Below, in pieces: positions 1 through 64,000 of a stretch of DNA of 64,000 nt. A program made the translations under genes and the position numbers. Each line of letters starts with the position of its first letter. Position 1 is the stretch's first letter. This DNA comes from an uncultured Prevotellaceae bacterium (lineage in GTDB: Bacteria > Bacteroidota > Bacteroidia > Bacteroidales > Muribaculaceae): the NCBI GenBank assembly GCA_946409635.1, contig CAMJXD010000001.1, positions 62,001 through 126,000 of the forward strand, read 5' to 3'. The notes under the pieces were generated by a model, which was given only the letters and a program-made list of their open reading frames with translations, was not told the origin of the DNA and searched no databases.

Positions 1-2
1 CC

Positions 3-647
3 AACAAGCGTGTCAACGCCGGCTTGTTGACCTACCCCACGCTCATGGCCGTCGACATCCTCATCCAGCGGGCCGACTTTGTGCCCGTGGGCAAGGACCA
101 GGAGCAGCACTTGGAGCTCACGCGCCGCTTTGCCCGCCGCTTCAACTCGTTCTACAAGACCGAATACTTCAACGAGCCGCAGAATTTCAACTTCGGCAGC
201 GCGCCCGTCAAGGTGCCTGGTCTGGACGGCAGCGGCAAGATGGGCAAGAGCGAGGGCAACTGCATCTACCTGGTCGACGACGAGAAGACCATCCGCAAGA
301 AGGTCATGAGAGCCGTCACCGATGGCGGACCCACCGAGCCCAATCAGCCCATGGCCGAACCCGTGCAGAACCTCTTCACCATCCTCAAGCTCGTCGGCTC
401 GCCCGACAAGGTGGAATTCTTCACCCAGGCCTATAACGACTGCTCCATCCGCTACGGCGACCTCAAGAAGGAGATTGCCGAGGACATCGTGGCCATGACG
501 ACACCCATCCGCGAGCGCATCCTCGACATCGAGAACGACAGCGCCTATCTGCACCGCGTGCTCGAGATGGGTGCCGAGCGTGCACGCGCACGTGCCGGCA
601 AGACCCTGGCCGACGTCCGCCAGATCATGGGCATCACCAAGTTCTAG
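3..647 (+). CDS. trpS: Tryptophan--tRNA ligase, C-terminal part (5' end outside window)
   Basis: Class I aminoacyl-tRNA synthetase that charges tRNA-Trp in the cytosol. About 214 C-terminal residues are visible; the reading frame is open from base 3, so the N-terminal HIGH region lies off the window. The stretch YPTLMAVDIL followed by VPVGKDQEQHLELTRRFA is the conserved Trp-binding and dimer region that separates TrpRS from TyrRS. The KMSKS loop is present as KMGKS (bases 237-251). The last helices end at a TAG stop at 645-647. A 9-bp tandem repeat starts five bases after the stop. The in-frame TTG at 24 is not a real start. Identity is secure; only completeness is limited. Confidence 0.95.
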   Translation, partial: NKRVNAGLLTYPTLMAVDILIQRADFVPVGKDQEQHLELTRRFARRFNSFYKTEYFNEPQNFNFGSAPVKVPGLDGSGKMGKSEGNCIYLVDDEKTIRKKVMRAVTDGGPTEPNQPMAEPVQNLFTILKLVGSPDKVEFFTQAYNDCSIRYGDLKKEIAEDIVAMTTPIRERILDIENDSAYLHRVLEMGAERARARAGKTLADVRQIMGITKF

Positions 648-652
648 CAATT

Positions 653-715
653 CCTTAAAGACCTTAAAGACCCTAAGGTCCTTAAAGTCGTTAAGGTCAT
701 TAAGGACTTTAAAAG
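653..715. repeat. Seven-unit imperfect 9-bp tandem repeat between trpS and the next gene
   Basis: Seven consecutive 9-bp units of the type CCTTAAAGA (653, 662, 671, 680, 689, 698, 707), with variants such as CCCTAAGGT and CATTAAGGA. They begin five bases after the trpS stop and end five bases before the next ATG (721). Because 9 is a multiple of 3 the array is an open frame, encoding a period-3 Leu-Lys/Arg-Ser/Thr string, which artificially lengthens the downstream reading frame. Confidence 0.85.
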
Positions 716-720
716 AAAAG

Positions 721-1431
721 ATGAAAGGCTATATCGAGGACCGTGAGTTCGGAAAGATATATGTGGAACTGCGCCGAGGCATGACCTCGGTGCGGTTCAC
801 TTATCATGCCGACGGCCACCTGCTCATGCGGGCACCACTGGGCGTCTCGGTCACCGACCTGCAGCGCATGGTGGACATCAACCGCGAGCAGCTGCAACGG
901 TTGCAACGCCCCGATGTCCCCGAGATGCATTTCGGACAGACCATCGACTGCTTTGGCTGCAAGGTAGTGATTACTACAGGCGAGAAGCGGCCAGGCTACG
1001 TCAGCACCAAGTGGCAAGACCGCACCTTGATTGTCAAGGCCCATGAGAGCATCGACTTGACCACCGTCGATGGCAAGCAATTTGTTTCAGACATCATCAG
1101 CCGGGCCATGGAGTATCAGGCAGTGCAAGTGCTGCTGCCCTATGCACGGCAGGTAGCCGACAGCCTCGGACTCATGCCCGCCGGATTTGAGGTGGGCCGA
1201 GGCATGCGCAAACTGGGCCACTGCACGACCAAACGCGTCATCCAGCTCTCCCGCAACCTCATGTTTTACCCCCAAGAACTAGTGCATTACATCATCTGCC
1301 ACGAGCTGGCCCACTTGACCCACATGAACCACTCGCCCCAATTCTACGCCCTGTGCGACCAGTACACCGGCGGCCACGAGAAGGAACTGGAGCAACAATT
1401 GCGCAACTTCCGCTTCCCCATCCTCAAATAG
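721..1431 (+). CDS. YgjP/SprT-like zinc metallopeptidase domain protein (DUF45)
   Basis: Predicted cytosolic metal-dependent hydrolase of 236 residues, close to the usual YgjP-like length. The C-terminal third carries the zinc-site helix HELAHLTHMNHSPQF (His194, Glu195, His198, with His204 as the likely third ligand), typical of the DUF45/M48-like group. The N-terminal half is the beta-rich part usual for this family. I chose the ATG at 721 because the frame upstream is only the translated 9-bp tandem repeat. The substrate of this family is unknown. It follows trpS with 73 bases between, and is convergent with the DUF2027 gene. Confidence 0.85.
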   Translation: MKGYIEDREFGKIYVELRRGMTSVRFTYHADGHLLMRAPLGVSVTDLQRMVDINREQLQRLQRPDVPEMHFGQTIDCFGCKVVITTGEKRPGYVSTKWQDRTLIVKAHESIDLTTVDGKQFVSDIISRAMEYQAVQVLLPYARQVADSLGLMPAGFEVGRGMRKLGHCTTKRVIQLSRNLMFYPQELVHYIICHELAHLTHMNHSPQFYALCDQYTGGHEKELEQQLRNFRFPILK

Positions 1432-1465
1432 CGCCATTTCTTCTCAAACAACCCACTTCTCTTTC

Positions 1466-1534
1466 AAACAACATTGAACAACAATCATTTTAAATAATTG
1501 TTGTTCAAGTTGTTTATCGTTGTTCAAGTTGTTT
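1466..1534. terminator. Bidirectional hairpin with a repeated right arm
   Basis: Lies between two convergent genes. TTGAACAACAAT (1474-1485) pairs perfectly with ATTGTTGTTCAA (1497-1508). Allowing one bulged A at 1473, AAACAAC (1466-1472) continues the pairing with GTTGTTT (1509-1515), giving about 19 bp with an 11-nt AT-rich loop. The right arm GTTGTTCAAGTTGTTT is repeated at 1519-1534, so an alternative hairpin is possible. Confidence 0.7.
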
Positions 1535-1548
1535 GATAAGGGGAGGCG

Positions 1549-2625
1549 TCAGTGGATGGTGACCTGGGTGGCGCCGAAACCGTACTCGCGGAAGCTGGCG
1601 TCCTGGGCGGTGCAGCGCGGATAGCGGCGCTTGAGCTCGCTCAGCAGGTGCTGGCGCAACTTGCCCTCGCCCTTTCCGTGGATAAAGACGATGCGCTGCC
1701 CGTGCTTGTTCAGGTTGGCGTCCATCACTTCACGGAACTTGTCCATCTGGTACTCGAGGATGGCTCCTGGGGTCATGCCGTTGAGGTTGTCGAGCAGCGA
1801 GGTGATGTGCAGGTCTTGCACGATGATGCCGTTGTTGTCGGTTTTCTTTTGCACGGGTTTGCGCTGCGGGCGGTCAAGGCGTTTTTTCTCCTTCATGGCT
1901 CGCTCGAGCTCGCCGCTGTCGATGCGCATCATGCGCGCCGGCCGGTCGTTGGTAACGATTTCTACGGCAATCACCGGCACGTCAAAGTAGGGGTTCTCGT
2001 GGAAGCAATGCAGCTTGTAGAACTTGGTCACGTCGAGGCGCTGTTCGATGAGGGCAGGATTCTTGAGCTTGAAGCCCTTGCCCTGCTTGAAGGCGACATA
2101 CTGCACGGCGATGTGCGTCATGTCGTTGAGGTCATCGTGGCCAAATTCCTCGAGTTGCACCTGGATATTGGGCTCCACAATACCATGGTAGCGGGTCTTC
2201 CACTCGCCGTCCCCGTCGCCGCGGGTCATGTAGGTGAAATACAGGAAATAGTTGGAGTCGTTGACCAGCGAAGCATAGAACGTGGTGGTGTTCAGGTGCT
2301 TGATCTCGCGGGCCTCATAGCCCAGCACGACGTTGAGCACCTCGCCCTCGGGGGTCTCCTCGATGGGCAGGGTGGGCTCGGGAGCGGGTTGGGGCCTGGG
2401 AGCGGGCTTGTCGGGCTCCACCTGGCGGGTGCGGATGTCGAGCGGTCGCTCATAGGCCGACGCCTTGGTTCCCGCTTGTCCCACCACGACCAGTTCCTTC
2501 TCGAGCGCGGGGCGCTCAAAACCGTCCTGATCTTCCACATAGACGGTCTTGCCGTCAATTCTGGACACTCTGCCGCCTCCCACATCGTTGAGGAAGCGCA
2601 CGATATCGTTAATCTTTACATTCAT
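1549..2625 (-). CDS. DUF2027 family protein with C-terminal Smr domain
   Basis: 358-residue cytosolic protein of a family found in Bacteroidota. The N-terminus (MNVKINDIVRFLNDVGGG) resembles a small beta-barrel like that of MutS2-associated proteins, a proline-rich linker lies near residues 80-100, the DUF2027 core is in the middle, and the C-terminal ~85 residues form an Smr domain with the sequence VFIHGKGEGKLR. Smr domains of the MutS2 type bind or cut nucleic acid; the role here is inferred only. I use the ATG at 2625 rather than an upstream in-frame start at 2670 because the extra 15 residues overlap the promoter-like -7 box at 2648-2655 and are not family-like. Confidence 0.85.
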   Translation of the reverse strand: MNVKINDIVRFLNDVGGGRVSRIDGKTVYVEDQDGFERPALEKELVVVGQAGTKASAYERPLDIRTRQVEPDKPAPRPQPAPEPTLPIEETPEGEVLNVVLGYEAREIKHLNTTTFYASLVNDSNYFLYFTYMTRGDGDGEWKTRYHGIVEPNIQVQLEEFGHDDLNDMTHIAVQYVAFKQGKGFKLKNPALIEQRLDVTKFYKLHCFHENPYFDVPVIAVEIVTNDRPARMMRIDSGELERAMKEKKRLDRPQRKPVQKKTDNNGIIVQDLHITSLLDNLNGMTPGAILEYQMDKFREVMDANLNKHGQRIVFIHGKGEGKLRQHLLSELKRRYPRCTAQDASFREYGFGATQVTIH

Positions 2626-2647
2626 GATGATTCGTTTTTTTAGGCTG

Positions 2648-2655
2648 CAAAGGTA
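2648..2655 (-). promoter_or_regulatory. Candidate -7 box of the DUF2027 gene
   Basis: Reads TACCTTTG on the minus strand, matching the Bacteroidota -7 consensus TAnnTTTG, 23 bases before the chosen ATG. The nearest TTTG (CAAA at 2679-2682 on plus) is 23 bases away, slightly longer than the usual 19-21. Confidence 0.5.
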
Positions 2656-2681
2656 CAAAAAATCCCTCACCTTTATCCCAA

Positions 2682-2740
2682 AAACAACTGAATCATCTGA
2701 TATTTCCGAGAATCAGAGCAATCAGATGATACAGTTGTTT
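2682..2740 (-). terminator. Long hairpin downstream of cydB
   Basis: AAACAACTG (2682-2690) and ATCATCTGA (2692-2700) pair with TCAGATGAT (2722-2730) and CAGTTGTTT (2732-2740): 18 bp interrupted by one A-A mismatch, with a 21-nt loop. It sits 16 bases past the cydB stop and just upstream of the DUF2027 promoter, so it probably ends the cyd transcript. Confidence 0.65.
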
Positions 2741-2756
2741 AAAACGATCGGTAAGA

Positions 2757-3896
2757 TCAATACTTGTGGTCGGTCGCGTTAAGTTCGTCGCTGGTGAGTT
2801 TCTTGCGGTCCATCTTATACCAGCAGTAGGCGATATAGGCCAGCACAAAGGGCACGAGGATGCTCACCACACTCATCACGGTGAGGGTAAACTCGCTCGA
2901 CGAACTGTTGCGCAGCGTGAGCGAGCTCTGAACGTCGAGCAGCGAGGGCAGGTAGGCCGTGTTGTTGTAGCCCACAACCCAGAACAGCGTCATCACCACC
3001 AGCACGGTGCCGATGCCTGCGGGCCAGATGCCCTGACGATAGTCACCTTTCACGAGCGTTTTGCCTACGCCCAGCAGCACCATCACCACACCCAGCAGCA
3101 GGATCACCAGTGCCCACCACATGGCCAGGTAGTTGTGCAGGTACTTGTAAGCCTCCCAGTGGGCATTGCCGCCGTCGTCATAGGCCACGCCAGGCGACGC
3201 CAGGATAACCACCACCACAGCGACAAACAGGGGAACAAACACGCCGGCATTGATCAGCAGCAGGTGGCGCTGACTCTTGTTCACCGCCTCGTCGTCGATG
3301 TTGTTGATAAAGTAGAGCGACGCCAGCGTGCGCGCCAGGAAGAACACCATCACGCCAAACAGCAGGCATTTCCAGTTGGCAATGGCCTCAAGGCCATGGC
3401 CTGGGCCCCACTGTGAGATGCTCGACGCCTCCACATTCAGGATGTTGCTCTTGGTCACCGTGAACTCGGCACCAAAGAACATCGTCGCCACGGCCACGCC
3501 CAGCAGCACGGGGCCCACGATGCCGTTGATCAACAGCAGCGTGTCGTAGAACCGCGAGCCGTAGATGTTGCCGGGTTTGGAACGGTACTCATAGCTGATA
3601 GCCTGGATCACAAAGCTGAACAATATGAGCATCCACAGCCAGTAGGCACCGCCGAAACTCGTGCTGTAGAACAGCGGGAACGAGGCAAAGAAGGCCCCGC
3701 CGAAGGTTACCAGCGTCGTGTAGGTCAATTCCCACTTGCGGCCCATCGAGTTGATGAGCAATGCGCGCCCCGCTGGCTTGGCATAGTGGATGAGCATCGA
3801 CTGGCCGCCCTGCACCATGAGCAGGAACACCAGCAACGCGCCCAGCACCGACATGATGAGCCACCAGTAATTCTGTAACAGATTGTATGTTGTCAT
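2757..3896 (-). CDS. cydB: Cytochrome bd ubiquinol/menaquinol oxidase subunit II
   Basis: Inner-membrane subunit of the bd-type terminal oxidase, which reduces oxygen to water using quinol without proton pumping. 379 residues, the usual CydB length, with about eight or nine hydrophobic segments spread over the protein; the start MTTYNLLQNYWWLIMSVLG and the segment FLLMVQGGQSML are family-like. It lies 18 bases downstream of cydA on the same strand and is surely cotranscribed. In anaerobic Bacteroidales this oxidase supports growth at very low oxygen and protects against oxygen stress. No odd features seen. Confidence 0.95.
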   Translation of the reverse strand: MTTYNLLQNYWWLIMSVLGALLVFLLMVQGGQSMLIHYAKPAGRALLINSMGRKWELTYTTLVTFGGAFFASFPLFYSTSFGGAYWLWMLILFSFVIQAISYEYRSKPGNIYGSRFYDTLLLINGIVGPVLLGVAVATMFFGAEFTVTKSNILNVEASSISQWGPGHGLEAIANWKCLLFGVMVFFLARTLASLYFINNIDDEAVNKSQRHLLLINAGVFVPLFVAVVVVILASPGVAYDDGGNAHWEAYKYLHNYLAMWWALVILLLGVVMVLLGVGKTLVKGDYRQGIWPAGIGTVLVVMTLFWVVGYNNTAYLPSLLDVQSSLTLRNSSSSEFTLTVMSVVSILVPFVLAYIAYCWYKMDRKKLTSDELNATDHKY

Positions 3897-3914
3897 GACT
3901 TGGTTCCTCCTTCC

Positions 3915-5492
3915 TTAATCGTTAACGGTGTCTAAATCGGTCTGCGACTTCTTGGATATCTGCTTGCAGATGATGCCGATGTCGGCAATCAGCAGGGCCG
4001 TGAACACCACGGCAAAGATCCAGAAGGTCACCTGAACATAGCTTGCGCTCAGGTCGCTGATGGCCACCTTGTTGGGCATCAGGTCCTGGATAGTCCACGG
4101 CTGGCGTCCCACCTCGGCGACAATCCAGCCGCTGGCGCTGCACAGATAGGTCAGCGGTACGGTGACGATGGCTAGCAGGTGCCACCACTTGGCCCATTTG
4201 GCCTTGGCCAGAATCTGCGGCTTGTAGACAAACAGCAGAGCCACAAGCAGGAACACCAGCAGGTAGCCGCCCACGGTAACCATGAAGTGGAAGGTGTAGA
4301 ACGTCAACGGCACGTGGGGGATGGCCTCCTCGGGCTTGTCGAGATAGGCATAGCCGAAGTTCTTGAAATCGGCATTGATGGCCGTCTTCAGGCTGTCCTG
4401 CAGCACGGTGTTGCCGCTGTTCATCGCCGAGCCATACTGCGAGAGCATCTCCTGCAACCGCTTGCCGCGTTCCATGCGCTCACTGTAAGATACTGTATTG
4501 ATTACGTTGCCATCGTTGTCATAGTTCTTGCCCTCGATGATGTCCTCGATGCCAGGCACAAAGGCATGGAAATCGTGCGTTGCCAGGAACGACAGGCCAT
4601 AGGGGATGCTGATGTCAAACAGATAGGGATCCTGTCCGTCAAAGGCCTGCTTGCCGGGATTCAGGATGCCAAAGGCCACGATCGACTGCTCGTGGTTGCC
4701 CTTGTACAGTCCCTCCATGGCGGCCAGCTTCATGGGCTGGTACTTGGCCACGGTCACGGCACTCGTGTCGCCGGTGACAATTGTCAGCACGATGCCTATC
4801 ACGCCCACCCAGGCGCCCACCTTCAGGCTGCGCCAGCAGTGGTCCAGGTTGCGCTTCTTGAGCATCATCCAGCCACACACGCCGCACACAAACACGCCGC
4901 CCAGCGTCCAGGCACTCAGCACCGTGTGCAGGAACTTGCTCACCGCCATCGGCGACAGCGCCACGGCGGCAAAGCTCGTCATCTCGTTGCGCATCGTCGC
5001 GGGGTTGAACTCGCAGCCCGTGGGATACTGCATCCACGCGTTGGCAACCAGAATCCACAGGGCCGACAGGCACGCGCCTATCGCCGTCAGCCACGTCGAG
5101 GCCAGGTGGAACTTGGGGCTCACCTTCTTCCAGCCGAAGAACATCACGGCGATAAACGTCGACTCCATGAAGAAGGCCAGGATGCCCTCAACAGCCAGCG
5201 GAGCCCCAAAGATGTCGCCCACAAACCAGCTGTAATTGGACCAGTTGGTGCCGAACTCAAACTCCAGGATGATGCCCGTAGCGACACCGATGGCAAAGTT
5301 CACCCCGAAGATCGTCATCCAGAACTTGGTCGTCGCCAGCCACTTCTCGCTCTTGGTCTTGTAGTATATCGTCTCCATGACGGCAACGATGATGCCCAAG
5401 CCCAGCGTCAACGGCACGAACAGCCAATGGTAGATAGCCGTCAGGGCAAACTGGGCCCGCGACCAGTCAACAACATTGATTAATTCTTCCAT
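3915..5492 (-). CDS. cydA: Cytochrome bd ubiquinol/menaquinol oxidase subunit I
   Basis: Haem-bearing and quinol-binding subunit of cytochrome bd, 525 residues, close to the 522 of E. coli CydA. The N-terminal membrane helix contains RAQFALTAIYHWLFVPLTLG with the conserved haem-ligand His near residue 22, and the C-terminal region has the signature GRQPW. The periplasmic quinol loop (about residues 250-380) includes the segment FHAFVPGIEDIIEG. It precedes cydB by 18 bases and follows the DUF4492 gene, an arrangement common in Bacteroidota. Very secure assignment. Confidence 0.97.
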   Translation of the reverse strand: MEELINVVDWSRAQFALTAIYHWLFVPLTLGLGIIVAVMETIYYKTKSEKWLATTKFWMTIFGVNFAIGVATGIILEFEFGTNWSNYSWFVGDIFGAPLAVEGILAFFMESTFIAVMFFGWKKVSPKFHLASTWLTAIGACLSALWILVANAWMQYPTGCEFNPATMRNEMTSFAAVALSPMAVSKFLHTVLSAWTLGGVFVCGVCGWMMLKKRNLDHCWRSLKVGAWVGVIGIVLTIVTGDTSAVTVAKYQPMKLAAMEGLYKGNHEQSIVAFGILNPGKQAFDGQDPYLFDISIPYGLSFLATHDFHAFVPGIEDIIEGKNYDNDGNVINTVSYSERMERGKRLQEMLSQYGSAMNSGNTVLQDSLKTAINADFKNFGYAYLDKPEEAIPHVPLTFYTFHFMVTVGGYLLVFLLVALLFVYKPQILAKAKWAKWWHLLAIVTVPLTYLCSASGWIVAEVGRQPWTIQDLMPNKVAISDLSASYVQVTFWIFAVVFTALLIADIGIICKQISKKSQTDLDTVND

Positions 5493-5596
5493 AACAGTTT
5501 CGGTTTTTTATAGTGTTGATTCGTGTTAGTATCTTGATAACGAACCGCGGCACGGCTTGAGCGTTCAGCCAGCGTGGCATCACTCTCGGCAGCGCA

Positions 5597-5830
5597 CTAG
5601 TCGTCGGTCAACTGATGACGCACATACTCCGATTTTTCCTGATCACTGTCACACTTGGAACTCAGGAAGTCGGGAAAGAAGATCATCTTGATGATGATAA
5701 AGAATATGAACAGCTTGATGCCTATGATGAGCCACAGCGTCTTGCCCACAGTCATGCTGCGGAATCCATCATAATACAGGTGGAACACGCGGGACCACAG
5801 TCCTGGCTTCTTGTCTTCATCGGCATTCAT
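5597..5830 (-). CDS. DUF4492 small membrane protein, cyd-operon associated
   Basis: 77-residue protein with one central hydrophobic segment (about residues 30-53, LWLIIGIKLFIFFIIIKMIF) between a polar N-terminus and an acidic, charged tail. The motif YYDGFRSMT before the helix is the DUF4492 hallmark. Genes of this family sit directly upstream of cydA in many Bacteroidota, so it may be an accessory or assembly subunit of the bd oxidase, similar in size class to CydX but unrelated in sequence. That role is inference. A clear promoter lies 34-64 bases upstream, so it is the first gene of the cyd operon. Confidence 0.85.
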   Translation of the reverse strand: MNADEDKKPGLWSRVFHLYYDGFRSMTVGKTLWLIIGIKLFIFFIIIKMIFFPDFLSSKCDSDQEKSEYVRHQLTDD

Positions 5831-5863
5831 GGGTGGAGATCATTTTGAGCGTTAATCAAATCA

Positions 5864-5894
5864 CAAAGTTAATGAAAAAAAATCATCAGGCAAA
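5864..5894 (-). promoter_or_regulatory. Promoter of DUF4492-cydA-cydB
   Basis: On the minus strand: TTTG (5891-5894), a 19-base spacer, then TAACTTTG (5864-5871). This is an exact match to the Bacteroidota housekeeping consensus TTTG-N19-21-TAnnTTTG, placed just upstream of the DUF4492 start. Confidence 0.8.
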
Positions 5895-5949
5895 CATTTC
5901 GCTCAAAAATGTCACATTTTTACTTTAAACCGACATAAAAAAAGCTTTT

Positions 5950-5983
5950 ATTGGTACATTTTCAATAATATTGATTATATTTG
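5950..5983 (+). promoter_or_regulatory. Promoter of the first BspA-like gene
   Basis: TATATTTG (5976-5983) matches the -7 consensus. ATTG (5950-5953) is a weak -33 with a 22-base spacer. The ATG is at 6036, leaving a leader of about 45 bases. Confidence 0.6.
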
Positions 5984-6035
5984 CGCTATCGTTACCTACT
6001 CAAGCTATTATTCACCTCTTAAAAAATACAGGATT

Positions 6036-9000
6036 ATGAACAGAATGACTTTCTTCAAATCTCTGGCAGCAATGCTTGCCTGCCTGATGGCTTTTCATGC
6101 CAGTGCCTACGACTTTGAGCAAGATGGCATCTACTATCAGATTGGTAGCAGCGGTACTTCGGCGCTTGTAACCTACAAGGACACCAACTACAACAGTTAC
6201 AGCGGCACCGTGATTATCCCGGAATCGGTTACCTACAATGGCAACACCTACCGTGTGGTGCAGATCAACCCCTATGCATTCAAGAACTCCACAGAACTCA
6301 AGCGGGTGGTCATCCCCAACTCGGTCTCCTACGTGATGAACTATGCCTTCCAGGGCTGCACGGGACTCACCAACATCACCTTGCCTGAGAACTTTTACAC
6401 CTGCTACAGCTACGCCTTTGACGGTTGCACCAACCTCAAGTCGGTCATCTGCCTGATGCAGTCGCCCGTATCGTGGAACGCGACCAACTTTCCAGCCTCG
6501 GTTCTTCAAAACGCGACCCTCTATGTTCCCAAGGGACGCAAGAGCACCTATCAGGCCAACACGGGGTGTCTGGGTTCGTTCACCAATATCGAGGAAATCT
6601 CCTGCGACTTTGTCCAGGACGCCATTTTCTATAAGGATCTGGGCAACGACCAGGCCGAGGTCACCTATGCAAAACGATTTGCCGAGGATTACAGCGGCGA
6701 TATCACCATTCCCTCGACAGTCACCAACAACGGAACGACCTATACCGTCACCTCGGTCGGCAATGAGGCTTTCTACGACCTTGATCATCTGAATAGCGTG
6801 CAGATTCCCTCCACGGTCAACAAGATTTCAAACTATGCCTTCTATGACTGCACTTGGCTGACCTCGGTCAACATTCCCGAGGGAGTGACATCGATCAATT
6901 ACTGCTCCTTCAGCATGTGCAGCACCCTCAGCAGCATCAACATCCCCAGTTCAGTAACCTGGATAGCCCAGGGCGCTTTCAACTATTGCTACAACTTGAA
7001 CAACATCACCTGCAAGGCACCAGAGCCGCCCGAGTGTGCTGCCGAATCGGCGTTTTATACCGGCACCTATACCTCGGCCACGCTCAACGTGCCCAGCAAT
7101 GCCGTGACCAAGTATCAGGAGGCCGACGTCTGGAAGAAGTTCTCCAACATCACCGGCAAGGATTATGACTTTGCTCTGAACGGCATCTATTATAACATTA
7201 CCAGTACCAGCACGGTCGAGGTCACTTACAAGGACAAGAACTACAATTACTACAGCGGCTCAGTCAGCATCCCATCATCGGTGACCATCGATGGCACGAC
7301 CTACACGGTCACCGGCATCGGAGCTCACGCCTTCCGTCAGTCACCCAATTTAACAGCAGTCTCGATTCCTTCCACCGTCACCTACCTCGGCTACGCGGCT
7401 TTCGTTCAATGCACATCGCTGGCATCCATCTATCTGCCCAATAGCGTCAACTCGATCGATGTATTCTGTTTCCAGAGCTGCACGGCCTTGACCAATGTGC
7501 GCTTATCTCCTTCTATCACCGCCCTGCCCAGGCAGTGCTTCACCTATTGCTCGGCATTACAGACCATAGCTATTCCAGCATCGGTAACCGAGATTGGCCC
7601 ATTTGCCTTCTATGAGTGTTCGGCGCTCACCAACGCCAACCTCGCCCGTGGTGTACAGGTCATCTACCCGTCGGCATTCTCTTACTGCACATCGCTCACC
7701 CAGGTCACCATACCCTCTAGTGTGACCGAAATCATGGGCAACATCTTTAATGGTTGTAGCGCCCTGCAAACTATCTCGGTCAACAGCGCCAACACCCATT
7801 ATCGTGCTATCGACGGCGTCCTCTTCAGCTACGCCGCCGACACCCTCATTGCCTATCCCAACATGCATGCCCAGGTCTACGAGATACCCTCGACAGCGAT
7901 CGCCATCGGTGAGTCAGCCTTTGGAAGCTGCAACAATCTCACCAGTGTGACTATGCCACAGGGGCTCAGGTTCATCGACAACCATGCGTTCACTGCCTGT
8001 GAGAACCTGCAGGAAGCCGTGTTGCCTCAATCGCTGGAGTATATCGGTTACGGTGCTTTCAATGGCTGCTCACAGCTCTCGGCGGTCACGATTCCGGCGG
8101 CGGTCCACTATATCGGTTCGGCGGCGTTTGCCAGCTGCACCAGCCTGTCGGCCATCGATGTCGATCCAGCCAACGCCAATTTCCTCTCGGACCATGGTGT
8201 ACTCTATACCGGCGACGGCCATAAACTCATCCAGTACCCTTGTGCACGACCCGACAAGCACTATTCGGTATTGAACTCGACCGACTCCATCGGCGACCAT
8301 GCCTTTGCCTACTCGACAGCGATTAAATCGGTTTATCTGCCCCAGAGTTTAAAGGACCTCGGCTACCAGCCCTTCGTGGCCACATCGCTTGAGCGTGTCG
8401 TCATCGACGAGGGACTTGAAGTCATTCCGCAGTATGCTTTCTACGATAGCGAATTCCTGCAGTCGGTATACCTGCCCTCGACCATCAAGACAATTGAACC
8501 GATGGCGTTTGTTTACACGTTCTCGCTTTCCGATCTCACCATCGCCGTCAACGGCACCGCACCATCCATCAACGATCAGACTTTCTATGGCGCCGCCTAT
8601 GATACGCCCACACAGTCGTTCAACATCTATGTTCCCTCAGGCATGGCTTCTCAATACAGCGGCAAGGACTCGTGGATGGACCAATACGGCACTTTCCTCA
8701 ATATAGAGCCCCTGGCATCGGGAACGACGTTCACTGTCGATACTCTCAACTATCAGGTTTCTGACAACCTGCTCAACGCCACCCTCACCGGCGTGACATC
8801 CAAGACTTTTAAGGATCCTGGCATCCCGCCCAAGGTGGCTCACCAGGGCAACCTCTGCACCGTCAACATGATCAAGGACCATGCCTTTGCCTACTGCTAC
8901 AGCATGGTGAGGGCCGAGATTCCCTTCACCGTCAACAAGATCGACTCTTATTGCTTCTACGACAGCAGGAACATCAGCAAGTTTATCATGCACGAGGGCC

Positions 9001-10559
9001 TGCAGCAGATAGGCAGCTATGCCGTCTCTCGTGTCAACAAGCTGCCCACCGTCACCATCCCAGCCAGTGCGACCACCGTGAGCGTCAATGCCTTCACCTA
9101 TGACCCGGCCTTGAAGTCCATCCTCGTCGCCGACGGCAACCCCAACTACACCAGTGTTGACGGCATCCTCTTCTCTAAGGACAAGAAACAGCTCATCTCC
9201 TTTGCCGACGGTTACGGCACCCAGTATACCGTTCCTGACGGCACCAAGGTCATCGGCGCCGAGGCCTTCCGCGGAGCTACGGCGCTTTCCAGCGTATCCT
9301 TGCCCAAGTATCTGAACGAAGTTGGCCGCTACGCCTTCTTTGACTGCTCGGCCCTGACGGACATCACCGTGCCTCATGGCGTGACCACCATCGGCAACTA
9401 TGCCTTCGGCAGTTGCTCAGCGATGACCCAGACCGAACTCCCCGCTACGCTCACCTCACTGGGATACCGTGTCTTCTACAACGTGCCCGACTTGACAACC
9501 CTCAAGGTCAAGGCCACCACACCGCCCACTTGCCAGACCTATTTTGACAATCACTCGGGAGAGACCCTTGAGACCTTCATGGCCGACCACTACACGGGCG
9601 TCAACCTGTTCGTTCCCCCTGGCTGCGCCCAAGCCTACCGGGCAGCCAATACCTGGAAGAAGTTCCAGAACATCAGCGAAACCGAGTTCCCCGCCGAGTT
9701 TATGCGAGGTGACGTCAACGGCGACGGTCAGGTCAACATCACCGACGCCATTGCGCTGATCAATCACTTGTCCAACAGTTCCACAATCGACATGAGCGGT
9801 GCCGACACCAACTTTGACGGTCAAGTCAACATCACCGACGTCACAGTTCTCCTCAACTACCTGCTTGGCGGCACCTGGCCACAAGCCCAGCTCGACTTGT
9901 GGTACCTCATCGGCGACAATGTGGGCTGCGAGCCGTGGGACAATCAAGGCACGGCCAGCATCGGCAGCGGTTTGCTCCCGCTTTATCCCATGGGTGAACT
10001 TGACGAGAACGGCAAGGGAACGTTCTATTACACAGGCTACTTCAACGGCACCGACGCCGTCATGCTTATCCACAACCCGGGCAAGAGGGATGACTGCTGG
10101 GGACAGAACCCCAACGGCGTCTTCTACCACGGTGGTCAAGAAATCAGTGGCATCAAGCCAGGCAGAGATGGCCATTACGTTATCATACTCAACACCGTCA
10201 CCGACCGGTTTTACTTCGTGTTTTACAGCGACTACTACGGAAACAACGTCACCTTTACACCGACCACCGTGAGCATGATAGGCTACCACAACGACTGGGA
10301 TGTCGACAACAACGACTATGACATGACGCCCCTGAATCCCTCCAAGGAGAACCACAACTGGATATTCAGGAATTTTACCGTCACGACCCGTACCGAACTC
10401 AAGTTTGTGGCCAACCACGACTGGCAGTACAACTGGGGCACCGATGCTTTCCCCTGGGGACAAGGCGAAAACAATGGCTACAATGTCCCCGTCGATCCTG
10501 GCACTTATGATGTCTATTTCAACGACATCAGGGGCGACTACCACTTCATCAAGAAGTAA
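6036..10559 (+). CDS. Giant BspA-like leucine-rich-repeat surface protein with dockerin-type pair and SusE/F-like C-terminus
   Basis: 1507-residue exported protein. Residues 1-24 form a signal peptide ending HASA. Four similar blocks follow, each opening with a beta module (for example YDFEQDGIYYQI at ~25, again near 190, 376 and 898) and then Treponema-type LRR_5 repeats built on motifs such as AF..C..L..V.IP.SV. Around residues 1225-1280 two Asp/Asn-rich calcium loops (GDVNGDGQVNITDAI and DTNFDGQVNITDVT) make a dockerin type I pair. The last ~220 residues look like two SusE/SusF-like starch-binding beta domains (IGYHNDWDVDNN, FVANHDWQYNWG). BspA proteins bind host or bacterial surface ligands; a glycan-binding tail is an inference. 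No T9SS tail is visible. Own promoter and own terminator. Confidence 0.88.
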   Translation: MNRMTFFKSLAAMLACLMAFHASAYDFEQDGIYYQIGSSGTSALVTYKDTNYNSYSGTVIIPESVTYNGNTYRVVQINPYAFKNSTELKRVVIPNSVSYVMNYAFQGCTGLTNITLPENFYTCYSYAFDGCTNLKSVICLMQSPVSWNATNFPASVLQNATLYVPKGRKSTYQANTGCLGSFTNIEEISCDFVQDAIFYKDLGNDQAEVTYAKRFAEDYSGDITIPSTVTNNGTTYTVTSVGNEAFYDLDHLNSVQIPSTVNKISNYAFYDCTWLTSVNIPEGVTSINYCSFSMCSTLSSINIPSSVTWIAQGAFNYCYNLNNITCKAPEPPECAAESAFYTGTYTSATLNVPSNAVTKYQEADVWKKFSNITGKDYDFALNGIYYNITSTSTVEVTYKDKNYNYYSGSVSIPSSVTIDGTTYTVTGIGAHAFRQSPNLTAVSIPSTVTYLGYAAFVQCTSLASIYLPNSVNSIDVFCFQSCTALTNVRLSPSITALPRQCFTYCSALQTIAIPASVTEIGPFAFYECSALTNANLARGVQVIYPSAFSYCTSLTQVTIPSSVTEIMGNIFNGCSALQTISVNSANTHYRAIDGVLFSYAADTLIAYPNMHAQVYEIPSTAIAIGESAFGSCNNLTSVTMPQGLRFIDNHAFTACENLQEAVLPQSLEYIGYGAFNGCSQLSAVTIPAAVHYIGSAAFASCTSLSAIDVDPANANFLSDHGVLYTGDGHKLIQYPCARPDKHYSVLNSTDSIGDHAFAYSTAIKSVYLPQSLKDLGYQPFVATSLERVVIDEGLEVIPQYAFYDSEFLQSVYLPSTIKTIEPMAFVYTFSLSDLTIAVNGTAPSINDQTFYGAAYDTPTQSFNIYVPSGMASQYSGKDSWMDQYGTFLNIEPLASGTTFTVDTLNYQVSDNLLNATLTGVTSKTFKDPGIPPKVAHQGNLCTVNMIKDHAFAYCYSMVRAEIPFTVNKIDSYCFYDSRNISKFIMHEGLQQIGSYAVSRVNKLPTVTIPASATTVSVNAFTYDPALKSILVADGNPNYTSVDGILFSKDKKQLISFADGYGTQYTVPDGTKVIGAEAFRGATALSSVSLPKYLNEVGRYAFFDCSALTDITVPHGVTTIGNYAFGSCSAMTQTELPATLTSLGYRVFYNVPDLTTLKVKATTPPTCQTYFDNHSGETLETFMADHYTGVNLFVPPGCAQAYRAANTWKKFQNISETEFPAEFMRGDVNGDGQVNITDAIALINHLSNSSTIDMSGADTNFDGQVNITDVTVLLNYLLGGTWPQAQLDLWYLIGDNVGCEPWDNQGTASIGSGLLPLYPMGELDENGKGTFYYTGYFNGTDAVMLIHNPGKRDDCWGQNPNGVFYHGGQEISGIKPGRDGHYVIILNTVTDRFYFVFYSDYYGNNVTFTPTTVSMIGYHNDWDVDNNDYDMTPLNPSKENHNWIFRNFTVTTRTELKFVANHDWQYNWGTDAFPWGQGENNGYNVPVDPGTYDVYFNDIRGDYHFIKK

Positions 10560-10577
10560 CCGGCTTTATCAACAATC

Positions 10578-10610
10578 GAGGGCGTTACATAGCTAGCGCC
10601 CTCTTTTTTT
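10578..10610 (+). terminator. Rho-independent terminator
   Basis: GAGGGCG (10578-10584) pairs with CGCCCTC (10597-10603), 12-nt loop, followed by seven T residues. It ends the BspA-like gene 18 bases after its stop. Confidence 0.85.
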
Positions 10611-10678
10611 GCACCTCAAAAAAAACATTACTTTTTAAATAATGTCCCTTTTGTGGCTCCAGTTTGAACAAAAACGCG

Positions 10679-10686
10679 TATCTTTG
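10679..10686 (+). promoter_or_regulatory. Candidate -7 box of the GSCFA-murF operon
   Basis: TATCTTTG matches TAnnTTTG, 34 bases before the GSCFA ATG. The nearest TTTG sequences upstream are 12 or 25 bases away, so the -33 element is not clear. Confidence 0.45.
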
Positions 10687-10720
10687 TGAGTTTAAACAAC
10701 CATTCTTGTAAGTTTCAGTC

Positions 10721-11701
10721 ATGGAGTTCAGGACGACAGTAAAGACGGGCGAGAACCGCGCCTGGCTGCATCACAGCGACAGCGTGATGCTGCTCGGCTC
10801 GTGCTTCAGCGACAACATTGGCGGCAAGTTGAACGGGGCACTCATCAATGCATCGGTCAACCCTATGGGCACCCTGTACAACCCCATGAGCATCGACCGT
10901 GCCGTGCAACGACTCATCGAGTGCCGCCCCGTAGCCGGACAAGACTTGTTTATGCAAGGCGGCGTGTGGAACAGCTTTGACTTCCACTCGCGGCATTCCA
11001 TGCCCGACAAACAGGCGACCATCGACCGCATGAACCAGCGCATCGTTGCCGGTCACGACTGCTTGCGGCACGCTCAGCTGCTCACCATCACCATGGGCAC
11101 AGCCATCGTCTATCGGCTCAAGTCCACCGGCGAAGTCGTCGCCAACTGCCACAAGGTGCCGCAACACGAGTTTGAGCGCAAGATGGCCACCGTCGGCGAG
11201 ATGGCCGAGGTCATCGCGGGCATGCTCGCTGCGCTTCACACATTCAACCCCGACCTGCACGTCATCCTCACCGTCAGCCCCATCAGACATGTGGCCGATG
11301 GGCTCGACGTCAATTCGCTCAGCAAGGCCTCGCTGCGCGTCGCCATCCATCAGGTCATGGCACGCCACAGCGACTATTGCGACTATTTCCCGGCCTACGA
11401 GATTATGGTCGACGACCTGCGCGACTACCGCTTCTATGCCAGCGACATGGTGCATCCCAGCGACGTCGCCGTCGAGTACATCTGGCAAGCTTTTCAGGCT
11501 ACCTATCTCGACGACCGCAGCGCACTCGCAGTCTCCCGCTGCGAGCGCATCCACAAGCGGCTGCAACACAGGCCCATGAGCGCCAACCGCGAGACCGTCG
11601 AGCGCTTCAACAACGACACGGCCAGCGTGGTGCGTAACCTCATCAAGGAATATCCCTATCTGGCCCGGCATCCCGAGCTGCTCAAGGTACTTGATCACTG
11701 A
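10721..11701 (+). CDS. GSCFA family protein
   Basis: 326-residue protein of the GSCFA family, named after the motif seen here as LGSCFSDNIGG (about residues 25-35). The family is SGNH-hydrolase-like, so the Ser in GSCF may be the nucleophile, but activity is unproven. Further family features are the block VNPMGTLYNP and the late DMVHPSDVAVEYIW, which resembles an SGNH block V Asp-x-x-His. No signal peptide. It lies 39 bases upstream of murF-alr, a neighbour pairing common in Bacteroidota, which hints at a cell-envelope role (inference). Confidence 0.88.
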   Translation: MEFRTTVKTGENRAWLHHSDSVMLLGSCFSDNIGGKLNGALINASVNPMGTLYNPMSIDRAVQRLIECRPVAGQDLFMQGGVWNSFDFHSRHSMPDKQATIDRMNQRIVAGHDCLRHAQLLTITMGTAIVYRLKSTGEVVANCHKVPQHEFERKMATVGEMAEVIAGMLAALHTFNPDLHVILTVSPIRHVADGLDVNSLSKASLRVAIHQVMARHSDYCDYFPAYEIMVDDLRDYRFYASDMVHPSDVAVEYIWQAFQATYLDDRSALAVSRCERIHKRLQHRPMSANRETVERFNNDTASVVRNLIKEYPYLARHPELLKVLDH

Positions 11702-11740
11702 AACCCATCCAGCTAAAACCAAGAAAACAAGAACTAGCCA

Positions 11741-14230
11741 ATGAACTACTCGATAACCGAAATATACAACGTTCTGGAAGTGACCGGCGGACAGATCATC
11801 GACGAGGATGCCATCGTCAGCCAGCTGCTCACCGACTCGCGCTCGCTCACCTCGCCCCGCGAGACCATCTTCTTCGCCTTGCGCACCGAGGGCGGCGACG
11901 GACATAACTTTATCCCCGACCTCTATGACAAGGGCGTCCGCAACTTTGTCGTCGCCAGCGACTACTATGCGCTGCCCGAGTGCGCCGGAGCCAACTATAT
12001 CGCCGTCGAGTCACCGCTCGACGCGCTACAGGCCCTCGCCACCTACCACCGGCGCCGTTTCCGTGAGCTTCCCGTCATCGCCATCACGGGCAGCCGTGGC
12101 AAGACCACCGTCAAGGAGTGGCTCTTCCAGCTTCTCAAGGACGACTACCGCATCGTGAGGTCGCCGCGCAGCTACAATTCTCAGATTGGCGTACCCCTGT
12201 CGTTGTGGGACATCGACAACAACACCGACCTGGCCATCATCGAGGCCGGAATTTCCACCACCGGCGAGATGGACAACCTCCAGTCCATGATCAGGCCCAC
12301 CATTGGCATCATCACCAACCTGGGCAGCGAGCACAACGACGGTTTCGCCTCCATGGAGCAAAAGGCCCAGGAGAAGGCCAAGATCCTGTTCAACTGCGAG
12401 TGCATCGTCTATTGTGCCGACGACCCGCTGGTGACCCACACCATCGACCCGCTCGTCGAGAGCGACGTGGCCATCGGCATGTCGTGGTCGCGCAACCACT
12501 GCGATGCGCCCTTGCAAGTCGACGGCACCGACCGCACGGACAACGCCACCACCCTGCGATACACGTTCGACGGCGTGTCATCCTCGGTCACACTCCCCTT
12601 CACCGCCGACCGCGACCTGGACAATGCCATCACTTGCCTGGCAGTGCTGCTCCACCTGGGCATCGAGCGCGACACCATCGCCAGCCGCATCGCCCAGCTC
12701 ACGCCCGTAGGCACACGGCTCAACGTCATTGAGGGCGTCAACGACTGCACCGTCATCGTCGACAGCTACACCAGCGACTACAACTCGCTCACGCCGGCGC
12801 TCAACTTCATGACCCGCCGAGCCGGCAACCGCCCCTGTACGGTCATCCTCAGCGACCTGAGCAACGAGAGCTACAGCGACGATGAGCTGTACATCCGCGT
12901 CAGCGAGCTGCTCAAGGCCAAGCGCGTCAACCGTCTCATCGGCATCGGCAAGGACATGTGCCGCTATCAGCGATACTTTGCCGACGTGCCCCAGTCCCAC
13001 TTCTTCGACGACACCCAGGAGTTCATCAGCCACTTCGCCAAGGGCGACTTCGACGACGAGACCATCCTCATCAAGGGTGACCCGCGATTCGGCTTCAGCC
13101 AGATCATCAACCTGCTCGAGGCCAAGCAGCACATCACCGTCATGGAGGTCGACCTCAACGCCCTGTCACACAACTTCAAGTTCTTCAAGTCACTCATCAA
13201 GCCGGGCACCAAGACAATCGGCATGGTCAAGGCAAGCGGTTACGGTGCCGGCAGCTATGAGATTGCCAAGACGCTGCAAGACTGTGGATGCGACTACCTC
13301 GCCGTAGCCGTGCAGGACGAGGGCGTCGAGCTGCGCAAGGCCAGCATCACAATGCCGGTCATCGTCCTCAACCCCAACGGCGTCAACTACAAGGCCATGT
13401 TCCAGTATCACCTCGAGCCCGAGCTCTACAGTCTGGACATGGCACGTGACCTCATCCGCGAGGGCAAGCGATATGGCGTCCACGGCTTCCCGGTGCACAT
13501 CAAGGTCGACAGCGGCATGCATCGCCTGGGATTCACCCGCCAGCAGCTGCCCGACCTCATCGACCTGCTCAAGCAACAGGACGTGGTAACGCCCCAGTCG
13601 GTGTTCACCCACCTGTGCGTCGCCGATGAGCCCGACCAGGACGAGTACACCATGTCTCAGTTTGACTATTTCGACGCATGCAGCGACATGCTCCAGCAGG
13701 CGTTCGACCACCACATCATGCGCCATGCGCTCAACACGAGCGGCATCGTCCGCTTCCCCGACCACCAGTACGACATGGTGCGCATCGGCATCGGGCTCTA
13801 TGGCATCCGCACCCTGCTTGACGGCAGCGAGGATGCGCTCATGCCCGTGTCGGCACTGCGCTCCATCATCATCAGCATCAAGGAGTGGCCCGCAGGCACT
13901 ACCGTGGGTTACGGCCGGCACGGCGTGTTGCAGCGCGACAGCCGCATCGCCACCGTCAACATCGGCTATGCCGACGGCTTTGACCGCCACTTTGGCAACG
14001 GACGGGTGAGCATGTGGGTCGGCGGCAAGCTCTGCCCCACCGTGGGCAACGTGTGCATGGATGCCGTGATGATTGACGTCACCGACGTCCCCTGCAAGAC
14101 GGGCGACACGGTCGAGATCTTCGGCGAACACGTGCCCGTTGAGCAACTGAGCGAGGCTCGCGGCACCATCCCCTACGAGATTCTCACCAGCGTGTCGCCG
14201 CGTGTCAAGCGTGTTTACTATCGTGAATGA
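11741..14230 (+). CDS. murF-alr: Bifunctional UDP-MurNAc-tripeptide:D-Ala-D-Ala ligase / alanine racemase
   Basis: 829-residue natural fusion. Residues ~1-455 are MurF, which adds D-Ala-D-Ala to the UDP-MurNAc tripeptide using ATP; the P-loop is TGSRGKTTVKE (about residue 115). Residues ~460-829 are a fold-type III PLP alanine racemase: the PLP lysine is Lys497 in MVKASGYG, the second catalytic Tyr is in TTVGYGRHG, and NIGYADGFDR and GNVCMDAVMID are family blocks. The fusion supplies D-Ala and uses its dipeptide in one protein and is usual for Bacteroidota. The next gene starts 7 bases after its stop, so these genes are cotranscribed. Confidence 0.95.
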   Translation: MNYSITEIYNVLEVTGGQIIDEDAIVSQLLTDSRSLTSPRETIFFALRTEGGDGHNFIPDLYDKGVRNFVVASDYYALPECAGANYIAVESPLDALQALATYHRRRFRELPVIAITGSRGKTTVKEWLFQLLKDDYRIVRSPRSYNSQIGVPLSLWDIDNNTDLAIIEAGISTTGEMDNLQSMIRPTIGIITNLGSEHNDGFASMEQKAQEKAKILFNCECIVYCADDPLVTHTIDPLVESDVAIGMSWSRNHCDAPLQVDGTDRTDNATTLRYTFDGVSSSVTLPFTADRDLDNAITCLAVLLHLGIERDTIASRIAQLTPVGTRLNVIEGVNDCTVIVDSYTSDYNSLTPALNFMTRRAGNRPCTVILSDLSNESYSDDELYIRVSELLKAKRVNRLIGIGKDMCRYQRYFADVPQSHFFDDTQEFISHFAKGDFDDETILIKGDPRFGFSQIINLLEAKQHITVMEVDLNALSHNFKFFKSLIKPGTKTIGMVKASGYGAGSYEIAKTLQDCGCDYLAVAVQDEGVELRKASITMPVIVLNPNGVNYKAMFQYHLEPELYSLDMARDLIREGKRYGVHGFPVHIKVDSGMHRLGFTRQQLPDLIDLLKQQDVVTPQSVFTHLCVADEPDQDEYTMSQFDYFDACSDMLQQAFDHHIMRHALNTSGIVRFPDHQYDMVRIGIGLYGIRTLLDGSEDALMPVSALRSIIISIKEWPAGTTVGYGRHGVLQRDSRIATVNIGYADGFDRHFGNGRVSMWVGGKLCPTVGNVCMDAVMIDVTDVPCKTGDTVEIFGEHVPVEQLSEARGTIPYEILTSVSPRVKRVYYRE

Positions 14231-14237
14231 CAACACT

Positions 14238-15395
14238 ATGAGAAAGTGCGTTTCTATATGCTTGCTCGTGGCCCTCATGGCCTGCTGCTCCCTGACCGGG
14301 TTCAGCCAGGACATCGTGGCTGGCGGCATCTACTATAATATCATCAGCGACACCCAGGTGGCTGTCGCTCCGGCATGTGTCGACGGTGCCAACCGCTACG
14401 AGGGTTGCATCATTCTGCCCGAGCGCGTCTACTGCGACGGCGTGAACTACGACGTCGCTGCCATTGCGCCGAGGGCCTTCTGGCAGTCGGCCGTCACCCA
14501 GGTGCAGATTCCCAACAGCGTGACGATGATCGGCGAGGCAGCGTTTGCCGACGCCGAGTCGTTGACCGACATCACCCTGCCGCTAGGGCTCACGGCCGTC
14601 AGCCGCTACATGCTGGCCGGCACCGCTGTCACCAATGTCGCCCTGCCCGAGGGCGTGACCGAAATCGGCATGGGGGCCTTTGAGGACTGCTCCAGCCTTC
14701 GCTCTGTCTTCCTGCCGGCATCGCTGCGGCGCATCGGCGACAGAGCCTTCAGTTACTGCTCACTGCTCAACGAGGTCTATAGCGATGCCACCCATGCACC
14801 AGCACTCTCGGGCCTCCCCTTCGAGGACTGCCACGACATCAGCGTCATGCTCCCCGACGAGGCGACCTGTAACCGCTATCGTCAACAGGGATGGGACGAC
14901 GAGGACCTGTTCTCACTCTGGGTCGACGAGGGACTGGCCGTGCTTCCGGCCATCCAGCAGGAGGACTATGGACAGAGCTGGACTGCCGTCTCGTTGAGCC
15001 ACGGCATGGCCTACAAGATTTATGGCCCCGACGGCTACCTCACGGCCATCACCGCCGCCAGCCGTTACTTCCTGCCCATCGGCGCTGCCAGCACCGAGTA
15101 TCTGGTGGTGCCCACCACCATGATGCGCGACGAGGAGGACCTCCAGCTCGTGGCCACTGCCCAGCCTACAGCCATCGAGGAGATTGACCAGGAACCGATT
15201 GACCAGCCGTCCATACTGGGCATCGACGGCACCATCTACGTCACCAACTCGCGCGAGCAGTGGGTCTACATCTATGACATGTACGGCAACCTGTGGTACC
15301 GTCGCCCCTGTGTCAACATCGGCGTCAGCCTCCCGGGGCCGTCCATCTACATCGTGCGCGTGGGCAATATGGTGCGCAAAGTAATGCTGAACTGA
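14238..15395 (+). CDS. Small BspA-like LRR exported protein with T9SS-like C-terminal tail
   Basis: 385 residues. A signal peptide (MRKCVSICLLVALMACCSL) is followed by one beta module (VAGGIYYNIISDTQ) and about five LRR_5 repeats (for example VTQVQIPNSVTMIGEAAF). The C-terminal ~60 residues (VYIYDMYGNLWYRR, IYIVRVGNMVRKVMLN) look like a type A type IX secretion sorting domain. I chose the ATG at 14238; the longer in-frame ORF from 14202 would overlap murF-alr. It sits between murF-alr (7-base gap) and tadA (2-base gap), an unusual place for a surface adhesin. Ligand unknown. Confidence 0.82.
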   Translation: MRKCVSICLLVALMACCSLTGFSQDIVAGGIYYNIISDTQVAVAPACVDGANRYEGCIILPERVYCDGVNYDVAAIAPRAFWQSAVTQVQIPNSVTMIGEAAFADAESLTDITLPLGLTAVSRYMLAGTAVTNVALPEGVTEIGMGAFEDCSSLRSVFLPASLRRIGDRAFSYCSLLNEVYSDATHAPALSGLPFEDCHDISVMLPDEATCNRYRQQGWDDEDLFSLWVDEGLAVLPAIQQEDYGQSWTAVSLSHGMAYKIYGPDGYLTAITAASRYFLPIGAASTEYLVVPTTMMRDEEDLQLVATAQPTAIEEIDQEPIDQPSILGIDGTIYVTNSREQWVYIYDMYGNLWYRRPCVNIGVSLPGPSIYIVRVGNMVRKVMLN

Positions 15396-15397
15396 TC

Positions 15398-15850
15398 ATG
15401 TTGAACAAGGAAGACATCGATATCAAGTACATGCGCATGGCCCTCGACGAGGCCCACCGTGCGCTCGAGCGCGACGAGGTACCCATCGGCGCCGTCATCG
15501 TGTGCAAGGGACGCGTCATCGGCCGCGGCCACAACCTCACCGAGGCCCTGACCGATGTCACCGCCCATGCCGAGATGCAGGCCATCACGGCAGCGGCCTC
15601 GACCCTGGGCGGCAAGTACCTCACCGACTGCACCCTGTATGTCACCGTCGAGCCCTGCCTGATGTGTGCCGGAGCCCTGGCATGGAGCCAGATTCCGCGC
15701 ATCGTCTATGGCGCCAGCGACGACAAGCGTGGCTACCACACGATGTGCACCGCCCCCTTCCACCCCAAGACGGTGGTCACGGGCGGCATCCTCGCCGACG
15801 AGTGCGCCAAACTGATGACCGACTTCTTCAAGAAAAAAAGGGTAAAATAG
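15398..15850 (+). CDS. tadA: tRNA-specific adenosine deaminase
   Basis: 150-residue zinc deaminase that converts A34 to inosine in tRNA-Arg(ACG). The zinc and catalytic motifs are HAEMQAI (His and the proton-shuttle Glu) and EPCLMCAGAL (two Cys ligands). Length is normal. The start at 15398 lies two bases after the preceding gene's stop; the longer frame upstream is only overlap. Neighbouring proteins of the CDA superfamily (cytidine or guanine deaminase) are possible, but the ALAW and RIVYGASD context fits TadA. Confidence 0.93.
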   Translation: MLNKEDIDIKYMRMALDEAHRALERDEVPIGAVIVCKGRVIGRGHNLTEALTDVTAHAEMQAITAAASTLGGKYLTDCTLYVTVEPCLMCAGALAWSQIPRIVYGASDDKRGYHTMCTAPFHPKTVVTGGILADECAKLMTDFFKKKRVK

Positions 15851-15902
15851 GGACGGTTCTTTTGATGTAAAAAACCAGCTAACGGATCAATAATATTAAG
15901 AA

Positions 15903-16847
15903 ATGATGAAAAAGACCATACTATTACCGCTGACGCTGATTGCAGCCATGTTATTCTTGGCCACCACAGCATGTGCCCACCCGACACCCAAGGCTGACGA
16001 GGGCACCGAGATGGCCGTGACCGACATGAGCACCCTCTTAGCCGACACCATCGAGGTGAAGAGCCAGGCGATGGGCCGCACCATCAAGAATGTGGTCATC
16101 AAGCCCGAGTATTATATCACCTATAATCAGAACGCACGATTCCCCGTGCTCTACCTGCTCCATGGGGCCGACGGCTGCTACAGTGACTGGTCAAAGAAGA
16201 CCGACCTTCATCGGCTGGCCGACCAGTACAATGTCATCATCGTGTGCCCCGACGGGCAAGACAGCTGGTACTTTGACTCGCCCATCGACCCCACAATGCA
16301 GTTCGAGACCTACGTCAGCAAGGAGCTGGTCTCCTATATCGACAGCCACTATCGCTCCTATGCCAACCGCTACATGCGCGCCATCACAGGCCTGAGCATG
16401 GGCGGCCACGGGGCGCTGTTCCTGGCTTTTCGCCACCCCGACGTGTTCTGGTCCTGCGGCAGCATGAGTGGCAACATGGACATCACCCAGTTCAGTGACC
16501 GCTGGCACATCAGGGCTCGGCTGGGCGACTACGAGAACAACAGCCAGCGCTGGCATGACCACGCCGTGTGCAACCAGCTCGAACGGGTCAAGGCCAGCGA
16601 CCTGAAGCCAGCCCAGAACATCATCATCGACGACGGACTCAACGACATCTTCATCAAGAACAACATCGCCCTGCACGACAAAATGGTAGAGATGGGCATA
16701 GACCACGATTTCACCGTGCGCCCGGGCCGACACAGCTGGACCTACTGGGTCAATTCGCTCGACTACCACATGATGTTCTTTGACAAGGCTTTTCATCGTG
16801 GAGCTGAATTATTGAGGAAAGAGGCTCAATCAAACGTCAACAACTAA
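15903..16847 (+). CDS. Exported esterase of the esterase D/tributyrin esterase family
   Basis: 314-residue alpha/beta hydrolase. The N-terminal hydrophobic segment (about residues 4-24) ends in TTACAHP, which could be a weak lipobox or a signal peptidase I site. The oxyanion-loop region is LLHGADGCYSDW and the nucleophile elbow is GLSMGGHG (Ser near residue 165). The C-terminal catalytic His is in GRHSW. Family members cleave acyl esters, including acetyl or feruloyl groups on polysaccharides; the substrate here is unknown. It lies 52 bases after tadA and 25 before ansA. Confidence 0.82.
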   Translation: MMKKTILLPLTLIAAMLFLATTACAHPTPKADEGTEMAVTDMSTLLADTIEVKSQAMGRTIKNVVIKPEYYITYNQNARFPVLYLLHGADGCYSDWSKKTDLHRLADQYNVIIVCPDGQDSWYFDSPIDPTMQFETYVSKELVSYIDSHYRSYANRYMRAITGLSMGGHGALFLAFRHPDVFWSCGSMSGNMDITQFSDRWHIRARLGDYENNSQRWHDHAVCNQLERVKASDLKPAQNIIIDDGLNDIFIKNNIALHDKMVEMGIDHDFTVRPGRHSWTYWVNSLDYHMMFFDKAFHRGAELLRKEAQSNVNN

Positions 16848-16872
16848 CCCTGATATACCGTTAACACTAACT

Positions 16873-17904
16873 ATGAGACGACCTAAAATACTGATTATCT
16901 ATACCGGCGGAACCATCGGCATGATCGAGAATCCCGAGACCCGTGCCCTGCAACCGTTTGACTTCTCGCACCTGATGGACAACGTGCCCAAGGTCAAGAA
17001 GCTGGACTATGACATCGACAACATCCAGTTCGACCCGCCCATCGACAGCAGCAACATGGACCCCGGCCACTGGCGGGACATTGCGCTCACCATCGAGGAG
17101 AAGTATGACTTCTACGACGGGTTTGTCGTCCTGCATGGCACCGACACCATGGCTTTCACGGCATCGGCCCTGAGCTTCATGCTCGAGAACCTGAGCAAGC
17201 CCGTCATCATCACGGGCTCACAGTTGCCCATCGGCGAGGTGCGCACCGACGGCGAGGAGAACCTCATCACCGCACTCCAGGTGGCAGCGGCTATTGATGA
17301 GAAAGGTCGCCCCCGAGTCCAGGAAGTCGCCATCCTGTTTGAGAACTACCTGTGGCGCGGTAACCGGGCCACCAAGATGAGCGCCGACAACTTCAACGCC
17401 TTCAAGAGCTTCAACTACCCCGAGCTGGCCGAGATAGGCCTCGACATCGAGTATAACGAGACGAGCTTGAGAAGGATGCCCCCACGACCGCTCAAGGTGT
17501 GCACCGACATGGACCAGGGCGTCATGTTCCTCGAACTCAACCCCGGCATGACCGAGCAGACGCTCGACTACCTGCTGCACACGCCGGGCATCAAGGGCAT
17601 CGTCCTCAAGACCTACGGTGCCGGCAACACGCCCAACCACCCCTGGTTCATCAAGTGCATCAAGGAGGCCGTGGAGCGCGGCATGGTCATCGTCAACGTC
17701 ACCCAGTGTGTCAATGGCGGAGTGAACTGCACGCTCTATGAGACGGGAAAGACCCTGCTCGACGCGGGGGTCATCAGCGGGGCCGACATGACCAGCGAGG
17801 CTGCCATCACCAAGCTGATGTTCCTCTTCGGCATGCGCTACTCGCCCAGCATGGTCAAGAAATACATGGTGAGCGACCTGTGCGGCGAGCTCACCACCCC
17901 CTGA
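16873..17904 (+). CDS. ansA: Type I (cytosolic) L-asparaginase
   Basis: 343 residues, matching AnsA-type enzymes that hydrolyse asparagine to aspartate and ammonia. The two active-site threonine blocks are plain: IYTGGTIGMI near the N-terminus and LHGTDTMAFTASAL around residue 85. No signal peptide, so cytosolic. The catalytic lysine region is in the ITGSQLPIG neighbourhood and the C-terminal domain contains KTYGAGNTP. It is 25 bases after the esterase gene and 20 before the DUF4253 gene. Confidence 0.95.
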   Translation: MRRPKILIIYTGGTIGMIENPETRALQPFDFSHLMDNVPKVKKLDYDIDNIQFDPPIDSSNMDPGHWRDIALTIEEKYDFYDGFVVLHGTDTMAFTASALSFMLENLSKPVIITGSQLPIGEVRTDGEENLITALQVAAAIDEKGRPRVQEVAILFENYLWRGNRATKMSADNFNAFKSFNYPELAEIGLDIEYNETSLRRMPPRPLKVCTDMDQGVMFLELNPGMTEQTLDYLLHTPGIKGIVLKTYGAGNTPNHPWFIKCIKEAVERGMVIVNVTQCVNGGVNCTLYETGKTLLDAGVISGADMTSEAAITKLMFLFGMRYSPSMVKKYMVSDLCGELTTP

Positions 17905-17924
17905 ACCCACCTCAAGCCTGAAGC

Positions 17925-18815
17925 ATGGACAAATATTATCTCCTTCTTGCCGTTGCAGTGCTCTTACTCACCGCTTATCTTGCAAGCTGCAATAGCCACG
18001 CAAAAGCCCAAGCAACGGCCGGTGTCATCCTGCCCGACCAGGAGAAACTGATTGAGGACATGATCGCATTAATGGATTGTCCATACTCGCTCTATTCAAG
18101 GGGGATTGACAAACAAGACATCATCGAAGCCTACCAGCAGGCCTGTGACACGGGTAAGGCCAAGGGATTTATCCCGGTTTTCCTCACCATCGATGAGAAC
18201 CTCTTTGAGTGCCTGATGTCCAACATGGGATTTGACAGGGAGGACATGGTGGACGAGGATTTGCCCTTTGACGAAATGTTGAAAGGACTGAGGAAAAGGT
18301 TGCTCACCGAGGAAGGCAAGTCAGGACAGGAAATCCTTAAGAAGTTGCTCCAGCAGTATATCAAGGACTATGACCAGGATGGCAATCCGGGCTGGCAGCA
18401 ATTCAGGTCGGAATCGGCCTACAAGAACGTCTCCAACGACTGCTTTACCGGAATCCTGTGGGACGAAAGCGGAAAAACCGAACACGACCTCATTTTGGCC
18501 GAAATTCCGGTGCAACACCCCTGGCAAGTGTTCGCCTGGTGCCCCTACGGCGACTGGAACGCCTGTCCCGATGCCGACACCCACCTTGCCGTAGCCAGAT
18601 ACTGGCATGAGGAGTATGAGGCCGTCCCCATGGTGATTGGCTCCGATTTCATCATTTACCGAGTCCCCGAGCCCGTTGACGACGACCGCGCCGCCACCCT
18701 CGCCGAGGAGCAATTTGCTTATGACGAAGATATTGTCACACAGGGAGTTGGGAACATCAACACCCAGGAACAGATATTGAGACAATCACGGTACTGGTAC
18801 TTCTGGTGGGATTAA
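17925..18815 (+). CDS. DUF4253 domain lipoprotein
   Basis: 296 residues. The N-terminus is a lipoprotein signal with lipobox LASC (Cys22). The middle (about 35-150) is helical and charged and unrecognised. The C-terminal ~110 residues match DUF4253: HPWQVFAWCPYGDWNAC, followed by YWHEEYEAVPMVIGSDFI and the typical terminal RYWYFWWD. DUF4253 proteins have no known function and most that I know of lack an export signal, so a membrane-anchored copy is somewhat unusual. Probably the last gene of the run that starts at GSCFA; a hairpin follows. Confidence 0.75.
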   Translation: MDKYYLLLAVAVLLLTAYLASCNSHAKAQATAGVILPDQEKLIEDMIALMDCPYSLYSRGIDKQDIIEAYQQACDTGKAKGFIPVFLTIDENLFECLMSNMGFDREDMVDEDLPFDEMLKGLRKRLLTEEGKSGQEILKKLLQQYIKDYDQDGNPGWQQFRSESAYKNVSNDCFTGILWDESGKTEHDLILAEIPVQHPWQVFAWCPYGDWNACPDADTHLAVARYWHEEYEAVPMVIGSDFIIYRVPEPVDDDRAATLAEEQFAYDEDIVTQGVGNINTQEQILRQSRYWYFWWD

Positions 18816-18845
18816 TCCATTAAAATGGATTCTCAAGGAATACGG

Positions 18846-18880
18846 CAAGCCGCCTCGAGCATGTGCTCCAAGGCGGCTTG
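18846..18880. terminator. Bidirectional terminator hairpin
   Basis: CAAGCCGCCT (18846-18855) pairs with AGGCGGCTTG (18871-18880), perfect 10 bp with a 15-nt loop, between the convergent DUF4253 and DUF4332 genes. Confidence 0.75.
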
Positions 18881-18904
18881 ATTTGTCATGTCGTCGATCA
18901 ACAA

Positions 18905-19312
18905 TCAGTAGGTCATGCGGGGCTCGAGCTCCTTGGCCTGATCAATCATCTTCTGAATCTCGACCTCGGCCGGCACGCGGCCGCACAGATGTTTCTCATC
19001 GTTGACTTCTGCCACCTTGGCAGCCAGATTGGCGGCAACGCGGTGACGCAGTTCCTTGACGGTGTCCACGCCGGCAGCCTCCAGCAGCTCGGCGAACTGC
19101 GGACCGATGCCATTGATGCGGAACAGGTCGGCATGATTGGTCCACTTCAGAATCAGTTTCTCACTGATGCCGGTTTTCTCGGCCAGCTCCTTGCGACCAG
19201 CCGGTGCTGCGCAGCGGTCGAGCAACTGCTCCACGGTGTCAATACCCTCGGCCATCAACTTGGGTGCATAGGCCTCGCCAATGCCCTCGATATCAATAAT
19301 CTTGTAGTTCAT
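18905..19312 (-). CDS. DUF4332 helix-hairpin-helix protein
   Basis: 135-residue soluble protein made of two helix-hairpin-helix-like repeats: IEGIGEAYAPKLMAEGIDTVEQL at the N-terminus (hairpin IEGIG) and INGIGPQFAELLEAAGVDTVKEL in the middle, as in DUF4332. Such repeats are related to non-specific DNA-binding HhH modules, but DUF4332 function is not established. It starts 24 bases downstream of the aquaporin gene on the same strand and is likely cotranscribed; the functional link is unknown. Confidence 0.85.
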   Translation of the reverse strand: MNYKIIDIEGIGEAYAPKLMAEGIDTVEQLLDRCAAPAGRKELAEKTGISEKLILKWTNHADLFRINGIGPQFAELLEAAGVDTVKELRHRVAANLAAKVAEVNDEKHLCGRVPAEVEIQKMIDQAKELEPRMTY

Positions 19313-19336
19313 GAGATACTCACTTTTTATTAATCC

Positions 19337-20026
19337 TTAATCCTCTTTCTTGTCACAGTTACAGTCGATAATCTTCCAGATGCAGGCTGCAAGTGCACCA
19401 CCCACCAGCGGACCAACGATGAAGATCCACAGGTTGGCCAGCGCCGTGCCGCCCTGGAATACGGCAGGTGCTATCGAGCGAGCAGGGTTGACCGACGTGC
19501 CCGTGTAACGGATGCACACCAGGTGAACCAGTACCAGCGACAGACCGATGGCCAGGCCGGCAAAATTGTTGGTTGCGCCATTGGTCTTGGCCGTAGCGCC
19601 CAGCACAACCAGCACAAACACACAGGTGAAGATAATCTCGGCCAACAAGCCGCCCATCATCGACACACCTTGCTGCAGGTCATTGGCTCCGGTGCCTTCC
19701 ATGCCACTCACGTTGCTTGTCAACAGATAAAGCAATGCCGAGCCGATAAACGCTCCTATCACCTGGAACAGCATGTACATGCCACAGTCCTTGGCACTCA
19801 TGCGGCCGCTCAGGAAGCAGCCCAGCGTGATGGCGGGATTGATGTGGCAGCCGCTGATGCCGCCTATCGTGTAAGCCATCGCCACTACAGCCAGGCCGAA
19901 GGCCAGCGCTGTGCCCACTACAGCAGGAATGTTAGTAATAGGATTGCATCCCAGACTCACGGCAACACCACAGCCCATCAACACCAGGACCATTGTGCCT
20001 ACCATTTCAGCTAAATACTTTTTCAT
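19337..20026 (-). CDS. aqpZ: Aquaporin (MIP family, AqpZ-like)
   Basis: 229-residue inner-membrane channel of the major intrinsic protein family. The two pore half-helices carry the NPA motifs in CHINPAITLG (about residue 63) and TSVNPARSIAPAV (about residue 180). Six hydrophobic spans are evident. Residues around the second NPA (NPARS) are typical of water channels, whereas glycerol facilitators usually have NPARD, so water transport is more likely. First gene of a two-gene unit with DUF4332. Confidence 0.93.
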   Translation of the reverse strand: MKKYLAEMVGTMVLVLMGCGVAVSLGCNPITNIPAVVGTALAFGLAVVAMAYTIGGISGCHINPAITLGCFLSGRMSAKDCGMYMLFQVIGAFIGSALLYLLTSNVSGMEGTGANDLQQGVSMMGGLLAEIIFTCVFVLVVLGATAKTNGATNNFAGLAIGLSLVLVHLVCIRYTGTSVNPARSIAPAVFQGGTALANLWIFIVGPLVGGALAACIWKIIDCNCDKKED

Positions 20027-20105
20027 AATGCAAAGAATAATGTATTTTATTGGTTAAACAAGTTGATTCTCAATATTTATCCTATAAATCATCAGTTAGG
20101 ATTGG

Positions 20106-20137
20106 CAAACTTAGCATTTTTTAATGAAAAGTGCAAG
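20106..20137 (-). promoter_or_regulatory. Promoter of aqpZ
   Basis: On the minus strand CTTG (20134-20137), 20-base spacer, TAAGTTTG (20106-20113). The -7 box is an exact TAnnTTTG match; the -33 has three of four bases. About 80 bases upstream of the start codon. Confidence 0.6.
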
Positions 20138-20157
20138 AAAAAACTATAAAATCTTCT

Positions 20158-20165
20158 TATATTTG
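20158..20165 (+). promoter_or_regulatory. Candidate -7 box of the UGD-like gene
   Basis: TATATTTG, exact TAnnTTTG match, 51 bases before the ATG. No good TTTG at the expected upstream distance. Confidence 0.45.
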
Positions 20166-20216
20166 CAAATTGTTTGTACTTGACCATCTTTATTTGGATT
20201 ATAGAATAACAGCACT

Positions 20217-21533
20217 ATGAACGTTTCAATCGTAGGGACAGGATATGTGGGCCTGGTGAGCGGTACTTGCTTCGCCGACCTCGGCGTCAACGTCACTTGT
20301 GTAGACCGTGATAGCCAGAAGATTAACCGCCTGGTATATGGGGCCATTCCCATCTATGAGCCGGGCTTGGACAACATGATCAACCGCAACGTCACCGACA
20401 AGAGGCTCAAGTTCTCCAGCGACTACAAGCAGGGCTTCATCGACCAGGACTTTGTCTTCTGTGCCATCGACACCACAGCCGATGACGACGGCTCGACCGA
20501 TGTGGGTCCCATCCTGGACATCGCCAGGGATTTTGCACTCTACATCTCGCGATACAGTGTGTTTGTCATCAAGTCGACGGTACCCGTCGGCACAGCCCAA
20601 TATGTCGCCAAGGTCATCAGCGAGACGCTCGAGTCGCGCGGAGCCTCAGATATCAAGTTTGACGTGGCCAGCAACCCCGACTTCCTCACCGAGGGCAACG
20701 GCATCAAGGACTTCATGAAGCCCGACCGCATCGTCATCGGCACCGAGACCACATCGGCACGACAGGCCATGGAACGGCTCTACCGCACCATCCTCATGCA
20801 CAACAACCGCAACGTCATCTATACCGACACCCGCACGGCCGAAATGATCAAGTATGCCGCGACCTCGATGCTTGCCACCCGCGTGAGCTTCATGAACGAG
20901 ATTGCCAACCTGTGTGAGATCGTCGGGGCCGACATCAACGTCGTACGCCACGGCGTGGGCACCGACAGCCGCATCGGGCCCAAGTACATCTTCCCGGGAT
21001 GCGGCTACGGCGGCACACTCTTCCCCCAGGACATCAACGACCTCATCAAGATAGGCAGCGAGCACAATTACGACATGGAAATACTCAAGGCGGTCGAGAA
21101 CGTCAACATACGCCAGAAGCGCATCCTCTTCAAGAAACTCAACGCCCACTACAAGGGTGACCTCGAGGGCAAGACGGTGGCCCTGTGGGGACTAAGCTTC
21201 AAGCCCGAGACCGACGACATGACCATGGCTCCGGCCATCGACACCATCAACCTGCTCATGGAGGCCGGATGCCACGTCCGCGTCTATGACCCCGTCGCCA
21301 TGAACGCCACCAAGCGCCGCTGGAGCAACGTCTATTGCGGCCTGGACATGTATGACGCTGTCAAGGGCGCCGACGCCGTCCTGCTCCTCACCGAGTGGCG
21401 ACAGTTCCGCATTCCCGCCTGGCAAGCCGTCAAGAGCCTGATGAACACGCCCGTCGTCATCGACGGACGCAACGTCTACGATGGCGACGAGCTACAGGAC
21501 TTGGGCTTCACCTACTACTGCATCGGCCGATAG
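20217..21533 (+). CDS. UDP-glucose/GDP-mannose dehydrogenase family protein with substituted active site
   Basis: 438 residues, normal family length. The NAD-binding motif VGTGYVGLVSGTCFADLG, the segment KSTVPVGTA and the C-terminal block ALWGLSFKPETDD place it in the UGD family, whose members oxidise UDP-glucose twice to UDP-glucuronate. However, the catalytic cysteine of the usual GG(S/Y)C(F/L)PKD is Leu268 here (GYGGTLFPQD), the Lys of that motif is Gln271, the active-site Asn in KxxAN is Thr216, and the Glu of NPEF is Asp155. The motif Asp (272) and the Lys equivalent to human K220 (Lys212) remain. So normal two-step oxidation is doubtful. Monocistronic, with its own terminator. Confidence 0.8.
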   Translation: MNVSIVGTGYVGLVSGTCFADLGVNVTCVDRDSQKINRLVYGAIPIYEPGLDNMINRNVTDKRLKFSSDYKQGFIDQDFVFCAIDTTADDDGSTDVGPILDIARDFALYISRYSVFVIKSTVPVGTAQYVAKVISETLESRGASDIKFDVASNPDFLTEGNGIKDFMKPDRIVIGTETTSARQAMERLYRTILMHNNRNVIYTDTRTAEMIKYAATSMLATRVSFMNEIANLCEIVGADINVVRHGVGTDSRIGPKYIFPGCGYGGTLFPQDINDLIKIGSEHNYDMEILKAVENVNIRQKRILFKKLNAHYKGDLEGKTVALWGLSFKPETDDMTMAPAIDTINLLMEAGCHVRVYDPVAMNATKRRWSNVYCGLDMYDAVKGADAVLLLTEWRQFRIPAWQAVKSLMNTPVVIDGRNVYDGDELQDLGFTYYCIGR

Positions 21534-21573
21534 TCCATCATCGCTCTGAAGCATTGCTTGCACTTATTACAAT

Positions 21574-21608
21574 AAAAACCGCCTCGCACAGCTACGAGGC
21601 GGTTTTTT
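21574..21608. terminator. Bidirectional intrinsic terminator
   Basis: AAAAACCGCCTCG (21574-21586) pairs with CGAGGCGGTTTTT (from 21595), 8-nt loop, with T residues on one side and A residues on the other. Shared by the convergent UGD-like and PorE-like genes. Confidence 0.92.
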
Positions 21609-21633
21609 CTTTTTCAGTTCTCCAATCTAATTA

Positions 21634-23631
21634 TTAGTACTGGTACTCGGTGTCTATCACTTGGAACTCGGTGCGGCGGTTGATCTGGTCGGCCGCCTGC
21701 TGATCCTCCTTGCTCAGCGTCTTGATATACTCCTCGTTAAGCGTCACGCCTTCCTCAAACTGAGGGTACTGGCTATGGATGCGCTTGGTCACCGTCTTGG
21801 GACGCGACTCACCATAGCCCGCAGGCTTCAACCGCTCCTTGGGAATACCGTTCTCGATCAGGTAGTCGACCACGCTCTGGGCACGCCGTTGCGACAGACC
21901 CTGGTTATACTTCTCAGAGCCCACACGGTCGGTGTGCGAGGCCATCTCGATGACGATATTGGGATGATCCTTCAACAGCATGACCATGCTGTCGAGCGCC
22001 AGTTTGGACTCGTCGCGCAACACGGCCTTGTCAAAGTCGTAGAAGATGTTCTCGATAATCTGGGCCTTGAACATGGCTGCCAGGACAAAATCGACATAGT
22101 ACTCAGCGTCCTCCTCGGCACTGTCGCTGGCAAACTCCTGGCGAGCATTGAGATAGCCGTCGGCACCGGCCATCATCGCATACTTCACGCCGCGCCGCAG
22201 GTCAAAGCGGAACGAACCGTCGGGTTTGGCGGCCGTCTTCTGGTTGCTGCCGTCGTCACCCACGATGCGGATCACGGCATTGGGCACCGGCTCGTCGTCC
22301 TTGTCAACCACGTAGCCCGATATCCATATCTGCAGGTCAGGCTTGACGAAACGGAAGATGTGGTCATAGCCACGCGCGTCGCCGCGGTTGCTCGAGAACA
22401 GGCCACTCTCGCCCTCGCCAAAGGTGATGCCGAAGTCATCACCCGACGAATTCATCGGCACGCCCATGTTCTCGATGGCCCAGTGGTCCATCGGGTCCTT
22501 GTCATCCTCAGCTCGGGGCTGCAACGTGGCGACAAACAGGTCCAGGCCACCCATGCCGGGATGACCGTCGCTGGAGAAGTACAACAGGCTGTCGGTGCGC
22601 ATGTTGGGGAAGCGCTCGTTGCCCTTGGTATTAATCTGTGGTCCCAGGTTCTCAAGTGTGCCGTGCTTGTCCTTGAGGTTGATGCGCCAGATGTCAGTGC
22701 CGCCCTGTCCGCCGGGCATGTCACTGGCAAAGTAGAGCCAGTTGCCATCGGGGCTGACGGCAGGATCGGAATAGTTGCTCAGGGTGTCGGCGGTGATTTC
22801 AAACTTCTGCGGAGCGCTCCACTTGGCTTCGCTGCGGGTGCTGGTATAGATTTCGACGGTCGTCGGCCAGTCCTGGCGTACAGCGCGGGCCAGATACATC
22901 GTCGACCCGTCGGGCGAGAAGGCTGCTGCACCCTCGTCGTGCTCGGTGTTCAAACCGCCTTCCACGACCTCGGGACGCGTCCACACGCCCTTCTCGTCCT
23001 TCTTGGAGAAGTAGATGTCGCCCTTCTTGGTACCGGTGATCTCGCTGCGCAGCTCACCGGTCGATTTCTCGCTCGACGAGGTGTAGTAGATGTACTCCAT
23101 GTTCTTGTCCAGATACATGGGGCAATAATCGGCGCGGCGGGAGTTGAGCAGCTTGTCCTGCTTGACGATATAGCGCGAGCCCTCCTCTTTCCACTGGGGG
23201 GCCAGCTCACAGCCGCGTATTCCGTTCAGCGCCTCCCAACTGCCAGGGGCGATGGCCAGATAGTCGTTGTAACTCTTGATCGCCGCGGCATACTGCCCCT
23301 CGCGTTGCTGGGCCTGGGCCAGACGCAACATGAGCGTAGTGTCCTCATACTCATAGCGGATGGCGTTCTGGAACGCGGCCGACGACCGCGTGCCCTGGTT
23401 AAGCTTCAGGTAGCACATGCCCAGCTGGAAGGCCAACTCGCCGCGCAGCCAGGCGTCCTCCTTGCGGTTATACTTGTTATACAGCTTGTGGTAGATGGTG
23501 GCCGCGTCAAAGTACTCGCCGCGGTCATAGGCCTCGTCAGCTTCCTTGAGCTTGGGGCCCTTGCACGACGAGAGCGACAACACCGCCGATGTGAGCACCA
23601 GGCCCACAATAATATAGATGATTCGTTTCAT
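21634..23631 (-). CDS. porE: PorE-like outer-membrane lipoprotein (TPR, beta-propeller, CRD, OmpA)
   Basis: 665 residues with the four-part plan known for PorE of the type IX secretion system: lipobox LSSC (Cys23), tetratricopeptide region (about 25-145), PD40/WD40-like propeller (about 165-435, with repeats like FSPDGSTMYLA and VSPDGNWLYFAS), a carboxypeptidase-regulatory-like beta sandwich (about 445-520), and a C-terminal OmpA peptidoglycan-binding domain (about 540-640, with the TDRVGSEKYNQGLSQRRA block). It would sit at the outer membrane facing peptidoglycan. Related OmpA-PD40 proteins exist outside T9SS, so the PorE role is a strong inference rather than proof. Putative T9SS cargo occurs elsewhere in this window. 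Confidence 0.82.
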   Translation of the reverse strand: MKRIIYIIVGLVLTSAVLSLSSCKGPKLKEADEAYDRGEYFDAATIYHKLYNKYNRKEDAWLRGELAFQLGMCYLKLNQGTRSSAAFQNAIRYEYEDTTLMLRLAQAQQREGQYAAAIKSYNDYLAIAPGSWEALNGIRGCELAPQWKEEGSRYIVKQDKLLNSRRADYCPMYLDKNMEYIYYTSSSEKSTGELRSEITGTKKGDIYFSKKDEKGVWTRPEVVEGGLNTEHDEGAAAFSPDGSTMYLARAVRQDWPTTVEIYTSTRSEAKWSAPQKFEITADTLSNYSDPAVSPDGNWLYFASDMPGGQGGTDIWRINLKDKHGTLENLGPQINTKGNERFPNMRTDSLLYFSSDGHPGMGGLDLFVATLQPRAEDDKDPMDHWAIENMGVPMNSSGDDFGITFGEGESGLFSSNRGDARGYDHIFRFVKPDLQIWISGYVVDKDDEPVPNAVIRIVGDDGSNQKTAAKPDGSFRFDLRRGVKYAMMAGADGYLNARQEFASDSAEEDAEYYVDFVLAAMFKAQIIENIFYDFDKAVLRDESKLALDSMVMLLKDHPNIVIEMASHTDRVGSEKYNQGLSQRRAQSVVDYLIENGIPKERLKPAGYGESRPKTVTKRIHSQYPQFEEGVTLNEEYIKTLSKEDQQAADQINRRTEFQVIDTEYQY

Positions 23632-23733
23632 GAAACTGCTTTGCTATTTCATTGTTAACGAGAAATCAGCGGGGTTTATTGTCATCAGGAGCCAGTTTAT
23701 GATGCAGCCGGCGGCCTGTCAGCCACTGGACGC

Positions 23734-24549
23734 TTATCGGCTGTAGGTCCTGGTGATGGTCATCAGTGGCTTACCGTCGAGCGAGATGCTCACGCGGCTG
23801 TAACGGCCATGGGTGTCGATCGAGAAGTCGAAGGTGCGCTCGTGGATTACATCATTGCCCTTCAGCTCCTTGATGGCAATCAGGTATTTCTTGCCTGTAG
23901 CCGTGTCCACCTCGTAGTGGTAGCGGAACACCCGGCCGCCGGTCTCCTCGCGCACGACATATCCGCCCTGATACATGAGCGTGCGCTTCTCGCCCTTGGC
24001 TGGGGTGATGACCAGCTTCGACAGGTGGCCCAGCTCGTTATAGGTGAAGTCCTGGCGACTGCCGTTGTCGGCCTTGATCGCCACGCGGTGGCCATGCTCG
24101 CCATAAATGGGTGCATAGTTGATCTTCACGGTCTTGCTCTTGCTCTGCTGCAGCGTGAAGCCCATCACGTCGTCATAGGAGTAGGTGTAGTCGGTCACCG
24201 TCTTCTTGCCCTTGCTGCCCTGAATCGTGGATTGGGTGAGCAGGCCCTGGTCGTTGAACACAAACACGTTGTCGCGCTGGCTGCCGTCGGCCATCACCAC
24301 GTGCTCGTCCACGCGGCCCGTGCAGCCGTTGAAGCCCACGTCAAAGTGCTCGATGCGGTAGCTGTGAGTGGGGTTGTTGATCAGGTTGACGTAGAACATC
24401 ATCGTCGCCGGGTCAACGCCACGTGTGGTGTCGATATAGCCCGCCAGGTCCTCCAGTCCCACCTGCTGGTTGCGGTAACTGTGCTGGGCATTCATTGCCG
24501 CTATCGCCATCAGGCCTGTCAAGGCCACTAGTAATAATCTTTTTTTCAT
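23734..24549 (-). CDS. Secreted protein of unknown function with RHS/YD-like beta repeats
   Basis: 271 residues. The signal peptide (about 1-21) ends MNAQHS. The rest is beta-rich with stretches such as VFVFNDQGLLTQSTI, YTYSYDDVMGF and FTYNELGHLSKLVI, which resemble the tyrosine-aspartate repeats of RHS-type or WapA proteins in spacing, though too few and degenerate to call the family. Its own promoter lies upstream. It is upstream of the PorE-like gene on the same strand with a 102-base gap, so an outer-membrane or periplasmic role is plausible but unproven. Confidence 0.65.
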   Translation of the reverse strand: MKKRLLLVALTGLMAIAAMNAQHSYRNQQVGLEDLAGYIDTTRGVDPATMMFYVNLINNPTHSYRIEHFDVGFNGCTGRVDEHVVMADGSQRDNVFVFNDQGLLTQSTIQGSKGKKTVTDYTYSYDDVMGFTLQQSKSKTVKINYAPIYGEHGHRVAIKADNGSRQDFTYNELGHLSKLVITPAKGEKRTLMYQGGYVVREETGGRVFRYHYEVDTATGKKYLIAIKELKGNDVIHERTFDFSIDTHGRYSRVSISLDGKPLMTITRTYSR

Positions 24550-24576
24550 TTCTTTATCCTATTTCATTTCCTTGGG

Positions 24577-24609
24577 CAAAGATAACTTAAAAATATGTAT
24601 TATCACAAA
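24577..24609 (-). promoter_or_regulatory. Promoter of the secreted YD-like gene
   Basis: On the minus strand TTTG (24606-24609), 21-base spacer, TATCTTTG (24577-24584), an exact consensus match, 28 bases before the ATG. Confidence 0.78.
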
Positions 24610-24718
24610 AAAATCCCACATTTAGCGCCTTTTATGGACCTGGATAAACGTTTTTTGTTTATCTTCGCACTTTGTTACGCCAATTAACCATCACAATTCA
24701 AATATCATTTTTTATTTT

Positions 24719-26725
24719 ATGAAAGACGAAGAAATCATTGTTCAAGATCAGCAAGACGAGATGTCCCTGCCCGACAATGCGGCAAGGCCTCTTGGACCGG
24801 GGGAAAAGTATGTCCCCATCCTCAAGCCCGACAGGACGTATCCCGAAATTACGCCCTACTCGGTATCGCTCGGCCTGATCATGGCGGTCATCTTCAGTGC
24901 CGCGACAGCCTATCTGGGCCTGAAACTGGGCCAGGTGTTTGAGGCGGCCATCCCCATCGCCATCATTGCAGCCGGCATTGGTGCAGCCACCAAGCGCAAG
25001 AACTCGCTGGGCGAGAATGTCATCATCCAGTCGATTGGTGCCGCTTCGGGCATCATCGTGGCCGGTGCCATCTTCACCCTGCCTGCCCTGTACATCCTGC
25101 AGGCCAAGTACCCCGACATCACAGTGAACTTCCTGGAAATCTTCCTCAGTTCATTGCTGGGTGGCTGCTTGGGTATCCTGTTCTTCATCCCCTTCCGCAA
25201 GTACTTCGTGAGCGACATGCACGGCAAGTTCCCGTTCCCCGAGGCTACCGCTACCACTCAAGTGCTCGTCAGTGGCCAGAAAGGCGGCAGCCAGGTGCGT
25301 CACCTGCTCATCGCCGGTATCGTGGGCGGTCTGTACGACTTCCTGCTCTCGACGTTCCACTGGTGGAAAGAGGTGCTCACCACCGCCGCTATTCCAGCCA
25401 TCCAGGGCTTTACCGACAACGTGAAGATGATATTCAAGGTCAACACCAGTGCCGCTGCCCTGGGTATGGGCTACATTATCGGCCTCCCCTACGCCTTCAT
25501 CATCTTTGCCGGTAGTGCCTTCATCTGGTGGATCATCGTGCCCCTCATGGGCTCCATGCATCCTGAATTGGCAGCTGCTTCACCCGAAAGCATCTTTGCT
25601 GGAATTTCTGGAGACAATGGTTCCATCATCGGTGGCGCCAAGTTCATCGGTATCGGCGGTATCGCCATGAGCGGTATCATCGGCATCATCAAGTCGTGGG
25701 GCGTCATCAAGAGCGCTGCCGGACTGGCTGGCCAGGCCTTCAAGGGTCAAGAGCAGAGCCAGGGTCAGCAGGTGGAGCGCCACCAGCGCGACATCCCGAT
25801 GAAGGTGCTCGTGTTCGCATTATTGGCAGCCCTGCTGGTCACCTTCGTGTTCTTCTATGTCGGCGTCATCCACAACCTGGTTCAGGCCATCGTGGCCTTC
25901 TTCGTTGTGCTGGTCATCGCCTTCCTGTTCACGACTGTTGCCGCTAACGCCATCGCCATCGTGGGAAGTAACCCCGTATCGGGCATGACGCTGATGACCC
26001 TGATCGTTGCCAGTGTAATCTTTGTATCCATTGGCCTGAAAGGTTCTCAGGGTATCGTAGCTGCTATGGTCATCGGTGGTGTTGTGTGCACCGCGCTTTC
26101 GATGGCTGGCGGTATGGTCACCGATATGAAGATCGGTTACTGGATCGGCACCACGCCTGCCAAGCAGCAGACGTGGAAGTTTGTCGGCACCCTCGTGTCG
26201 GCAGCTACCGTCGGTGGTGTTATGATGATCCTTAACGAGGCCTACGGCTTTACCGACCCCAACGTCATGGCAGCGCCCCAGGCCAACGCCATGGCTGCTG
26301 TCATCGACCCCCTGATGATGGGTGGTGACACCCCCTGGTTGCTCTACGGCGTGGGAGCTGTTCTCGCTCTGTTGCTCAACTGGCTCAAGGTGCCCGCATT
26401 GCCCTTCTCGCTGGGTATGTTCATCCCCTTCCAGCTCAATGCTCCGCTGCTCATCGGCGCCATCGTCAGCTGGTTCGTAGGCAGCCGCAGCAAGGATGAG
26501 GCCGTCAATGCCGCTCGCAAGGAGCGCGGTACCCTCATCGCCAGCGGTTTCATTGCCGGTGGTGCCCTGATGGGCGTCGTCTGCGCAGCCCTGGCCTTCT
26601 GTGACATCAAGTTCGATGCTCCCGAAAACGAGCTGCTCACCAACTCACTGGGCGTCATCATGTACCTCGCCCTGATCCTCTTCCTTGCCGTTTACAGCCT
26701 CGGCGCCAAGAAAGACAAGAAGTAA
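24719..26725 (+). CDS. OPT family oligopeptide transporter
   Basis: 668-residue inner-membrane protein with about 15 hydrophobic spans. The N-terminal cytosolic part contains the family block EITPYSVSLGLIMAVIFSAATAYLGLK, and later blocks include FPEATATTQVLVSGQ, GSNPVSGMTLM and a repeated PALPFSLGMF element. OPT carriers import small peptides or metal chelates with protons; the bacterial EspB-like branch is the likely one here. The start at 24719 gives the usual acidic N-tail. Its stop is followed at once by four TTAG heptamers and then by a strong terminator. Confidence 0.92.
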   Translation: MKDEEIIVQDQQDEMSLPDNAARPLGPGEKYVPILKPDRTYPEITPYSVSLGLIMAVIFSAATAYLGLKLGQVFEAAIPIAIIAAGIGAATKRKNSLGENVIIQSIGAASGIIVAGAIFTLPALYILQAKYPDITVNFLEIFLSSLLGGCLGILFFIPFRKYFVSDMHGKFPFPEATATTQVLVSGQKGGSQVRHLLIAGIVGGLYDFLLSTFHWWKEVLTTAAIPAIQGFTDNVKMIFKVNTSAAALGMGYIIGLPYAFIIFAGSAFIWWIIVPLMGSMHPELAAASPESIFAGISGDNGSIIGGAKFIGIGGIAMSGIIGIIKSWGVIKSAAGLAGQAFKGQEQSQGQQVERHQRDIPMKVLVFALLAALLVTFVFFYVGVIHNLVQAIVAFFVVLVIAFLFTTVAANAIAIVGSNPVSGMTLMTLIVASVIFVSIGLKGSQGIVAAMVIGGVVCTALSMAGGMVTDMKIGYWIGTTPAKQQTWKFVGTLVSAATVGGVMMILNEAYGFTDPNVMAAPQANAMAAVIDPLMMGGDTPWLLYGVGAVLALLLNWLKVPALPFSLGMFIPFQLNAPLLIGAIVSWFVGSRSKDEAVNAARKERGTLIASGFIAGGALMGVVCAALAFCDIKFDAPENELLTNSLGVIMYLALILFLAVYSLGAKKDKK

Positions 26726-26753
26726 TTAGCTGTTAGCATTTAGCTGTTAGCTG
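26726..26753. repeat. Four heptamer tandem repeats directly after a stop codon
   Basis: Four 7-bp units begin at 26726, 26733, 26740 and 26747: three TTAGCTG and one TTAGCAT. The first unit touches the TAA stop of the OPT gene. Confidence 0.85.
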
Positions 26754-26766
26754 CAATAAAGAATGT

Positions 26767-26799
26767 AGAGCCGCAAAATCTTGCGGCTCTTGTTTTTTT
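26767..26799 (+). terminator. Rho-independent terminator
   Basis: AGAGCCGCAA (26767-26776) pairs with TTGCGGCTCT (26781-26790), 4-nt loop, followed by TG and seven T residues. Ends the OPT transcript. Confidence 0.93.
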
Positions 26800-26865
26800 C
26801 CCTGAGAAGCAATGGCTAGCCCCAACATTACATTTTGAATAATTATAGCAAATTTGTTGTGTGAT

Positions 26866-26897
26866 TTTGGTAATTTGCCAGAAAACAACTACTTTTG
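26866..26897 (+). promoter_or_regulatory. Promoter of the third BspA-like gene
   Basis: TTTG (26866-26869), 20-base spacer, TACTTTTG (26890-26897), an exact consensus match, 71 bases before the ATG. Confidence 0.8.
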
Positions 26898-26967
26898 CCC
26901 CTGATTTTCTAGGCATTCATTAGCATTCTGCAATCAAAATAACAATTTGACAATAACAATATTCCAA

Positions 26968-29253
26968 ATGATGAAAACAAGTATCAAAACCGCACTTTTA
27001 GCCTTGACAATCCTATTGCCGGCACTTGCTTGGGCCCACGACTTTGAAGTAGATGGCATCTATTACAACCTGAACGGCAACGAGGCCACTGTGACTTATC
27101 AAGGGATGAATCCCACTCAATATGATGAGTACACTGGTCAAGTAGTGATTCCCGAAACCGTCACTCATGACGGCATCACCTATGCGGTAACGGCCATTGG
27201 CCCAAACGCATTTGAACGCAACTCCAACCTCACGAGCGTTGAGATGTCCAACGCTATCACCGCTATCGGCGACTACGCGTTCTCTTACTGCTCGCGAATG
27301 ACCCGCATCGTTATCGGGAATTCAGTCACTCACATTGGCAACGGCGCATTCTCATACTGCGACGCTCTGTCGGATTTAACCCTTGGCGAAGCCGTCCACT
27401 TCATCGGCTCCTGGGCATTTAGCAGTTGCAGCAATCTGACGACTCTAACCATCCCTAACTCAGTGATATCCATCGGCGAGTCAGCCTTCAGGAACTGCAG
27501 TGGATTGACGAGCGTGGAGATGGGTACTGCAGTCACCGACATCGCCAAGGATGCGTTTGTCGGTTGCTCCAATCTGCAGCGCGTCACCACCACAAACATT
27601 GCAGCATGGGCTAAGACCAACTTTGAAAACGAGAAAGCCAATCCGCTGTATTTTGCCAAACATCTTTACTTGAATGGCACCGAGGTAACAAATGTAACCA
27701 TTCCCGGCTATTTCACGGCCATCGGCAGCTATGCGTTTGTCGGCGCCACGAGCCTGACGAGCGCAACTATCCCCAGCTCAATCACCAGCATCGGCAACGG
27801 TGCTTTCAATAGCTGTACCAACCTGACGGCTGTGACCATCCCCAATTCGGTCACCGCCATCGGCAAGAGCGCATTCTCGGGCTGCAGCAACCTGCAGAAT
27901 GTGACCATACCCAATTCGGTCATTACCCTAGGCTCTGGCGCATTTGCCGATTGCAGCAGTTTGACGAGCGTGTCAATCGGTAACTCAGTCACCACGATTG
28001 ACGACATGACTTTTTGCCGTTGCCAGGCACTGACTGGCGTCACTATTCCCAACTCCGTCACCGCAATCGGCAGCAACGCCTTTGCAGGATGCAGTAACCT
28101 GGCCGCTGTGACCTTTGGCAATTCGGTCACCTCGATTGGCTCCGCCGCATTCATCAGCTGTAGCAGCCTGACGAGCGTCACCCTCCCCGAGGGTGTCACC
28201 ACCATCGGCGCTAACGCCTTCCAATACTGCTCCGTCATGACGAGCATCCTCATCCCCAGCACAGTCACGACTATCGGCTCGAGGGCCTTCTCAAGCTGCC
28301 CAATGTTGACCAGCATCAAGGTTCCCGACTCGGTGACCACCTTGGGCAACAGCGCCTTTGACGGCTGTTCCAGCATGACGAGCGCAACCCTCAGCAATGC
28401 CCTCACCATGATTAATTACGGTCTATTCCGTGATTGCACCAGCCTGACGAATGTGACAATCCCCAACGCTGTCACTTCAATCGGCAATACCGCATTTTAC
28501 GGCTGCAGTGCCCTCACCGACGTGGTCATTCCCAATTCAGTCACCACCATCGGCATCAGTGCGTTTGAGAATTGCAGCTCCATGACGAGCGTGAGCCTGA
28601 GCAATTCCATTACTGTTATCAACGATAACACATTTTCGGGTTGCAGCACCCTGGAGAGCGTGATCATCCCCAAGGGTGTCACCACGATTGGCTACAACGC
28701 TTTCGCAAACTGCTATGGACTGGCAAGCGTGACTATCCCGACCACCATCACATCGCTGCCCTACTATGCGTTTGAGAACTGCTATCATATTTCGTCTTTA
28801 ACGCTGACCGGTGAAGGTGAGTGGAGAGGCGGAACCATCATGATTCAGAGGCCTGTCGAGGTGTACATCAACAGCCAGATCACCGGGGTAAAGGGCATGT
28901 ACCTCAAGCCTTCTCATGTTTATTGCACGGCTATGACGCCTCCCGTCTGCGATGGTAATTCATTCACAGATTATTCAGGCACCCTCCACGTACCCGCCTC
29001 GGCAGTGGCTGCTTACAGCACTGCTGACTACTGGAAAAATTTCACGCATATTGTTGGCGATGCAACCGAGTTTGGTGATGTGAACATGGACGGCTCGGTG
29101 AACATCAGCGACGTGATCAGCGCCATCAATTATCTGAGCAACAACGACACCACCGGCATCAACATCGTCAATGCCGACATGAACAACGATGGAACCGTCA
29201 CCATCACCGACGTAATCGCTTTGATCAACATGATTGTCGGCTCAAACGACTAA
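26968..29253 (+). CDS. BspA-like leucine-rich-repeat surface protein with C-terminal dockerin-type pair
   Basis: 761 residues from the ATG at 26968 (an in-frame TTG at 26947 and a second ATG at 26971 are alternatives). The signal peptide ends LAWAHD, followed by the beta module FEVDGIYYNLNG. About 20 LRR_5 repeats of ~23 residues fill residues 60-620, each like SVTAIGSNAFAGCSNLAAVTI. The C-terminus has two calcium-loop repeats (GDVNMDGSVNISDVI and DMNNDGTVTITDVI), i.e. a dockerin type I pair, as in the giant protein at 6-10.6 kb. No cohesin is visible in this window. Probably a cell-surface adhesin; the attachment mode is unknown. Confidence 0.88.
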   Translation: MMKTSIKTALLALTILLPALAWAHDFEVDGIYYNLNGNEATVTYQGMNPTQYDEYTGQVVIPETVTHDGITYAVTAIGPNAFERNSNLTSVEMSNAITAIGDYAFSYCSRMTRIVIGNSVTHIGNGAFSYCDALSDLTLGEAVHFIGSWAFSSCSNLTTLTIPNSVISIGESAFRNCSGLTSVEMGTAVTDIAKDAFVGCSNLQRVTTTNIAAWAKTNFENEKANPLYFAKHLYLNGTEVTNVTIPGYFTAIGSYAFVGATSLTSATIPSSITSIGNGAFNSCTNLTAVTIPNSVTAIGKSAFSGCSNLQNVTIPNSVITLGSGAFADCSSLTSVSIGNSVTTIDDMTFCRCQALTGVTIPNSVTAIGSNAFAGCSNLAAVTFGNSVTSIGSAAFISCSSLTSVTLPEGVTTIGANAFQYCSVMTSILIPSTVTTIGSRAFSSCPMLTSIKVPDSVTTLGNSAFDGCSSMTSATLSNALTMINYGLFRDCTSLTNVTIPNAVTSIGNTAFYGCSALTDVVIPNSVTTIGISAFENCSSMTSVSLSNSITVINDNTFSGCSTLESVIIPKGVTTIGYNAFANCYGLASVTIPTTITSLPYYAFENCYHISSLTLTGEGEWRGGTIMIQRPVEVYINSQITGVKGMYLKPSHVYCTAMTPPVCDGNSFTDYSGTLHVPASAVAAYSTADYWKNFTHIVGDATEFGDVNMDGSVNISDVISAINYLSNNDTTGINIVNADMNNDGTVTITDVIALINMIVGSND

Positions 29254-29338
29254 AGGAAAGACAATCGGTAGCTCTAACTCGGCAAATCAATAGCCAGTGT
29301 AACACGACAGCCCGACGTGTGGTGGCGGTGCCCGGTCA

Positions 29339-30742
29339 TCACGGTTTGACCACGCGCTTGAGCCAAGTGACGATGTCTTCTATCACGACAGGAGACATCG
29401 TCTCCTTGATGCCGGCATAGTCGAGAAGGTTGTCCTGGCCCGAACAGTCCTGGAAGAGGTGGTTCAGGTTCTCATAGGCCTTGACAGTGGCATGAGGCAC
29501 ATGACGGGAGATGGCAGCCAGGTTTGCATCGCTGCCCACCTGAAAGTCGAGCGCTCCGTTCACGGCCAGCATGGGGCACTTCACGTGCTCCAGGTCCCAA
29601 GCGGGATCATACTGCAGCATCTCGCAATTCTTAGGGGTGATGTTTTGCTCGACCATGGCCTCATTGAAATCGCTTGCGGTGTACTCGGGATACTTCGGCA
29701 GGGCCTGTTCCAGGTAATGCTGATAGTAGGGGTCCTCGGCCAGCATGGCGAGCATGCGCTCCCGCATGACGGTGGTATCCCTCTCGGTGCCAATGATGGC
29801 ATACACCTTTTCATAGAAGCGCTTCTCGGCTTCGTCTCGATTGATGCCCATCACGCGTTCTATGTCCCACTTGCTCGTCAAGGCATACTCATAGTGGGGC
29901 AAGCCCACGCCGGCCATCGACACGATAAAGGCAATCTCGTCGGGATACTGTGCCGCATTCATGATTGCGATGATACCACCCTCGCTGTGGCCCAGGATGC
30001 CCACGCGCGAGGCATCCACCTCGGGCCGGGAAGCCAGATAACGCACCGCCGCCATGGCATCGCCGGCCAGTTGTGCGGTGGGGTCGGTACAGTGGCCGCC
30101 TGTCGAGGCACCCACGCCGCGCTTGTCATAGCGCAGCACGGCAAAACCCTGGCGGCTCAGGGCATCGGCCAGCAGGAGATGAGCCTTGTGGCCGAACATG
30201 CTCTCGTCGCGGTCGAGCATGCCGCTGCCCACAACCAGTACCACTCCGGGGAATTTGTCGCCCTCATTGGGCAAGGTCAATGTACCGGCCAGCGTGATAT
30301 CGCCGTTGGTCAGCGTGACGTCCTCGCTGTGGTAGGGCTTATGAGTGTCGGCAAGGATGGCAGCCACCTGAGGCCGGTCGGCCAGGTAGTTGCTGTCTTG
30401 AGTCATGCTCAGCTTCATGTTCATGTCGCCCTGCGAGTACCAGCCCGTGAGCCTGTCACCGGCCAGCCGAGCCTGATAGGTAGCCTGGACGATAGGCATG
30501 TCGATACTCAGGGAATCATTGTCGATGGTTGCTGTCGCGTCCAGGCCATAGGCCTGCTGCATCGGGGAGTCCCAGGTGACGGCGACGCTGTCTCCCTGCT
30601 GACTGATGTGGAACACGAGATTCATTGAGTACGGTCCGCCCGCGAGGGTCCCATACCACGAGCCGTTGAAACTTGCACGCTGAGCCATGGAGTTGGCAAC
30701 CATGGCGATAGTAAGCAATAGTGAAAAAATCATGCGCTTCAT
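29339..30742 (-). CDS. Exported two-domain alpha/beta hydrolase (dienelactone-hydrolase-like)
   Basis: 467 residues from the ATG at 30742; the frame runs further upstream but the signal peptide (MKRMIFSLLLTIAMVANSMAQ) fixes the start. Residues ~22-125 are an all-beta domain (FNGSWYGTLAGG onward). Residues ~150-467 are an alpha/beta hydrolase with nucleophile elbow GHSEGG (Ser near 257), an acid candidate in NGALDFQVG, and His in ENLNHLF. The block YDKRGVGAS is typical of bacterial secreted acyl hydrolases annotated as peptidase S9-like or serine aminopeptidase-like. Substrate unknown. Confidence 0.8.
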   Translation of the reverse strand: MKRMIFSLLLTIAMVANSMAQRASFNGSWYGTLAGGPYSMNLVFHISQQGDSVAVTWDSPMQQAYGLDATATIDNDSLSIDMPIVQATYQARLAGDRLTGWYSQGDMNMKLSMTQDSNYLADRPQVAAILADTHKPYHSEDVTLTNGDITLAGTLTLPNEGDKFPGVVLVVGSGMLDRDESMFGHKAHLLLADALSRQGFAVLRYDKRGVGASTGGHCTDPTAQLAGDAMAAVRYLASRPEVDASRVGILGHSEGGIIAIMNAAQYPDEIAFIVSMAGVGLPHYEYALTSKWDIERVMGINRDEAEKRFYEKVYAIIGTERDTTVMRERMLAMLAEDPYYQHYLEQALPKYPEYTASDFNEAMVEQNITPKNCEMLQYDPAWDLEHVKCPMLAVNGALDFQVGSDANLAAISRHVPHATVKAYENLNHLFQDCSGQDNLLDYAGIKETMSPVVIEDIVTWLKRVVKP

Positions 30743-30870
30743 AGTTTTTCTTGTTGTTTTATGGTTGTTGTGAATCGTTGTTTGCCTGTTAGACGCACGA
30801 CACCATCCAAAAGCTACAGAAAACCACAGGAAAATCGGCAAAAACTGATGATGACACTAGCTCCTTGAAC

Positions 30871-30906
30871 AAAAAAAGAGGCGACAATGGTAGTTGTCGT
30901 CCCTCT
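30871..30906 (-). terminator. Terminator of tRNA-Ser
   Basis: On the minus strand AGAGG and CGACAA (separated by a 2-nt bulge) pair with TTGTCG and CCTCT around a 6-nt loop, followed by seven T residues (A at 30871-30877 on plus). It lies eight bases past the tRNA. Confidence 0.85.
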
Positions 30907-30913
30907 ATCAGGG

Positions 30914-31001
30914 CGGAGTGACCGAGATTCGAACTCGGGATACGCTTTTGACGTATACACGCTTTCCAGGCGTGCCTCTTCAGCCACTCGAGCATCACTC
31001 C
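30914..31001 (-). tRNA. tRNA-Ser (anticodon GGA)
   Basis: 88-nt class II tRNA. Acceptor GGAGTGA (31001-30995) pairs with TCACTCC, followed by discriminator G; CCA is not encoded. The anticodon loop contains TGGAAAG with anticodon GGA. A long variable arm (GTATACG...CGTATC) and the T-arm GAGTTCGAATCTC are clear. Reads UCC/UCU serine codons. Confidence 0.96.
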
Positions 31002-31018
31002 AGGCGCAAATTGCGGGG

Positions 31019-31051
31019 CAAAGGTAATACATTTTGGCCGTAATTTGCAAG
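31019..31051 (-). promoter_or_regulatory. Promoter of tRNA-Ser
   Basis: On the minus strand CTTG (31048-31051), 21-base spacer, TACCTTTG (31019-31026), 18 bases before the tRNA 5' end. Confidence 0.7.
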
Positions 31052-31069
31052 TTTTTGTCGTTTTTTTGT

Positions 31070-31077
31070 TAAATTTG
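31070..31077 (+). promoter_or_regulatory. Candidate -7 box of the helicase gene
   Basis: TAAATTTG, exact TAnnTTTG match, only five bases before the ATG at 31083; a TTTG at 31044-31047 gives a 22-base spacer. If used, the mRNA would be nearly leaderless. Confidence 0.4.
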
Positions 31078-31082
31078 TACCC

Positions 31083-32552
31083 ATGAATAACAACGACCGA
31101 CTGCATAACTACAGCAACACCGGCGGCGCCGATCGCCAGGACCCGCGCGTCAAGCAACTGGCAGTGGATGTGCTGCGCTGGCTCCCCTATGACCCCAACG
31201 ATGACCAGATGCTGGTCATCGTGGCGCTTGCCCATTTCCTGTTGTATGCGCCCGAGCGGTCGGTGTTCATCCTGGGCGGCTATGCCGGCACGGGCAAGAC
31301 GTCGCTCACGGGAGCTATCGTCAAGGCGCTGCACCAGCAGGGCGTGAAATCGGTGCTGATGGCCCCGACTGGGCGTGCGGCACACATCTTCAGCGAGTAC
31401 TCGGGGCATCCTGCCTACACGATACACCGCCGCATCTATCGGCAACAGGGCTACGGCATCGATGCCTTCGCGCTGGCCGAGAACAAGCTGTCCAGCGCTG
31501 TGTTCATCATCGACGAGGCCTCGATGATCAGCAACTCGAGCGACGGGTCAAGTTTCGGCAGCGGGAGGCTGCTCGAGGACCTCATCGGCTATGTCTACAA
31601 CGGCATGGGATGCAAGATGGTGCTCATGGGCGACAACGCACAGTTGCCTCCCGTGGGACAACTCATCAGCCCGGCCCTTGACGACGAGGTGCTGCGCTCG
31701 CTGGGGCTGACGACCTACGGCGTGTTTCTGCGGCAGATTGCCCGCCAGGCCGAGGAGAGCGGCATCCTGCACAACGCCACGCTGCTGCGCCAGGCGATGG
31801 AAGACGGCATGCTGGGCCGTCCGCATTTCGACCTGGAGGGCATGGAAGATATCCAGACGGTCTCGAGCGAGTTCCTGCTGGAGACCATCAGCGACTGCTA
31901 CGACCGCGACGGCATGGGCGAGACCATCATCGTGACCCGCAGCAACAAGCGAGCCACATTATTTAATATGGGCGTGCGCAACTCGATCCTGTACCGTGAG
32001 GACATGCTCGTGAGCGATGACATGCTGCTCGTGGCCAAGAACAACTACTACTGGGCACGAGACTATGAGCAGCTCGACTTTATCGCCAACGGCGACGTGT
32101 GCCGCGTGCGCCGCGTGTGGGGCGACATTGAGCAGCGCTATGGGCTGCGGTTTGCCAACGTCACGGTCGAGTTTCCCGACCACGGCGGCCTGGAGATGGA
32201 CTGCAAGATCGTGGTCGACTGCCTGTTGAGCGACACGCCTGCGCTCGACCGCGAGCAGAGCGAGCGCCTATTCAACGAGGTGTGGAACGAACTCACCGGT
32301 GACAAGCGCTCGCGCTACAAGCAGCTCAAGGAACATCCCTACTTCAATGCGCTGCAGGTCAAGTATGCCTATGCCGTGACGTGCCACAAGGCACAGGGCG
32401 GCCAGTGGCGCAACGTGTTTATCGACATGGGCGGCATCATGCCCGACGCCATGCAGTCGATGGACTTCTACCGCTGGCTCTACACCGCCATCACCCGTGC
32501 CCGCGACCACGTCTACCTCATCAACTGGATCAACGACCCGGCTAGCACGTGA
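31083..32552 (+). CDS. RecD-like superfamily 1B DNA helicase (AAA ATPase)
   Basis: 489 residues, shorter than full RecD2. Walker A is GGYAGTGKTS (about residue 66), motif Ia region MAPTGRAAHIFSE, Walker B VFIIDEASMIS (about 140), and motif III MGDNAQLPPVG (about 182). The C-terminal UvrD_C_2 region has YAVTCHKAQGGQW and the end motif YTAITRARDHVYL. It is a 5'-3' type helicase by family, likely in DNA repair or recombination. No RecB or RecC partners lie nearby, so this is a stand-alone RecD/Dda-like enzyme. Confidence 0.9.
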   Translation: MNNNDRLHNYSNTGGADRQDPRVKQLAVDVLRWLPYDPNDDQMLVIVALAHFLLYAPERSVFILGGYAGTGKTSLTGAIVKALHQQGVKSVLMAPTGRAAHIFSEYSGHPAYTIHRRIYRQQGYGIDAFALAENKLSSAVFIIDEASMISNSSDGSSFGSGRLLEDLIGYVYNGMGCKMVLMGDNAQLPPVGQLISPALDDEVLRSLGLTTYGVFLRQIARQAEESGILHNATLLRQAMEDGMLGRPHFDLEGMEDIQTVSSEFLLETISDCYDRDGMGETIIVTRSNKRATLFNMGVRNSILYREDMLVSDDMLLVAKNNYYWARDYEQLDFIANGDVCRVRRVWGDIEQRYGLRFANVTVEFPDHGGLEMDCKIVVDCLLSDTPALDREQSERLFNEVWNELTGDKRSRYKQLKEHPYFNALQVKYAYAVTCHKAQGGQWRNVFIDMGGIMPDAMQSMDFYRWLYTAITRARDHVYLINWINDPAST

Positions 32553-32595
32553 CAACTTTTTTGTTACCGAGCGCGCTAAACCCATAACTTTATAT

Positions 32596-32603
32596 TACCT
32601 TTG
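32596..32603 (+). promoter_or_regulatory. Candidate -7 box of the endonuclease gene
   Basis: TACCTTTG, exact TAnnTTTG match, 31 bases before the ATG at 32635. No TTTG at the expected distance. Confidence 0.45.
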
Positions 32604-32634
32604 TGGCTCATAATCAACCTCATTCCTTGCAACG

Positions 32635-34329
32635 ATGATACACAAGAGACTACTCCACATTGCCGCCATACTGCTGACGGCAGCCACATGGACCGATGCG
32701 AGTGCCGGCATTCCTGAGGGATACTACGACTCGCTGGACGGCAAGAGCGGCGTGATGTTGAAGAATGCCATCCATGAGTTGACGTTGCAGCACACGGTGC
32801 TCAGCTACAACAGCCTGTGGAACTACTTTCGCGACACCGACTGCTACCCCGACAACCCGAGCCGGGTGTGGGACATGTACAGCGACAAGTACTACTACTT
32901 CGGCAGCACATGGGGCATGAACCGCGAACACTCGCTGCCCAAGAGCTGGTGGGCCCCGTCGGGCGAGAACGAGAACACCTCGCTCTACCCCAGCTACACC
33001 GACATCATGCACCTCTACCCTGCCGACGCTCAAGCCAACACTGCCAAGAACTACTGGCCGCTGGGCGAGGTGTCGACAGCGACCTATGACAACGGCGTGA
33101 CACGCGTGGGCTCGCCCAAGACGGGCCAGGGCGGCGGTGCCAACACCGTGTTTGAGCCCGACGATCGCTACAAGGGCGACTTTGCCCGCACCTACTTCTA
33201 CATGGCCTGCACCTACCAGCACTACAAGTGGCGCCACACCTTCATGCTCACCAACAGCAGCTGGCAGACCCTGAACGACTGGTCGATCGATCTGCTGTGC
33301 CGCTGGGCGCGCAACGATGCCGTGAGCGACAAGGAGGTAGACCGCAACGATGCCGTGCAGCGTTGTCAGAACAACCGCAACCCGTTCATCGACTTCCCCG
33401 ACCTGTTTGAATACATCTGGGGCAACAAGCAGGGCCAGGCATTCTACACCGGCGGCGAACAGCAGCCTGACTATCAAGGCGATCCCGAACTCATCGCGCC
33501 CACCCAGGGCACGGTGCTCGACTTTGGAGAGGTGGCACTGGGCAAGTCGCTGGACTATACCATCTACGTCAAGGGACGCGGCCTGACCAATCCGCTGTCG
33601 TTGCAGCTCTATCGCTATGACTACGAGATGTTCAGCATCCCCGTCAACAGCGTGAGCCGCACTGCCGCCAACAGTGCCCAGGGTTATCCCCTGAAGATTA
33701 CTTACACGCCTACGGCCATCGGTGAGCACACAGCCCGCCTGCTCATTCACGACGGTGGCCTGACCGGTAGCGTGGGCGTCGAGCTTCGGGCACGATGCAT
33801 GCCAGTTCCCAGCCTGAGCGTCCTGCAGGCACTCAGCGCCACGGGCATCGATGACACCCACTATGTAGCCAACTGGAAAGCGGCTTCCGAGCAGGTTGAC
33901 TACTACGTCATCACCCGCACCGTGTACAGCCTCAACACCGGTGAGACGATAACCGAGACCTTCAACACCGACGACAGCCAGACGACAAGCTACACATTTG
34001 ATGACCGCAAGCCTGGCGAGACCCACACCTATTATGTGCAGTCCTATCGGCTGGGATACATGAGTGAGCCGTCTAACGTCATCACCATCGATGCCAGCGG
34101 CATCACCGGCATCGAGGCCGACAAACCTCTGCAGGTGCTCAACATGGACGGCGGCATCCTCATCAAGTGCAGCGAGGACATGGGTCCGGCAACGGTCTAT
34201 GACATGGCCGGCCGCGTCGTGAGCCGCATCAGCAACCTCACCGACGACACCGTCATCGAGCTGCCACGCGGCATCTACCTGCTCACCACGTCAACAAACC
34301 GCAGCGCCTGGAAAGTGGCCGTGCAGTAA
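32635..34329 (+). CDS. Secreted endonuclease I family nuclease with T9SS-type tail
   Basis: 564 residues. The signal peptide ends DASAG (about residue 25). Residues ~25-270 are an endonuclease I (EndA/NucM) domain, with the His-metal motif WGMNREHSLPKSWW and DIMHLYPADAQANTAK. Next comes a beta-sandwich domain (about 285-385), an FN3-like domain (about 390-480), and a C-terminal ~75-residue sorting domain ending in YDMAGRVVSRISN and LPRGIYLLTTSTN, typical of type A T9SS tails. It likely degrades extracellular DNA for nutrient or biofilm use. Its terminator is shared with the oxidoreductase cluster on the other strand. Confidence 0.88.
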   Translation: MIHKRLLHIAAILLTAATWTDASAGIPEGYYDSLDGKSGVMLKNAIHELTLQHTVLSYNSLWNYFRDTDCYPDNPSRVWDMYSDKYYYFGSTWGMNREHSLPKSWWAPSGENENTSLYPSYTDIMHLYPADAQANTAKNYWPLGEVSTATYDNGVTRVGSPKTGQGGGANTVFEPDDRYKGDFARTYFYMACTYQHYKWRHTFMLTNSSWQTLNDWSIDLLCRWARNDAVSDKEVDRNDAVQRCQNNRNPFIDFPDLFEYIWGNKQGQAFYTGGEQQPDYQGDPELIAPTQGTVLDFGEVALGKSLDYTIYVKGRGLTNPLSLQLYRYDYEMFSIPVNSVSRTAANSAQGYPLKITYTPTAIGEHTARLLIHDGGLTGSVGVELRARCMPVPSLSVLQALSATGIDDTHYVANWKAASEQVDYYVITRTVYSLNTGETITETFNTDDSQTTSYTFDDRKPGETHTYYVQSYRLGYMSEPSNVITIDASGITGIEADKPLQVLNMDGGILIKCSEDMGPATVYDMAGRVVSRISNLTDDTVIELPRGIYLLTTSTNRSAWKVAVQ

Positions 34330-34365
34330 CAGAAGAAGAGACCCAAGCAACACGACCCGAGCAAA

Positions 34366-34397
34366 ACAAGCGGTTGGCCACTTGGCCAACCGCTTGT
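34366..34397. terminator. Bidirectional perfect hairpin terminator
   Basis: A 14-bp perfect stem: the core AAGCGGTTGGCC (34368-34379) pairs with GGCCAACCGCTT (34384-34395), loop ACTT, extended by CA/TG. Between convergent genes. Confidence 0.9.
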
Positions 34398-34428
34398 AGT
34401 TCAATGATGTGCAACAGGATACGGTGGA

Positions 34429-34968
34429 TTATTCCTTGATGAGGTTTCCACCTTCCTTGAGAGCCTCCTCGTTGAGGGGGATGAGGTGCCAGTGGCGCTC
34501 GGGAAGGGTCTTCTTCAGGGCCTTGAGCACGCTCTCGATGGTCACCATGGGGCGAACCTTGAGCATCGAACCCAGGACGATCATGTTGAAGGTCTTGGAG
34601 TTCTTCATCTCGATAGACTTCTCGGTAGCATCGATAGGATAAATCTTGATGTCGGTGCGGGTGGGTTTCTTGTGGATGCCATAGGTGTCATACATCAGGA
34701 TGCCACCGGGTTTCACCTTGCTCTCAAACTTGTCGAGCGACTGCTGGTTGAGGACAACCACTACATCGTAGGTGTTCAGGACGGGCGAGCTGATGCGCTC
34801 ATCGCTCACGATGACGGTAACGTTGGCTGTACCACCGCGCTGCTCGGGACCGTAAGAGGGGAGCCAGCACACTTCCTTGTCTTCCATCAGACCCGAGTAG
34901 GCCAGGATCTTACCCATTGACAATACACCCTGTCCGCCGAATCCGGCAATAACTATTTCGTTAATCAT
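34429..34968 (-). CDS. 2-oxoacid:ferredoxin oxidoreductase, gamma subunit
   Basis: 179-residue gamma subunit of a four-subunit 2-oxoacid:ferredoxin oxidoreductase, which oxidatively decarboxylates a 2-oxoacid to acyl-CoA and reduces ferredoxin. The N-terminus GFGGQGVLSMGKILA is the family glycine loop, and SYGPEQRGGTANV is a second hallmark. It is last in the cluster, 18 bases after the beta subunit. Bacteroidota clusters with this layout are usually annotated as 3-methyl-2-oxobutanoate (VOR) or 2-oxoglutarate (KOR) enzymes; sequence reading alone cannot decide the substrate. Confidence 0.9.
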   Translation of the reverse strand: MINEIVIAGFGGQGVLSMGKILAYSGLMEDKEVCWLPSYGPEQRGGTANVTVIVSDERISSPVLNTYDVVVVLNQQSLDKFESKVKPGGILMYDTYGIHKKPTRTDIKIYPIDATEKSIEMKNSKTFNMIVLGSMLKVRPMVTIESVLKALKKTLPERHWHLIPLNEEALKEGGNLIKE

Positions 34969-34986
34969 AATAGTGTCTTCTAAATT

Positions 34987-35766
34987 TTAGCGTTGAATAC
35001 CATCTTCCAAATTCTTCAAGTCTCCCAGAGGATACTTGGCGAACATATTCTCTTCCATCCACTTGTTGGCCTTCTCGGGAGTGAGCTTCCAACCGGTGTT
35101 GCAAGCGCTCACGATCTCGACTACCGAGGTGCCCTTGCAGTTGATGCTGTTCTCGAATGCCTTGCGCAGGGCGGCTTTGGCCTTGCGGACGTTGGCAGGC
35201 GTGTGAACGCTCTGACGGGTAACATAGCAGGTGCCATCGAGCTGAGCCAGCAGCGGGGTGATAGCCAGGGGATAACCATTCAGGTCCGGACGGCGGCCGT
35301 AGGGGCAGGTTGCCGTCTTCTGGCCCAGCAGAGTGGTGGGAGCCATCTGACCACCGGTCATACCGTAGATAGCATTGTTGATAAAGATGATAGCGATGTT
35401 CTCACCACGGTTGCAAGCGTGAATCGACTCGCACGTACCGATAGCCGAGAAGTCACCGTCGCCCTGGTAGGTGAACACCAGGTTCTCGGGCCAGAGGCGC
35501 TTAACAGCGGTTGCCAGTGCGGTAGCACGGCCGTGGGGAGCCTCTTCCCAGTCAACGTCGATGTAGTTGTAGGCAAATACGGCGCAGCCCACGGGCGAAA
35601 CGCCTACCGTCTTCTCAGCAACACCCATTTCCTCGATGACCTGGGCAACGAGTTTGTGTACAACGCCATGGCTGCAACCAGGGCAGTAGTGCATGTGAAC
35701 TTGGTTCAGCAGCGCAGGTGCAGAATAAACTTTATTCTCAGGTTTAATGATATCGTTCAGTTCCAT
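34987..35766 (-). CDS. 2-oxoacid:ferredoxin oxidoreductase, thiamine-diphosphate (beta) subunit
   Basis: 259 residues. The TPP-binding subunit: HYCPGCSHGVVHKL near the N-terminus (with a conserved Cys pair), the GDGDFSAIGTCESIHACNRGENIAIIFINNAIYG block holds the TPP-Mg motif GDG..(N)N, and MTGGQMAPTT follows. It is seven bases after the alpha subunit gene. It catalyses decarboxylation and passes electrons towards the cluster subunits. Assignment is secure; substrate preference (branched-chain, 2-oxoglutarate) is open. Confidence 0.92.
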   Translation of the reverse strand: MELNDIIKPENKVYSAPALLNQVHMHYCPGCSHGVVHKLVAQVIEEMGVAEKTVGVSPVGCAVFAYNYIDVDWEEAPHGRATALATAVKRLWPENLVFTYQGDGDFSAIGTCESIHACNRGENIAIIFINNAIYGMTGGQMAPTTLLGQKTATCPYGRRPDLNGYPLAITPLLAQLDGTCYVTRQSVHTPANVRKAKAALRKAFENSINCKGTSVVEIVSACNTGWKLTPEKANKWMEENMFAKYPLGDLKNLEDGIQR

Positions 35767-35773
35767 TGCGTTA

Positions 35774-36859
35774 TTACTTATTAATGAGTTTCTCTTTCAG
35801 TACGTTCAACAGTTCGTCGGGCGTGGGCACGTTGCCACCGAAGCGGCCGTAGTGCTCAACCGGCATCTTGCACTCGACGGCAAGCTTGACATCCTCGACC
35901 ATCTGGCCTGCGTTGAGCTCAACGCACAGGATACCCTTGACGTTCTTGGCGGCCTCGCGCAGCTGCTTCTCGGGGAAGGGCCACAGGGTGATGGGACGGA
36001 ACATGCCCACCTTGATGCCCTCCTGGCGTGCCAGCTCCATCGTCTTCATGGCGATGCGGGCGGTGGTGCCAAAGGCGGCAATCAGGTAGTCGCAGTCCTC
36101 GACGTCAATGAGCTCGCAGCGGGTCTCGTTCTTCTCGATCTCGCGATAGCAGGCCTGGAAACGCCAGTTGTTCTCCTCCATCTTGTCGTCGTCGAGCTCA
36201 AGGCTGGTAACGACGTTGCTGGGGCGCATGCCCTTGCGACCGTTAACGGCCCACGGGCACTGCTCGCGGATCTCGTCATCGGTGCGGCGCGGACGCTGCT
36301 CGGGCAGTACGACCTTCTCCATGAGCTGACCGATGGTACCATCGGCGAGAATCATCGACACGCAGCGATACTTGAAAGCCAGGTCAAAGCCCAGGGCGAC
36401 CATGTCGGCCATCTCCTGAACACTGCTGGGAGCGAGCACGATCATGTGATAGTCACCGTGACCGCCACCCTTACAAGCCTGGAAGTAGTCGGCCTGTGAA
36501 GCGTGGATGGTACCCAGACCGGGGCCACCGCGCTGCACGTTGATCAACAGAGCGGGAACCTCGCTGGCTGCGAGATAGGACACACCCTCCTGCATCAGGC
36601 TGAAACCAGGGCTGGAAGTAGAGGTGCAGACGGCCTTGCCGGTCATTGCGCCACCATAAACCATGTTGATGGCAGCGACCTCACTCTCGGCCTGCAGCAC
36701 AACCATACCAGTAGTTTCCCAAGGCATTTCTTCCTCGAGTTTCTCAAGCACCTCACTCTGCGGAGTGATCGGGTATCCGAAATATCCGTCGGCGCCGTAG
36801 CGGATCATCGCCATGGCGAGGGCTTCGTTACCCTTCATCAATGTTACTTTATCGTTCAT
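35774..36859 (-). CDS. 2-oxoacid:ferredoxin oxidoreductase, alpha subunit (VorB-like)
   Basis: 361 residues. The N-terminus MKGNEALAMAMIRYGADGYFGYPITPQSEV and the stretch KAVCTSTSSPGFSLMQEG are hallmarks of the alpha subunit. The protein carries the pyrimidine-binding part for TPP (QAESEVAAI) and the domain II region IAAFGTTARIAMKTMELARQEG. It lacks a fused gamma domain, so this is the four-subunit type. It lies 34 bases after the ferredoxin subunit gene. Confidence 0.92.
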   Translation of the reverse strand: MNDKVTLMKGNEALAMAMIRYGADGYFGYPITPQSEVLEKLEEEMPWETTGMVVLQAESEVAAINMVYGGAMTGKAVCTSTSSPGFSLMQEGVSYLAASEVPALLINVQRGGPGLGTIHASQADYFQACKGGGHGDYHMIVLAPSSVQEMADMVALGFDLAFKYRCVSMILADGTIGQLMEKVVLPEQRPRRTDDEIREQCPWAVNGRKGMRPSNVVTSLELDDDKMEENNWRFQACYREIEKNETRCELIDVEDCDYLIAAFGTTARIAMKTMELARQEGIKVGMFRPITLWPFPEKQLREAAKNVKGILCVELNAGQMVEDVKLAVECKMPVEHYGRFGGNVPTPDELLNVLKEKLINK

Positions 36860-36893
36860 ATTGTTCGACAGTAGTTTAAATGGTTAGTCACAA

Positions 36894-37124
36894 TTATTTC
36901 TCGGTCACACGGTAAACCTCGATGCAGGCATCGGGGCAAACAAGTGCACAACTCTGGCAACCGATACAAGCCTCAGGTTGCTCCATGTAAGCGAAATGAT
37001 ATCCGCGGTCATTCACCTCTTTTTCTTTGAGGTTCAGCACATTGCAGGGACAAGCCACAACACACAGGCGGCATCCCTTGCATCGTTCCGTATTCACTAC
37101 TACGGCTCCATGAATTTTTGCCAT
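36894..37124 (-). CDS. 2-oxoacid:ferredoxin oxidoreductase, 4Fe-4S (delta) subunit
   Basis: 76-residue ferredoxin with two 4Fe-4S motifs: CKGCRLCVVACPC (near residue 15) and CIGCQSCALVCPD (near residue 53). It is first in the cluster and passes electrons from the TPP subunit to external ferredoxin. The promoter lies about 50-80 bases upstream. A free ferredoxin is a less likely reading given the operon. Confidence 0.92.
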   Translation of the reverse strand: MAKIHGAVVVNTERCKGCRLCVVACPCNVLNLKEKEVNDRGYHFAYMEQPEACIGCQSCALVCPDACIEVYRVTEK

Positions 37125-37581
37125 AAAAAGATGATAGTTTAAAGGTTATAAATAGTTAGTCATTCGATTACCGCAAAAATACTTCTTTTTAGGGACATGG
37201 CAAACAAAAAAGAGTGAATATTTACCCAAAAGTGATGATTTTCTTTCTTAATAAGCAGATATAGCATAAAGCGGGATGTTTTCCATCCAGCCCTCATCCT
37301 GATAAGGTTTCATTGATATTCCCGGGCCCTTAAACTCACCAAATGACAACCCACATTAAAAAAATGAATTAACCACTGACACTGACAAAATCAGTTTTTA
37401 CATTTTTCGGGACGTTCAACAACACATAATCAACATTTTTTTGGACGAATACTTGAGTTATTTGCGACTCTAATGATATTTGTTGTGAAGTTGGAACAAA
37501 GTATAAATAGTATTAAAATTGCAGGTAATTATATGAATTCATAATATCTTTGCGAAAATTCATCATAAAAAGTATTGTATT
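37125..37581. other. 457-base AT-rich intergenic region between divergent units
   Basis: Holds the oxidoreductase promoter on minus (37174-37204) and a -7 box TATCTTTG at 37545-37552 for the plus-strand gene at 37582 (nearest TTG 23 bases upstream). Otherwise AT-rich with no credible reading frame, RNA or strong hairpin visible to me; a small direct repeat ACTGAC lies near 37375-37386. Confidence 0.6.
37174..37204 (-). promoter_or_regulatory. Promoter of the 2-oxoacid oxidoreductase operon
   Basis: On the minus strand TTTG (37201-37204), 19-base spacer, TATTTTTG (37174-37181), an exact consensus match. Confidence 0.78.
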
Positions 37582-38184
37582 ATGAAAACGATTGTATTAC
37601 TTCTCGTCTCATTGATGCCATTTGCCTTGTTCTCTCAAAGCAAATCTAACAACATGGTCATCAAAAAGCCAGGGCCCTCAAACATGGTTATTTCTCCAAA
37701 ATCCCCTGAAAATGTGCTTACGGAAAACACTCTTAACTTGGAGGTACATTTAATAGATAAGAGCAAAAGTAATGATCAACAGTATTTCGTCAGATTGTCA
37801 GGACTTCGCTCCAAATCAGACAGAAGGCTGCTTTTGGTTGAAGCACAGCCCATTTTACTGAAACTAAGTAATGGTAAAGTTTTGGAATTTAATACTGTTG
37901 GTGCTGGCTTTAAAGCAGCCAACTATTCAGGATTCCACGGCATTGATGACGATCTCGTCATTATGGTTTCTCGTGAGCAAATCAACGAAATCATACAAGG
38001 CAGAATTGTAAATGTATGTTTTGCGCTTAACGGTACAAGAATGATTAACTATCAGGTCGAGAACAATCGTTTCTCTGAAGCCTTGGGTCAGCAACTCGAA
38101 GTGCTTGATGGCAATGAAAACCCGATGCAATGTGACATGGACCGATACCTTGTGCCATTACAAATGGCCTCTCCAGAAAGGTAA
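37582..38184 (+). CDS. Exported protein of unknown function
   Basis: 200 residues. The signal peptide (about 1-18, MKTIVLLLVSLMPFALFSQS) is clear. The mature part is mixed alpha/beta with no motif I recognise; Met/Asn/Pro-rich stretches (NNMVIKKPGPSNMVI) follow the cleavage site. Codon use is clearly AT-richer than in neighbours (many AAA, AAT, TTT), which may indicate recent transfer or weak expression selection. Its -7 box is at 37545-37552. It stands alone between the oxidoreductase operon and an orphan lipoprotein. Confidence 0.65.
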   Translation: MKTIVLLLVSLMPFALFSQSKSNNMVIKKPGPSNMVISPKSPENVLTENTLNLEVHLIDKSKSNDQQYFVRLSGLRSKSDRRLLLVEAQPILLKLSNGKVLEFNTVGAGFKAANYSGFHGIDDDLVIMVSREQINEIIQGRIVNVCFALNGTRMINYQVENNRFSEALGQQLEVLDGNENPMQCDMDRYLVPLQMASPER

Positions 38185-38314
38185 CCAACCAAACCTGCTA
38201 TTGCTGAAATAAAAAGTGAATTGGCGAAGCAACAATTGATGTTCGGGAAGGAGCTGTGCCATAATTGTCACCACTACAGTAGTTTTCAGCTGAACCAAAA
38301 TACCAGCAATACAA

Positions 38315-38347
38315 TTTGCACTATATTGGGAAAGCATTGTAATTTTG
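38315..38347 (+). promoter_or_regulatory. Promoter of the orphan lipoprotein gene
   Basis: TTTG (38315-38318), 21-base spacer, TAATTTTG (38340-38347), an exact consensus match, 22 bases before the ATG at 38370. Confidence 0.78.
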
Positions 38348-38369
38348 TGGCTTTAAACTGTTGCATGAT

Positions 38370-38948
38370 ATGATGAAGATGAAGACATTATTGATTTTTG
38401 CACTGATGTTTTTGACGATCGGCTGCACCCAACAGTCCCGCGAAGAGATTGCAGAGAAGATAGGGCGTGCCAAGATAAAAAAGATCGAGAAGAACGTCAA
38501 CGCACGCATCGAGAAGATGGTCAAAGGCATGCTCAAGTACCCCGAGAGTTACCAGCCAATCAGTACCGAAATGTCTATTGTGACCAACAACATGATTCTC
38601 TATGACTCCGACGCGTTTGTTGCCTTGCGTGACCTGAACAATACCATCGAGGACTTCAATGAGAATTATGCCAACGACACCACATCACAGGAGGCCCGCC
38701 AAGAGCTGGGCGCCATACAAGCCATGTCGGAAGTCGTGGTTGGCGTAGCCAATAAAATCGAGAATCGCCCAGTTGAGTTTGAGGCCATCGATGCCTACCA
38801 TCAGTTCTATGCCGAAGATCGTCCCGGCCACCAGGTCAAGAAAGGGTATCACTTTGTCATCCACAAGGACAACCGCATCACCTTGCTCTGTGACCACGAC
38901 GAATTCTTGCGGATAGAAGCATTCACCAGGGAGCTGTTCAATGAATAG
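38370..38948 (+). CDS. Putative lipoprotein of unknown function
   Basis: 192 residues from the ATG at 38370 (38373 and 38379 are also possible starts; an in-frame TTG at 38361 is unlikely). A short hydrophobic signal ends LTIGC, an acceptable lipobox with Cys19. A charged helical segment rich in Lys and Glu (about 25-55, EEIAEKIGRAKIKKIEKNV) may be a coiled coil. The rest, with VVGVANKIENRPVEF and a C-terminal HKDNRITLLCDHDEF, matches nothing I know. Own promoter; shared terminator with hppA. Confidence 0.65.
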   Translation: MMKMKTLLIFALMFLTIGCTQQSREEIAEKIGRAKIKKIEKNVNARIEKMVKGMLKYPESYQPISTEMSIVTNNMILYDSDAFVALRDLNNTIEDFNENYANDTTSQEARQELGAIQAMSEVVVGVANKIENRPVEFEAIDAYHQFYAEDRPGHQVKKGYHFVIHKDNRITLLCDHDEFLRIEAFTRELFNE

Positions 38949-38977
38949 CCCGCAACATTCCATAAAGCCTGAATAAG

Positions 38978-39014
38978 CAAGGCGGCGGGACCGTGGTGTG
39001 GTCTCGCCGCCTTG
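38978..39014. terminator. Bidirectional terminator hairpin
   Basis: CAAGGCGGCG (38978-38987) pairs with CGCCGCCTTG (39005-39014), continued by a G-T wobble and GACC/GGTC, 15 bp in all with a 7-nt loop. Between the convergent lipoprotein and hppA genes. Confidence 0.88.
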
Positions 39015-39059
39015 ACTATTGACGGGGGCTCGCAATTAAGCCCTTGATGGGATTCAAAG

Positions 39060-41483
39060 TTACTTCTTGTAGGCGTTGATGATGTTGTCGATGGTGTCAT
39101 CGATGCGCATCTTGTAGAACGAGCGCCAAACGAAGAAGATGGCCACGAGGACAAAGATGATACCTACCCAGGGAGCATACTCGCGGAAGTTTTCGCTGAT
39201 TGCCATCTCCATAGCCAGCAGACCGAACAGGGTGGTGAACTTGATGATGGGGTTCAACGAAACCGAAGAGGTGTCCTTGAAGGGGTCACCCACGGTGTCA
39301 CCGACAACCGATGCGTCGTGCAGGTCGGTACCCTTGAGGTCGAGGTCAACCTCAACGACCTTCTTACTGTTATCCCAGCTACCACCGGCGTTGGCCATAA
39401 ATACAGCCTGGAACAGACCGAACAGGGCAATCGAGATCAAGTAAGAAACGAAGAGCGAAACGGCGTTGTTGCCACCCACGCTACCCGGCGATGCCAAGCA
39501 GGCGAAGCCAAGGGCGAAGAAGAAGATGGCCAGGAAGATGTTGAACATACCCTTCTGGGCATACTGGGTGCAGATCTTAACGACCTCTACCGACGACTTG
39601 GTGTCGGCCTTCTTGGGGGCGTTGGGGTCGAGCTTGATATGGTCCTTGATGAAGGCCACGGCGCGGTTAGCACCCACGGTAACGGCCTGGGTCGAAGCAC
39701 CAGTGAACCAGTAGATCACGCAGCCGCCCAGCAGGAAGCCGATGATGGTGTAGGGGTTCAACAGGTTCAGCAGGCTGGCGGGATCCACGCCCAGGGTCTT
39801 CTGGATCACGAGGATGATAGAGAAGATCATCGTGGTAGCACCAACGACAGCGGTACCGATGAGCACGGGCTTGGCAGTAGCCTTGAAGGTATTGCCGGCA
39901 CCGTCATTCTCCTCCAGGTAATGCTTGGACTTCTCCCAGTCGGGCTTGAAGCCGAAATCACGCTCAATCTCTTCGTCCTTGTTGGGAACCTCCTCGATGA
40001 GGGAGAGCTCATAGACGCTCTGGGCGTTGTCGGTCACGGGGCCGTAGCTGTCGACAGCGATGGTCACAGGACCCATGCCGAGCATACCGAAGGCCACCAG
40101 ACCGAAGGCGAAGATGGCAGGATAGGACATCAAGGTTGCGGGGATGCCGATGGAGAAGGCATAGCCCACAAACATCAACAGCACGAAGGCCAGACCAGTC
40201 CAGAAGCCCGAGAAGTTACCAGCCACAAAACCGCTGAGGATGTTCAACGAGGCGCCACCGTGGTGGGAAGCCTTAACGACCTCCATCACATGGCCGCTCT
40301 TGGGCGAGGTGAAAATCTTGGTGATCTCTGGGATGAGGGCAGCGCCCAGTGTACCCATCGAGATGATGCTTGCCAATTGCCACCACAGGTTGGGACTGCC
40401 GGCGATACCACCCAGCAGCATGTAGGAAACGATATAGGTCACGGCGATGCTCAGCACGCTGGCAATCCAGATGAGGCTGGTAAGGGGTTTCTCAAAGTCG
40501 AGGTTCTCCTTGCCGGCATACTTAGCCTTGCAATAAGCCTTGTTGATCCAATAGGCAACCACACTGGTGATGACCATGAGGATGCGCATCGAGAAGATCC
40601 ACACGAGCAGGTTCTTCTGCATCTCGGGATTGTTGACAGCAAGCAGGATGAACGACACCAGAGCGACACCGGTCACGCCATAGGTCTCGAAACCGTCGGC
40701 CGTGGGACCCACGCTGTCGCCAGCGTTGTCACCGGTACAGTCGGCAATCACACCAGGGTTGCGGGGATCATCCTCACCAATCTTGAACACCACCTTCATC
40801 AGGTCGCTGCCGATGTCGGCAATCTTGGTGAAGATACCGCCAGCGATGCGCAGCGCACTGGCACCGAGGCTCTCACCAATGGCGAAGCCAATGAGGCAGA
40901 CACCAGCCAGATTGCAGGGTACATAGAGCAGGATGGCCAGCATGATGATGAGTTCAACGCACACCAGCATCACGCCGATGCTCATACCGGCATTCAAGGG
41001 GATATTGAGCAGGCGCAACGGGTCGCGGCGCAACGATGCAAACGCCATGCGGGCGTTGGCATAGGTGTTCATGCGGATACCATAGGCAGCCACGGCATAG
41101 GAGCCGAGCATACCGATCACAGTCGAGAGGAGGATGATGAGCACCTCGCCCACCGACATGTGGCTCAATCCACCAAAGTAGAAAGCGACTACCACACCGA
41201 TAAAGACAAACAGGATGGCCAGGAATCGGCCCTGCTGCTTGAGGTAGGTAGAACAAGTCTTGTAAATCACCTCACCAATCTCGCGCATCGCTTCATGGAC
41301 AGGCAGATTCTTGGTCTTGATAAAGTGATACACACCGAAGAGCATACCCAGGATGCACACGAGGAATCCCCAGTGCAGGAAGCTGGGCTGATGCAACGAC
41401 TCGGGCATAACCAAGTCGGCTTCGCTGGCGCGCATGGCTAGGCTTGAGGCCAACGCCAGCAGGAAGATAACGGATTTCTTCAT
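39060..41483 (-). CDS. hppA: Membrane-bound ion-translocating pyrophosphatase, divergent subfamily
   Basis: 807 residues, longer than most family members, with about 16 hydrophobic spans. It hydrolyses cytosolic pyrophosphate to pump H+ and/or Na+ outward. The substrate motifs are ADIGSDLMKVVFKIGEDDPRNPGVIAD, TGDNAGDSVGPTADGFETY and, near the C-terminus, ANAGGSWDNSKK and GDTVGDPFKDTSS. Lys534 in GNTFKATAK occupies the position where K+-dependent enzymes have Ala, so the enzyme is probably K+-independent. CTGDNAGDSVGP differs from the usual NVGDNVGDCAGM. Together these suit the divergent, Na+-regulated H+-pumping group. The N-terminus resembles a cleavable signal. Confidence 0.9.
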   Translation of the reverse strand: MKKSVIFLLALASSLAMRASEADLVMPESLHQPSFLHWGFLVCILGMLFGVYHFIKTKNLPVHEAMREIGEVIYKTCSTYLKQQGRFLAILFVFIGVVVAFYFGGLSHMSVGEVLIILLSTVIGMLGSYAVAAYGIRMNTYANARMAFASLRRDPLRLLNIPLNAGMSIGVMLVCVELIIMLAILLYVPCNLAGVCLIGFAIGESLGASALRIAGGIFTKIADIGSDLMKVVFKIGEDDPRNPGVIADCTGDNAGDSVGPTADGFETYGVTGVALVSFILLAVNNPEMQKNLLVWIFSMRILMVITSVVAYWINKAYCKAKYAGKENLDFEKPLTSLIWIASVLSIAVTYIVSYMLLGGIAGSPNLWWQLASIISMGTLGAALIPEITKIFTSPKSGHVMEVVKASHHGGASLNILSGFVAGNFSGFWTGLAFVLLMFVGYAFSIGIPATLMSYPAIFAFGLVAFGMLGMGPVTIAVDSYGPVTDNAQSVYELSLIEEVPNKDEEIERDFGFKPDWEKSKHYLEENDGAGNTFKATAKPVLIGTAVVGATTMIFSIILVIQKTLGVDPASLLNLLNPYTIIGFLLGGCVIYWFTGASTQAVTVGANRAVAFIKDHIKLDPNAPKKADTKSSVEVVKICTQYAQKGMFNIFLAIFFFALGFACLASPGSVGGNNAVSLFVSYLISIALFGLFQAVFMANAGGSWDNSKKVVEVDLDLKGTDLHDASVVGDTVGDPFKDTSSVSLNPIIKFTTLFGLLAMEMAISENFREYAPWVGIIFVLVAIFFVWRSFYKMRIDDTIDNIINAYKK

Positions 41484-41789
41484 AGATTACTCTAAAAAAA
41501 TTACTTGTGTTTTATGTTGAAAATTTTTAATGTCACAGGTTTTCCTGGTCGACCCTCGAGGAGTCACTCCTCAAAAATCGCCCGCAAAGATACTACCATT
41601 TTTTTTAATAGGTGTAATTTTATTGAGAAATTATCACTTAGAGGTCAAAAAAAATGGGTTCAAGGTCGGCAAAACGTCAAAAAAGATGGCAAAAGAATCG
41701 GATTTAGTCAACTTTCGATGGCAAAATGCCGATTCTTAGGGCAAAATGGTGGCAATTTCCCAAATTACAGATTGTCACCATTAGCAGGT
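41484..41789. other. 306-base intergenic region with hppA leader
   Basis: On the minus strand a -7 box TATCTTTG (41585-41592) gives hppA a leader of about 95 bases. The leader contains a tight hairpin GAGGAG-TCA-CTCCTC (41558-41572). Further away are several GGCAAAA repeats and an inverted repeat AAGAATCGG (41693-41701) / CCGATTCTT (41729-41737). No credible gene; a 105-codon frame across it has no support. Confidence 0.5.
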
Positions 41790-42455
41790 CTATTCGAATA
41801 CATAATTAAGGAAATCGTGTAAAGGTTTGAGAGGTTGTAAGTCGCTGGCGACACGTTCCACCCAATCCTCGCAGTCGAAGTAGCTCTCATCAAGACGATC
41901 AACGAGCAGGTATTCCTTCATTTTCAGGTACTGGGCCAGCGGGTGGTCTTTAGGATACCCCTTAGGCATGGACTTGAGCGACTGAGACATCCACTGGTAG
42001 CGTGAAGTGATGGCGGGATTGTTGACGATGTCGAGAAATTCCTGAGGCTCGGCGTCAATCAGGCCGCGCAGCTGATCGAGAATGGGTTTCTCGGGCCACC
42101 AGATGCCGCCACACAGCATCAAGTCCTCCACCCCGAAGTGAACGTAGTAGCAGGACTGCACCGTGTGCCTGCCGCCCTTGCCGATGACGGCCGAGAAATA
42201 GGTCTTGTAGGGGCTCTTGTCGTGAGAGAAACGTATGTCGCGGTAGATGCGGTAGACCGAGTCCCGCAGAGTCAATCCGCGGGCCTGGGGGTCGAAGTCG
42301 GCTACCAGAGCTATAAGTCGCTCCATGTCCTGCTCCCACGGCTTGCGCAGTGCATCAAATTGTTCTTTGCGGGCCTTGAACCAGGCGCGGTCGTTGTTGA
42401 TGGCGAGCTGACGCAGGAAGGCCAGGATTTGAGGTATGTTGCTGGCTGATTTCAT
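41790..42455 (-). CDS. DUF2461 family protein
   Basis: 221 residues, the usual size for DUF2461 (TIGR02453-type). Family features are the N-terminal FLRQLAINNDRAWFKARKEQFD, the central RIYRDIRFSHDKSPYKTYFSAVI and YYVHFGVEDLMLCGGIWWPE. The protein is cytosolic and widespread in Bacteroidota and Actinobacteria, with no known biochemical role. Monocistronic, with a consensus promoter. Confidence 0.9.
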   Translation of the reverse strand: MKSASNIPQILAFLRQLAINNDRAWFKARKEQFDALRKPWEQDMERLIALVADFDPQARGLTLRDSVYRIYRDIRFSHDKSPYKTYFSAVIGKGGRHTVQSCYYVHFGVEDLMLCGGIWWPEKPILDQLRGLIDAEPQEFLDIVNNPAITSRYQWMSQSLKSMPKGYPKDHPLAQYLKMKEYLLVDRLDESYFDCEDWVERVASDLQPLKPLHDFLNYVFE

Positions 42456-42789
42456 AGTCTATTTCACTTAAAGTCAAAGTTCACGACAAAGGTAATCAAT
42501 TAATTCCAATCAACAAAGGTCTTCCTGAATGCCATAACGGGATGGGCAAATGTCTCGCCCGCCAATCTTATGATTATACAACGTAATCAGAATCGCAATA
42601 AATACTACAATCAGTCATGGTCACAATCATAAAAACCAAAAAAATATTACGATTTTTCTTGTTTGATTTAAAAATCGTTATTACCTTTGGGGGCACGATT
42701 CATGAAGATTGACTTTCTATCACGCATAATCGATACATACTACCTATCTAATTTATATACATATTATTCATACTTAATCTTACAGGCTT
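42456..42789. other. 334-base divergent promoter region
   Basis: Contains the DUF2461 promoter (minus, 42487-42517) and the C10 peptidase promoter (plus): TTG at 42659-42661, 20-base spacer, TACCTTTG at 42682-42689. The peptidase leader of about 95 bases is AT-rich without an obvious structure. Between the promoters (42518-42655) I see only AT-rich DNA. Confidence 0.6.
42487..42517 (-). promoter_or_regulatory. Promoter of the DUF2461 gene
   Basis: On the minus strand TTTG (42514-42517), 19-base spacer, TACCTTTG (42487-42494), exact match, 32 bases before the ATG. Confidence 0.8.
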
Positions 42790-45700
42790 ATGAAGAAATT
42801 ACTGTTTTTCTTGAGTGCCATCCTGATGGGCATGTCACTGAGTGCCGCGCCAGTAGACCAGGCGACGGCCATGATGAAAGCACAGCGTTTTTTGGCCAAT
42901 GAGTTCTATGCAGGCAGGTTTATGGCCCCGTCGGCCATTCAGCCGGTTCTGCTCAAGGCCGAGATGGGCAACGTGAAGATGCGTGGCCCGGTGTATTACA
43001 TCTATAACACGACCACGACGTTTGTGGTTGTTGCGGGCGATGACCGCGCCGAGGAAATCCTTATGGTGGGCGACCGTCCGCTGCGCGACATCAACGACCT
43101 GCCCCTGGGCATGAAGGACCTGCTGGGCCAGTACAAGGACCAGATCATGTTCCTGCAGGAAAATCCCAATCTCAAGTCCAACACCTTGCTCGCCAATCCT
43201 GGCAACACCAAGCTGCGCGCCGGCACGTATGGCCCGCTGCTGACCGCCATCTGGGACCAGTCGGCCCCGTTCTACAACCAGTGTAAGTTTGGCAGCTACC
43301 AGTGCTTGACGGGCTGTCCCGCTACGTCGGCATCGATGGTGTTCCACTACTGGAAATACCCGACTGCAGCGACCCCTGCCGTTCCTGGCTACACGTCGAC
43401 CATCAGCTACTCGAGCTACGGTTCCAAGAGCTACACCCACTCGGCGCTTCCCTCAACGACGTTTGACTGGGCCAACATGCTCGACGACTACACGGGCAGT
43501 TACACGACCGCCCAGGGCAATGCAGTGGCTACGCTGATGCACTATGTGGGTCAGGCCGAGCGTATGGGCTACGGCACGAGCGCAGCCGGCGGTAGCGGTG
43601 TGAGCGTGGACAGCGTGTGCAACATCCGCGATGCGTTCACCTTCTTCGGCTACGACAGCAGCACGACCCGCTTTGTCAAGAAGACCAGCGCCTACAGCGG
43701 TGGCACAACACTCTACAGCGACACCCAGTGGGCAGCCCTGATTCAGGAGGAGATGGCTGCCGGACGTCCCATCGTCTTCTGTGCCGTTAGCACCAACGGT
43801 GGCGGTCACGCCTTTAACGTGGACGGTTATAACAGCAGCACCAACAAGTACCACGTCAACTTCGGCTGGAGTGGCGACGGCAACGCCTGGTGCTCGCTGA
43901 ACTCCTTCGGCTACAGCAGCTACAACTTCAACGTATACCAGCAGATGGTGATCGGTATCCAGCCGCCCAGCGGCTCGACCGCCACTCCCACGCTCAGCGT
44001 CAGCCCCAGCTCGTTGAGCTTCAGCACCACTGCTGGCCAGACCGTTACCAAGACCTTCACCGTTACTGGTACCAACCTGACTGGCAACGTCACGCTGACC
44101 AAGACCGACGCTAACGGCGTTTATACCATTTCGCCCAGCACCATCAGCGCCAGTGCAGCCGCCAGCGGTGCCACCGTCACCGTGACCTACAAGCCCACGG
44201 CAGCCGGTACCCACTCGGGCAGCATTGCCATTACAAGCAGTGGCGCCACCAGCAAGACGGTATCGCTCTCGGGCACAGCTGCCGCTGCAGCTCTGGAGAC
44301 CTACACGCCCGTGATGAGCGCCGCCAACAGCAGCTACATCACCACCAACAGCTTCCGTGCCAACTGGACCGACCAGACCACGAGCAGCAACGTGTCGAGC
44401 TACACGCTGCAAGTGACCGAGAAGGGCAGCACGCCCGCCGTCAGCCAGCTCGCCAGCATCGACCTGAGCGGAGTGACCCAGGTGACCAACTCCGACGGCT
44501 ACCTGAGCGACGTGTCGAGCAACATCACGAGCTACCTGGGCACGGGCTGGAGCGCTTCGACCTATGTCTATGCCAACACGGGCATGCTCATCACCGGCGG
44601 CAACCTGGTATCGCCCACCTATAGCCTGAACGGCTACAGCAAGGTGACCGTCAAGGTAACCGCCTACTCCTACTACTCGAGCTACTATGGCAATGCCACG
44701 CTGAGCGTTGGCACGGGCAGCCAGACCAAGACTCAGGCTCTGACCGACAACAGCACCGAGTACACCTTTGTACTCAACTGCTCGACAAGCGACCAGGTGA
44801 CCATCGGCTCGACGAGCAACTACATCAGCGTGAGCAAGATCGAGATCATCGCCGGCGATGCCACTGTCAACTCGTTCAATGCCAGTGAGAGCGGTGGCGA
44901 GACCAGCCGCACGATTACCGGCATCACCAACAAGTACTACACTGTACAGAACCTGAAGGAGGGTGCCACCTTTGTTTATAAGGTAAAGGCCATCTACACC
45001 GACGGCACCAGCAGTGCTTGGAGTAACGAGCAGGAGGTAACCCTGAACGAGGCTACCGTGGCTACTCCCACCCTGACCGTGACGCCCACCTCGCTGAACA
45101 TGTCGGCCTACACGGGCGAGACGGCCACCGCAACCTTTAAGGTAACCGGTGCCGACCTCACCGGCAATGTAACGCTCACCAAGAGCGGCAGCAGCGTGTT
45201 CAGCATCACGCCCACGACCATCACCGCCGCCAATGCCGCTAACGGTGTCAACGTGACCGTGACCTATGCACCCACCGCCACCGGCACCCAGACGGGCACC
45301 ATCACCATTGCCAGCACGGGCGCCGAGAGCAAGACCGTGAGCCTGACCGGTACGGCTACTACTGCACCCATCACCACCTACACTCCCGTGATGAGCGCAG
45401 CCAACAGCAGCTATGTCACCAGCTCAAGCTTCCGCGCCGACTGGACCGACCAGACCGCCAGCGCCAACGTAGCCAGCTACACCCTGCAGGTGAACGGCCA
45501 GGGCGGCTCGACCCCGTCGACCACCACCCTGCTGGGCACCATCGACGGTAGCCAGTATACCGGCAGCTACAAGAGCATCACGCTGAGCTCGCCGTGGGGC
45601 GGCACCAACGTCAAGGGCGGTAACAGTGCCGTATACTTCACCAAGAGCGGCAAGATCACCTTCACCATCCCGTCGGGCTACAGCAACGCCACCTTCAGCG

Positions 45701-47337
45701 TCAAGGTTAAGACCGTGACCGGCAGCTATGGCACAGGTAACGTCACCGTAGCATCGAGCAAGACCAGCGCCGTAGGCCACACCTTCGCCAAGGGCGAGAC
45801 CTATACCTGGACCGTGACCGGCAGTGCAGGTGACGTGATCACGCTGACCACAACCGACAGCAGCTACTCGCCCGACATGGCCCTGATTGAGGTCTATGTC
45901 GGCAACACCACGCTCAACGCTACCGAGACCGGCGATGCCACCGCACGCACCATCACTGGCATCACCAACAAGTACTACACCGTTCAGAACCTGACCGCCG
46001 GTGCCACCTACACCTATAAGGTGAAGGCCATCTACACCGACGGCAGCGAGAGCGCATGGAGTAACGAGCAGACCGTCACCCTCAAGGAGGAAGAGCCTGC
46101 TGCCACCCCGACGCTGACGGTAACCCCGACCAGCCTGAGCATGACGGCCAACGTGGGTGCCACCAAGACCGCTACCTTTAAGGTGACCGGTGCCGACCTC
46201 ACTGGCAATGTTACCCTGAGCCTGAGCGGTGCCAGCGTCTTCAGCATCTCGACAACGAGCATCACAGCCGCCAATGCCGCCAACGGTGTGAACGTGACCG
46301 TGACCTACGCGCCCACAGCCTATGGCACACAGACGGCCACCGTGACCGTCGCCAGCTCGGGAGCAACGAGCAAGACCGTTGCCCTGACCGGTAACGCCAC
46401 CATCACCAAGTCGACTCCTGTACTGAATGCCGCTACCAACATCAGCAGCACCGGCTTCACCGCCAACTGGACCCACGACGTTGACGCATCGGCCGTATCG
46501 AGCTACACGCTCTATGGCACGTTGACGGCACAGCCCGGTGGCGACGATCCCGAGACGACCCTGCTGGGCACTATCGACGGCAGCCAGTACAGCGGCAGCT
46601 ATGCTACCATAACACTGACCTCGCCGTGGAGCGGCAGCAACGTCAAGGGCGGTAACGGCGCCGTTTACACCAAGAACAGCACCTCGAGCTGGTGGTGGAA
46701 CTCGACGACGACCTACGGCTACATCTACTTCACGATCCCGTCGGGTTACAGCAACGCCACCTTTACCGTCATGGTCACCACGGCCAACAGCAGCTACGGT
46801 ACCGGTAACGTGACCGTCAAGTCGGCCAAGACCAGCGCTGTGGGCCACACCTTCGCCAAGGGTGAGACCTATGCATGGACCGTAACCGGCAGCGCCGGTG
46901 ATGTCATCACCCTCTACTCGACCGACAGCAGCTACTCGCCTGACATGACACTGATTCAGGTCTATGCCGGCACGGCATCGCTCAATGCCACCGCAACGGG
47001 TGACAACACCGACTTTGTAATCACCGACATCGAAGCCGGCAGCACGGGCATCACCCTGAGCAACCTGGTTGAAGGCGGTACCTACAGCTACTACCTCGTG
47101 GCCAACTATGTTGACGGCACCACCGCCACCAGCAACACCCAGGAGGTAACGCTCGTGAGCGTGAACATGGGCAACCAGACCGCCATCACCTCGATTGCCA
47201 GCGACGGCGACGAGATTGAGTCGGTAACCTATGTGAACATGAACGGTGTTCAGAGCAAGGAGCCGTTTGAGGGCGTCAACATCGTGGTAACCCGCTACCG
47301 CAGCGGCGCTGTGAAGAGCAGCAAAGTCCTGTTCTGA
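42790..47337 (+). CDS. Secreted C10 (streptopain-type) cysteine peptidase with Ig/FN3-like repeats and T9SS-type tail
   Basis: 1515 residues. Signal peptide 1-19; Spi-type propeptide ~20-150; C10 peptidase ~155-395 with catalytic Cys176 in TGCPATSASMVFHYW, His340 in GGGHAFNVDGY and the conserved NFGWSGDGNAW. Then three Ig-like domains (about 398-497, 758-855, 1105-1202, each beginning near TPTLxVxPxSL) alternate with three FN3-like regions, the last two holding a jelly-roll-like insert that starts TIDGSQY. The C-terminal ~50 residues (YVNMNGVQSKEPFEG...VKSSKVLF) are a short T9SS-type sorting tail. C10 enzymes act as secreted proteases, some as virulence factors. The repeats are very similar to each other at DNA level. 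Substrate unknown. Confidence 0.9.
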   Translation: MKKLLFFLSAILMGMSLSAAPVDQATAMMKAQRFLANEFYAGRFMAPSAIQPVLLKAEMGNVKMRGPVYYIYNTTTTFVVVAGDDRAEEILMVGDRPLRDINDLPLGMKDLLGQYKDQIMFLQENPNLKSNTLLANPGNTKLRAGTYGPLLTAIWDQSAPFYNQCKFGSYQCLTGCPATSASMVFHYWKYPTAATPAVPGYTSTISYSSYGSKSYTHSALPSTTFDWANMLDDYTGSYTTAQGNAVATLMHYVGQAERMGYGTSAAGGSGVSVDSVCNIRDAFTFFGYDSSTTRFVKKTSAYSGGTTLYSDTQWAALIQEEMAAGRPIVFCAVSTNGGGHAFNVDGYNSSTNKYHVNFGWSGDGNAWCSLNSFGYSSYNFNVYQQMVIGIQPPSGSTATPTLSVSPSSLSFSTTAGQTVTKTFTVTGTNLTGNVTLTKTDANGVYTISPSTISASAAASGATVTVTYKPTAAGTHSGSIAITSSGATSKTVSLSGTAAAAALETYTPVMSAANSSYITTNSFRANWTDQTTSSNVSSYTLQVTEKGSTPAVSQLASIDLSGVTQVTNSDGYLSDVSSNITSYLGTGWSASTYVYANTGMLITGGNLVSPTYSLNGYSKVTVKVTAYSYYSSYYGNATLSVGTGSQTKTQALTDNSTEYTFVLNCSTSDQVTIGSTSNYISVSKIEIIAGDATVNSFNASESGGETSRTITGITNKYYTVQNLKEGATFVYKVKAIYTDGTSSAWSNEQEVTLNEATVATPTLTVTPTSLNMSAYTGETATATFKVTGADLTGNVTLTKSGSSVFSITPTTITAANAANGVNVTVTYAPTATGTQTGTITIASTGAESKTVSLTGTATTAPITTYTPVMSAANSSYVTSSSFRADWTDQTASANVASYTLQVNGQGGSTPSTTTLLGTIDGSQYTGSYKSITLSSPWGGTNVKGGNSAVYFTKSGKITFTIPSGYSNATFSVKVKTVTGSYGTGNVTVASSKTSAVGHTFAKGETYTWTVTGSAGDVITLTTTDSSYSPDMALIEVYVGNTTLNATETGDATARTITGITNKYYTVQNLTAGATYTYKVKAIYTDGSESAWSNEQTVTLKEEEPAATPTLTVTPTSLSMTANVGATKTATFKVTGADLTGNVTLSLSGASVFSISTTSITAANAANGVNVTVTYAPTAYGTQTATVTVASSGATSKTVALTGNATITKSTPVLNAATNISSTGFTANWTHDVDASAVSSYTLYGTLTAQPGGDDPETTLLGTIDGSQYSGSYATITLTSPWSGSNVKGGNGAVYTKNSTSSWWWNSTTTYGYIYFTIPSGYSNATFTVMVTTANSSYGTGNVTVKSAKTSAVGHTFAKGETYAWTVTGSAGDVITLYSTDSSYSPDMTLIQVYAGTASLNATATGDNTDFVITDIEAGSTGITLSNLVEGGTYSYYLVANYVDGTTATSNTQEVTLVSVNMGNQTAITSIASDGDEIESVTYVNMNGVQSKEPFEGVNIVVTRYRSGAVKSSKVLF

Positions 47338-47384
47338 AACCACTGACCGGTATCTCGACGATACCGACTAGAAATCACTGAATG

Positions 47385-47416
47385 TGAGGGCGGCGCCCAT
47401 CGTGGTGCCGCCCTCA
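47385..47416 (+). terminator. Terminator of the C10 peptidase gene
   Basis: TGAGGGCGGC (47385-47394) pairs with GCCGCCCTCA (47407-47416); the stem continues inward with a G-T wobble and two G-C pairs. T-rich sequence follows. Confidence 0.8.
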
Positions 47417-47464
47417 TGTTATGTTTATAGGTAATCTTAATATGCTAAAAAAGTTGAAAAACCA

Positions 47465-47494
47465 AGAAAACTTTTGGAGTTTTAAAAGTTTTCT
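47465..47494. promoter_or_regulatory. Palindromic operator candidate in the tetR promoter
   Basis: AGAAAACTTTT (47465-47475) and AAAAGTTTTCT (47484-47494) are perfect 11-bp inverted arms around an 8-base spacer. The left arm overlaps the -33 TTTG (47473-47476) and the right arm ends one base before the -7 box, so a bound dimer would block the promoter. Confidence 0.65.
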
Positions 47495-47503
47495 ATAATT
47501 TTG
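47473..47503 (+). promoter_or_regulatory. Promoter of the tetR-RND efflux operon
   Basis: TTTG (47473-47476), 19-base spacer, TAATTTTG (47496-47503), an exact consensus match, 28 bases before the tetR ATG. Confidence 0.82.
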
Positions 47504-47531
47504 CACCCCAAATTCAGTATATTACCATCAA

Positions 47532-48146
47532 ATGGATATCAGAGAGCGAATCATTACTGAGTGCAACAAGATGCTGATGAGCGTGGGTCCCGCGTCGATG
47601 ACGATGGACGACGTGGCACATGCCTGCGGTATATCCAAGCGCACATTATACGAGACCTTTCCCGACAAGCGCACCCTCATATTGGAGTGCCTGCGCCATG
47701 AGCATGAGGTCAAGAACGCCGAGGTCGAGCAGATATTTGCCACCTCGGATAATTGTTTTGAAGCCATGTTCAGGGTTTACACCCGCGCCAGGTCGATGTA
47801 TGAGAAGACGTCGGTAGCGTTTGTCAACGACATCAAGCGACTGTACCCCGACATCTTTGAGCAACACATCAACAGCGAGAAGGCCACAGTCGACGGTCTC
47901 ACGCGTGTCCTGCGCAAGGCTCAGGAGCAGGGACTGGTCATCAATCGCATCAATCCCGAGATTGCGGCCTACCTGTTCGTAATCTCGATACGCGAGGTGC
48001 ACAACTCGACCAATGCAGCAAAGTATGGCTTTAAGCAGGCCGACGTGTTTGACCACGTGTTCATCAGCTTCCTGCGTGGTGTGGCCACCATCAAGGGCAT
48101 CGAGATGATTGAATATCTCGAGCAACAACAAGCGCAAAATCAATAA
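47532..48146 (+). CDS. TetR/AcrR family transcriptional regulator
   Basis: 204 residues. The N-terminal helix-turn-helix is typical: SMTMDDVAHACGISKRTLYETFPDKRTLI (about residues 22-50). The C-terminal ligand-binding half is helical and not close to a named type. As first gene of the operon, 12 bases before the TolC gene, it likely represses its own promoter until an efflux substrate binds; the palindrome at 47465-47494 is a fitting operator. Ligand unknown. Confidence 0.92.
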   Translation: MDIRERIITECNKMLMSVGPASMTMDDVAHACGISKRTLYETFPDKRTLILECLRHEHEVKNAEVEQIFATSDNCFEAMFRVYTRARSMYEKTSVAFVNDIKRLYPDIFEQHINSEKATVDGLTRVLRKAQEQGLVINRINPEIAAYLFVISIREVHNSTNAAKYGFKQADVFDHVFISFLRGVATIKGIEMIEYLEQQQAQNQ

Positions 48147-48158
48147 AACCACAATACA

Positions 48159-49499
48159 ATGTTCAACAAAAAGCTTTTCTACATTATTGTATTAATGTTA
48201 ACAGGCAATGCCGTGGGCGCACATGCCCAACTGGCACTATCACTCGACGAGTGCATACAGATTGCCCTGAACGACAACCCCACCATCAAGGTCAAGGAGA
48301 TGGAAATCACCCGCGTAGACTACAGCCGCAAGGAGGTGATCGCACAGCTGTTGCCGACAATCAACCTGGCCGGCCAGTACACCCGCAACCTCTCGTTGCA
48401 GACGATGTACATGGACACGCCTAACGGCACCATGGCCATCAAAATGGGTAGCGACAACACCCATGCTGCCGGTTTCCAGGCACAGATTCCCCTGGTAGTG
48501 CCCCAGCTGTGGAAGTCGATCAAGCTCAGCGAGAACCAGATCTTGCAGAACATGGAATCGGCCCGTGCCAACAAGTTGTCGCTGGTCAACCAGGTGGAAA
48601 AAGCCTACTACGCCCTGCTGCTGGCACAGGACAGCAAGCGCGTGATCGAGGAGAACCACGCCACAGCCCAGTTGAACGCCGACATCTTCAAGAAGAAATT
48701 TGACCTGGGAGCAGCGTCGGAGTACGACGTGCTGCGTGCCAACGTCGCCGTGACCAACCTGGAGCCATCGATTCTCGAGGCCGAGAACTCGATCAATGCC
48801 CTGAAACTGCAACTCAAGCTCCTGATGGGCATGGACGTGAGCACCGATTTCATGCCGAGCCAGCAACTGGACAACTTCAGGGGCGACATGTATGTGCGTG
48901 CCCTGAACAACAGCCTGGGTGTTGACACCACGCTGGCCAACAACACGAGCCTCAAGTCGCTGGACCTGCAGACCGACTACCTGAAGAAGGCCCTCGACGT
49001 GCAGAAGATGGCATGGTACCCCACCCTGAGCGGCAGTGCTAGCCTGATGTGGCACTCGATGAACAATGGCAGCCCCTTCTCGGGACTGCGCTGGAGCCGC
49101 GCTTCCAACGTGGGCCTGACCCTGGCATTCCCCATCTTCCAGGGCGGCCAGCGCTACTACAAGCAGAAGCAGGCCCAGATTGCCGTCGACGAGATGAAGT
49201 GGCAACGCGAGAACCTGGAGCGCAGCCTTCATGTGCAAGTGGCAACCCAGAACGACGTCATCTCCAAGAACCTGAAGCAGATCGAGAGCAACGAAGCCGG
49301 CGTGACCATGGCACAGAAGGCCAACGACATCATGCAACAGAGCTTCAAGATTGGAGCTGCCTCGTTTATCCAGCTGCGCGACACCGAGGATGCGCTGATG
49401 GCTGCCCGCCTGGCCTACTATCAGGCCATCTACAACTACCTGGTTGCCGAGAGCGACCTGGAGTATGTGCTGGGCAATACACACTACGTGAGGAATTAG
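48159..49499 (+). CDS. TolC family outer-membrane efflux protein
   Basis: 446 residues. The signal peptide ends AHAQL (about residue 24). The protein is made of the two TolC/OEP repeats, starting ALSLDECIQIALNDNPTIK, with long amphipathic helices (QVEKAYYALLLAQDSKRV) that form the periplasmic tunnel and short beta hairpins for the outer-membrane barrel. It forms the exit duct for the RND pump encoded downstream. It has no lipobox. Gap of 37 bases to the adaptor gene. Confidence 0.93.
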   Translation: MFNKKLFYIIVLMLTGNAVGAHAQLALSLDECIQIALNDNPTIKVKEMEITRVDYSRKEVIAQLLPTINLAGQYTRNLSLQTMYMDTPNGTMAIKMGSDNTHAAGFQAQIPLVVPQLWKSIKLSENQILQNMESARANKLSLVNQVEKAYYALLLAQDSKRVIEENHATAQLNADIFKKKFDLGAASEYDVLRANVAVTNLEPSILEAENSINALKLQLKLLMGMDVSTDFMPSQQLDNFRGDMYVRALNNSLGVDTTLANNTSLKSLDLQTDYLKKALDVQKMAWYPTLSGSASLMWHSMNNGSPFSGLRWSRASNVGLTLAFPIFQGGQRYYKQKQAQIAVDEMKWQRENLERSLHVQVATQNDVISKNLKQIESNEAGVTMAQKANDIMQQSFKIGAASFIQLRDTEDALMAARLAYYQAIYNYLVAESDLEYVLGNTHYVRN

Positions 49500-49536
49500 A
49501 AACCAGAAATTAATATCAACAAAATATCATCAAGAA

Positions 49537-50550
49537 ATGAAGACTAATAGACTTTTACCGATTGTGATGCTCGTGGTGGCACTGGCTTCCTGCTCTGGCA
49601 AGGAGGAGAAGAAAACCGTCGAAGTGAAGGAAGAACTTCCTATCGTCGAGGTGGTTACCGTGGGCGCTGAGGCCGTGAACCAGATGAGTGAGTACACTGG
49701 AACTGTCGAAGCATTCAAGACCAACAACATCTCGTCGAACAGCGGCTCACGCATCAAGCGCATCCTGGTGGACGTGGGCTCACGCGTGTCGCGTGGCCAG
49801 CGCCTGGTCATCCTGGACGACGTGAACATCGCCCAGCAGCAGATTGCCCTGTCCAACATCAAGCGCGAGCTTGACCGTGCCAAGGAACTGGTGAAAATAG
49901 GCGGAGGCACCCAGCAGCAGGTCGACCAGCTGCAGGCCCAGTACGACGCCAACGCGCGTGCCATCCGCACAATGCAGGAAAACACCGTGCTGACCTCCCC
50001 CGTGAGCGGCGTGGTGACCGCCAAGAACTATGACGCCGGCGACCTGCCCGCTGGTCTGCCCATCCTGACCATCGAGCAGCAGCAGCCGCTCAAGGTCATC
50101 GTCAACGTCAACGAGAGCGAGTACCCCAAGGTGAAACGCGGCATGCCCGTGACCGTGAAGTTTGACACCTACGGCGACGAGACCTTTAACGGTCAAGTAT
50201 ACCTGATTCATCCCACCATCGACGCCACGAGCCGCACCTTCCAGGTGGAGGTTGCCATCACCAACCGTGGCGACAAGGTGAGGACCGGCATGTTTGCACG
50301 CGTGAACTTCAACTACGGCAGCACTCAGAGCGTAGTCGTTCCTGACCGTGCTGTGCAGAAGCAGGTGGGCTCGGGCGTGCGCTACGTGTGGGTATACCAG
50401 GGCGGCGAGGTCGAGCTGCGTGAGGTTGAGCTGGGTCAGCGTCTGGAGGACCGCTACGAGGTCAAGGGCGGCTTGGCTGCAGGCAGCCAGGTTGTCATTG
50501 CCGGTGCATCACGCCTGACCGACGGTGCTAAAGTGGAACTCAAGAAATAA
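49537..50550 (+). CDS. RND efflux periplasmic adaptor (membrane fusion protein)
   Basis: 337 residues. Lipobox LASC with Cys19 anchors it to the membrane. The order is barrel-sandwich lipoyl half (about 55-85, RIKRILVDVGSRVSRGQRLVI), alpha hairpin (about 90-140), second lipoyl half (TSPVSGVVTAKNYDAGD), beta-barrel and membrane-proximal domain. It links the inner-membrane RND pump to the TolC duct. 15 bases separate it from the pump gene. Confidence 0.93.
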   Translation: MKTNRLLPIVMLVVALASCSGKEEKKTVEVKEELPIVEVVTVGAEAVNQMSEYTGTVEAFKTNNISSNSGSRIKRILVDVGSRVSRGQRLVILDDVNIAQQQIALSNIKRELDRAKELVKIGGGTQQQVDQLQAQYDANARAIRTMQENTVLTSPVSGVVTAKNYDAGDLPAGLPILTIEQQQPLKVIVNVNESEYPKVKRGMPVTVKFDTYGDETFNGQVYLIHPTIDATSRTFQVEVAITNRGDKVRTGMFARVNFNYGSTQSVVVPDRAVQKQVGSGVRYVWVYQGGEVELREVELGQRLEDRYEVKGGLAAGSQVVIAGASRLTDGAKVELKK

Positions 50551-50565
50551 TCTCTCCATAGCGTT

Positions 50566-53500
50566 ATGAGTCTATATTCCAGTTCAGTAAAACGACCGGT
50601 GACCACGACCCTGGTGTTTGTGGCACTGATTGTGCTGGGTCTGTTCTCACTCAAGAACCTGCCCATCGACCTGTTTCCCGACGTGGACACCAACACCATC
50701 ATGGTGATGACCTCCTATGCGGGCACCAGCGCCTCCGATATCGAGCAGAACGTGACTCGCCCGCTCGAGAACACTCTCAACTCGGTCGAACACCTCAAGC
50801 ACATCACCAGTAACAGTCGTGAGAACATCTCGATTGTGACCCTGGAGTTTGAATACGGCTATGACATCGAAGCGTTGACCAACGATGTGCGCGACAAGCT
50901 CGACATGGTGTCGAGCATGCTGCCCGACGATGCCAACACACCCATCATCTTCAAGTTCAGCAGCGACATGATTCCTATCGTGCTGCTGTCGGTTCAGGCT
51001 ACGCAGAGCATGCCCGGCCTGTACAAGATCCTGGACGAGAACGTGTCCAATCCGTTGGCACGAGTTGATGGTGTGGGTTCGGTATCGATCGCCGGCGCCC
51101 CCAAGCGAGAGGTGCACATCTACCTGGACCCCCTGCGCATGGAGGCTTACAACCTGAGTGTCGAGACCGTGGCCGCGCTTGTCGGTGCCGAGAACCGCAA
51201 CATTCCTGGCGGTACGTTTGACATCGGTAACGAGACCTATCCCCTGCGTGTCCAGGGTGAGTTCAGCGATCCCCAGCAGATGGGCGCCATGGTCGTGGGC
51301 ATGTCTCCCACCGGCGGCGTTGTGCACCTGCGCGACGTGGCCCGCATCGACGACTCGCTCGAGGAGCGCGCCCAGGAGAGCTACAACAACGGCCAGAAGG
51401 GTGCGATGATCATCGTTCAGAAGCAGTCAGGTGCCAACTCGGTACAGATTTCCACCAAGATTGCCGAGGAGTTGCCCAAGATTCAGAAGAATCTGCCCAG
51501 CGACATCAAGCTGGACTACATTGTCGACACGAGTGACAACATCCGCAACACCATCGGCTCGCTGGTCGAGACCGTGCTGTTCGCCCTGCTGTTTGTGGGC
51601 ATCGTGGTGTTTGTGTTCCTGGGCCGCTGGCGCGCCACCGTTATCGTGCTGGTGACGATTCCTATCTCGCTGATTGCCTCGTTCATCTACCTGTATGCCA
51701 CGGGCAACTCGCTGAACATCGTGTCGCTGTCGGCCCTGTCGATTGCCATCGGTATGGTGGTCGATGACGCCATTGTGGTGCTGGAGAACGTCACGACCCA
51801 CATCGAGCGCGGTTCGGCGCCCATGCAGGCCGCCGTCAACGGTACCAACGAGGTGGCACTGTCGGTAATGGCGTCGACGCTGACCCTGATTGCCGTGTTC
51901 TTCCCGCTGACGCTTGTCAAGGGTATGACCGGTGTGCTGTTCAAGCAGCTGGGCTGGATGGTGACCATCATGATGGTGTTGTCGCTCATCTGCGCCTTGA
52001 TGTTGACGCCCATGTTGTGCAGCCGCCTGCTGCGCCTGAACGTTACCGACACCACTATCTTCAAGAAGGTGTATGGCCCCATCCTGAAGGTGCTTGACAA
52101 GATTGACGACTTCTATGCCAAGGTGCTTGACATCTGCGTGGCCCACCGCTGGATTACAACGGCGACGGCCCTGGGCATCTTTGTGGCCTCGATGTTACTG
52201 ATGAAGTTCATCGGCACCGAGTTCTTCCCCACCAACGATAACAGCCGCCTGGGCGTGTCGCTGGAGCTGCCCATCGGCTCACGCGTTGACCTGGCCAAAG
52301 ACGTCAGTCAGCGCCTGTACAAGGAGTGGACCCAGAAGTATCCCGAGATCAAGGTGTTCAACTATACCGTGGGCCAAGCCAGCAGCGACAACACGTTCGC
52401 ATCGATGCAGAACAACGGCTCGCACATCATCTCGATGAACATCACCCTGGTCGATGCCGACAAGCGCAAGCGCGGCATCACCGAGATTGCCGGCCTGATG
52501 CGTGAAGACCTCAAGCAGTATCCCGAGCTCAAGAAAGCGCTGGTCAACGTCGGTGGCTCGCGTGGAGGCGGCATGAGCGGCCAGAGCACGCTCAACTATG
52601 AGATCTATGGTTACGACTTCACCAAGACCGACAGCGTGGCCCAGCGCCTGAAGCGCATTCTCGAGAGCGTTCCCGGTGCAGCCGACATCAACATCAGCCG
52701 CAGCGACTACCAGCCTGAGTACCACGTTGACTTTGACCGCGAGAAGCTGGCGCTGTATGGCCTGAACCTGAGCACCGCCGCCACAGCGCTGCGCAACCGC
52801 ATCAACGGCACGACGGCGAGCTACTTCCGCGAGGACGGTATGGAGTATGACATCAAGGTGATGTATGACCCCGAGCACCGCCGCAGCATCAGCGACATCG
52901 AGAACATCATGCTCTATAACTCGATGGGACAGGGCGTTCGCCTCAAGGAGGTGGGCAACGTTGTTGAGCGCTTCTATCCGCCCACCATCGAGCGCAAGGA
53001 CCGCGAGCGCATCATCACCGTGTCGACCGTCGTCCAGGGACGCCCCATGAGTGATGTGATTGCCGATGCCCAGCCCCTGATCGACAAGATGGACAAGCCG
53101 GCCGAGGTGAGCATCGACCTGAGCGGTAGCTACGAGGACCAGCAGGACTCGTTCGGCGACCTGGGTATCCTGGCTATCCTCATCATCATGCTCGTGTACA
53201 TGGTTATGGCAGGCCAGTTTGAGTCGTTCACCTACCCCGCTATCATCATGACGTCGATCTTGTTTGCCTTCTCGGGTATCGTGATCATCCTGTTGCTCAC
53301 GGGAACCAACCTGAACGTGATGTCGATGATCGGTGCCATCATGTTGATTGGTATTGTGGTGAAAAACGGTATTGTGCTCATTGACTACATCAACCTGAAC
53401 CGTGAGCGTGGCATGAGCATTCGACGGGCCGTGATCAACGGCGGCCACTCGCGTCTGCGCCCCGTGCTGATGACTTCGCTCACGACCATCCTGGGTATGG

Positions 53501-53697
53501 TTCCCATGGCCATTGGTACCGGTGTGGGTAGCGAGATGTGGCGCCCGATGGGCACCGCCGTCATCGGCGGCTTGACGATGTCCACGTTGATGACCCTGCT
53601 GTTCGTGCCCACGATGTACACCATCTTTGCACTGACAGGCATTCGTCGCACCCGCAAGAAAATGAGCAAGGAACACTTGCAATCAATCAAGAATTAG
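50566..53697 (+). CDS. RND efflux permease, HAE1-like (AcrB type)
   Basis: 1043 residues, the normal size for an AcrB-type proton-driven pump with 12 transmembrane helices and two large periplasmic loops. The proton-relay pair is present in helix 4 as GMVVDDAIVVLEN. Other family blocks are NLPIDLFPDVDTNTI, GTEFFPTNDNSRLGVS and, near the end, GIVVKNGIVLIDYINLNR. It probably exports drugs, bile acids or other toxic amphiphiles; HAE1 rather than the metal-exporting HME type is suggested by the double Asp and lack of metal-site Met clusters that I can see. Confidence 0.93.
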   Translation: MSLYSSSVKRPVTTTLVFVALIVLGLFSLKNLPIDLFPDVDTNTIMVMTSYAGTSASDIEQNVTRPLENTLNSVEHLKHITSNSRENISIVTLEFEYGYDIEALTNDVRDKLDMVSSMLPDDANTPIIFKFSSDMIPIVLLSVQATQSMPGLYKILDENVSNPLARVDGVGSVSIAGAPKREVHIYLDPLRMEAYNLSVETVAALVGAENRNIPGGTFDIGNETYPLRVQGEFSDPQQMGAMVVGMSPTGGVVHLRDVARIDDSLEERAQESYNNGQKGAMIIVQKQSGANSVQISTKIAEELPKIQKNLPSDIKLDYIVDTSDNIRNTIGSLVETVLFALLFVGIVVFVFLGRWRATVIVLVTIPISLIASFIYLYATGNSLNIVSLSALSIAIGMVVDDAIVVLENVTTHIERGSAPMQAAVNGTNEVALSVMASTLTLIAVFFPLTLVKGMTGVLFKQLGWMVTIMMVLSLICALMLTPMLCSRLLRLNVTDTTIFKKVYGPILKVLDKIDDFYAKVLDICVAHRWITTATALGIFVASMLLMKFIGTEFFPTNDNSRLGVSLELPIGSRVDLAKDVSQRLYKEWTQKYPEIKVFNYTVGQASSDNTFASMQNNGSHIISMNITLVDADKRKRGITEIAGLMREDLKQYPELKKALVNVGGSRGGGMSGQSTLNYEIYGYDFTKTDSVAQRLKRILESVPGAADINISRSDYQPEYHVDFDREKLALYGLNLSTAATALRNRINGTTASYFREDGMEYDIKVMYDPEHRRSISDIENIMLYNSMGQGVRLKEVGNVVERFYPPTIERKDRERIITVSTVVQGRPMSDVIADAQPLIDKMDKPAEVSIDLSGSYEDQQDSFGDLGILAILIIMLVYMVMAGQFESFTYPAIIMTSILFAFSGIVIILLLTGTNLNVMSMIGAIMLIGIVVKNGIVLIDYINLNRERGMSIRRAVINGGHSRLRPVLMTSLTTILGMVPMAIGTGVGSEMWRPMGTAVIGGLTMSTLMTLLFVPTMYTIFALTGIRRTRKKMSKEHLQSIKN

Positions 53698-53703
53698 GCC
53701 TAC

Positions 53704-53752
53704 CCTAAAAACTAAGGACTAAGGACTAAAAACCAAGGACCAAAAACCAAAA
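53704..53752. repeat. Seven heptamer tandem repeats between the RND gene and the PII-like gene
   Basis: Seven 7-bp units start at 53704, 53711, 53718, 53725, 53732, 53739 and 53746: types ACTAAGG, ACTAAAA, ACCAAGG and ACCAAAA. On the minus strand the units read TTAGTCC or TTGGTTT. The array starts six bases after the RND stop and ends four bases before the next ATG. Confidence 0.88.
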
Positions 53753-53756
53753 CAAT

Positions 53757-54050
53757 ATGAAAGCGATATTTATAGCCTTTGACGAGGCCTACTATGACCG
53801 CATTGTCGAGAGGTTGAACCTGCTCAACTGCCGTGGCTTCACCGGCTGGCGCGAGGTGCAGGGCCGTGGCAGCAAGACGGGCGAGCCCCACTATGCCACC
53901 CACGCCTGGCCCTCGATTGCCTCGGCCATCCTGACCGTTGTCGACGACAGCCGTGTGGACGTTGTCCTCGACGAGCTGCACCAGATGGACATGGCGACCC
54001 CCAAGCTGGGACTGCGCGCCTTTGTGCTCCCGGTAGAGCGCACCATCTAG
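53757..54050 (+). CDS. PII-like protein linked to an RND pump
   Basis: 97 residues, the PII/CutA size class. The beta-alpha-beta opening MKAIFIAFDEAYYDRIVERLNLL, then GFTGWREVQGRGSKTGEPHYAT, which lies where PII proteins carry the T-loop, and the second half AILTVVDDSRVDVVLDELHQMD fit a PII-like ferredoxin fold. PII-like genes next to RND pumps are known (the PII-NG group is linked to heavy-metal RND pumps). The residues for ATP binding in classical PII are not evident, so the ligand is open. It closes the operon, after a 59-base gap with heptamer repeats. Confidence 0.72.
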   Translation: MKAIFIAFDEAYYDRIVERLNLLNCRGFTGWREVQGRGSKTGEPHYATHAWPSIASAILTVVDDSRVDVVLDELHQMDMATPKLGLRAFVLPVERTI

Positions 54051-54089
54051 ACATACTCTATAGCGAGACTGATACTCACTATCCTGCTG

Positions 54090-54125
54090 TCAAGGCTTGC
54101 CTTCCCCCTTTGAGGCAAGCCTTGA
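54090..54125 (+). terminator. Terminator of the efflux operon
   Basis: TCAAGGCTTGCCT (54090-54102) pairs perfectly with AGGCAAGCCTTGA (54113-54125), 13 bp with a 10-nt pyrimidine-rich loop. Confidence 0.88.
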
Positions 54126-54152
54126 TAGATTGAAAAAAAAGCATTACCTTTG
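54121..54152 (+). promoter_or_regulatory. Promoter of the putative porin gene
   Basis: CTTG (54121-54124), 20-base spacer, TACCTTTG (54145-54152). The -33 overlaps the right arm of the preceding terminator. The ATG is at 54171. Confidence 0.6.
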
Positions 54153-54170
54153 CGCCGCTATAAATATGAG

Positions 54171-56171
54171 ATGAGAAGAATACTGGTCATACTGGTGATG
54201 ATGGCTGCAGCGACCCATGTTGCCACGGCACAGTTTACCGAGGAGCACTCCAAACAGTCGGTCAAGGCCAAGAAGCAGCGCGTGGAGCCCTCGTTTGCCT
54301 GGAGCGTGAGCGAGCCGCTGGGCCTGCACTACCCGTCGACCATCGACACCATTCACCTCGACTACCATCGCACGATGGTGCCCTCGATGGTGAGCGATGC
54401 CTGGCTCACCACGGGCAACTATGGCGCGCCCGGACAGGACCAGATATTCTTTGACCGGCCCTTGACAAGCGAGTTCTTTATGGAAGACGCCATCAGGGCC
54501 TGGCTGCACGACACGGGCACGATGCGCTACTACAACACGCGCATCCCCATGACGCTGCTCAGCCACTCGACAGGCGGCGACAAGTACAGCAACCTGGACC
54601 GCACCAAGCTGGAATTCTCGGGCAACGTGAACCGCAAGACCCAGGTGGGCGGCGGCCTGGACTACATCTACAGCAAGGGATCCTACGACGTGCAGGCCGA
54701 CAAGGACTTCACCTGGCGCCTGTTTGGCTCCCACATGGGCGACCGCTACGAGTTGCAGACGTTCTTCAACCACTACAACTACACGACCAAGGAGAGCGGC
54801 GGCATCACCGACGACCGCTACATCACCGACCCGGCCGAGGTGCAGGGCGGTGTGACCCGCGTCGACAACAAGAGCATCCCCTCACGCCTGACCAATGCCC
54901 ACAGCCACCTGGAGGGCAGCCAGCTCTACCTGAACCAGCGCTACAAGGTGGGCTTCTACCGCTACCGCCGCGACAGCGTCACCGACACCATCATCGACCG
55001 CACCTATGTCCCCGTGACCAGCTTCATCTGGACACTGGACTTCAAGCACAGCAAGCACCAGTTCCTCAACGGCTCGGCCAGCGAGGACAAGAGCTTCTTT
55101 GACCACACCTATCTGAGCCTGGTCGGCACCGACGAGACCACCAGCTACTGGCGCCTGCGCAACACGGTGGGCGTGTCGATGCTCGAGGGCTTCAACAAGT
55201 GGGCCAAGTTTGGCTTCTCGGTCTACGGCACCCACGAGGTGAGGCGTTATACCCAGGTGACCGACAGCGTCACGGGAACGACCTTGCCCGAGGGATTGGA
55301 ACCAGTGCCAGCTGTTGTACCCCATCGTGTGACCCAGAATCTGCTGTGGGTGGGAGGCCAGTTGACCAAGCAACGCGGCTCGCTGTTGCGTTACAACGCC
55401 ACGGCCCAGTTCGGCGTGCTGGGCGATGCCGCCGGCGAGGTCGACATCACGGGCGACGTGACCACGCGCTTCAGGATGCTGGGCGACACCGTAAGCATCA
55501 AGGGTTACGGCTACCTGAAGAACCTGGCGGTACCCTACCTGCTCAAGCACTTTGTCTCCAACCACTACGTCTGGGAAAACAACTTCTCCAAGACTAAGCG
55601 CGTGCGCGTGGGCGGCGAGCTGGACATCCCCTTCTCGTGGACCAACGTGGGCGTGGGCTATGAGACGCTCAACGACTACATCTACTGGGATGCCGACGGC
55701 CTGCCTGCACAACACAGCGGGGCCATCCACGTGCTGAGTGCCCGGCTGCGCCAGGGCCTGCACTTCAAGGCCTTCAACTGGGTGAACAGCCTCACATTGC
55801 AGACGAGCAGCAATGAGACCGTGCTGCCGCTACCCAAGCTGGCGATCTACAGCAACCTGTATGCCACGTTCACCATCGCCCGCGTGCTGCACGTGCAACT
55901 GGGTGTTGACGGCAACTACTACACCAAGTACTTTGCTCCGGTATACAACCCTGCCACAATGACCTTCCACAGCCAGCAGGAGATGGAATGCGGCAACTTT
56001 GCCATCATGAACCTGTATGCCAACTTCAGGATGAAACAGGCACGCTTCTTTGTCGCCTGGACCCACTTTAACCAGAAGATCCACAGCGGCGACGCCTACT
56101 TTGCCACGCCCCACTACCCGCTCAACCCCGCTCGCCTGCAAGTGGGCGTGAGCGTCAACTTCGTCAACTGA
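54171..56171 (+). CDS. Putative outer-membrane porin (Porin_10 family)
   Basis: 666 residues from the ATG at 54171 (an in-frame TTG at 54150 lies inside the -7 box). The signal peptide ends ATAQF (about residue 20). The mature protein is a large beta-barrel with many alternating strands ending in aromatic residues (WRLFGSHMGDRYELQTFF, ARFFVAWTHFNQKI) and a C-terminal strand VGVSVNFVN. These features and the early SAW-like block fit the Bacteroidota putative-porin family (PF14121). The solute is unknown. Single gene with its own promoter. Confidence 0.78.
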   Translation: MRRILVILVMMAAATHVATAQFTEEHSKQSVKAKKQRVEPSFAWSVSEPLGLHYPSTIDTIHLDYHRTMVPSMVSDAWLTTGNYGAPGQDQIFFDRPLTSEFFMEDAIRAWLHDTGTMRYYNTRIPMTLLSHSTGGDKYSNLDRTKLEFSGNVNRKTQVGGGLDYIYSKGSYDVQADKDFTWRLFGSHMGDRYELQTFFNHYNYTTKESGGITDDRYITDPAEVQGGVTRVDNKSIPSRLTNAHSHLEGSQLYLNQRYKVGFYRYRRDSVTDTIIDRTYVPVTSFIWTLDFKHSKHQFLNGSASEDKSFFDHTYLSLVGTDETTSYWRLRNTVGVSMLEGFNKWAKFGFSVYGTHEVRRYTQVTDSVTGTTLPEGLEPVPAVVPHRVTQNLLWVGGQLTKQRGSLLRYNATAQFGVLGDAAGEVDITGDVTTRFRMLGDTVSIKGYGYLKNLAVPYLLKHFVSNHYVWENNFSKTKRVRVGGELDIPFSWTNVGVGYETLNDYIYWDADGLPAQHSGAIHVLSARLRQGLHFKAFNWVNSLTLQTSSNETVLPLPKLAIYSNLYATFTIARVLHVQLGVDGNYYTKYFAPVYNPATMTFHSQQEMECGNFAIMNLYANFRMKQARFFVAWTHFNQKIHSGDAYFATPHYPLNPARLQVGVSVNFVN

Positions 56172-56378
56172 ATAGTGCTCATGAGAACCGACTTCCCACA
56201 AACGGGCCGCGGCAGAGCCGCGACATGGGAAACTAAGCTTGCGCCATCAAGGACTGTCCTGGTCGACTGTGCCGGGGCTTTGCCACGGCCACGATGATAA
56301 TTCTCACTCAACGGCATGCCAGAGAAGTATAATTGAAGTAATTATGCCCTATGGATTGGGATAGGTTCAAGAGCAAAT

Positions 56379-56494
56379 TCACGCTAAGTCGCGAAGTTTA
56401 TAGGTTTTGCTCGCAAGAAGCTCGCAATAGTAATTAGAAGTGAGCTTCTTGCGAGCGATTATTTTTTGCTTTGCGGCTTAGCGACTTAGCGTGA
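56379..56494. repeat. Nested inverted repeat (116 bp) with internal octamer repeats
   Basis: Outer arms TCACGCTAAGTCGC (56379-56392) and GCGACTTAGCGTGA (56481-56494) are 14-bp perfect complements. Inside, GCTCGCAAGAAGCTC (56409-56423) and GAGCTTCTTGCGAGC (56442-56456) are 15-bp perfect complements around an 18-nt loop. The right side also reads as octamers CTTTGCGG, CTTAGCGA, CTTAGCGT in tandem (56470-56492). Confidence 0.9.
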
Positions 56495-56532
56495 GTTTTG
56501 GTGCGATTGACCTGTTGATATTGGGGAAAAAT

Positions 56533-56563
56533 TTTGTGGTGTTTGGGTTTTTGTGTAATTTTG
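56533..56563 (+). promoter_or_regulatory. Promoter of the aminotransferase gene
   Basis: TTTG (56533-56536), 19-base spacer, TAATTTTG (56556-56563), exact consensus match, 60 bases before the ATG. Confidence 0.8.
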
Positions 56564-56623
56564 TGGGCGTAGAACAAAACGACTTTACAACAATATCATT
56601 AACATCATTTTTAATAACTAATT

Positions 56624-57817
56624 ATGCCTAAGATTTCAGAACGCAGCGTCAAGATGCCGGCATCGCCCATCAGGAAGCTGGCTCCGTTTGCAGCCGACGC
56701 CAAGAAACGCGGTATCAAAGTGTATCACCTCAACATCGGTCAGCCCGACCTGCCCACCCCCGAGGAAGGCTTGGAGGCCCTGAAGCATGTTGACCGCAAG
56801 GTGCTCGAGTACAGCCCCTCACAGGGTTATCCCCAGTATCTGGAGAAGCTCGTGGGCTACTACAAGCGCTATGACATCAACCTGGACGTGGACGACATCA
56901 TCGTGACCTGCGGCGGCAGCGAGGCCGTGCAGATGGCCTTCATGGTGTGCCTCAACCCCGGTGACGAGATCATCATCCCCGAGCCCGCCTATGCCAACTA
57001 CATGGGCTTTGCCTGCGAGACCGGTGCCGTGGTACGCACCATCACCACCCACATCGAGGACGGCTTTGCCCTGCCCCCCGTCGAGGAGTTTGAGAAGGTG
57101 ATCAACGAGCGCACCCGCGCCATCATGATCTGCAACCCCAACAACCCCACCGGCACCCTCTACAGCCGCGAGGAGCTCATGCGCCTGCGCGACCTGGTGA
57201 AGAAATATGACCTGTTCCTGTTTGCCGACGAGGTTTACCGCGAGTTTATCTACAGCGATGCGCCCTACACCAGCGCCATGCACCTCGAGGGCATCGAGGA
57301 TAACGTGATCATGATCGACAGCGTCAGCAAGCGCTACAGCGAGTGCGGCATCCGCATCGGTGCCTTCATCACCCGCAACCGTGAAGTGCGCACTGCTGCC
57401 ATGAAGCTCGCTCAGGCCCGCCTGAGTCCTCCCCTGCTGGGCCAGATCGTTGCCGAGGCTTCGCTCGACGCACCCCAGTCCTACCACAAGGCCGTGTATG
57501 ATGAGTACATTGCCCGCCGCAACTGCCTGGTCGAGGGTCTGAACAAGATTCCCGGAGTCTATAGCCCGATGCCCATGGGCGCCTTCTACACCGTGGCCAA
57601 GCTGCCGGTCGAGGACATCGACGACTTCTGCCGCTGGTGCCTGGAGGAGTTCAACTACGAGGGCGAGACCGTGATGATGGCTCCTGCCAGCGGTTTCTAT
57701 GCCACCCCCGGCCTGGGCAAGAACGAGGTACGAATGGCCTACGTGCTCAAGATCGACGACCTGAAGCGTGCCCTGGTAGTGCTCGAGAAAGCCCTCGAGG
57801 CCTACAATAAGAAATGA
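56624..57817 (+). CDS. PLP-dependent class I aminotransferase (aspartate aminotransferase-like)
   Basis: 397 residues, normal length. The PLP lysine is in DSVSKRYSECGIRIGAF (SKxxxxxGxRxG motif). Other fold-type I marks are LNIGQPDLPTP, the substrate/cofactor block CNPNNPTGTLYS, FADEVYREFIY and the C-terminal VRMAYVL with the substrate-binding Arg. Family members transfer the amino group of aspartate, aromatic or branched amino acids to 2-oxoglutarate; the donor cannot be told by eye. Own promoter; followed by heptamer repeats and a terminator. Confidence 0.92.
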   Translation: MPKISERSVKMPASPIRKLAPFAADAKKRGIKVYHLNIGQPDLPTPEEGLEALKHVDRKVLEYSPSQGYPQYLEKLVGYYKRYDINLDVDDIIVTCGGSEAVQMAFMVCLNPGDEIIIPEPAYANYMGFACETGAVVRTITTHIEDGFALPPVEEFEKVINERTRAIMICNPNNPTGTLYSREELMRLRDLVKKYDLFLFADEVYREFIYSDAPYTSAMHLEGIEDNVIMIDSVSKRYSECGIRIGAFITRNREVRTAAMKLAQARLSPPLLGQIVAEASLDAPQSYHKAVYDEYIARRNCLVEGLNKIPGVYSPMPMGAFYTVAKLPVEDIDDFCRWCLEEFNYEGETVMMAPASGFYATPGLGKNEVRMAYVLKIDDLKRALVVLEKALEAYNKK

Positions 57818-57845
57818 GAGACGTTAGACTTTAGACGATAGAGAC
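57818..57845. repeat. Heptamer tandem repeats directly after a stop codon
   Basis: Four degenerate 7-bp units begin at 57818, directly after the TGA: GAGACGT, TAGACTT, TAGACGA and TAGAGAC. In another register the core is TTAGACT/TTAGACG. Confidence 0.7.
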
Positions 57846-57850
57846 AAGTG

Positions 57851-57879
57851 CTGCCAGCCTCACATCTTGGGGCTGGCAG
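57851..57879 (+). terminator. Terminator hairpin after the aminotransferase gene
   Basis: CTGCCAGCC (57851-57859) pairs with GGCTGGCAG (57871-57879), 9 bp, 11-nt loop. Confidence 0.7.
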
Positions 57880-57880
57880 T

Positions 57881-57912
57881 ATTGCGTAAATGAGGGAAAA
57901 GTTGTATCTTTG
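57881..57912 (+). promoter_or_regulatory. Promoter of the solute-binding-like gene
   Basis: ATTG (57881-57884), 20-base spacer, TATCTTTG (57905-57912), 27 bases before the ATG at 57939. Confidence 0.65.
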
Positions 57913-57938
57913 CATTCCTGAAAAGAAACGGAACATCC

Positions 57939-58781
57939 ATGATCAAGCAACAACAGCCCCATGGGCGGGGACAGATGATACTTTACTGCGTGCTGCTCGC
58001 CGTGGTGGTGGCCTGCATGGTAGCCCTGAGCATGTGTGACAAGCCCAAGGATGCCCCCCAGGCGCTGCACAGTGGCGGCGACACGCTGGACATTGCCATC
58101 GAGTACTCACCGGTGACCTACTACACCTATGACGACACGCTGGGCGGCTACAACTACGACTTGCTGCGGCTGATGTCACTCAAAACGGGTCGCCCGATGA
58201 AGTTCCACCCCATCGTGACCCTGGAGAAGGCGCTCACCGGGCTGGACAACGGGCGCTATGACATCGTGGTGGCCCAGTTCCCGATGACGGCTGGCGACAC
58301 GGCAAAGTATGCCTTTACCGCCCCCATCTACATCGACCAGCAGGTGCTGGTGCAGCGCCGCGACAGCCATGCCATCCACTCCCAACTGGACCTGGCCGGC
58401 GACACGGTGTGGGTGGTCAAGGGGTCGCCCATGGTGCAGCGCATCGCGAGCCTGAGCCGCGAGATCGGCGACACGATCTATGTCCAGGTCGACGAGCTCT
58501 ATGGTCCCGAGCAGCTGCTGATGATGGTGTCGACGGGCGAGATCCGGTATGCCGTGGTCAACCGCTCGATTGCGCGCGCCATGGCAAGCCGCCTGCCCAA
58601 CCTCGACCGCTCGGTGGCCATCAGCCTGTCGCAGTTCCAGTCGTGGATGGTGTCGAAGGACCGTCACGGCCTGTGCGACAGCCTGAACATGTGGCACAAT
58701 CAGGTGAAACGTGACACAGCGGCCTACTTGGGTCTGCAACGCCGCTACTTTGGCGGCACGTTCCCGACGTTGGCACGATAA
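57939..58781 (+). CDS. Membrane-anchored extracellular solute-binding protein family 3 domain (MltF-N-like)
   Basis: 280 residues. A polar 12-residue N-tail is followed by a hydrophobic segment (about 13-31) ending ALSMCD, either a signal anchor or a weak lipobox. The rest is a type II periplasmic-binding fold: DIAIEYSPVTYYTYDDTLGGYNYDLLRLMS, then LTGLDNGRYDIVVAQFPMT and TAPIYIDQQVLVQ, as in SBP_bac_3 and the regulatory half of MltF. No transporter permease or lytic-transglycosylase domain is nearby or fused, so it may be a sensor or an orphan. Substrate unknown. Confidence 0.78.
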   Translation: MIKQQQPHGRGQMILYCVLLAVVVACMVALSMCDKPKDAPQALHSGGDTLDIAIEYSPVTYYTYDDTLGGYNYDLLRLMSLKTGRPMKFHPIVTLEKALTGLDNGRYDIVVAQFPMTAGDTAKYAFTAPIYIDQQVLVQRRDSHAIHSQLDLAGDTVWVVKGSPMVQRIASLSREIGDTIYVQVDELYGPEQLLMMVSTGEIRYAVVNRSIARAMASRLPNLDRSVAISLSQFQSWMVSKDRHGLCDSLNMWHNQVKRDTAAYLGLQRRYFGGTFPTLAR

Positions 58782-58786
58782 TTGCA
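58771..58786 (+). promoter_or_regulatory. Candidate sigma-54 (-24/-12) promoter
   Basis: TGGCACG-ATAA-TTGCA matches the sigma-54 consensus TGGCACG-N4-TTGCA at every fixed position, with GG and GC separated by 10 bases. It lies across the stop codon of the solute-binding gene. Transcription would begin near 58797, after the ATG at 58790, so it would require the downstream start at 58826. Confidence 0.4.
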
Positions 58787-58825
58787 GTAATGCAATACCA
58801 TTTACCCATTAAACACATCAAGACT

Positions 58826-60505
58826 ATGCTCTTCGGGAAGAAAAAATACTCGGTAAAAGCCCAATTAGAACAGTTTCTCAAGGAATACCACTGCAGGTAC
58901 ACCGCCGACCAGGACAAGGACAGCGGCGCGACCTACTACAACTTTGAGTTTCAGGCCGGCCACTTCATCGGCACGGTGCGCAAGCAGGACGACTGCATCG
59001 ACGTGTCCTACCCCAACATGGCATCGGCCCCCATCTCCCAGCTGCCGCTGGTGAGGTCGAAGTGCAACGAGCGCAACAACAGCAACATCCTGTTCAAGTT
59101 CACCTACTCGATAGAACACGACAGCACCGAGGTGAACGTGCACATGTCGTTCTTCAACAACGTGATTGACAACGCTGCCATGGTCGATCAGCTCAGGGCC
59201 GCTTTCCACTTCCAGCGCGAGTGGCAACGCGACTATGACGAGGCTGTGTCGATCAGCAAGGACTATAACAACATCGACCTGGAGAGCGAGCTCTACAAGC
59301 ATCAGCGCGAGATGTTCCTGCTGCGCCGGCTGGAATTGCACCACGAGTTCAACGCCACCCTGGCCAAGCAGTCGAGAGTGTATGGCAGGAGCCCGCTGCC
59401 CCTGGGCAAGTTTATCGACATGGTCGCCCCCATGGCCGACTTCGACCTGGTCAGGCTGGGCATCAACTCACCCGTCAAGCATGAGTGCTGGGACGAGGCC
59501 GAGAAGATCAAGAGCTTCGACCTGCGCCATGCGCTCATCGAGGGCGACGGCACGCAGGCACACTTTGCCAGCGACTATGCCGTGCTTGACCTGCACTACA
59601 AGAGCGGCAACGACCAGAAGGTCAAGACCGCGACCATCCTGCTCACGGCCGAGGGCGAGGACGAACACACGCTGTACACCCGCGTGACCATCACCTTCCC
59701 CGCCGACAACGCCAGCCGCATCAACTCGCTGAACAACGAGGAACGCCGCCCACACAGCAGCAGCCTGCTCATTGCCCTGGAGCGTGCCGACGGCATGCAG
59801 CAGTACAAGGAGTTCTACTACATGTGGACCGATGCACAGATCAAGGCCAGGAACGGTGAGCTTGACAGCATGACCGAGGAGCAGATGATGCTGTGCCAGG
59901 CCGATGAGTCGGACGTTGCCTACAACCTGTATTGGGGTCAGCAGTACTTCAACAGCGAGCGCTACTATGAGGCCATCCTTCACCTGGAGAACGTGTACAA
60001 CAGCTACCGGGGCCACTTCTTTGAAATGAACAGCGAGCAGAAGCGCATGTTCCTGGAAACGGCCTATAAACTGGGCTTCTGCTACAATGAGCTAGGGCTG
60101 TACAAGCAGGCCTTTTTCTACCTGGACCTGATGAGCAGCGACGGCAACATACGCCACACGATGGAGCTGGTCAACGCCATGGCTAACGCCAAGGATCCGC
60201 GCCTGTTCAGTTACACCGAGGGCGTGATGGAGGAGGTCAAGCACAACTTTGGCCAGGAAGAAGAGCTGCCCGACAACATCAGGCAGTTTGTCAACTTCCT
60301 GCGCCGCCGCCGCGGCTATGCCTTCATCAACTTCAACCAGCTCGACAAGGCCGAGAAAATCTTCACCGAGATGCTGGATGAAGAGGATAATGCCAACTAC
60401 GCCATTAAGGAACTGGCACACATCAGGCGCCTGCGCGAGGAGAGCGGTTTAGACAAGCTGGATACCGACCCAGATGGCGGGAAAGAGAAAGAGCCGCCAT
60501 TCTGA
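58826..60505 (+). CDS. TPR-containing protein of unknown function
   Basis: 559 residues from ATG 58826 (an upstream in-frame ATG at 58790 would add 12 residues; MLFGKKKYSV is a more usual beginning, and the sigma-54-like motif favours it). The N-terminal half (about 1-340) is mixed with no domain I know, including HFIGTVRKQDDCIDVSYPNM and a charged helical part. The second half (about 370-540) has tetratricopeptide-like helices: YNLYWGQQYFNSERYYEAILHLENVY and LGFCYNELGLYKQAFFYLDLM. No signal peptide, so cytosolic. Often such proteins are scaffolds, but no partner is evident. Confidence 0.7.
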   Translation: MLFGKKKYSVKAQLEQFLKEYHCRYTADQDKDSGATYYNFEFQAGHFIGTVRKQDDCIDVSYPNMASAPISQLPLVRSKCNERNNSNILFKFTYSIEHDSTEVNVHMSFFNNVIDNAAMVDQLRAAFHFQREWQRDYDEAVSISKDYNNIDLESELYKHQREMFLLRRLELHHEFNATLAKQSRVYGRSPLPLGKFIDMVAPMADFDLVRLGINSPVKHECWDEAEKIKSFDLRHALIEGDGTQAHFASDYAVLDLHYKSGNDQKVKTATILLTAEGEDEHTLYTRVTITFPADNASRINSLNNEERRPHSSSLLIALERADGMQQYKEFYYMWTDAQIKARNGELDSMTEEQMMLCQADESDVAYNLYWGQQYFNSERYYEAILHLENVYNSYRGHFFEMNSEQKRMFLETAYKLGFCYNELGLYKQAFFYLDLMSSDGNIRHTMELVNAMANAKDPRLFSYTEGVMEEVKHNFGQEEELPDNIRQFVNFLRRRRGYAFINFNQLDKAEKIFTEMLDEEDNANYAIKELAHIRRLREESGLDKLDTDPDGGKEKEPPF

Positions 60506-60530
60506 CACACGCTCAGTCAATGGCAGCTTT

Positions 60531-60572
60531 AGGGGACATCTATAAATTAGCGGTAATTTATAGAAGTCCCCT
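60531..60572 (+). terminator. Near-perfect 42-base palindrome after the TPR gene
   Basis: AGGGGAC (60531-60537) pairs with GTCCCCT (60566-60572); after one A-A mismatch, TCTATAAATTA (60539-60549) pairs with TAATTTATAGA (60554-60564) around a GCGG loop. It is followed by TTT. It may act as terminator, but the AT-rich core and symmetry are also typical of dispersed palindromic repeats. Confidence 0.7.
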
Positions 60573-60583
60573 TTACAACAACA

Positions 60584-60623
60584 CAGGTCCTGGAACGTCT
60601 CAAACGTCGTGTTCCAGGACCTG
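60584..60623 (-). terminator. Terminator of the RluA gene
   Basis: CAGGTCCTGGAAC (60584-60596) pairs perfectly with GTTCCAGGACCTG (60611-60623), 13 bp with a 14-nt loop, just past the minus-strand RluA stop. Confidence 0.85.
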
Positions 60624-60643
60624 ATTTTATTATAGCGGGGTTC

Positions 60644-61564
60644 TTACTGGCCGGGCGTGTGCAAGGCCTTGCCGAAATAGCGGGGAATGGGTGTCTCGAA
60701 GTAGAGCGGTTCGCCCGTCGCAGGATGATGGAACGCCAGGCGGAAGGCATGCAGGCACATGCGGTTGCCGGGGTCATCCTGATGGCCATACTTGCCATCA
60801 CCCACCACGGGATGCCCGATGTCGGCCATGTGGACACGAATCTGATTCTTGCGCCCCGTGAGCAGGTGCAGGTAGAGTAACGCTCTAGTGGGCGCCTGCT
60901 CCACGAGTTCCCACTCAGTCGCGGCCCACTTGCCGCCATCGTCGACGGGACTGCTCACGACGACCATACGGTCGGTGTCATGCAGCCAACTCTCCACCCT
61001 GCCAGCGGGTTCTTCCATAACGCCGTCGACCACGGCAACATAACGGCGGTCAATGATGGTACTGTGCCAGTCGGCTGTCATCTGCTGCTGCACCTCAACG
61101 CTCTTGGCATAGACCATGAGTCCCGACGTGCGCACGTCAAGGCGATGGACCACATGAGCGGTGCAGCGCTGCCGTGTCTCAGCAAAATGGCGGTCGAGCA
61201 GGGTCTTCATGTTCAGGCTCGAAGCGCCCACGGGCATCGACAACACGCCCTGCTGCTTGTCGACAACCACAATCCACCGATCCTCATACACGATGCGATA
61301 GTGCGGATTGTTGGCCGACGATGGTCTGGCATGCCGCCTGATCTGAACCACACAACCCTCGTCGAGCGGATAGTCGACGTGAGTCTGCACCTGGCCGTCG
61401 ACGGTGACACCGCCATGGGCCAGAATGGATTTGGCCTTGTTACGGCTGATGCCGTCCAGGCAATGCATGACAAAGTTGAGCAGCTTGTCGGGCTGAGTGA
61501 CCTCGCGCGTGACCGCTTTGTCATCGTGGCGCGGCACTCGGTGATCGTGTCGACGATTAGCCAT
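60644..61564 (-). CDS. RluA family pseudouridine synthase
   Basis: 306 residues from ATG 61564; the frame runs on upstream but the S4-type RNA-binding start at residues ~20-85 (LLNFVMHCLDGISRNKAKSILAHGGVTVDG) fixes it. The catalytic block is VVHRLDVRTSGLMVYAKS with the Asp nucleophile in HRLD. The later LLTGRKNQIRVHMADIGHPVVGD is the RluA signature. It converts specific uridines of rRNA (or tRNA) to pseudouridine; RluD-, RluC- and RluA-types cannot be separated by eye. 22 bases after dnaJ on the same strand. Confidence 0.9.
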   Translation of the reverse strand: MANRRHDHRVPRHDDKAVTREVTQPDKLLNFVMHCLDGISRNKAKSILAHGGVTVDGQVQTHVDYPLDEGCVVQIRRHARPSSANNPHYRIVYEDRWIVVVDKQQGVLSMPVGASSLNMKTLLDRHFAETRQRCTAHVVHRLDVRTSGLMVYAKSVEVQQQMTADWHSTIIDRRYVAVVDGVMEEPAGRVESWLHDTDRMVVVSSPVDDGGKWAATEWELVEQAPTRALLYLHLLTGRKNQIRVHMADIGHPVVGDGKYGHQDDPGNRMCLHAFRLAFHHPATGEPLYFETPIPRYFGKALHTPGQ

Positions 61565-61586
61565 ATCGTGTTGTATTATTTTTTGA

Positions 61587-62759
61587 TTAGTCAAAGATGT
61601 GACGCAGACGCGAGAAGATGCGGCTCTTGTCGCCGTCGCTGGGCTTGACATGCTCACCGGCGTTTTGCAGCATGGTGATGGCCTCACGCTCCTTGTCGTT
61701 GAGTTTCTCGGGCATATACACCATCACGTTGATGAGCAGGTCGCCCGTGCCATAGCGTTCGGGAGAGGGCAGTCCCTTGCCGCGCAGGCGCAGAATGCTG
61801 CCAGGCTGTGTGCCGGGCTTGATGGTAACACGCGCCTTGCCGTCGACAGTGGGCACATCCACCTTGCCGCCGAGCACCGCCGTGGGAATGTCCAACATCA
61901 AGTTGTAAATCAGGTCGTTGCCGTCGCGGGTGAGATGGGCGTCACGCACTTCCTCAATGACCACGAGCAGGTCGCCTGGAACTCCGCCACCAGGGGCATC
62001 ATTGCCCTGACGGGCCATGCGCAGGGTCATGCCGTCGGCAACACCGGCGGGAATGCTGATGCTCACCACGTCCTCCTTGCGCACGAGACCCTTGCCGCCG
62101 CAGTGGGGGCACGTCTCCTTGATGCGCTTGCCCGAGCCGCCACAGGTGTGGCACACGCTCTGGGACTGCATGGTGCCAAACATGGTGCGCTGCATGCGCA
62201 CCTCCACACCCGAGCCATTGCAGGTGGGACAAGTCTCAAGCGCTGTACCGTCCTTGGCTCCTGTTCCGTGGCAATGGTCACAAGACTTCATGCGGGGAAT
62301 GCGCAGCTTCTTCTCGGCTCCCTTGGCGACCTCGCTGAGCGTCATCTTGACGCGGACGCGCAGGTCGGTACCACGCTTCACGCGCTGGGCCTGGCCGCCA
62401 CCGCCGCCAAAGAAGTCACCAAAACCACCAAATCCGCCGAACCCGCCGAACAGATCACCGAACTGCCTGAGGATGTCTTCCATCGACATGCCGCCGGCAT
62501 ATCCGCCGCCGCCCATCTGTTCGCCTGCAAAGCCGAACTGGTCGTAATGGGCGCGCTTGTCGGGGTCGCTGAGGACATTGTAGGCCTCGGCGGCCTCCTT
62601 AAACTTTTCCTCGGCAGCCTTCTTCTCGGCATCGCTCTTGCCCTGCTGCTTGTCAGGATGGTACTGGATGGCCAGCTTGCGATAGGCCTTCTTCAGGTCA
62701 TCGGCCGTGGCGTTCTTGTCCACACCCAGCACCTCGTAGTAATCTCTCTTCTGAGCCAT
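61587..62759 (-). CDS. dnaJ: Chaperone DnaJ
   Basis: 390 residues, full length. The J domain holds the HPD motif in IQYHPDKQQ (about residues 32-40), followed by a Gly/Phe-rich region (about 80-120, [18 protein letters not shown]). The zinc-binding part has four CxxCxGxG motifs ([32 protein letters not shown]). The two beta substrate-binding domains complete the protein. It stimulates DnaK ATPase; no dnaK gene is in the window. It lies 52 bases downstream of grpE. Confidence 0.96.
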
Positions 62760-62811
62760 ATTATTATATTGTCCCTATGTTATTCTAGTCCTTGGTCTTA
62801 TGTTGTTTTGA

Positions 62812-63393
62812 TCAGTTGCCCACGACCACCTTGGCGTGGCGCAGCACCTTGTCGTTGATCATGTAGCCCTTGATGGTCGTGTCGATGACCTTGCCCTTCA
62901 TCGAGGGGTCGGGCGCCGGAAACATGGTCACGGCCTCGTGAACATCGGTGTCAAAGTCCTTGCCTGTCGAGTCGATGGCAGTGACATGCTGGCTCTCGAG
63001 GTATTTCACAAATTTATTGTAGATCAGGTCAACACCCTCCTTGAGGCTGTCGAGGTCGCCGCCCTTGTTGATGGCATCAAGTGCCCTCTCCAGGTCATCG
63101 ACAACGGGGAGCAGGTCGCGCATGGCGTTTTCGGTACCATTCTTGATGAGGTCAACCTTCTCCTTGGCCGTACGGCGGCGAAAGTTCTCAAAATCAGAGT
63201 AAAGGAACATGTACTCCTTCTTCTCATGCTCAAGCGCGGCCTCGAGGTCGGCAATCTTCTTCTCAGGGTCTTCCTGGTTTTCCTGTTCGGTCTGCTTGTC
63301 CTGGGGCTGTTCTACAGCCTTGTCCGGGTTGAGGTTTTCTTCCTGAGCGGCCTTGGGCTCGTCGTTTTGATTCTTTTTGTTCTTCTTAGACAT
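62812..63393 (-). CDS. grpE: Nucleotide exchange factor GrpE
   Basis: 193 residues. The charged, Gln/Glu-rich N-terminus (about 1-45) leads into a long coiled coil (KIADLEAALEHEKKEYMFLYSDFENFRRR) and a C-terminal beta wing (HEAVTMFPAPDPSMKGKVIDTTIKGYMINDKVLRHAKVVV). It releases ADP from DnaK. The order grpE-dnaJ on the same strand is the normal chaperone pairing and probably one transcript. No CIRCE-type operator seen upstream. Confidence 0.95.
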   Translation of the reverse strand: MSKKNKKNQNDEPKAAQEENLNPDKAVEQPQDKQTEQENQEDPEKKIADLEAALEHEKKEYMFLYSDFENFRRRTAKEKVDLIKNGTENAMRDLLPVVDDLERALDAINKGGDLDSLKEGVDLIYNKFVKYLESQHVTAIDSTGKDFDTDVHEAVTMFPAPDPSMKGKVIDTTIKGYMINDKVLRHAKVVVGN

Positions 63394-63459
63394 ATCGTAG
63401 TTGTGTTAAAATCGTTATACCTTACCAATTACTGCAAAAACCAGTCCAACATGGCCTGC

Positions 63460-64000
63460 TCACAGTTGCAGGACAAAGGTGGCGCAATCGGTAAAAGTGT
63501 CAGCCGCCATTGCTGCCAGTTTGTCATCATTAAAAATGCCAAATACCGTTGAGCCCGACCCCGACATGGCCGCATAGCGGGCACCGGCGTCCATCAGCCG
63601 GGTCTTGATGAGCCACAGCTGTGGCAAGGCTGCAAATACACTGGGCTCAAAATCGTTGGTGAGCACGCCGTCCCACATCTCGACGGGAGCGGCCGTCACC
63701 TCAGTAAGACTGACCGTGGCAGGAGCCGGGACAACACGGCTATAGGCCGTGCGGGTGTCTACCCCGACAGGCGGCTTGACCAGCAGGAGCGACATCCCCT
63801 TGAGGTCAACATCGACAGGCGACAGCACATCGCCGATGCCGGTTGCCATCATGGGACGGTTATAGATGAAGAACGCACAGTCGGCACCCAGCGTAGCAGC
63901 CATCGCCGCCAGGTCGCAGTCGGGCACCTTGAGGTCAAACATCTGGTTGAGCATCACCATCGTGTGGGCGGCATCGCTCGAGCCGCCACCCAGGCCGGCG
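63460..64000 (-). CDS. ispE: 4-diphosphocytidyl-2-C-methyl-D-erythritol kinase, C-terminal part
   Basis: GHMP-family kinase of the methylerythritol phosphate (non-mevalonate) isoprenoid route. About 180 C-terminal residues are visible; the N-terminus lies beyond base 64000. The ATP loop GLGGGSSDAAH is read right at the window edge, followed by LGADCAFFIYNRP and the C-terminal GSGSTVFGIF block (motif 3). It ends 66 bases upstream of grpE on the same strand. The edge makes it a partial gene, not a broken one. Confidence 0.93.
   Translation of the reverse strand, partial: AGLGGGSSDAAHTMVMLNQMFDLKVPDCDLAAMAATLGADCAFFIYNRPMMATGIGDVLSPVDVDLKGMSLLLVKPPVGVDTRTAYSRVVPAPATVSLTEVTAAPVEMWDGVLTNDFEPSVFAALPQLWLIKTRLMDAGARYAAMSGSGSTVFGIFNDDKLAAMAADTFTDCATFVLQL

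Follow-up and report, generated by a model that had tools for sequence, protein, structure and literature searches.

The gap that separates an AcrB-family transporter gene from a P-II family gene is occupied for the most part by a tandem array of heptamers, and this raises the question as to whether such an array belongs to a class of intergenic element whose members have similar cores, vary in period and favor certain positions relative to genes, as the initial annotation of this DNA had proposed. The window, i.e., the whole stretch of 64,000 nucleotides analyzed here, corresponds to G000:C1:62001-126000, where G000, the window's own genome, is a 2.57-Mb draft of 134 contigs with a completeness of 83.6%. 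The locus in question comprises the following features:

50566..53697, + strand: transporter gene of the AcrB/AcrD/AcrF family (1043 aa), preceding the flagged array and ending in the stop codon TAG at 53695-53697
53705..53752, - strand: flagged heptamer array, of the pre-start class, occupying most of the AcrB-family/P-II gap
53757..54050, + strand: gene of the P-II family (97 aa), following the flagged array

The units of the flagged array are TTAGTCC and TTAGTTT on the minus strand, which read ACTAAGG and ACTAAAA on the coding strand; the letters of 53705-53752 begin with CTAAAAA CTAAGGA CTAAGGA CTAAAAA CCAAGGA CCAAAAA. The array lies 7 nt past the TAG of the transporter gene, yet 4 nt ahead of the ATG at 53757, and it folds no better than chance (z -0.17). 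The statement that the arrays of the window lie 0-6 bases after stop codons thus applies to those at 26726 and 57818, while the one at 53704 has to be reassigned as a pre-start array of the P-II gene.

Other Arrays and Dyads of the Window

653..713, + strand: period-9 array with CTTAAG/CTTAAAG cores, filling the gap 3' of a tRNA-synt_1b ORF (fold z -5.2)
26726..26753, + strand: post-stop array of TTAGCTG/TTAGCAT, flush with the TAA (26723-26725) of an OPT transporter gene (24719-26725)
56381..56496, no strand assigned: nested dyad in which octamer arms (CGCTAAG/CTTAGCG) enclose an inner GCTCGCAAGAAGCTCGC-type dyad
57819..57842, + strand: weak post-stop array of AGACGTT/AGACTTT, ahead of a terminator-like hairpin

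The array at 26726-26753 reads TTAGCTG-TTAGCAT-TTAGCTG-TTAGCTG, and shares a unit of the TTAGCTN kind with the array at G000:C2:190282, which runs into a GGCATCCGC centre (see below). It is followed, at window positions 26765-26800, by a variant of the terminator-like hairpin GTAGAGACGCAAAATCTTGCGTCTC, itself near-identical in the G006 gaps 18108, 48780, 49661, 50795 and 85884. The array at 57819-57842 (AGACGTT-AGACTTT-AGACGAT-AGA) begins 1 nt past the TGA (57815-57817) of an aminotransferase gene (56624-57817); with 3.4 copies, a TRF score of 34 and 9.5 against the genome-wide cut of 10.5, it is weak and remains uncounted, and at a cut of 7 a comparable segment occurs in 15 of 1100 shuffled 140-mers. 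On the 3' side of this gene in the window and 22 relatives, period-7 segments are found in the window (TTAGACN), in L152 (TTAGTGA) and in L159 (GTAATGG, 24 nt from the stop). The nearest matches of the aminotransferase, at 93-98% identity, are MAGs deposited as Porphyromonadaceae, Prevotellaceae, Muribaculaceae or Bacteroidales, several of them with a rumen or forestomach origin in their titles, and its identity with Candidatus Sodaliphilus fimicaballi is 85%. The source is thus probably a Muribaculaceae bacterium close to Sodaliphilus. The array at 653-713, previously described as a 9-bp TTAA array after trpS, does follow a tRNA-synt_1b (W/Y) ORF, compatible with trpS, and the CTTAGCG octamers reported from a palindrome at 56.4 kb were located in the dyad at about 56381-56496, whose fold z is -9.3 (56380-56500). 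Octamer dyads of this CGCTAAG/CTTAGCG type, with period-8 arms, form a separate intergenic family in congeners, with further sites at G024:78393, G006:82435, G009:102383 and G018b:28171.

Sampled Genomes and Abundance of the Arrays

The main set consists of the gaps within 1.59 Mb of DNA from the own genome (398 kb) and five congeners (G009, 255 kb; G021, 199 kb; G024, 140 kb; G006, 200 kb; G018, 400 kb), scanned for self-matches at periods 6 to 11; as these congeners were chosen for being rich in the pattern, their array densities are not typical of the genus. Genes were called with a longest-ORF script, whose starts are approximate, and the scan was limited to gaps of at least 20 nt. Array counts were compared with dinucleotide shuffles, with a main cut of 10.5 at period 7. 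Arrays from related genomes, or sharing one gap, are not independent, and all p-values are nominal. A hold-out of 400 kb from G110, G098, G103 and G102, for which the tests were fixed before analysis, was drawn from congeners with TTAGNNN x4 matches, and its densities are likewise not typical.

A genome-wide search had been put forward as the means of revealing an excess of such arrays, and the excess is large: the main-set gaps of the own genome and the five congeners contain 125 period-7 arrays versus 0.4 in shuffled sequence, 93 of them at a stricter cut, while only 10 lie inside the called genes of the same DNA. Period 9 follows with 28 arrays versus 1.2; periods 8 (8 versus 0.8), 10 (6 versus 0.6) and 11 (6 versus 0.4) also exceed their shuffles, and period 6 yields no array versus 1.4 in the main-set gaps. 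Arrays of periods 7 to 11 being in excess, with gene edges as the preferred site of those of period 7 (see below), the proposal of a class whose members have related cores but differ in period is borne out. The hold-out gives 24 period-7 arrays versus 0.4 expected (G110 4, G098 6, G103 13, G102 1).

The own genome is a poor one for the pattern: its 398 kb contain 6 period-7 gap arrays versus about 0.1 from dinucleotide shuffles, and in all 2.57 Mb TTAGNNN x4 occurs at 10 places and the reversed pattern at none. Across the genus, TTAGNNN x4 is present in 81 of 101 genomes, the own one included, with 0 to 469 matches each, in counts where one long array scores several times. The reversed control remains below it in most genomes and above it in 8 of the 101. 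These eight genomes, richer in the reversed GATTNNN type, are G104 (113 versus 1), G004, G011, G106 and four more, hinting that arrays in GATTNNN-rich genomes such as G104 are perhaps built on a different core.

Position and Strand at Gene Edges

Period-7 arrays are concentrated at gene edges. Within 6 nt of an edge lie 73 of the 125, versus 35.8 under random placement, and 73 was reached in none of 20,000 simulations; in roomy gaps, 27 of 71 arrays are found at a gene edge versus 7.6 expected. Placement after stop codons is not the rule that had been suspected, as the nearest edge within 6 nt is a stop for 36 arrays and a start for 37. In the hold-out, a gene edge is 6 nt away or less for 13 arrays versus 6.1 expected, and for 8 of 18 in roomy gaps versus 1.6.

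The strand on which TTAG is read depends on the edge. Within 15 nt of stops, TTAG points outward from the gene in 27 arrays, inward in 9 and neither way in 6 (p 0.004), and within 15 nt of starts outward in 34, inward in 5 and neither way in 11 (p 2e-6). Since TTAG mostly points outward at stops and starts alike, the strand rule is symmetrical, with TTAG after a stop and CTAA before a start. The earlier description of TTAGNNN units as read on one strand conceals this rule, the strand being mostly set by the gene edge that the array touches. Of the 75 arrays near edges in which TTAG or CTAA is in the majority, 14 read inward, and the inward arrays at stops include ones that span a short gap to the next start (G006:7699, G021:40999). 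The hold-out orientation within 15 nt is outward in 10 arrays, inward in 3 and neither in 3 (outward 10 of 13, p 0.09).

Units, Core and Stop Codons

Units could be aligned in 76 arrays (360 units), the remaining 49 having no TTAG consensus or fewer than three units in register. Deviation from the array consensus amounts to 64 of 1440 at core positions and 232 of 1080 at NNN positions; position by position, it is 0.039 (T), 0.075 (T), 0.036 (A), 0.028 (G), 0.081 (N), 0.239 (N) and 0.325 (N). This constancy of the core is not built in, because the arrays were detected by their period alone. In the hold-out (12 arrays, 53 units), the values are 0.019 at each of the four core positions, then 0.094, 0.226 and 0.208. 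Arrays of period 9 can follow the same design: in 16 of 36, a CTAG-, CTATAG/TATA- or CTTAA-type core is repeated and the spacer varies; an AATTCG/GAATTA family accounts for 8 of 36, and the remainder are various. The longest period-9 arrays, at G021:193910 and G021:19190, have CTAG cores. A dispersed gap repeat, AACTACGAATTAC(A/G)CGAATT, was seen in five genomes (e.g., G006:19144 and G018a:77113), partly as period-9 arrays.

Stop codons are frequent within the units, with a sense-strand stop in 120 of 125 consensus units and stops on both strands in 111, versus 31 for letter-shuffled units and 22 for random gap heptamers; the same holds for 21 of 24 hold-out arrays. As a period of 7 places a stop in every frame, the arrays might act as six-frame translation stops insulating neighboring genes, a role that these both-strand counts fit but that is very improbable indeed, for the TTAG core by itself yields the enrichment, a period of 9 is unable to serve all frames, and 5 of 125 units carry no sense stop, the post-stop arrays of TTCAGTC and AGTTTTC among them. 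All-frame stop insulation was accordingly rejected.

The array may also relate to the stop codon of the gene that it follows. Of 10 genes that end in TAG, 7 have this stop in register with the array, where one in seven would be expected (p 1e-4), so that some arms take in the stop codon itself, and TAG is over-used as the stop at arrays (10 of 27 versus 201 of 1163, p 0.013); the single TAG case of the hold-out is also in register. For TAA (14 cases) and TGA (3 cases), there is no clear register. Seeding of arrays by stop codons in general was rejected on this basis, the register being clear for TAG only.

Facing Arms and Centre

Some gaps contain two arrays, and 28 such two-arm gaps were gathered from the main set, from the hold-out and, with a lenient cut, from orthologous gaps. 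The arms face each other as (TTAG, CTAA) in 22 of them and are unassigned or parallel in 6; the opposite arrangement was found in none. Between the arms, or on the inner side of a single arm, a centre can be recognized, namely, a match to GGCATCCGC (one mismatch tolerated) or to GGCGATAGTAAT (two tolerated), on either strand and within 30 nt of the array. Of the 117 oriented arrays, 52 have a centre on their inner side, in 42 of 107 array gaps, and not one has it on the outer side; random gap 30-mers contain it in 95 of 4000 cases, and the 8 unoriented arrays have no centre. Once the arrays are masked, the 9-mer GCGGATGCC/GGCATCCGC ranks second in enrichment within gaps (36 gaps versus 0.56 expected), after a promoter-like word. 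Because the centre motifs were first seen in the main set and then tested there, the hold-out alone provides an independent test, in which the centre is on the inner side of 3 and the outer side of none of 20 arrays (random, 37 of 4000).

Both a partner arm and a centre accompany 22 of the 125 arrays, a centre only 30, a partner only 6 and neither 67; of these last, 45 are no more than 10 nt from a gene, versus 29.4 expected. At G009:245083, a start-flush arm is more than 250 nt from the other arm, with a promoter-like word between them. Sixteen genomes of this genus were sampled for TTAG and GGCATCCGC within 12 nt of each other, and 6 contain the combination (G070 59 matches, G103 28, G110 20, own genome 4, G019 3, G067 1). 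Outside the genus, a search of 182 genomes for TTAG...GGCATCCGC with the centre in one orientation returned 0 to 3 matches per genome, with any in 39 of 182, and 0 to 6 for the reversed pattern.

MITEs and intergenic palindromic repeats are characterized by inverted arms that flank a centre; this arrangement is found here, yet 67 of 125 arrays show neither partner nor centre. One explanation would be a mobile REP/MITE-like element that carries the arms and is inserted into gaps. The centre is indeed repeated together with adjoining bases across loci of one genome, as is the case for TTAGGCGATAGTAATCTT in two G009 gaps, as such an element would predict; the explanation is nevertheless quite improbable, since the arm units differ from locus to locus, no Y1_Tnp (RAYT) genes were found in the draft of G000, 83.6% complete, and 30 Y1_Tnp loci of congeners have a period-7 array at 3 and a centre at 3. 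RAYT/REP as the driver of the arrays was set aside as unsupported on these counts (0 Y1_Tnp matches in G000; 3 of 30 congener loci with an array).

Pairing and Folding

In two-arm gaps, the arms form stronger duplexes than controls do, with a mean arm-arm duplex energy of -17.2 versus -11.4 when right arms are shuffled and -5.6 when arms are reversed; the native arms surpass the shuffled ones in 22 of 28 gaps (Wilcoxon 2.8e-5). An arm does no better with its own partner than with swapped arms, the observed value being reached in 626 of 2000 permutations (15 pairs) and 760 of 5000 (28 pairs); this partner swap is a weak control because the array families share their core. Precise, partner-specific matching of arms was accordingly not seen, and neither was the mirrored unit order between arms that inverted duplication would leave. 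In the inner 80 nt of the 74 one-array gaps, opposite cores (82) outnumber same-direction cores (33), and 7-spaced pairs of opposite cores occur in 12 of these gaps versus 2 for same-direction pairs. By position in the unit, the fraction paired reaches its maximum of 0.73 at the A and G of the core and its minimum of 0.43 at the last position.

For folding, 26 elements were used: 15 came from the main set, and the other 11 were orthologous gaps selected because two arms are visible in them. The folding z is below -5 in 8 of the 26 (G009:120164, G009:246729, G006:103575, G018b:103229, L233, L235, L261 and L265) and above -3 in 14.

Turnover between Species

For the AcrB-family/P-II gap, 94 genomes gave a match, and 70 of them were read, the own genome included; 6 were dropped for want of a recognizable downstream start, leaving 64. 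A period-7 array is present in 21 of these at the lenient cut and absent from 43; the median gap length is 87 nt with an array versus 32 nt without. The units differ from genome to genome (ACTAAGG, AGTTTTC with ACTGAAA, TTAATAG, ATAACAG, GATAAGA, CGATAAA), and in L260 and L263 the gap contains TCTAGA-type period-9 arrays. No clean junction or target duplication was established in the array-free orthologous gaps.

A fixed period with a constant core and a variable spacer would also suit a protein-binding array, in which an RNA- or DNA-binding protein would recognize every unit as a site of 5 constant bases plus a 2-base spacer; TRAP and CsrA recognize multi-site targets in this manner, and the palindromic cores in 16 of 36 period-9 arrays are compatible with such sites. 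Binding of this kind is improbable, as the sense sequence is unlike at the two gene edges and one RNA-binding protein would not read both, and the 43 array-free AcrB-family/P-II gaps speak against a conserved target there.

Turnover is also apparent between close relatives. In the pair G052/G053 (median gene identity 95.5%), 4 of 40 syntenic gaps contain an array in either genome; 3 of them differ in unit number, and the fourth gap has a substitution in the shared part and is cut by a gene call. Such differences are what short-lived, slippage-grown arrays would produce, and they support replication slippage, one of the possibilities named in the initial annotation. A second comparison, G073 versus G074, offered 4 syntenic gaps, none with an array, and the stretches compared between G070 and G105 shared no orthologues.

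Slippage could by itself account for arrays as microsatellites without a role, expanding wherever gaps tolerate heptamers: A-rich leaders would seed ACTAAAA arrays, stop codons and the bases that follow would seed TTAG arrays, and orientation would mirror the composition of leaders and trailers. The unit-number changes in G052/G053 fit this explanation, as do the register and over-use of TAG at arrays and the ACTAAAA-like leaders present unexpanded in some array-free orthologous gaps (e.g., L257 and L241). It leaves unexplained the centre found on the inner side only, the recurrence of related units over many loci and species, and the avoidance of the core by variation, and TAA and TGA stops lack the clear register; microsatellites without a role are thus unlikely, although far from negligible as an explanation.

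Relation to Known Repeats

Several known families share part of this anatomy. The cyanobacterial STRR heptanucleotide repeats are heptamer tandem arrays that are not known to have opposing arms or a centre. REP elements with RAYT transposases, like the arrays, provide many short intergenic dyads per genome, the difference being that Y1_Tnp loci are not clearly associated with arrays here. ERIC, RU-2, Correia and RUP elements have a fixed consensus, unlike the arms described here, which are length-variable tandem arrays with a unit differing by locus and no transposase link found. These elements are, like the present arrays, short, dispersed and often intergenic, and RNA secondary structure is among their motifs (Delihas 2007, PMC2229807). 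Rfam 15 covariance models gave no match at the gathering score in the window and six loci.

The nearest published relatives are the TAACTGA intergenic heptamer direct repeats, which have no known function and a sporadic distribution that includes five Bacteroidetes (MacGregor 2015, PMC4679880). They resemble the arrays here as 7-bp tandem units in gaps, near starts and with stop codons in the unit, and differ in consisting of a single fixed heptamer, where the present arrays combine a constant core with a variable spacer and have opposing arms, a centre and a position at both gene edges. In BOGUAY, the majority of TAACTGA repeats lie several nt upstream of starts (PMC4679880); here, starts and stops are nearly even, with 37 and 36 of the 125 arrays, respectively, at a distance of 6 nt or less. 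The exact TAACTGA tandem yields no doublet in 1.99 Mb, and AACTGAN x3 yields 21 matches. The initial annotation knew of no named element with these properties, which holds only in part, intergenic heptamers such as TAACTGA having been published (PMC4679880). A search of the open PMC literature, beyond which most subscription journals lie, gave the TAACTGA repeats as the nearest case and, among the papers listed, no description of this element. Of the known kinds, the arrays thus stand closest to intergenic heptamers of the TAACTGA sort and to the palindromic repeats of bacteria.

Conclusions

Edge-anchored heptamer arms are a real class in many species of one genus, and each test in the hold-out, a small set of 24 arrays, went in the same direction. 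Their anatomy, combining a period of 7, a position at gene edges, an outward orientation and an inner centre, is well supported. At about an even chance, the arrays are the slippage-grown inverted arms of lineage-specific intergenic hairpin (dyad) repeats, a mechanism that is moderately supported. A full element would then run from edge to edge as a TTAG-type heptamer arm, a centre (GGCATCCGC/GCGGATGCC or GGCGATAGTAAT) and a CTAA-type arm, and many gaps hold one arm only. The arms would lengthen and shorten through replication slippage, while opposing UUAG and CUAA cores may pair as short helices in the transcript or in single-stranded DNA, with the variable bases forming internal loops; the outcome would be an imperfect intercistronic hairpin in which pairing holds the core constant. 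Several results weigh against this mechanism: the 67 of 125 arrays with neither partner nor centre, arms that pair no better with their own partner than with others, unit order that is not mirrored, the flagged array and 14 of 26 elements with little folding signal, the widely separated arms at G009:245083, the inward-reading arrays, and the outward orientation in the hold-out when taken alone. A broader formulation can be advanced only tentatively, and is on balance doubtful, namely, a distinct intergenic class of slippage-grown arms of period 7, 8 or 9, pointing outward from both gene edges, with a self- or arm-complementary TAG/TAA core and a free spacer, re-arising with new units and ordered by core pairing, not by fixed sequence.

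The least certain point is the benefit to the cell, which would most plausibly lie in acting on intercistronic mRNA in general and not in controlling particular genes, given that most of the species read have no such array in the orthologous gap. Bacterial gene gaps are usually viewed as products of promoters, terminators and deletion; in many species of one genus, they also contain oriented, edge-anchored tandem repeats in which the core is kept, the spacer varies and the arrays turn over between species. If the core-pairing rule is true, structure, and not fixed sequence, would be what is conserved in these intergenic repeats.
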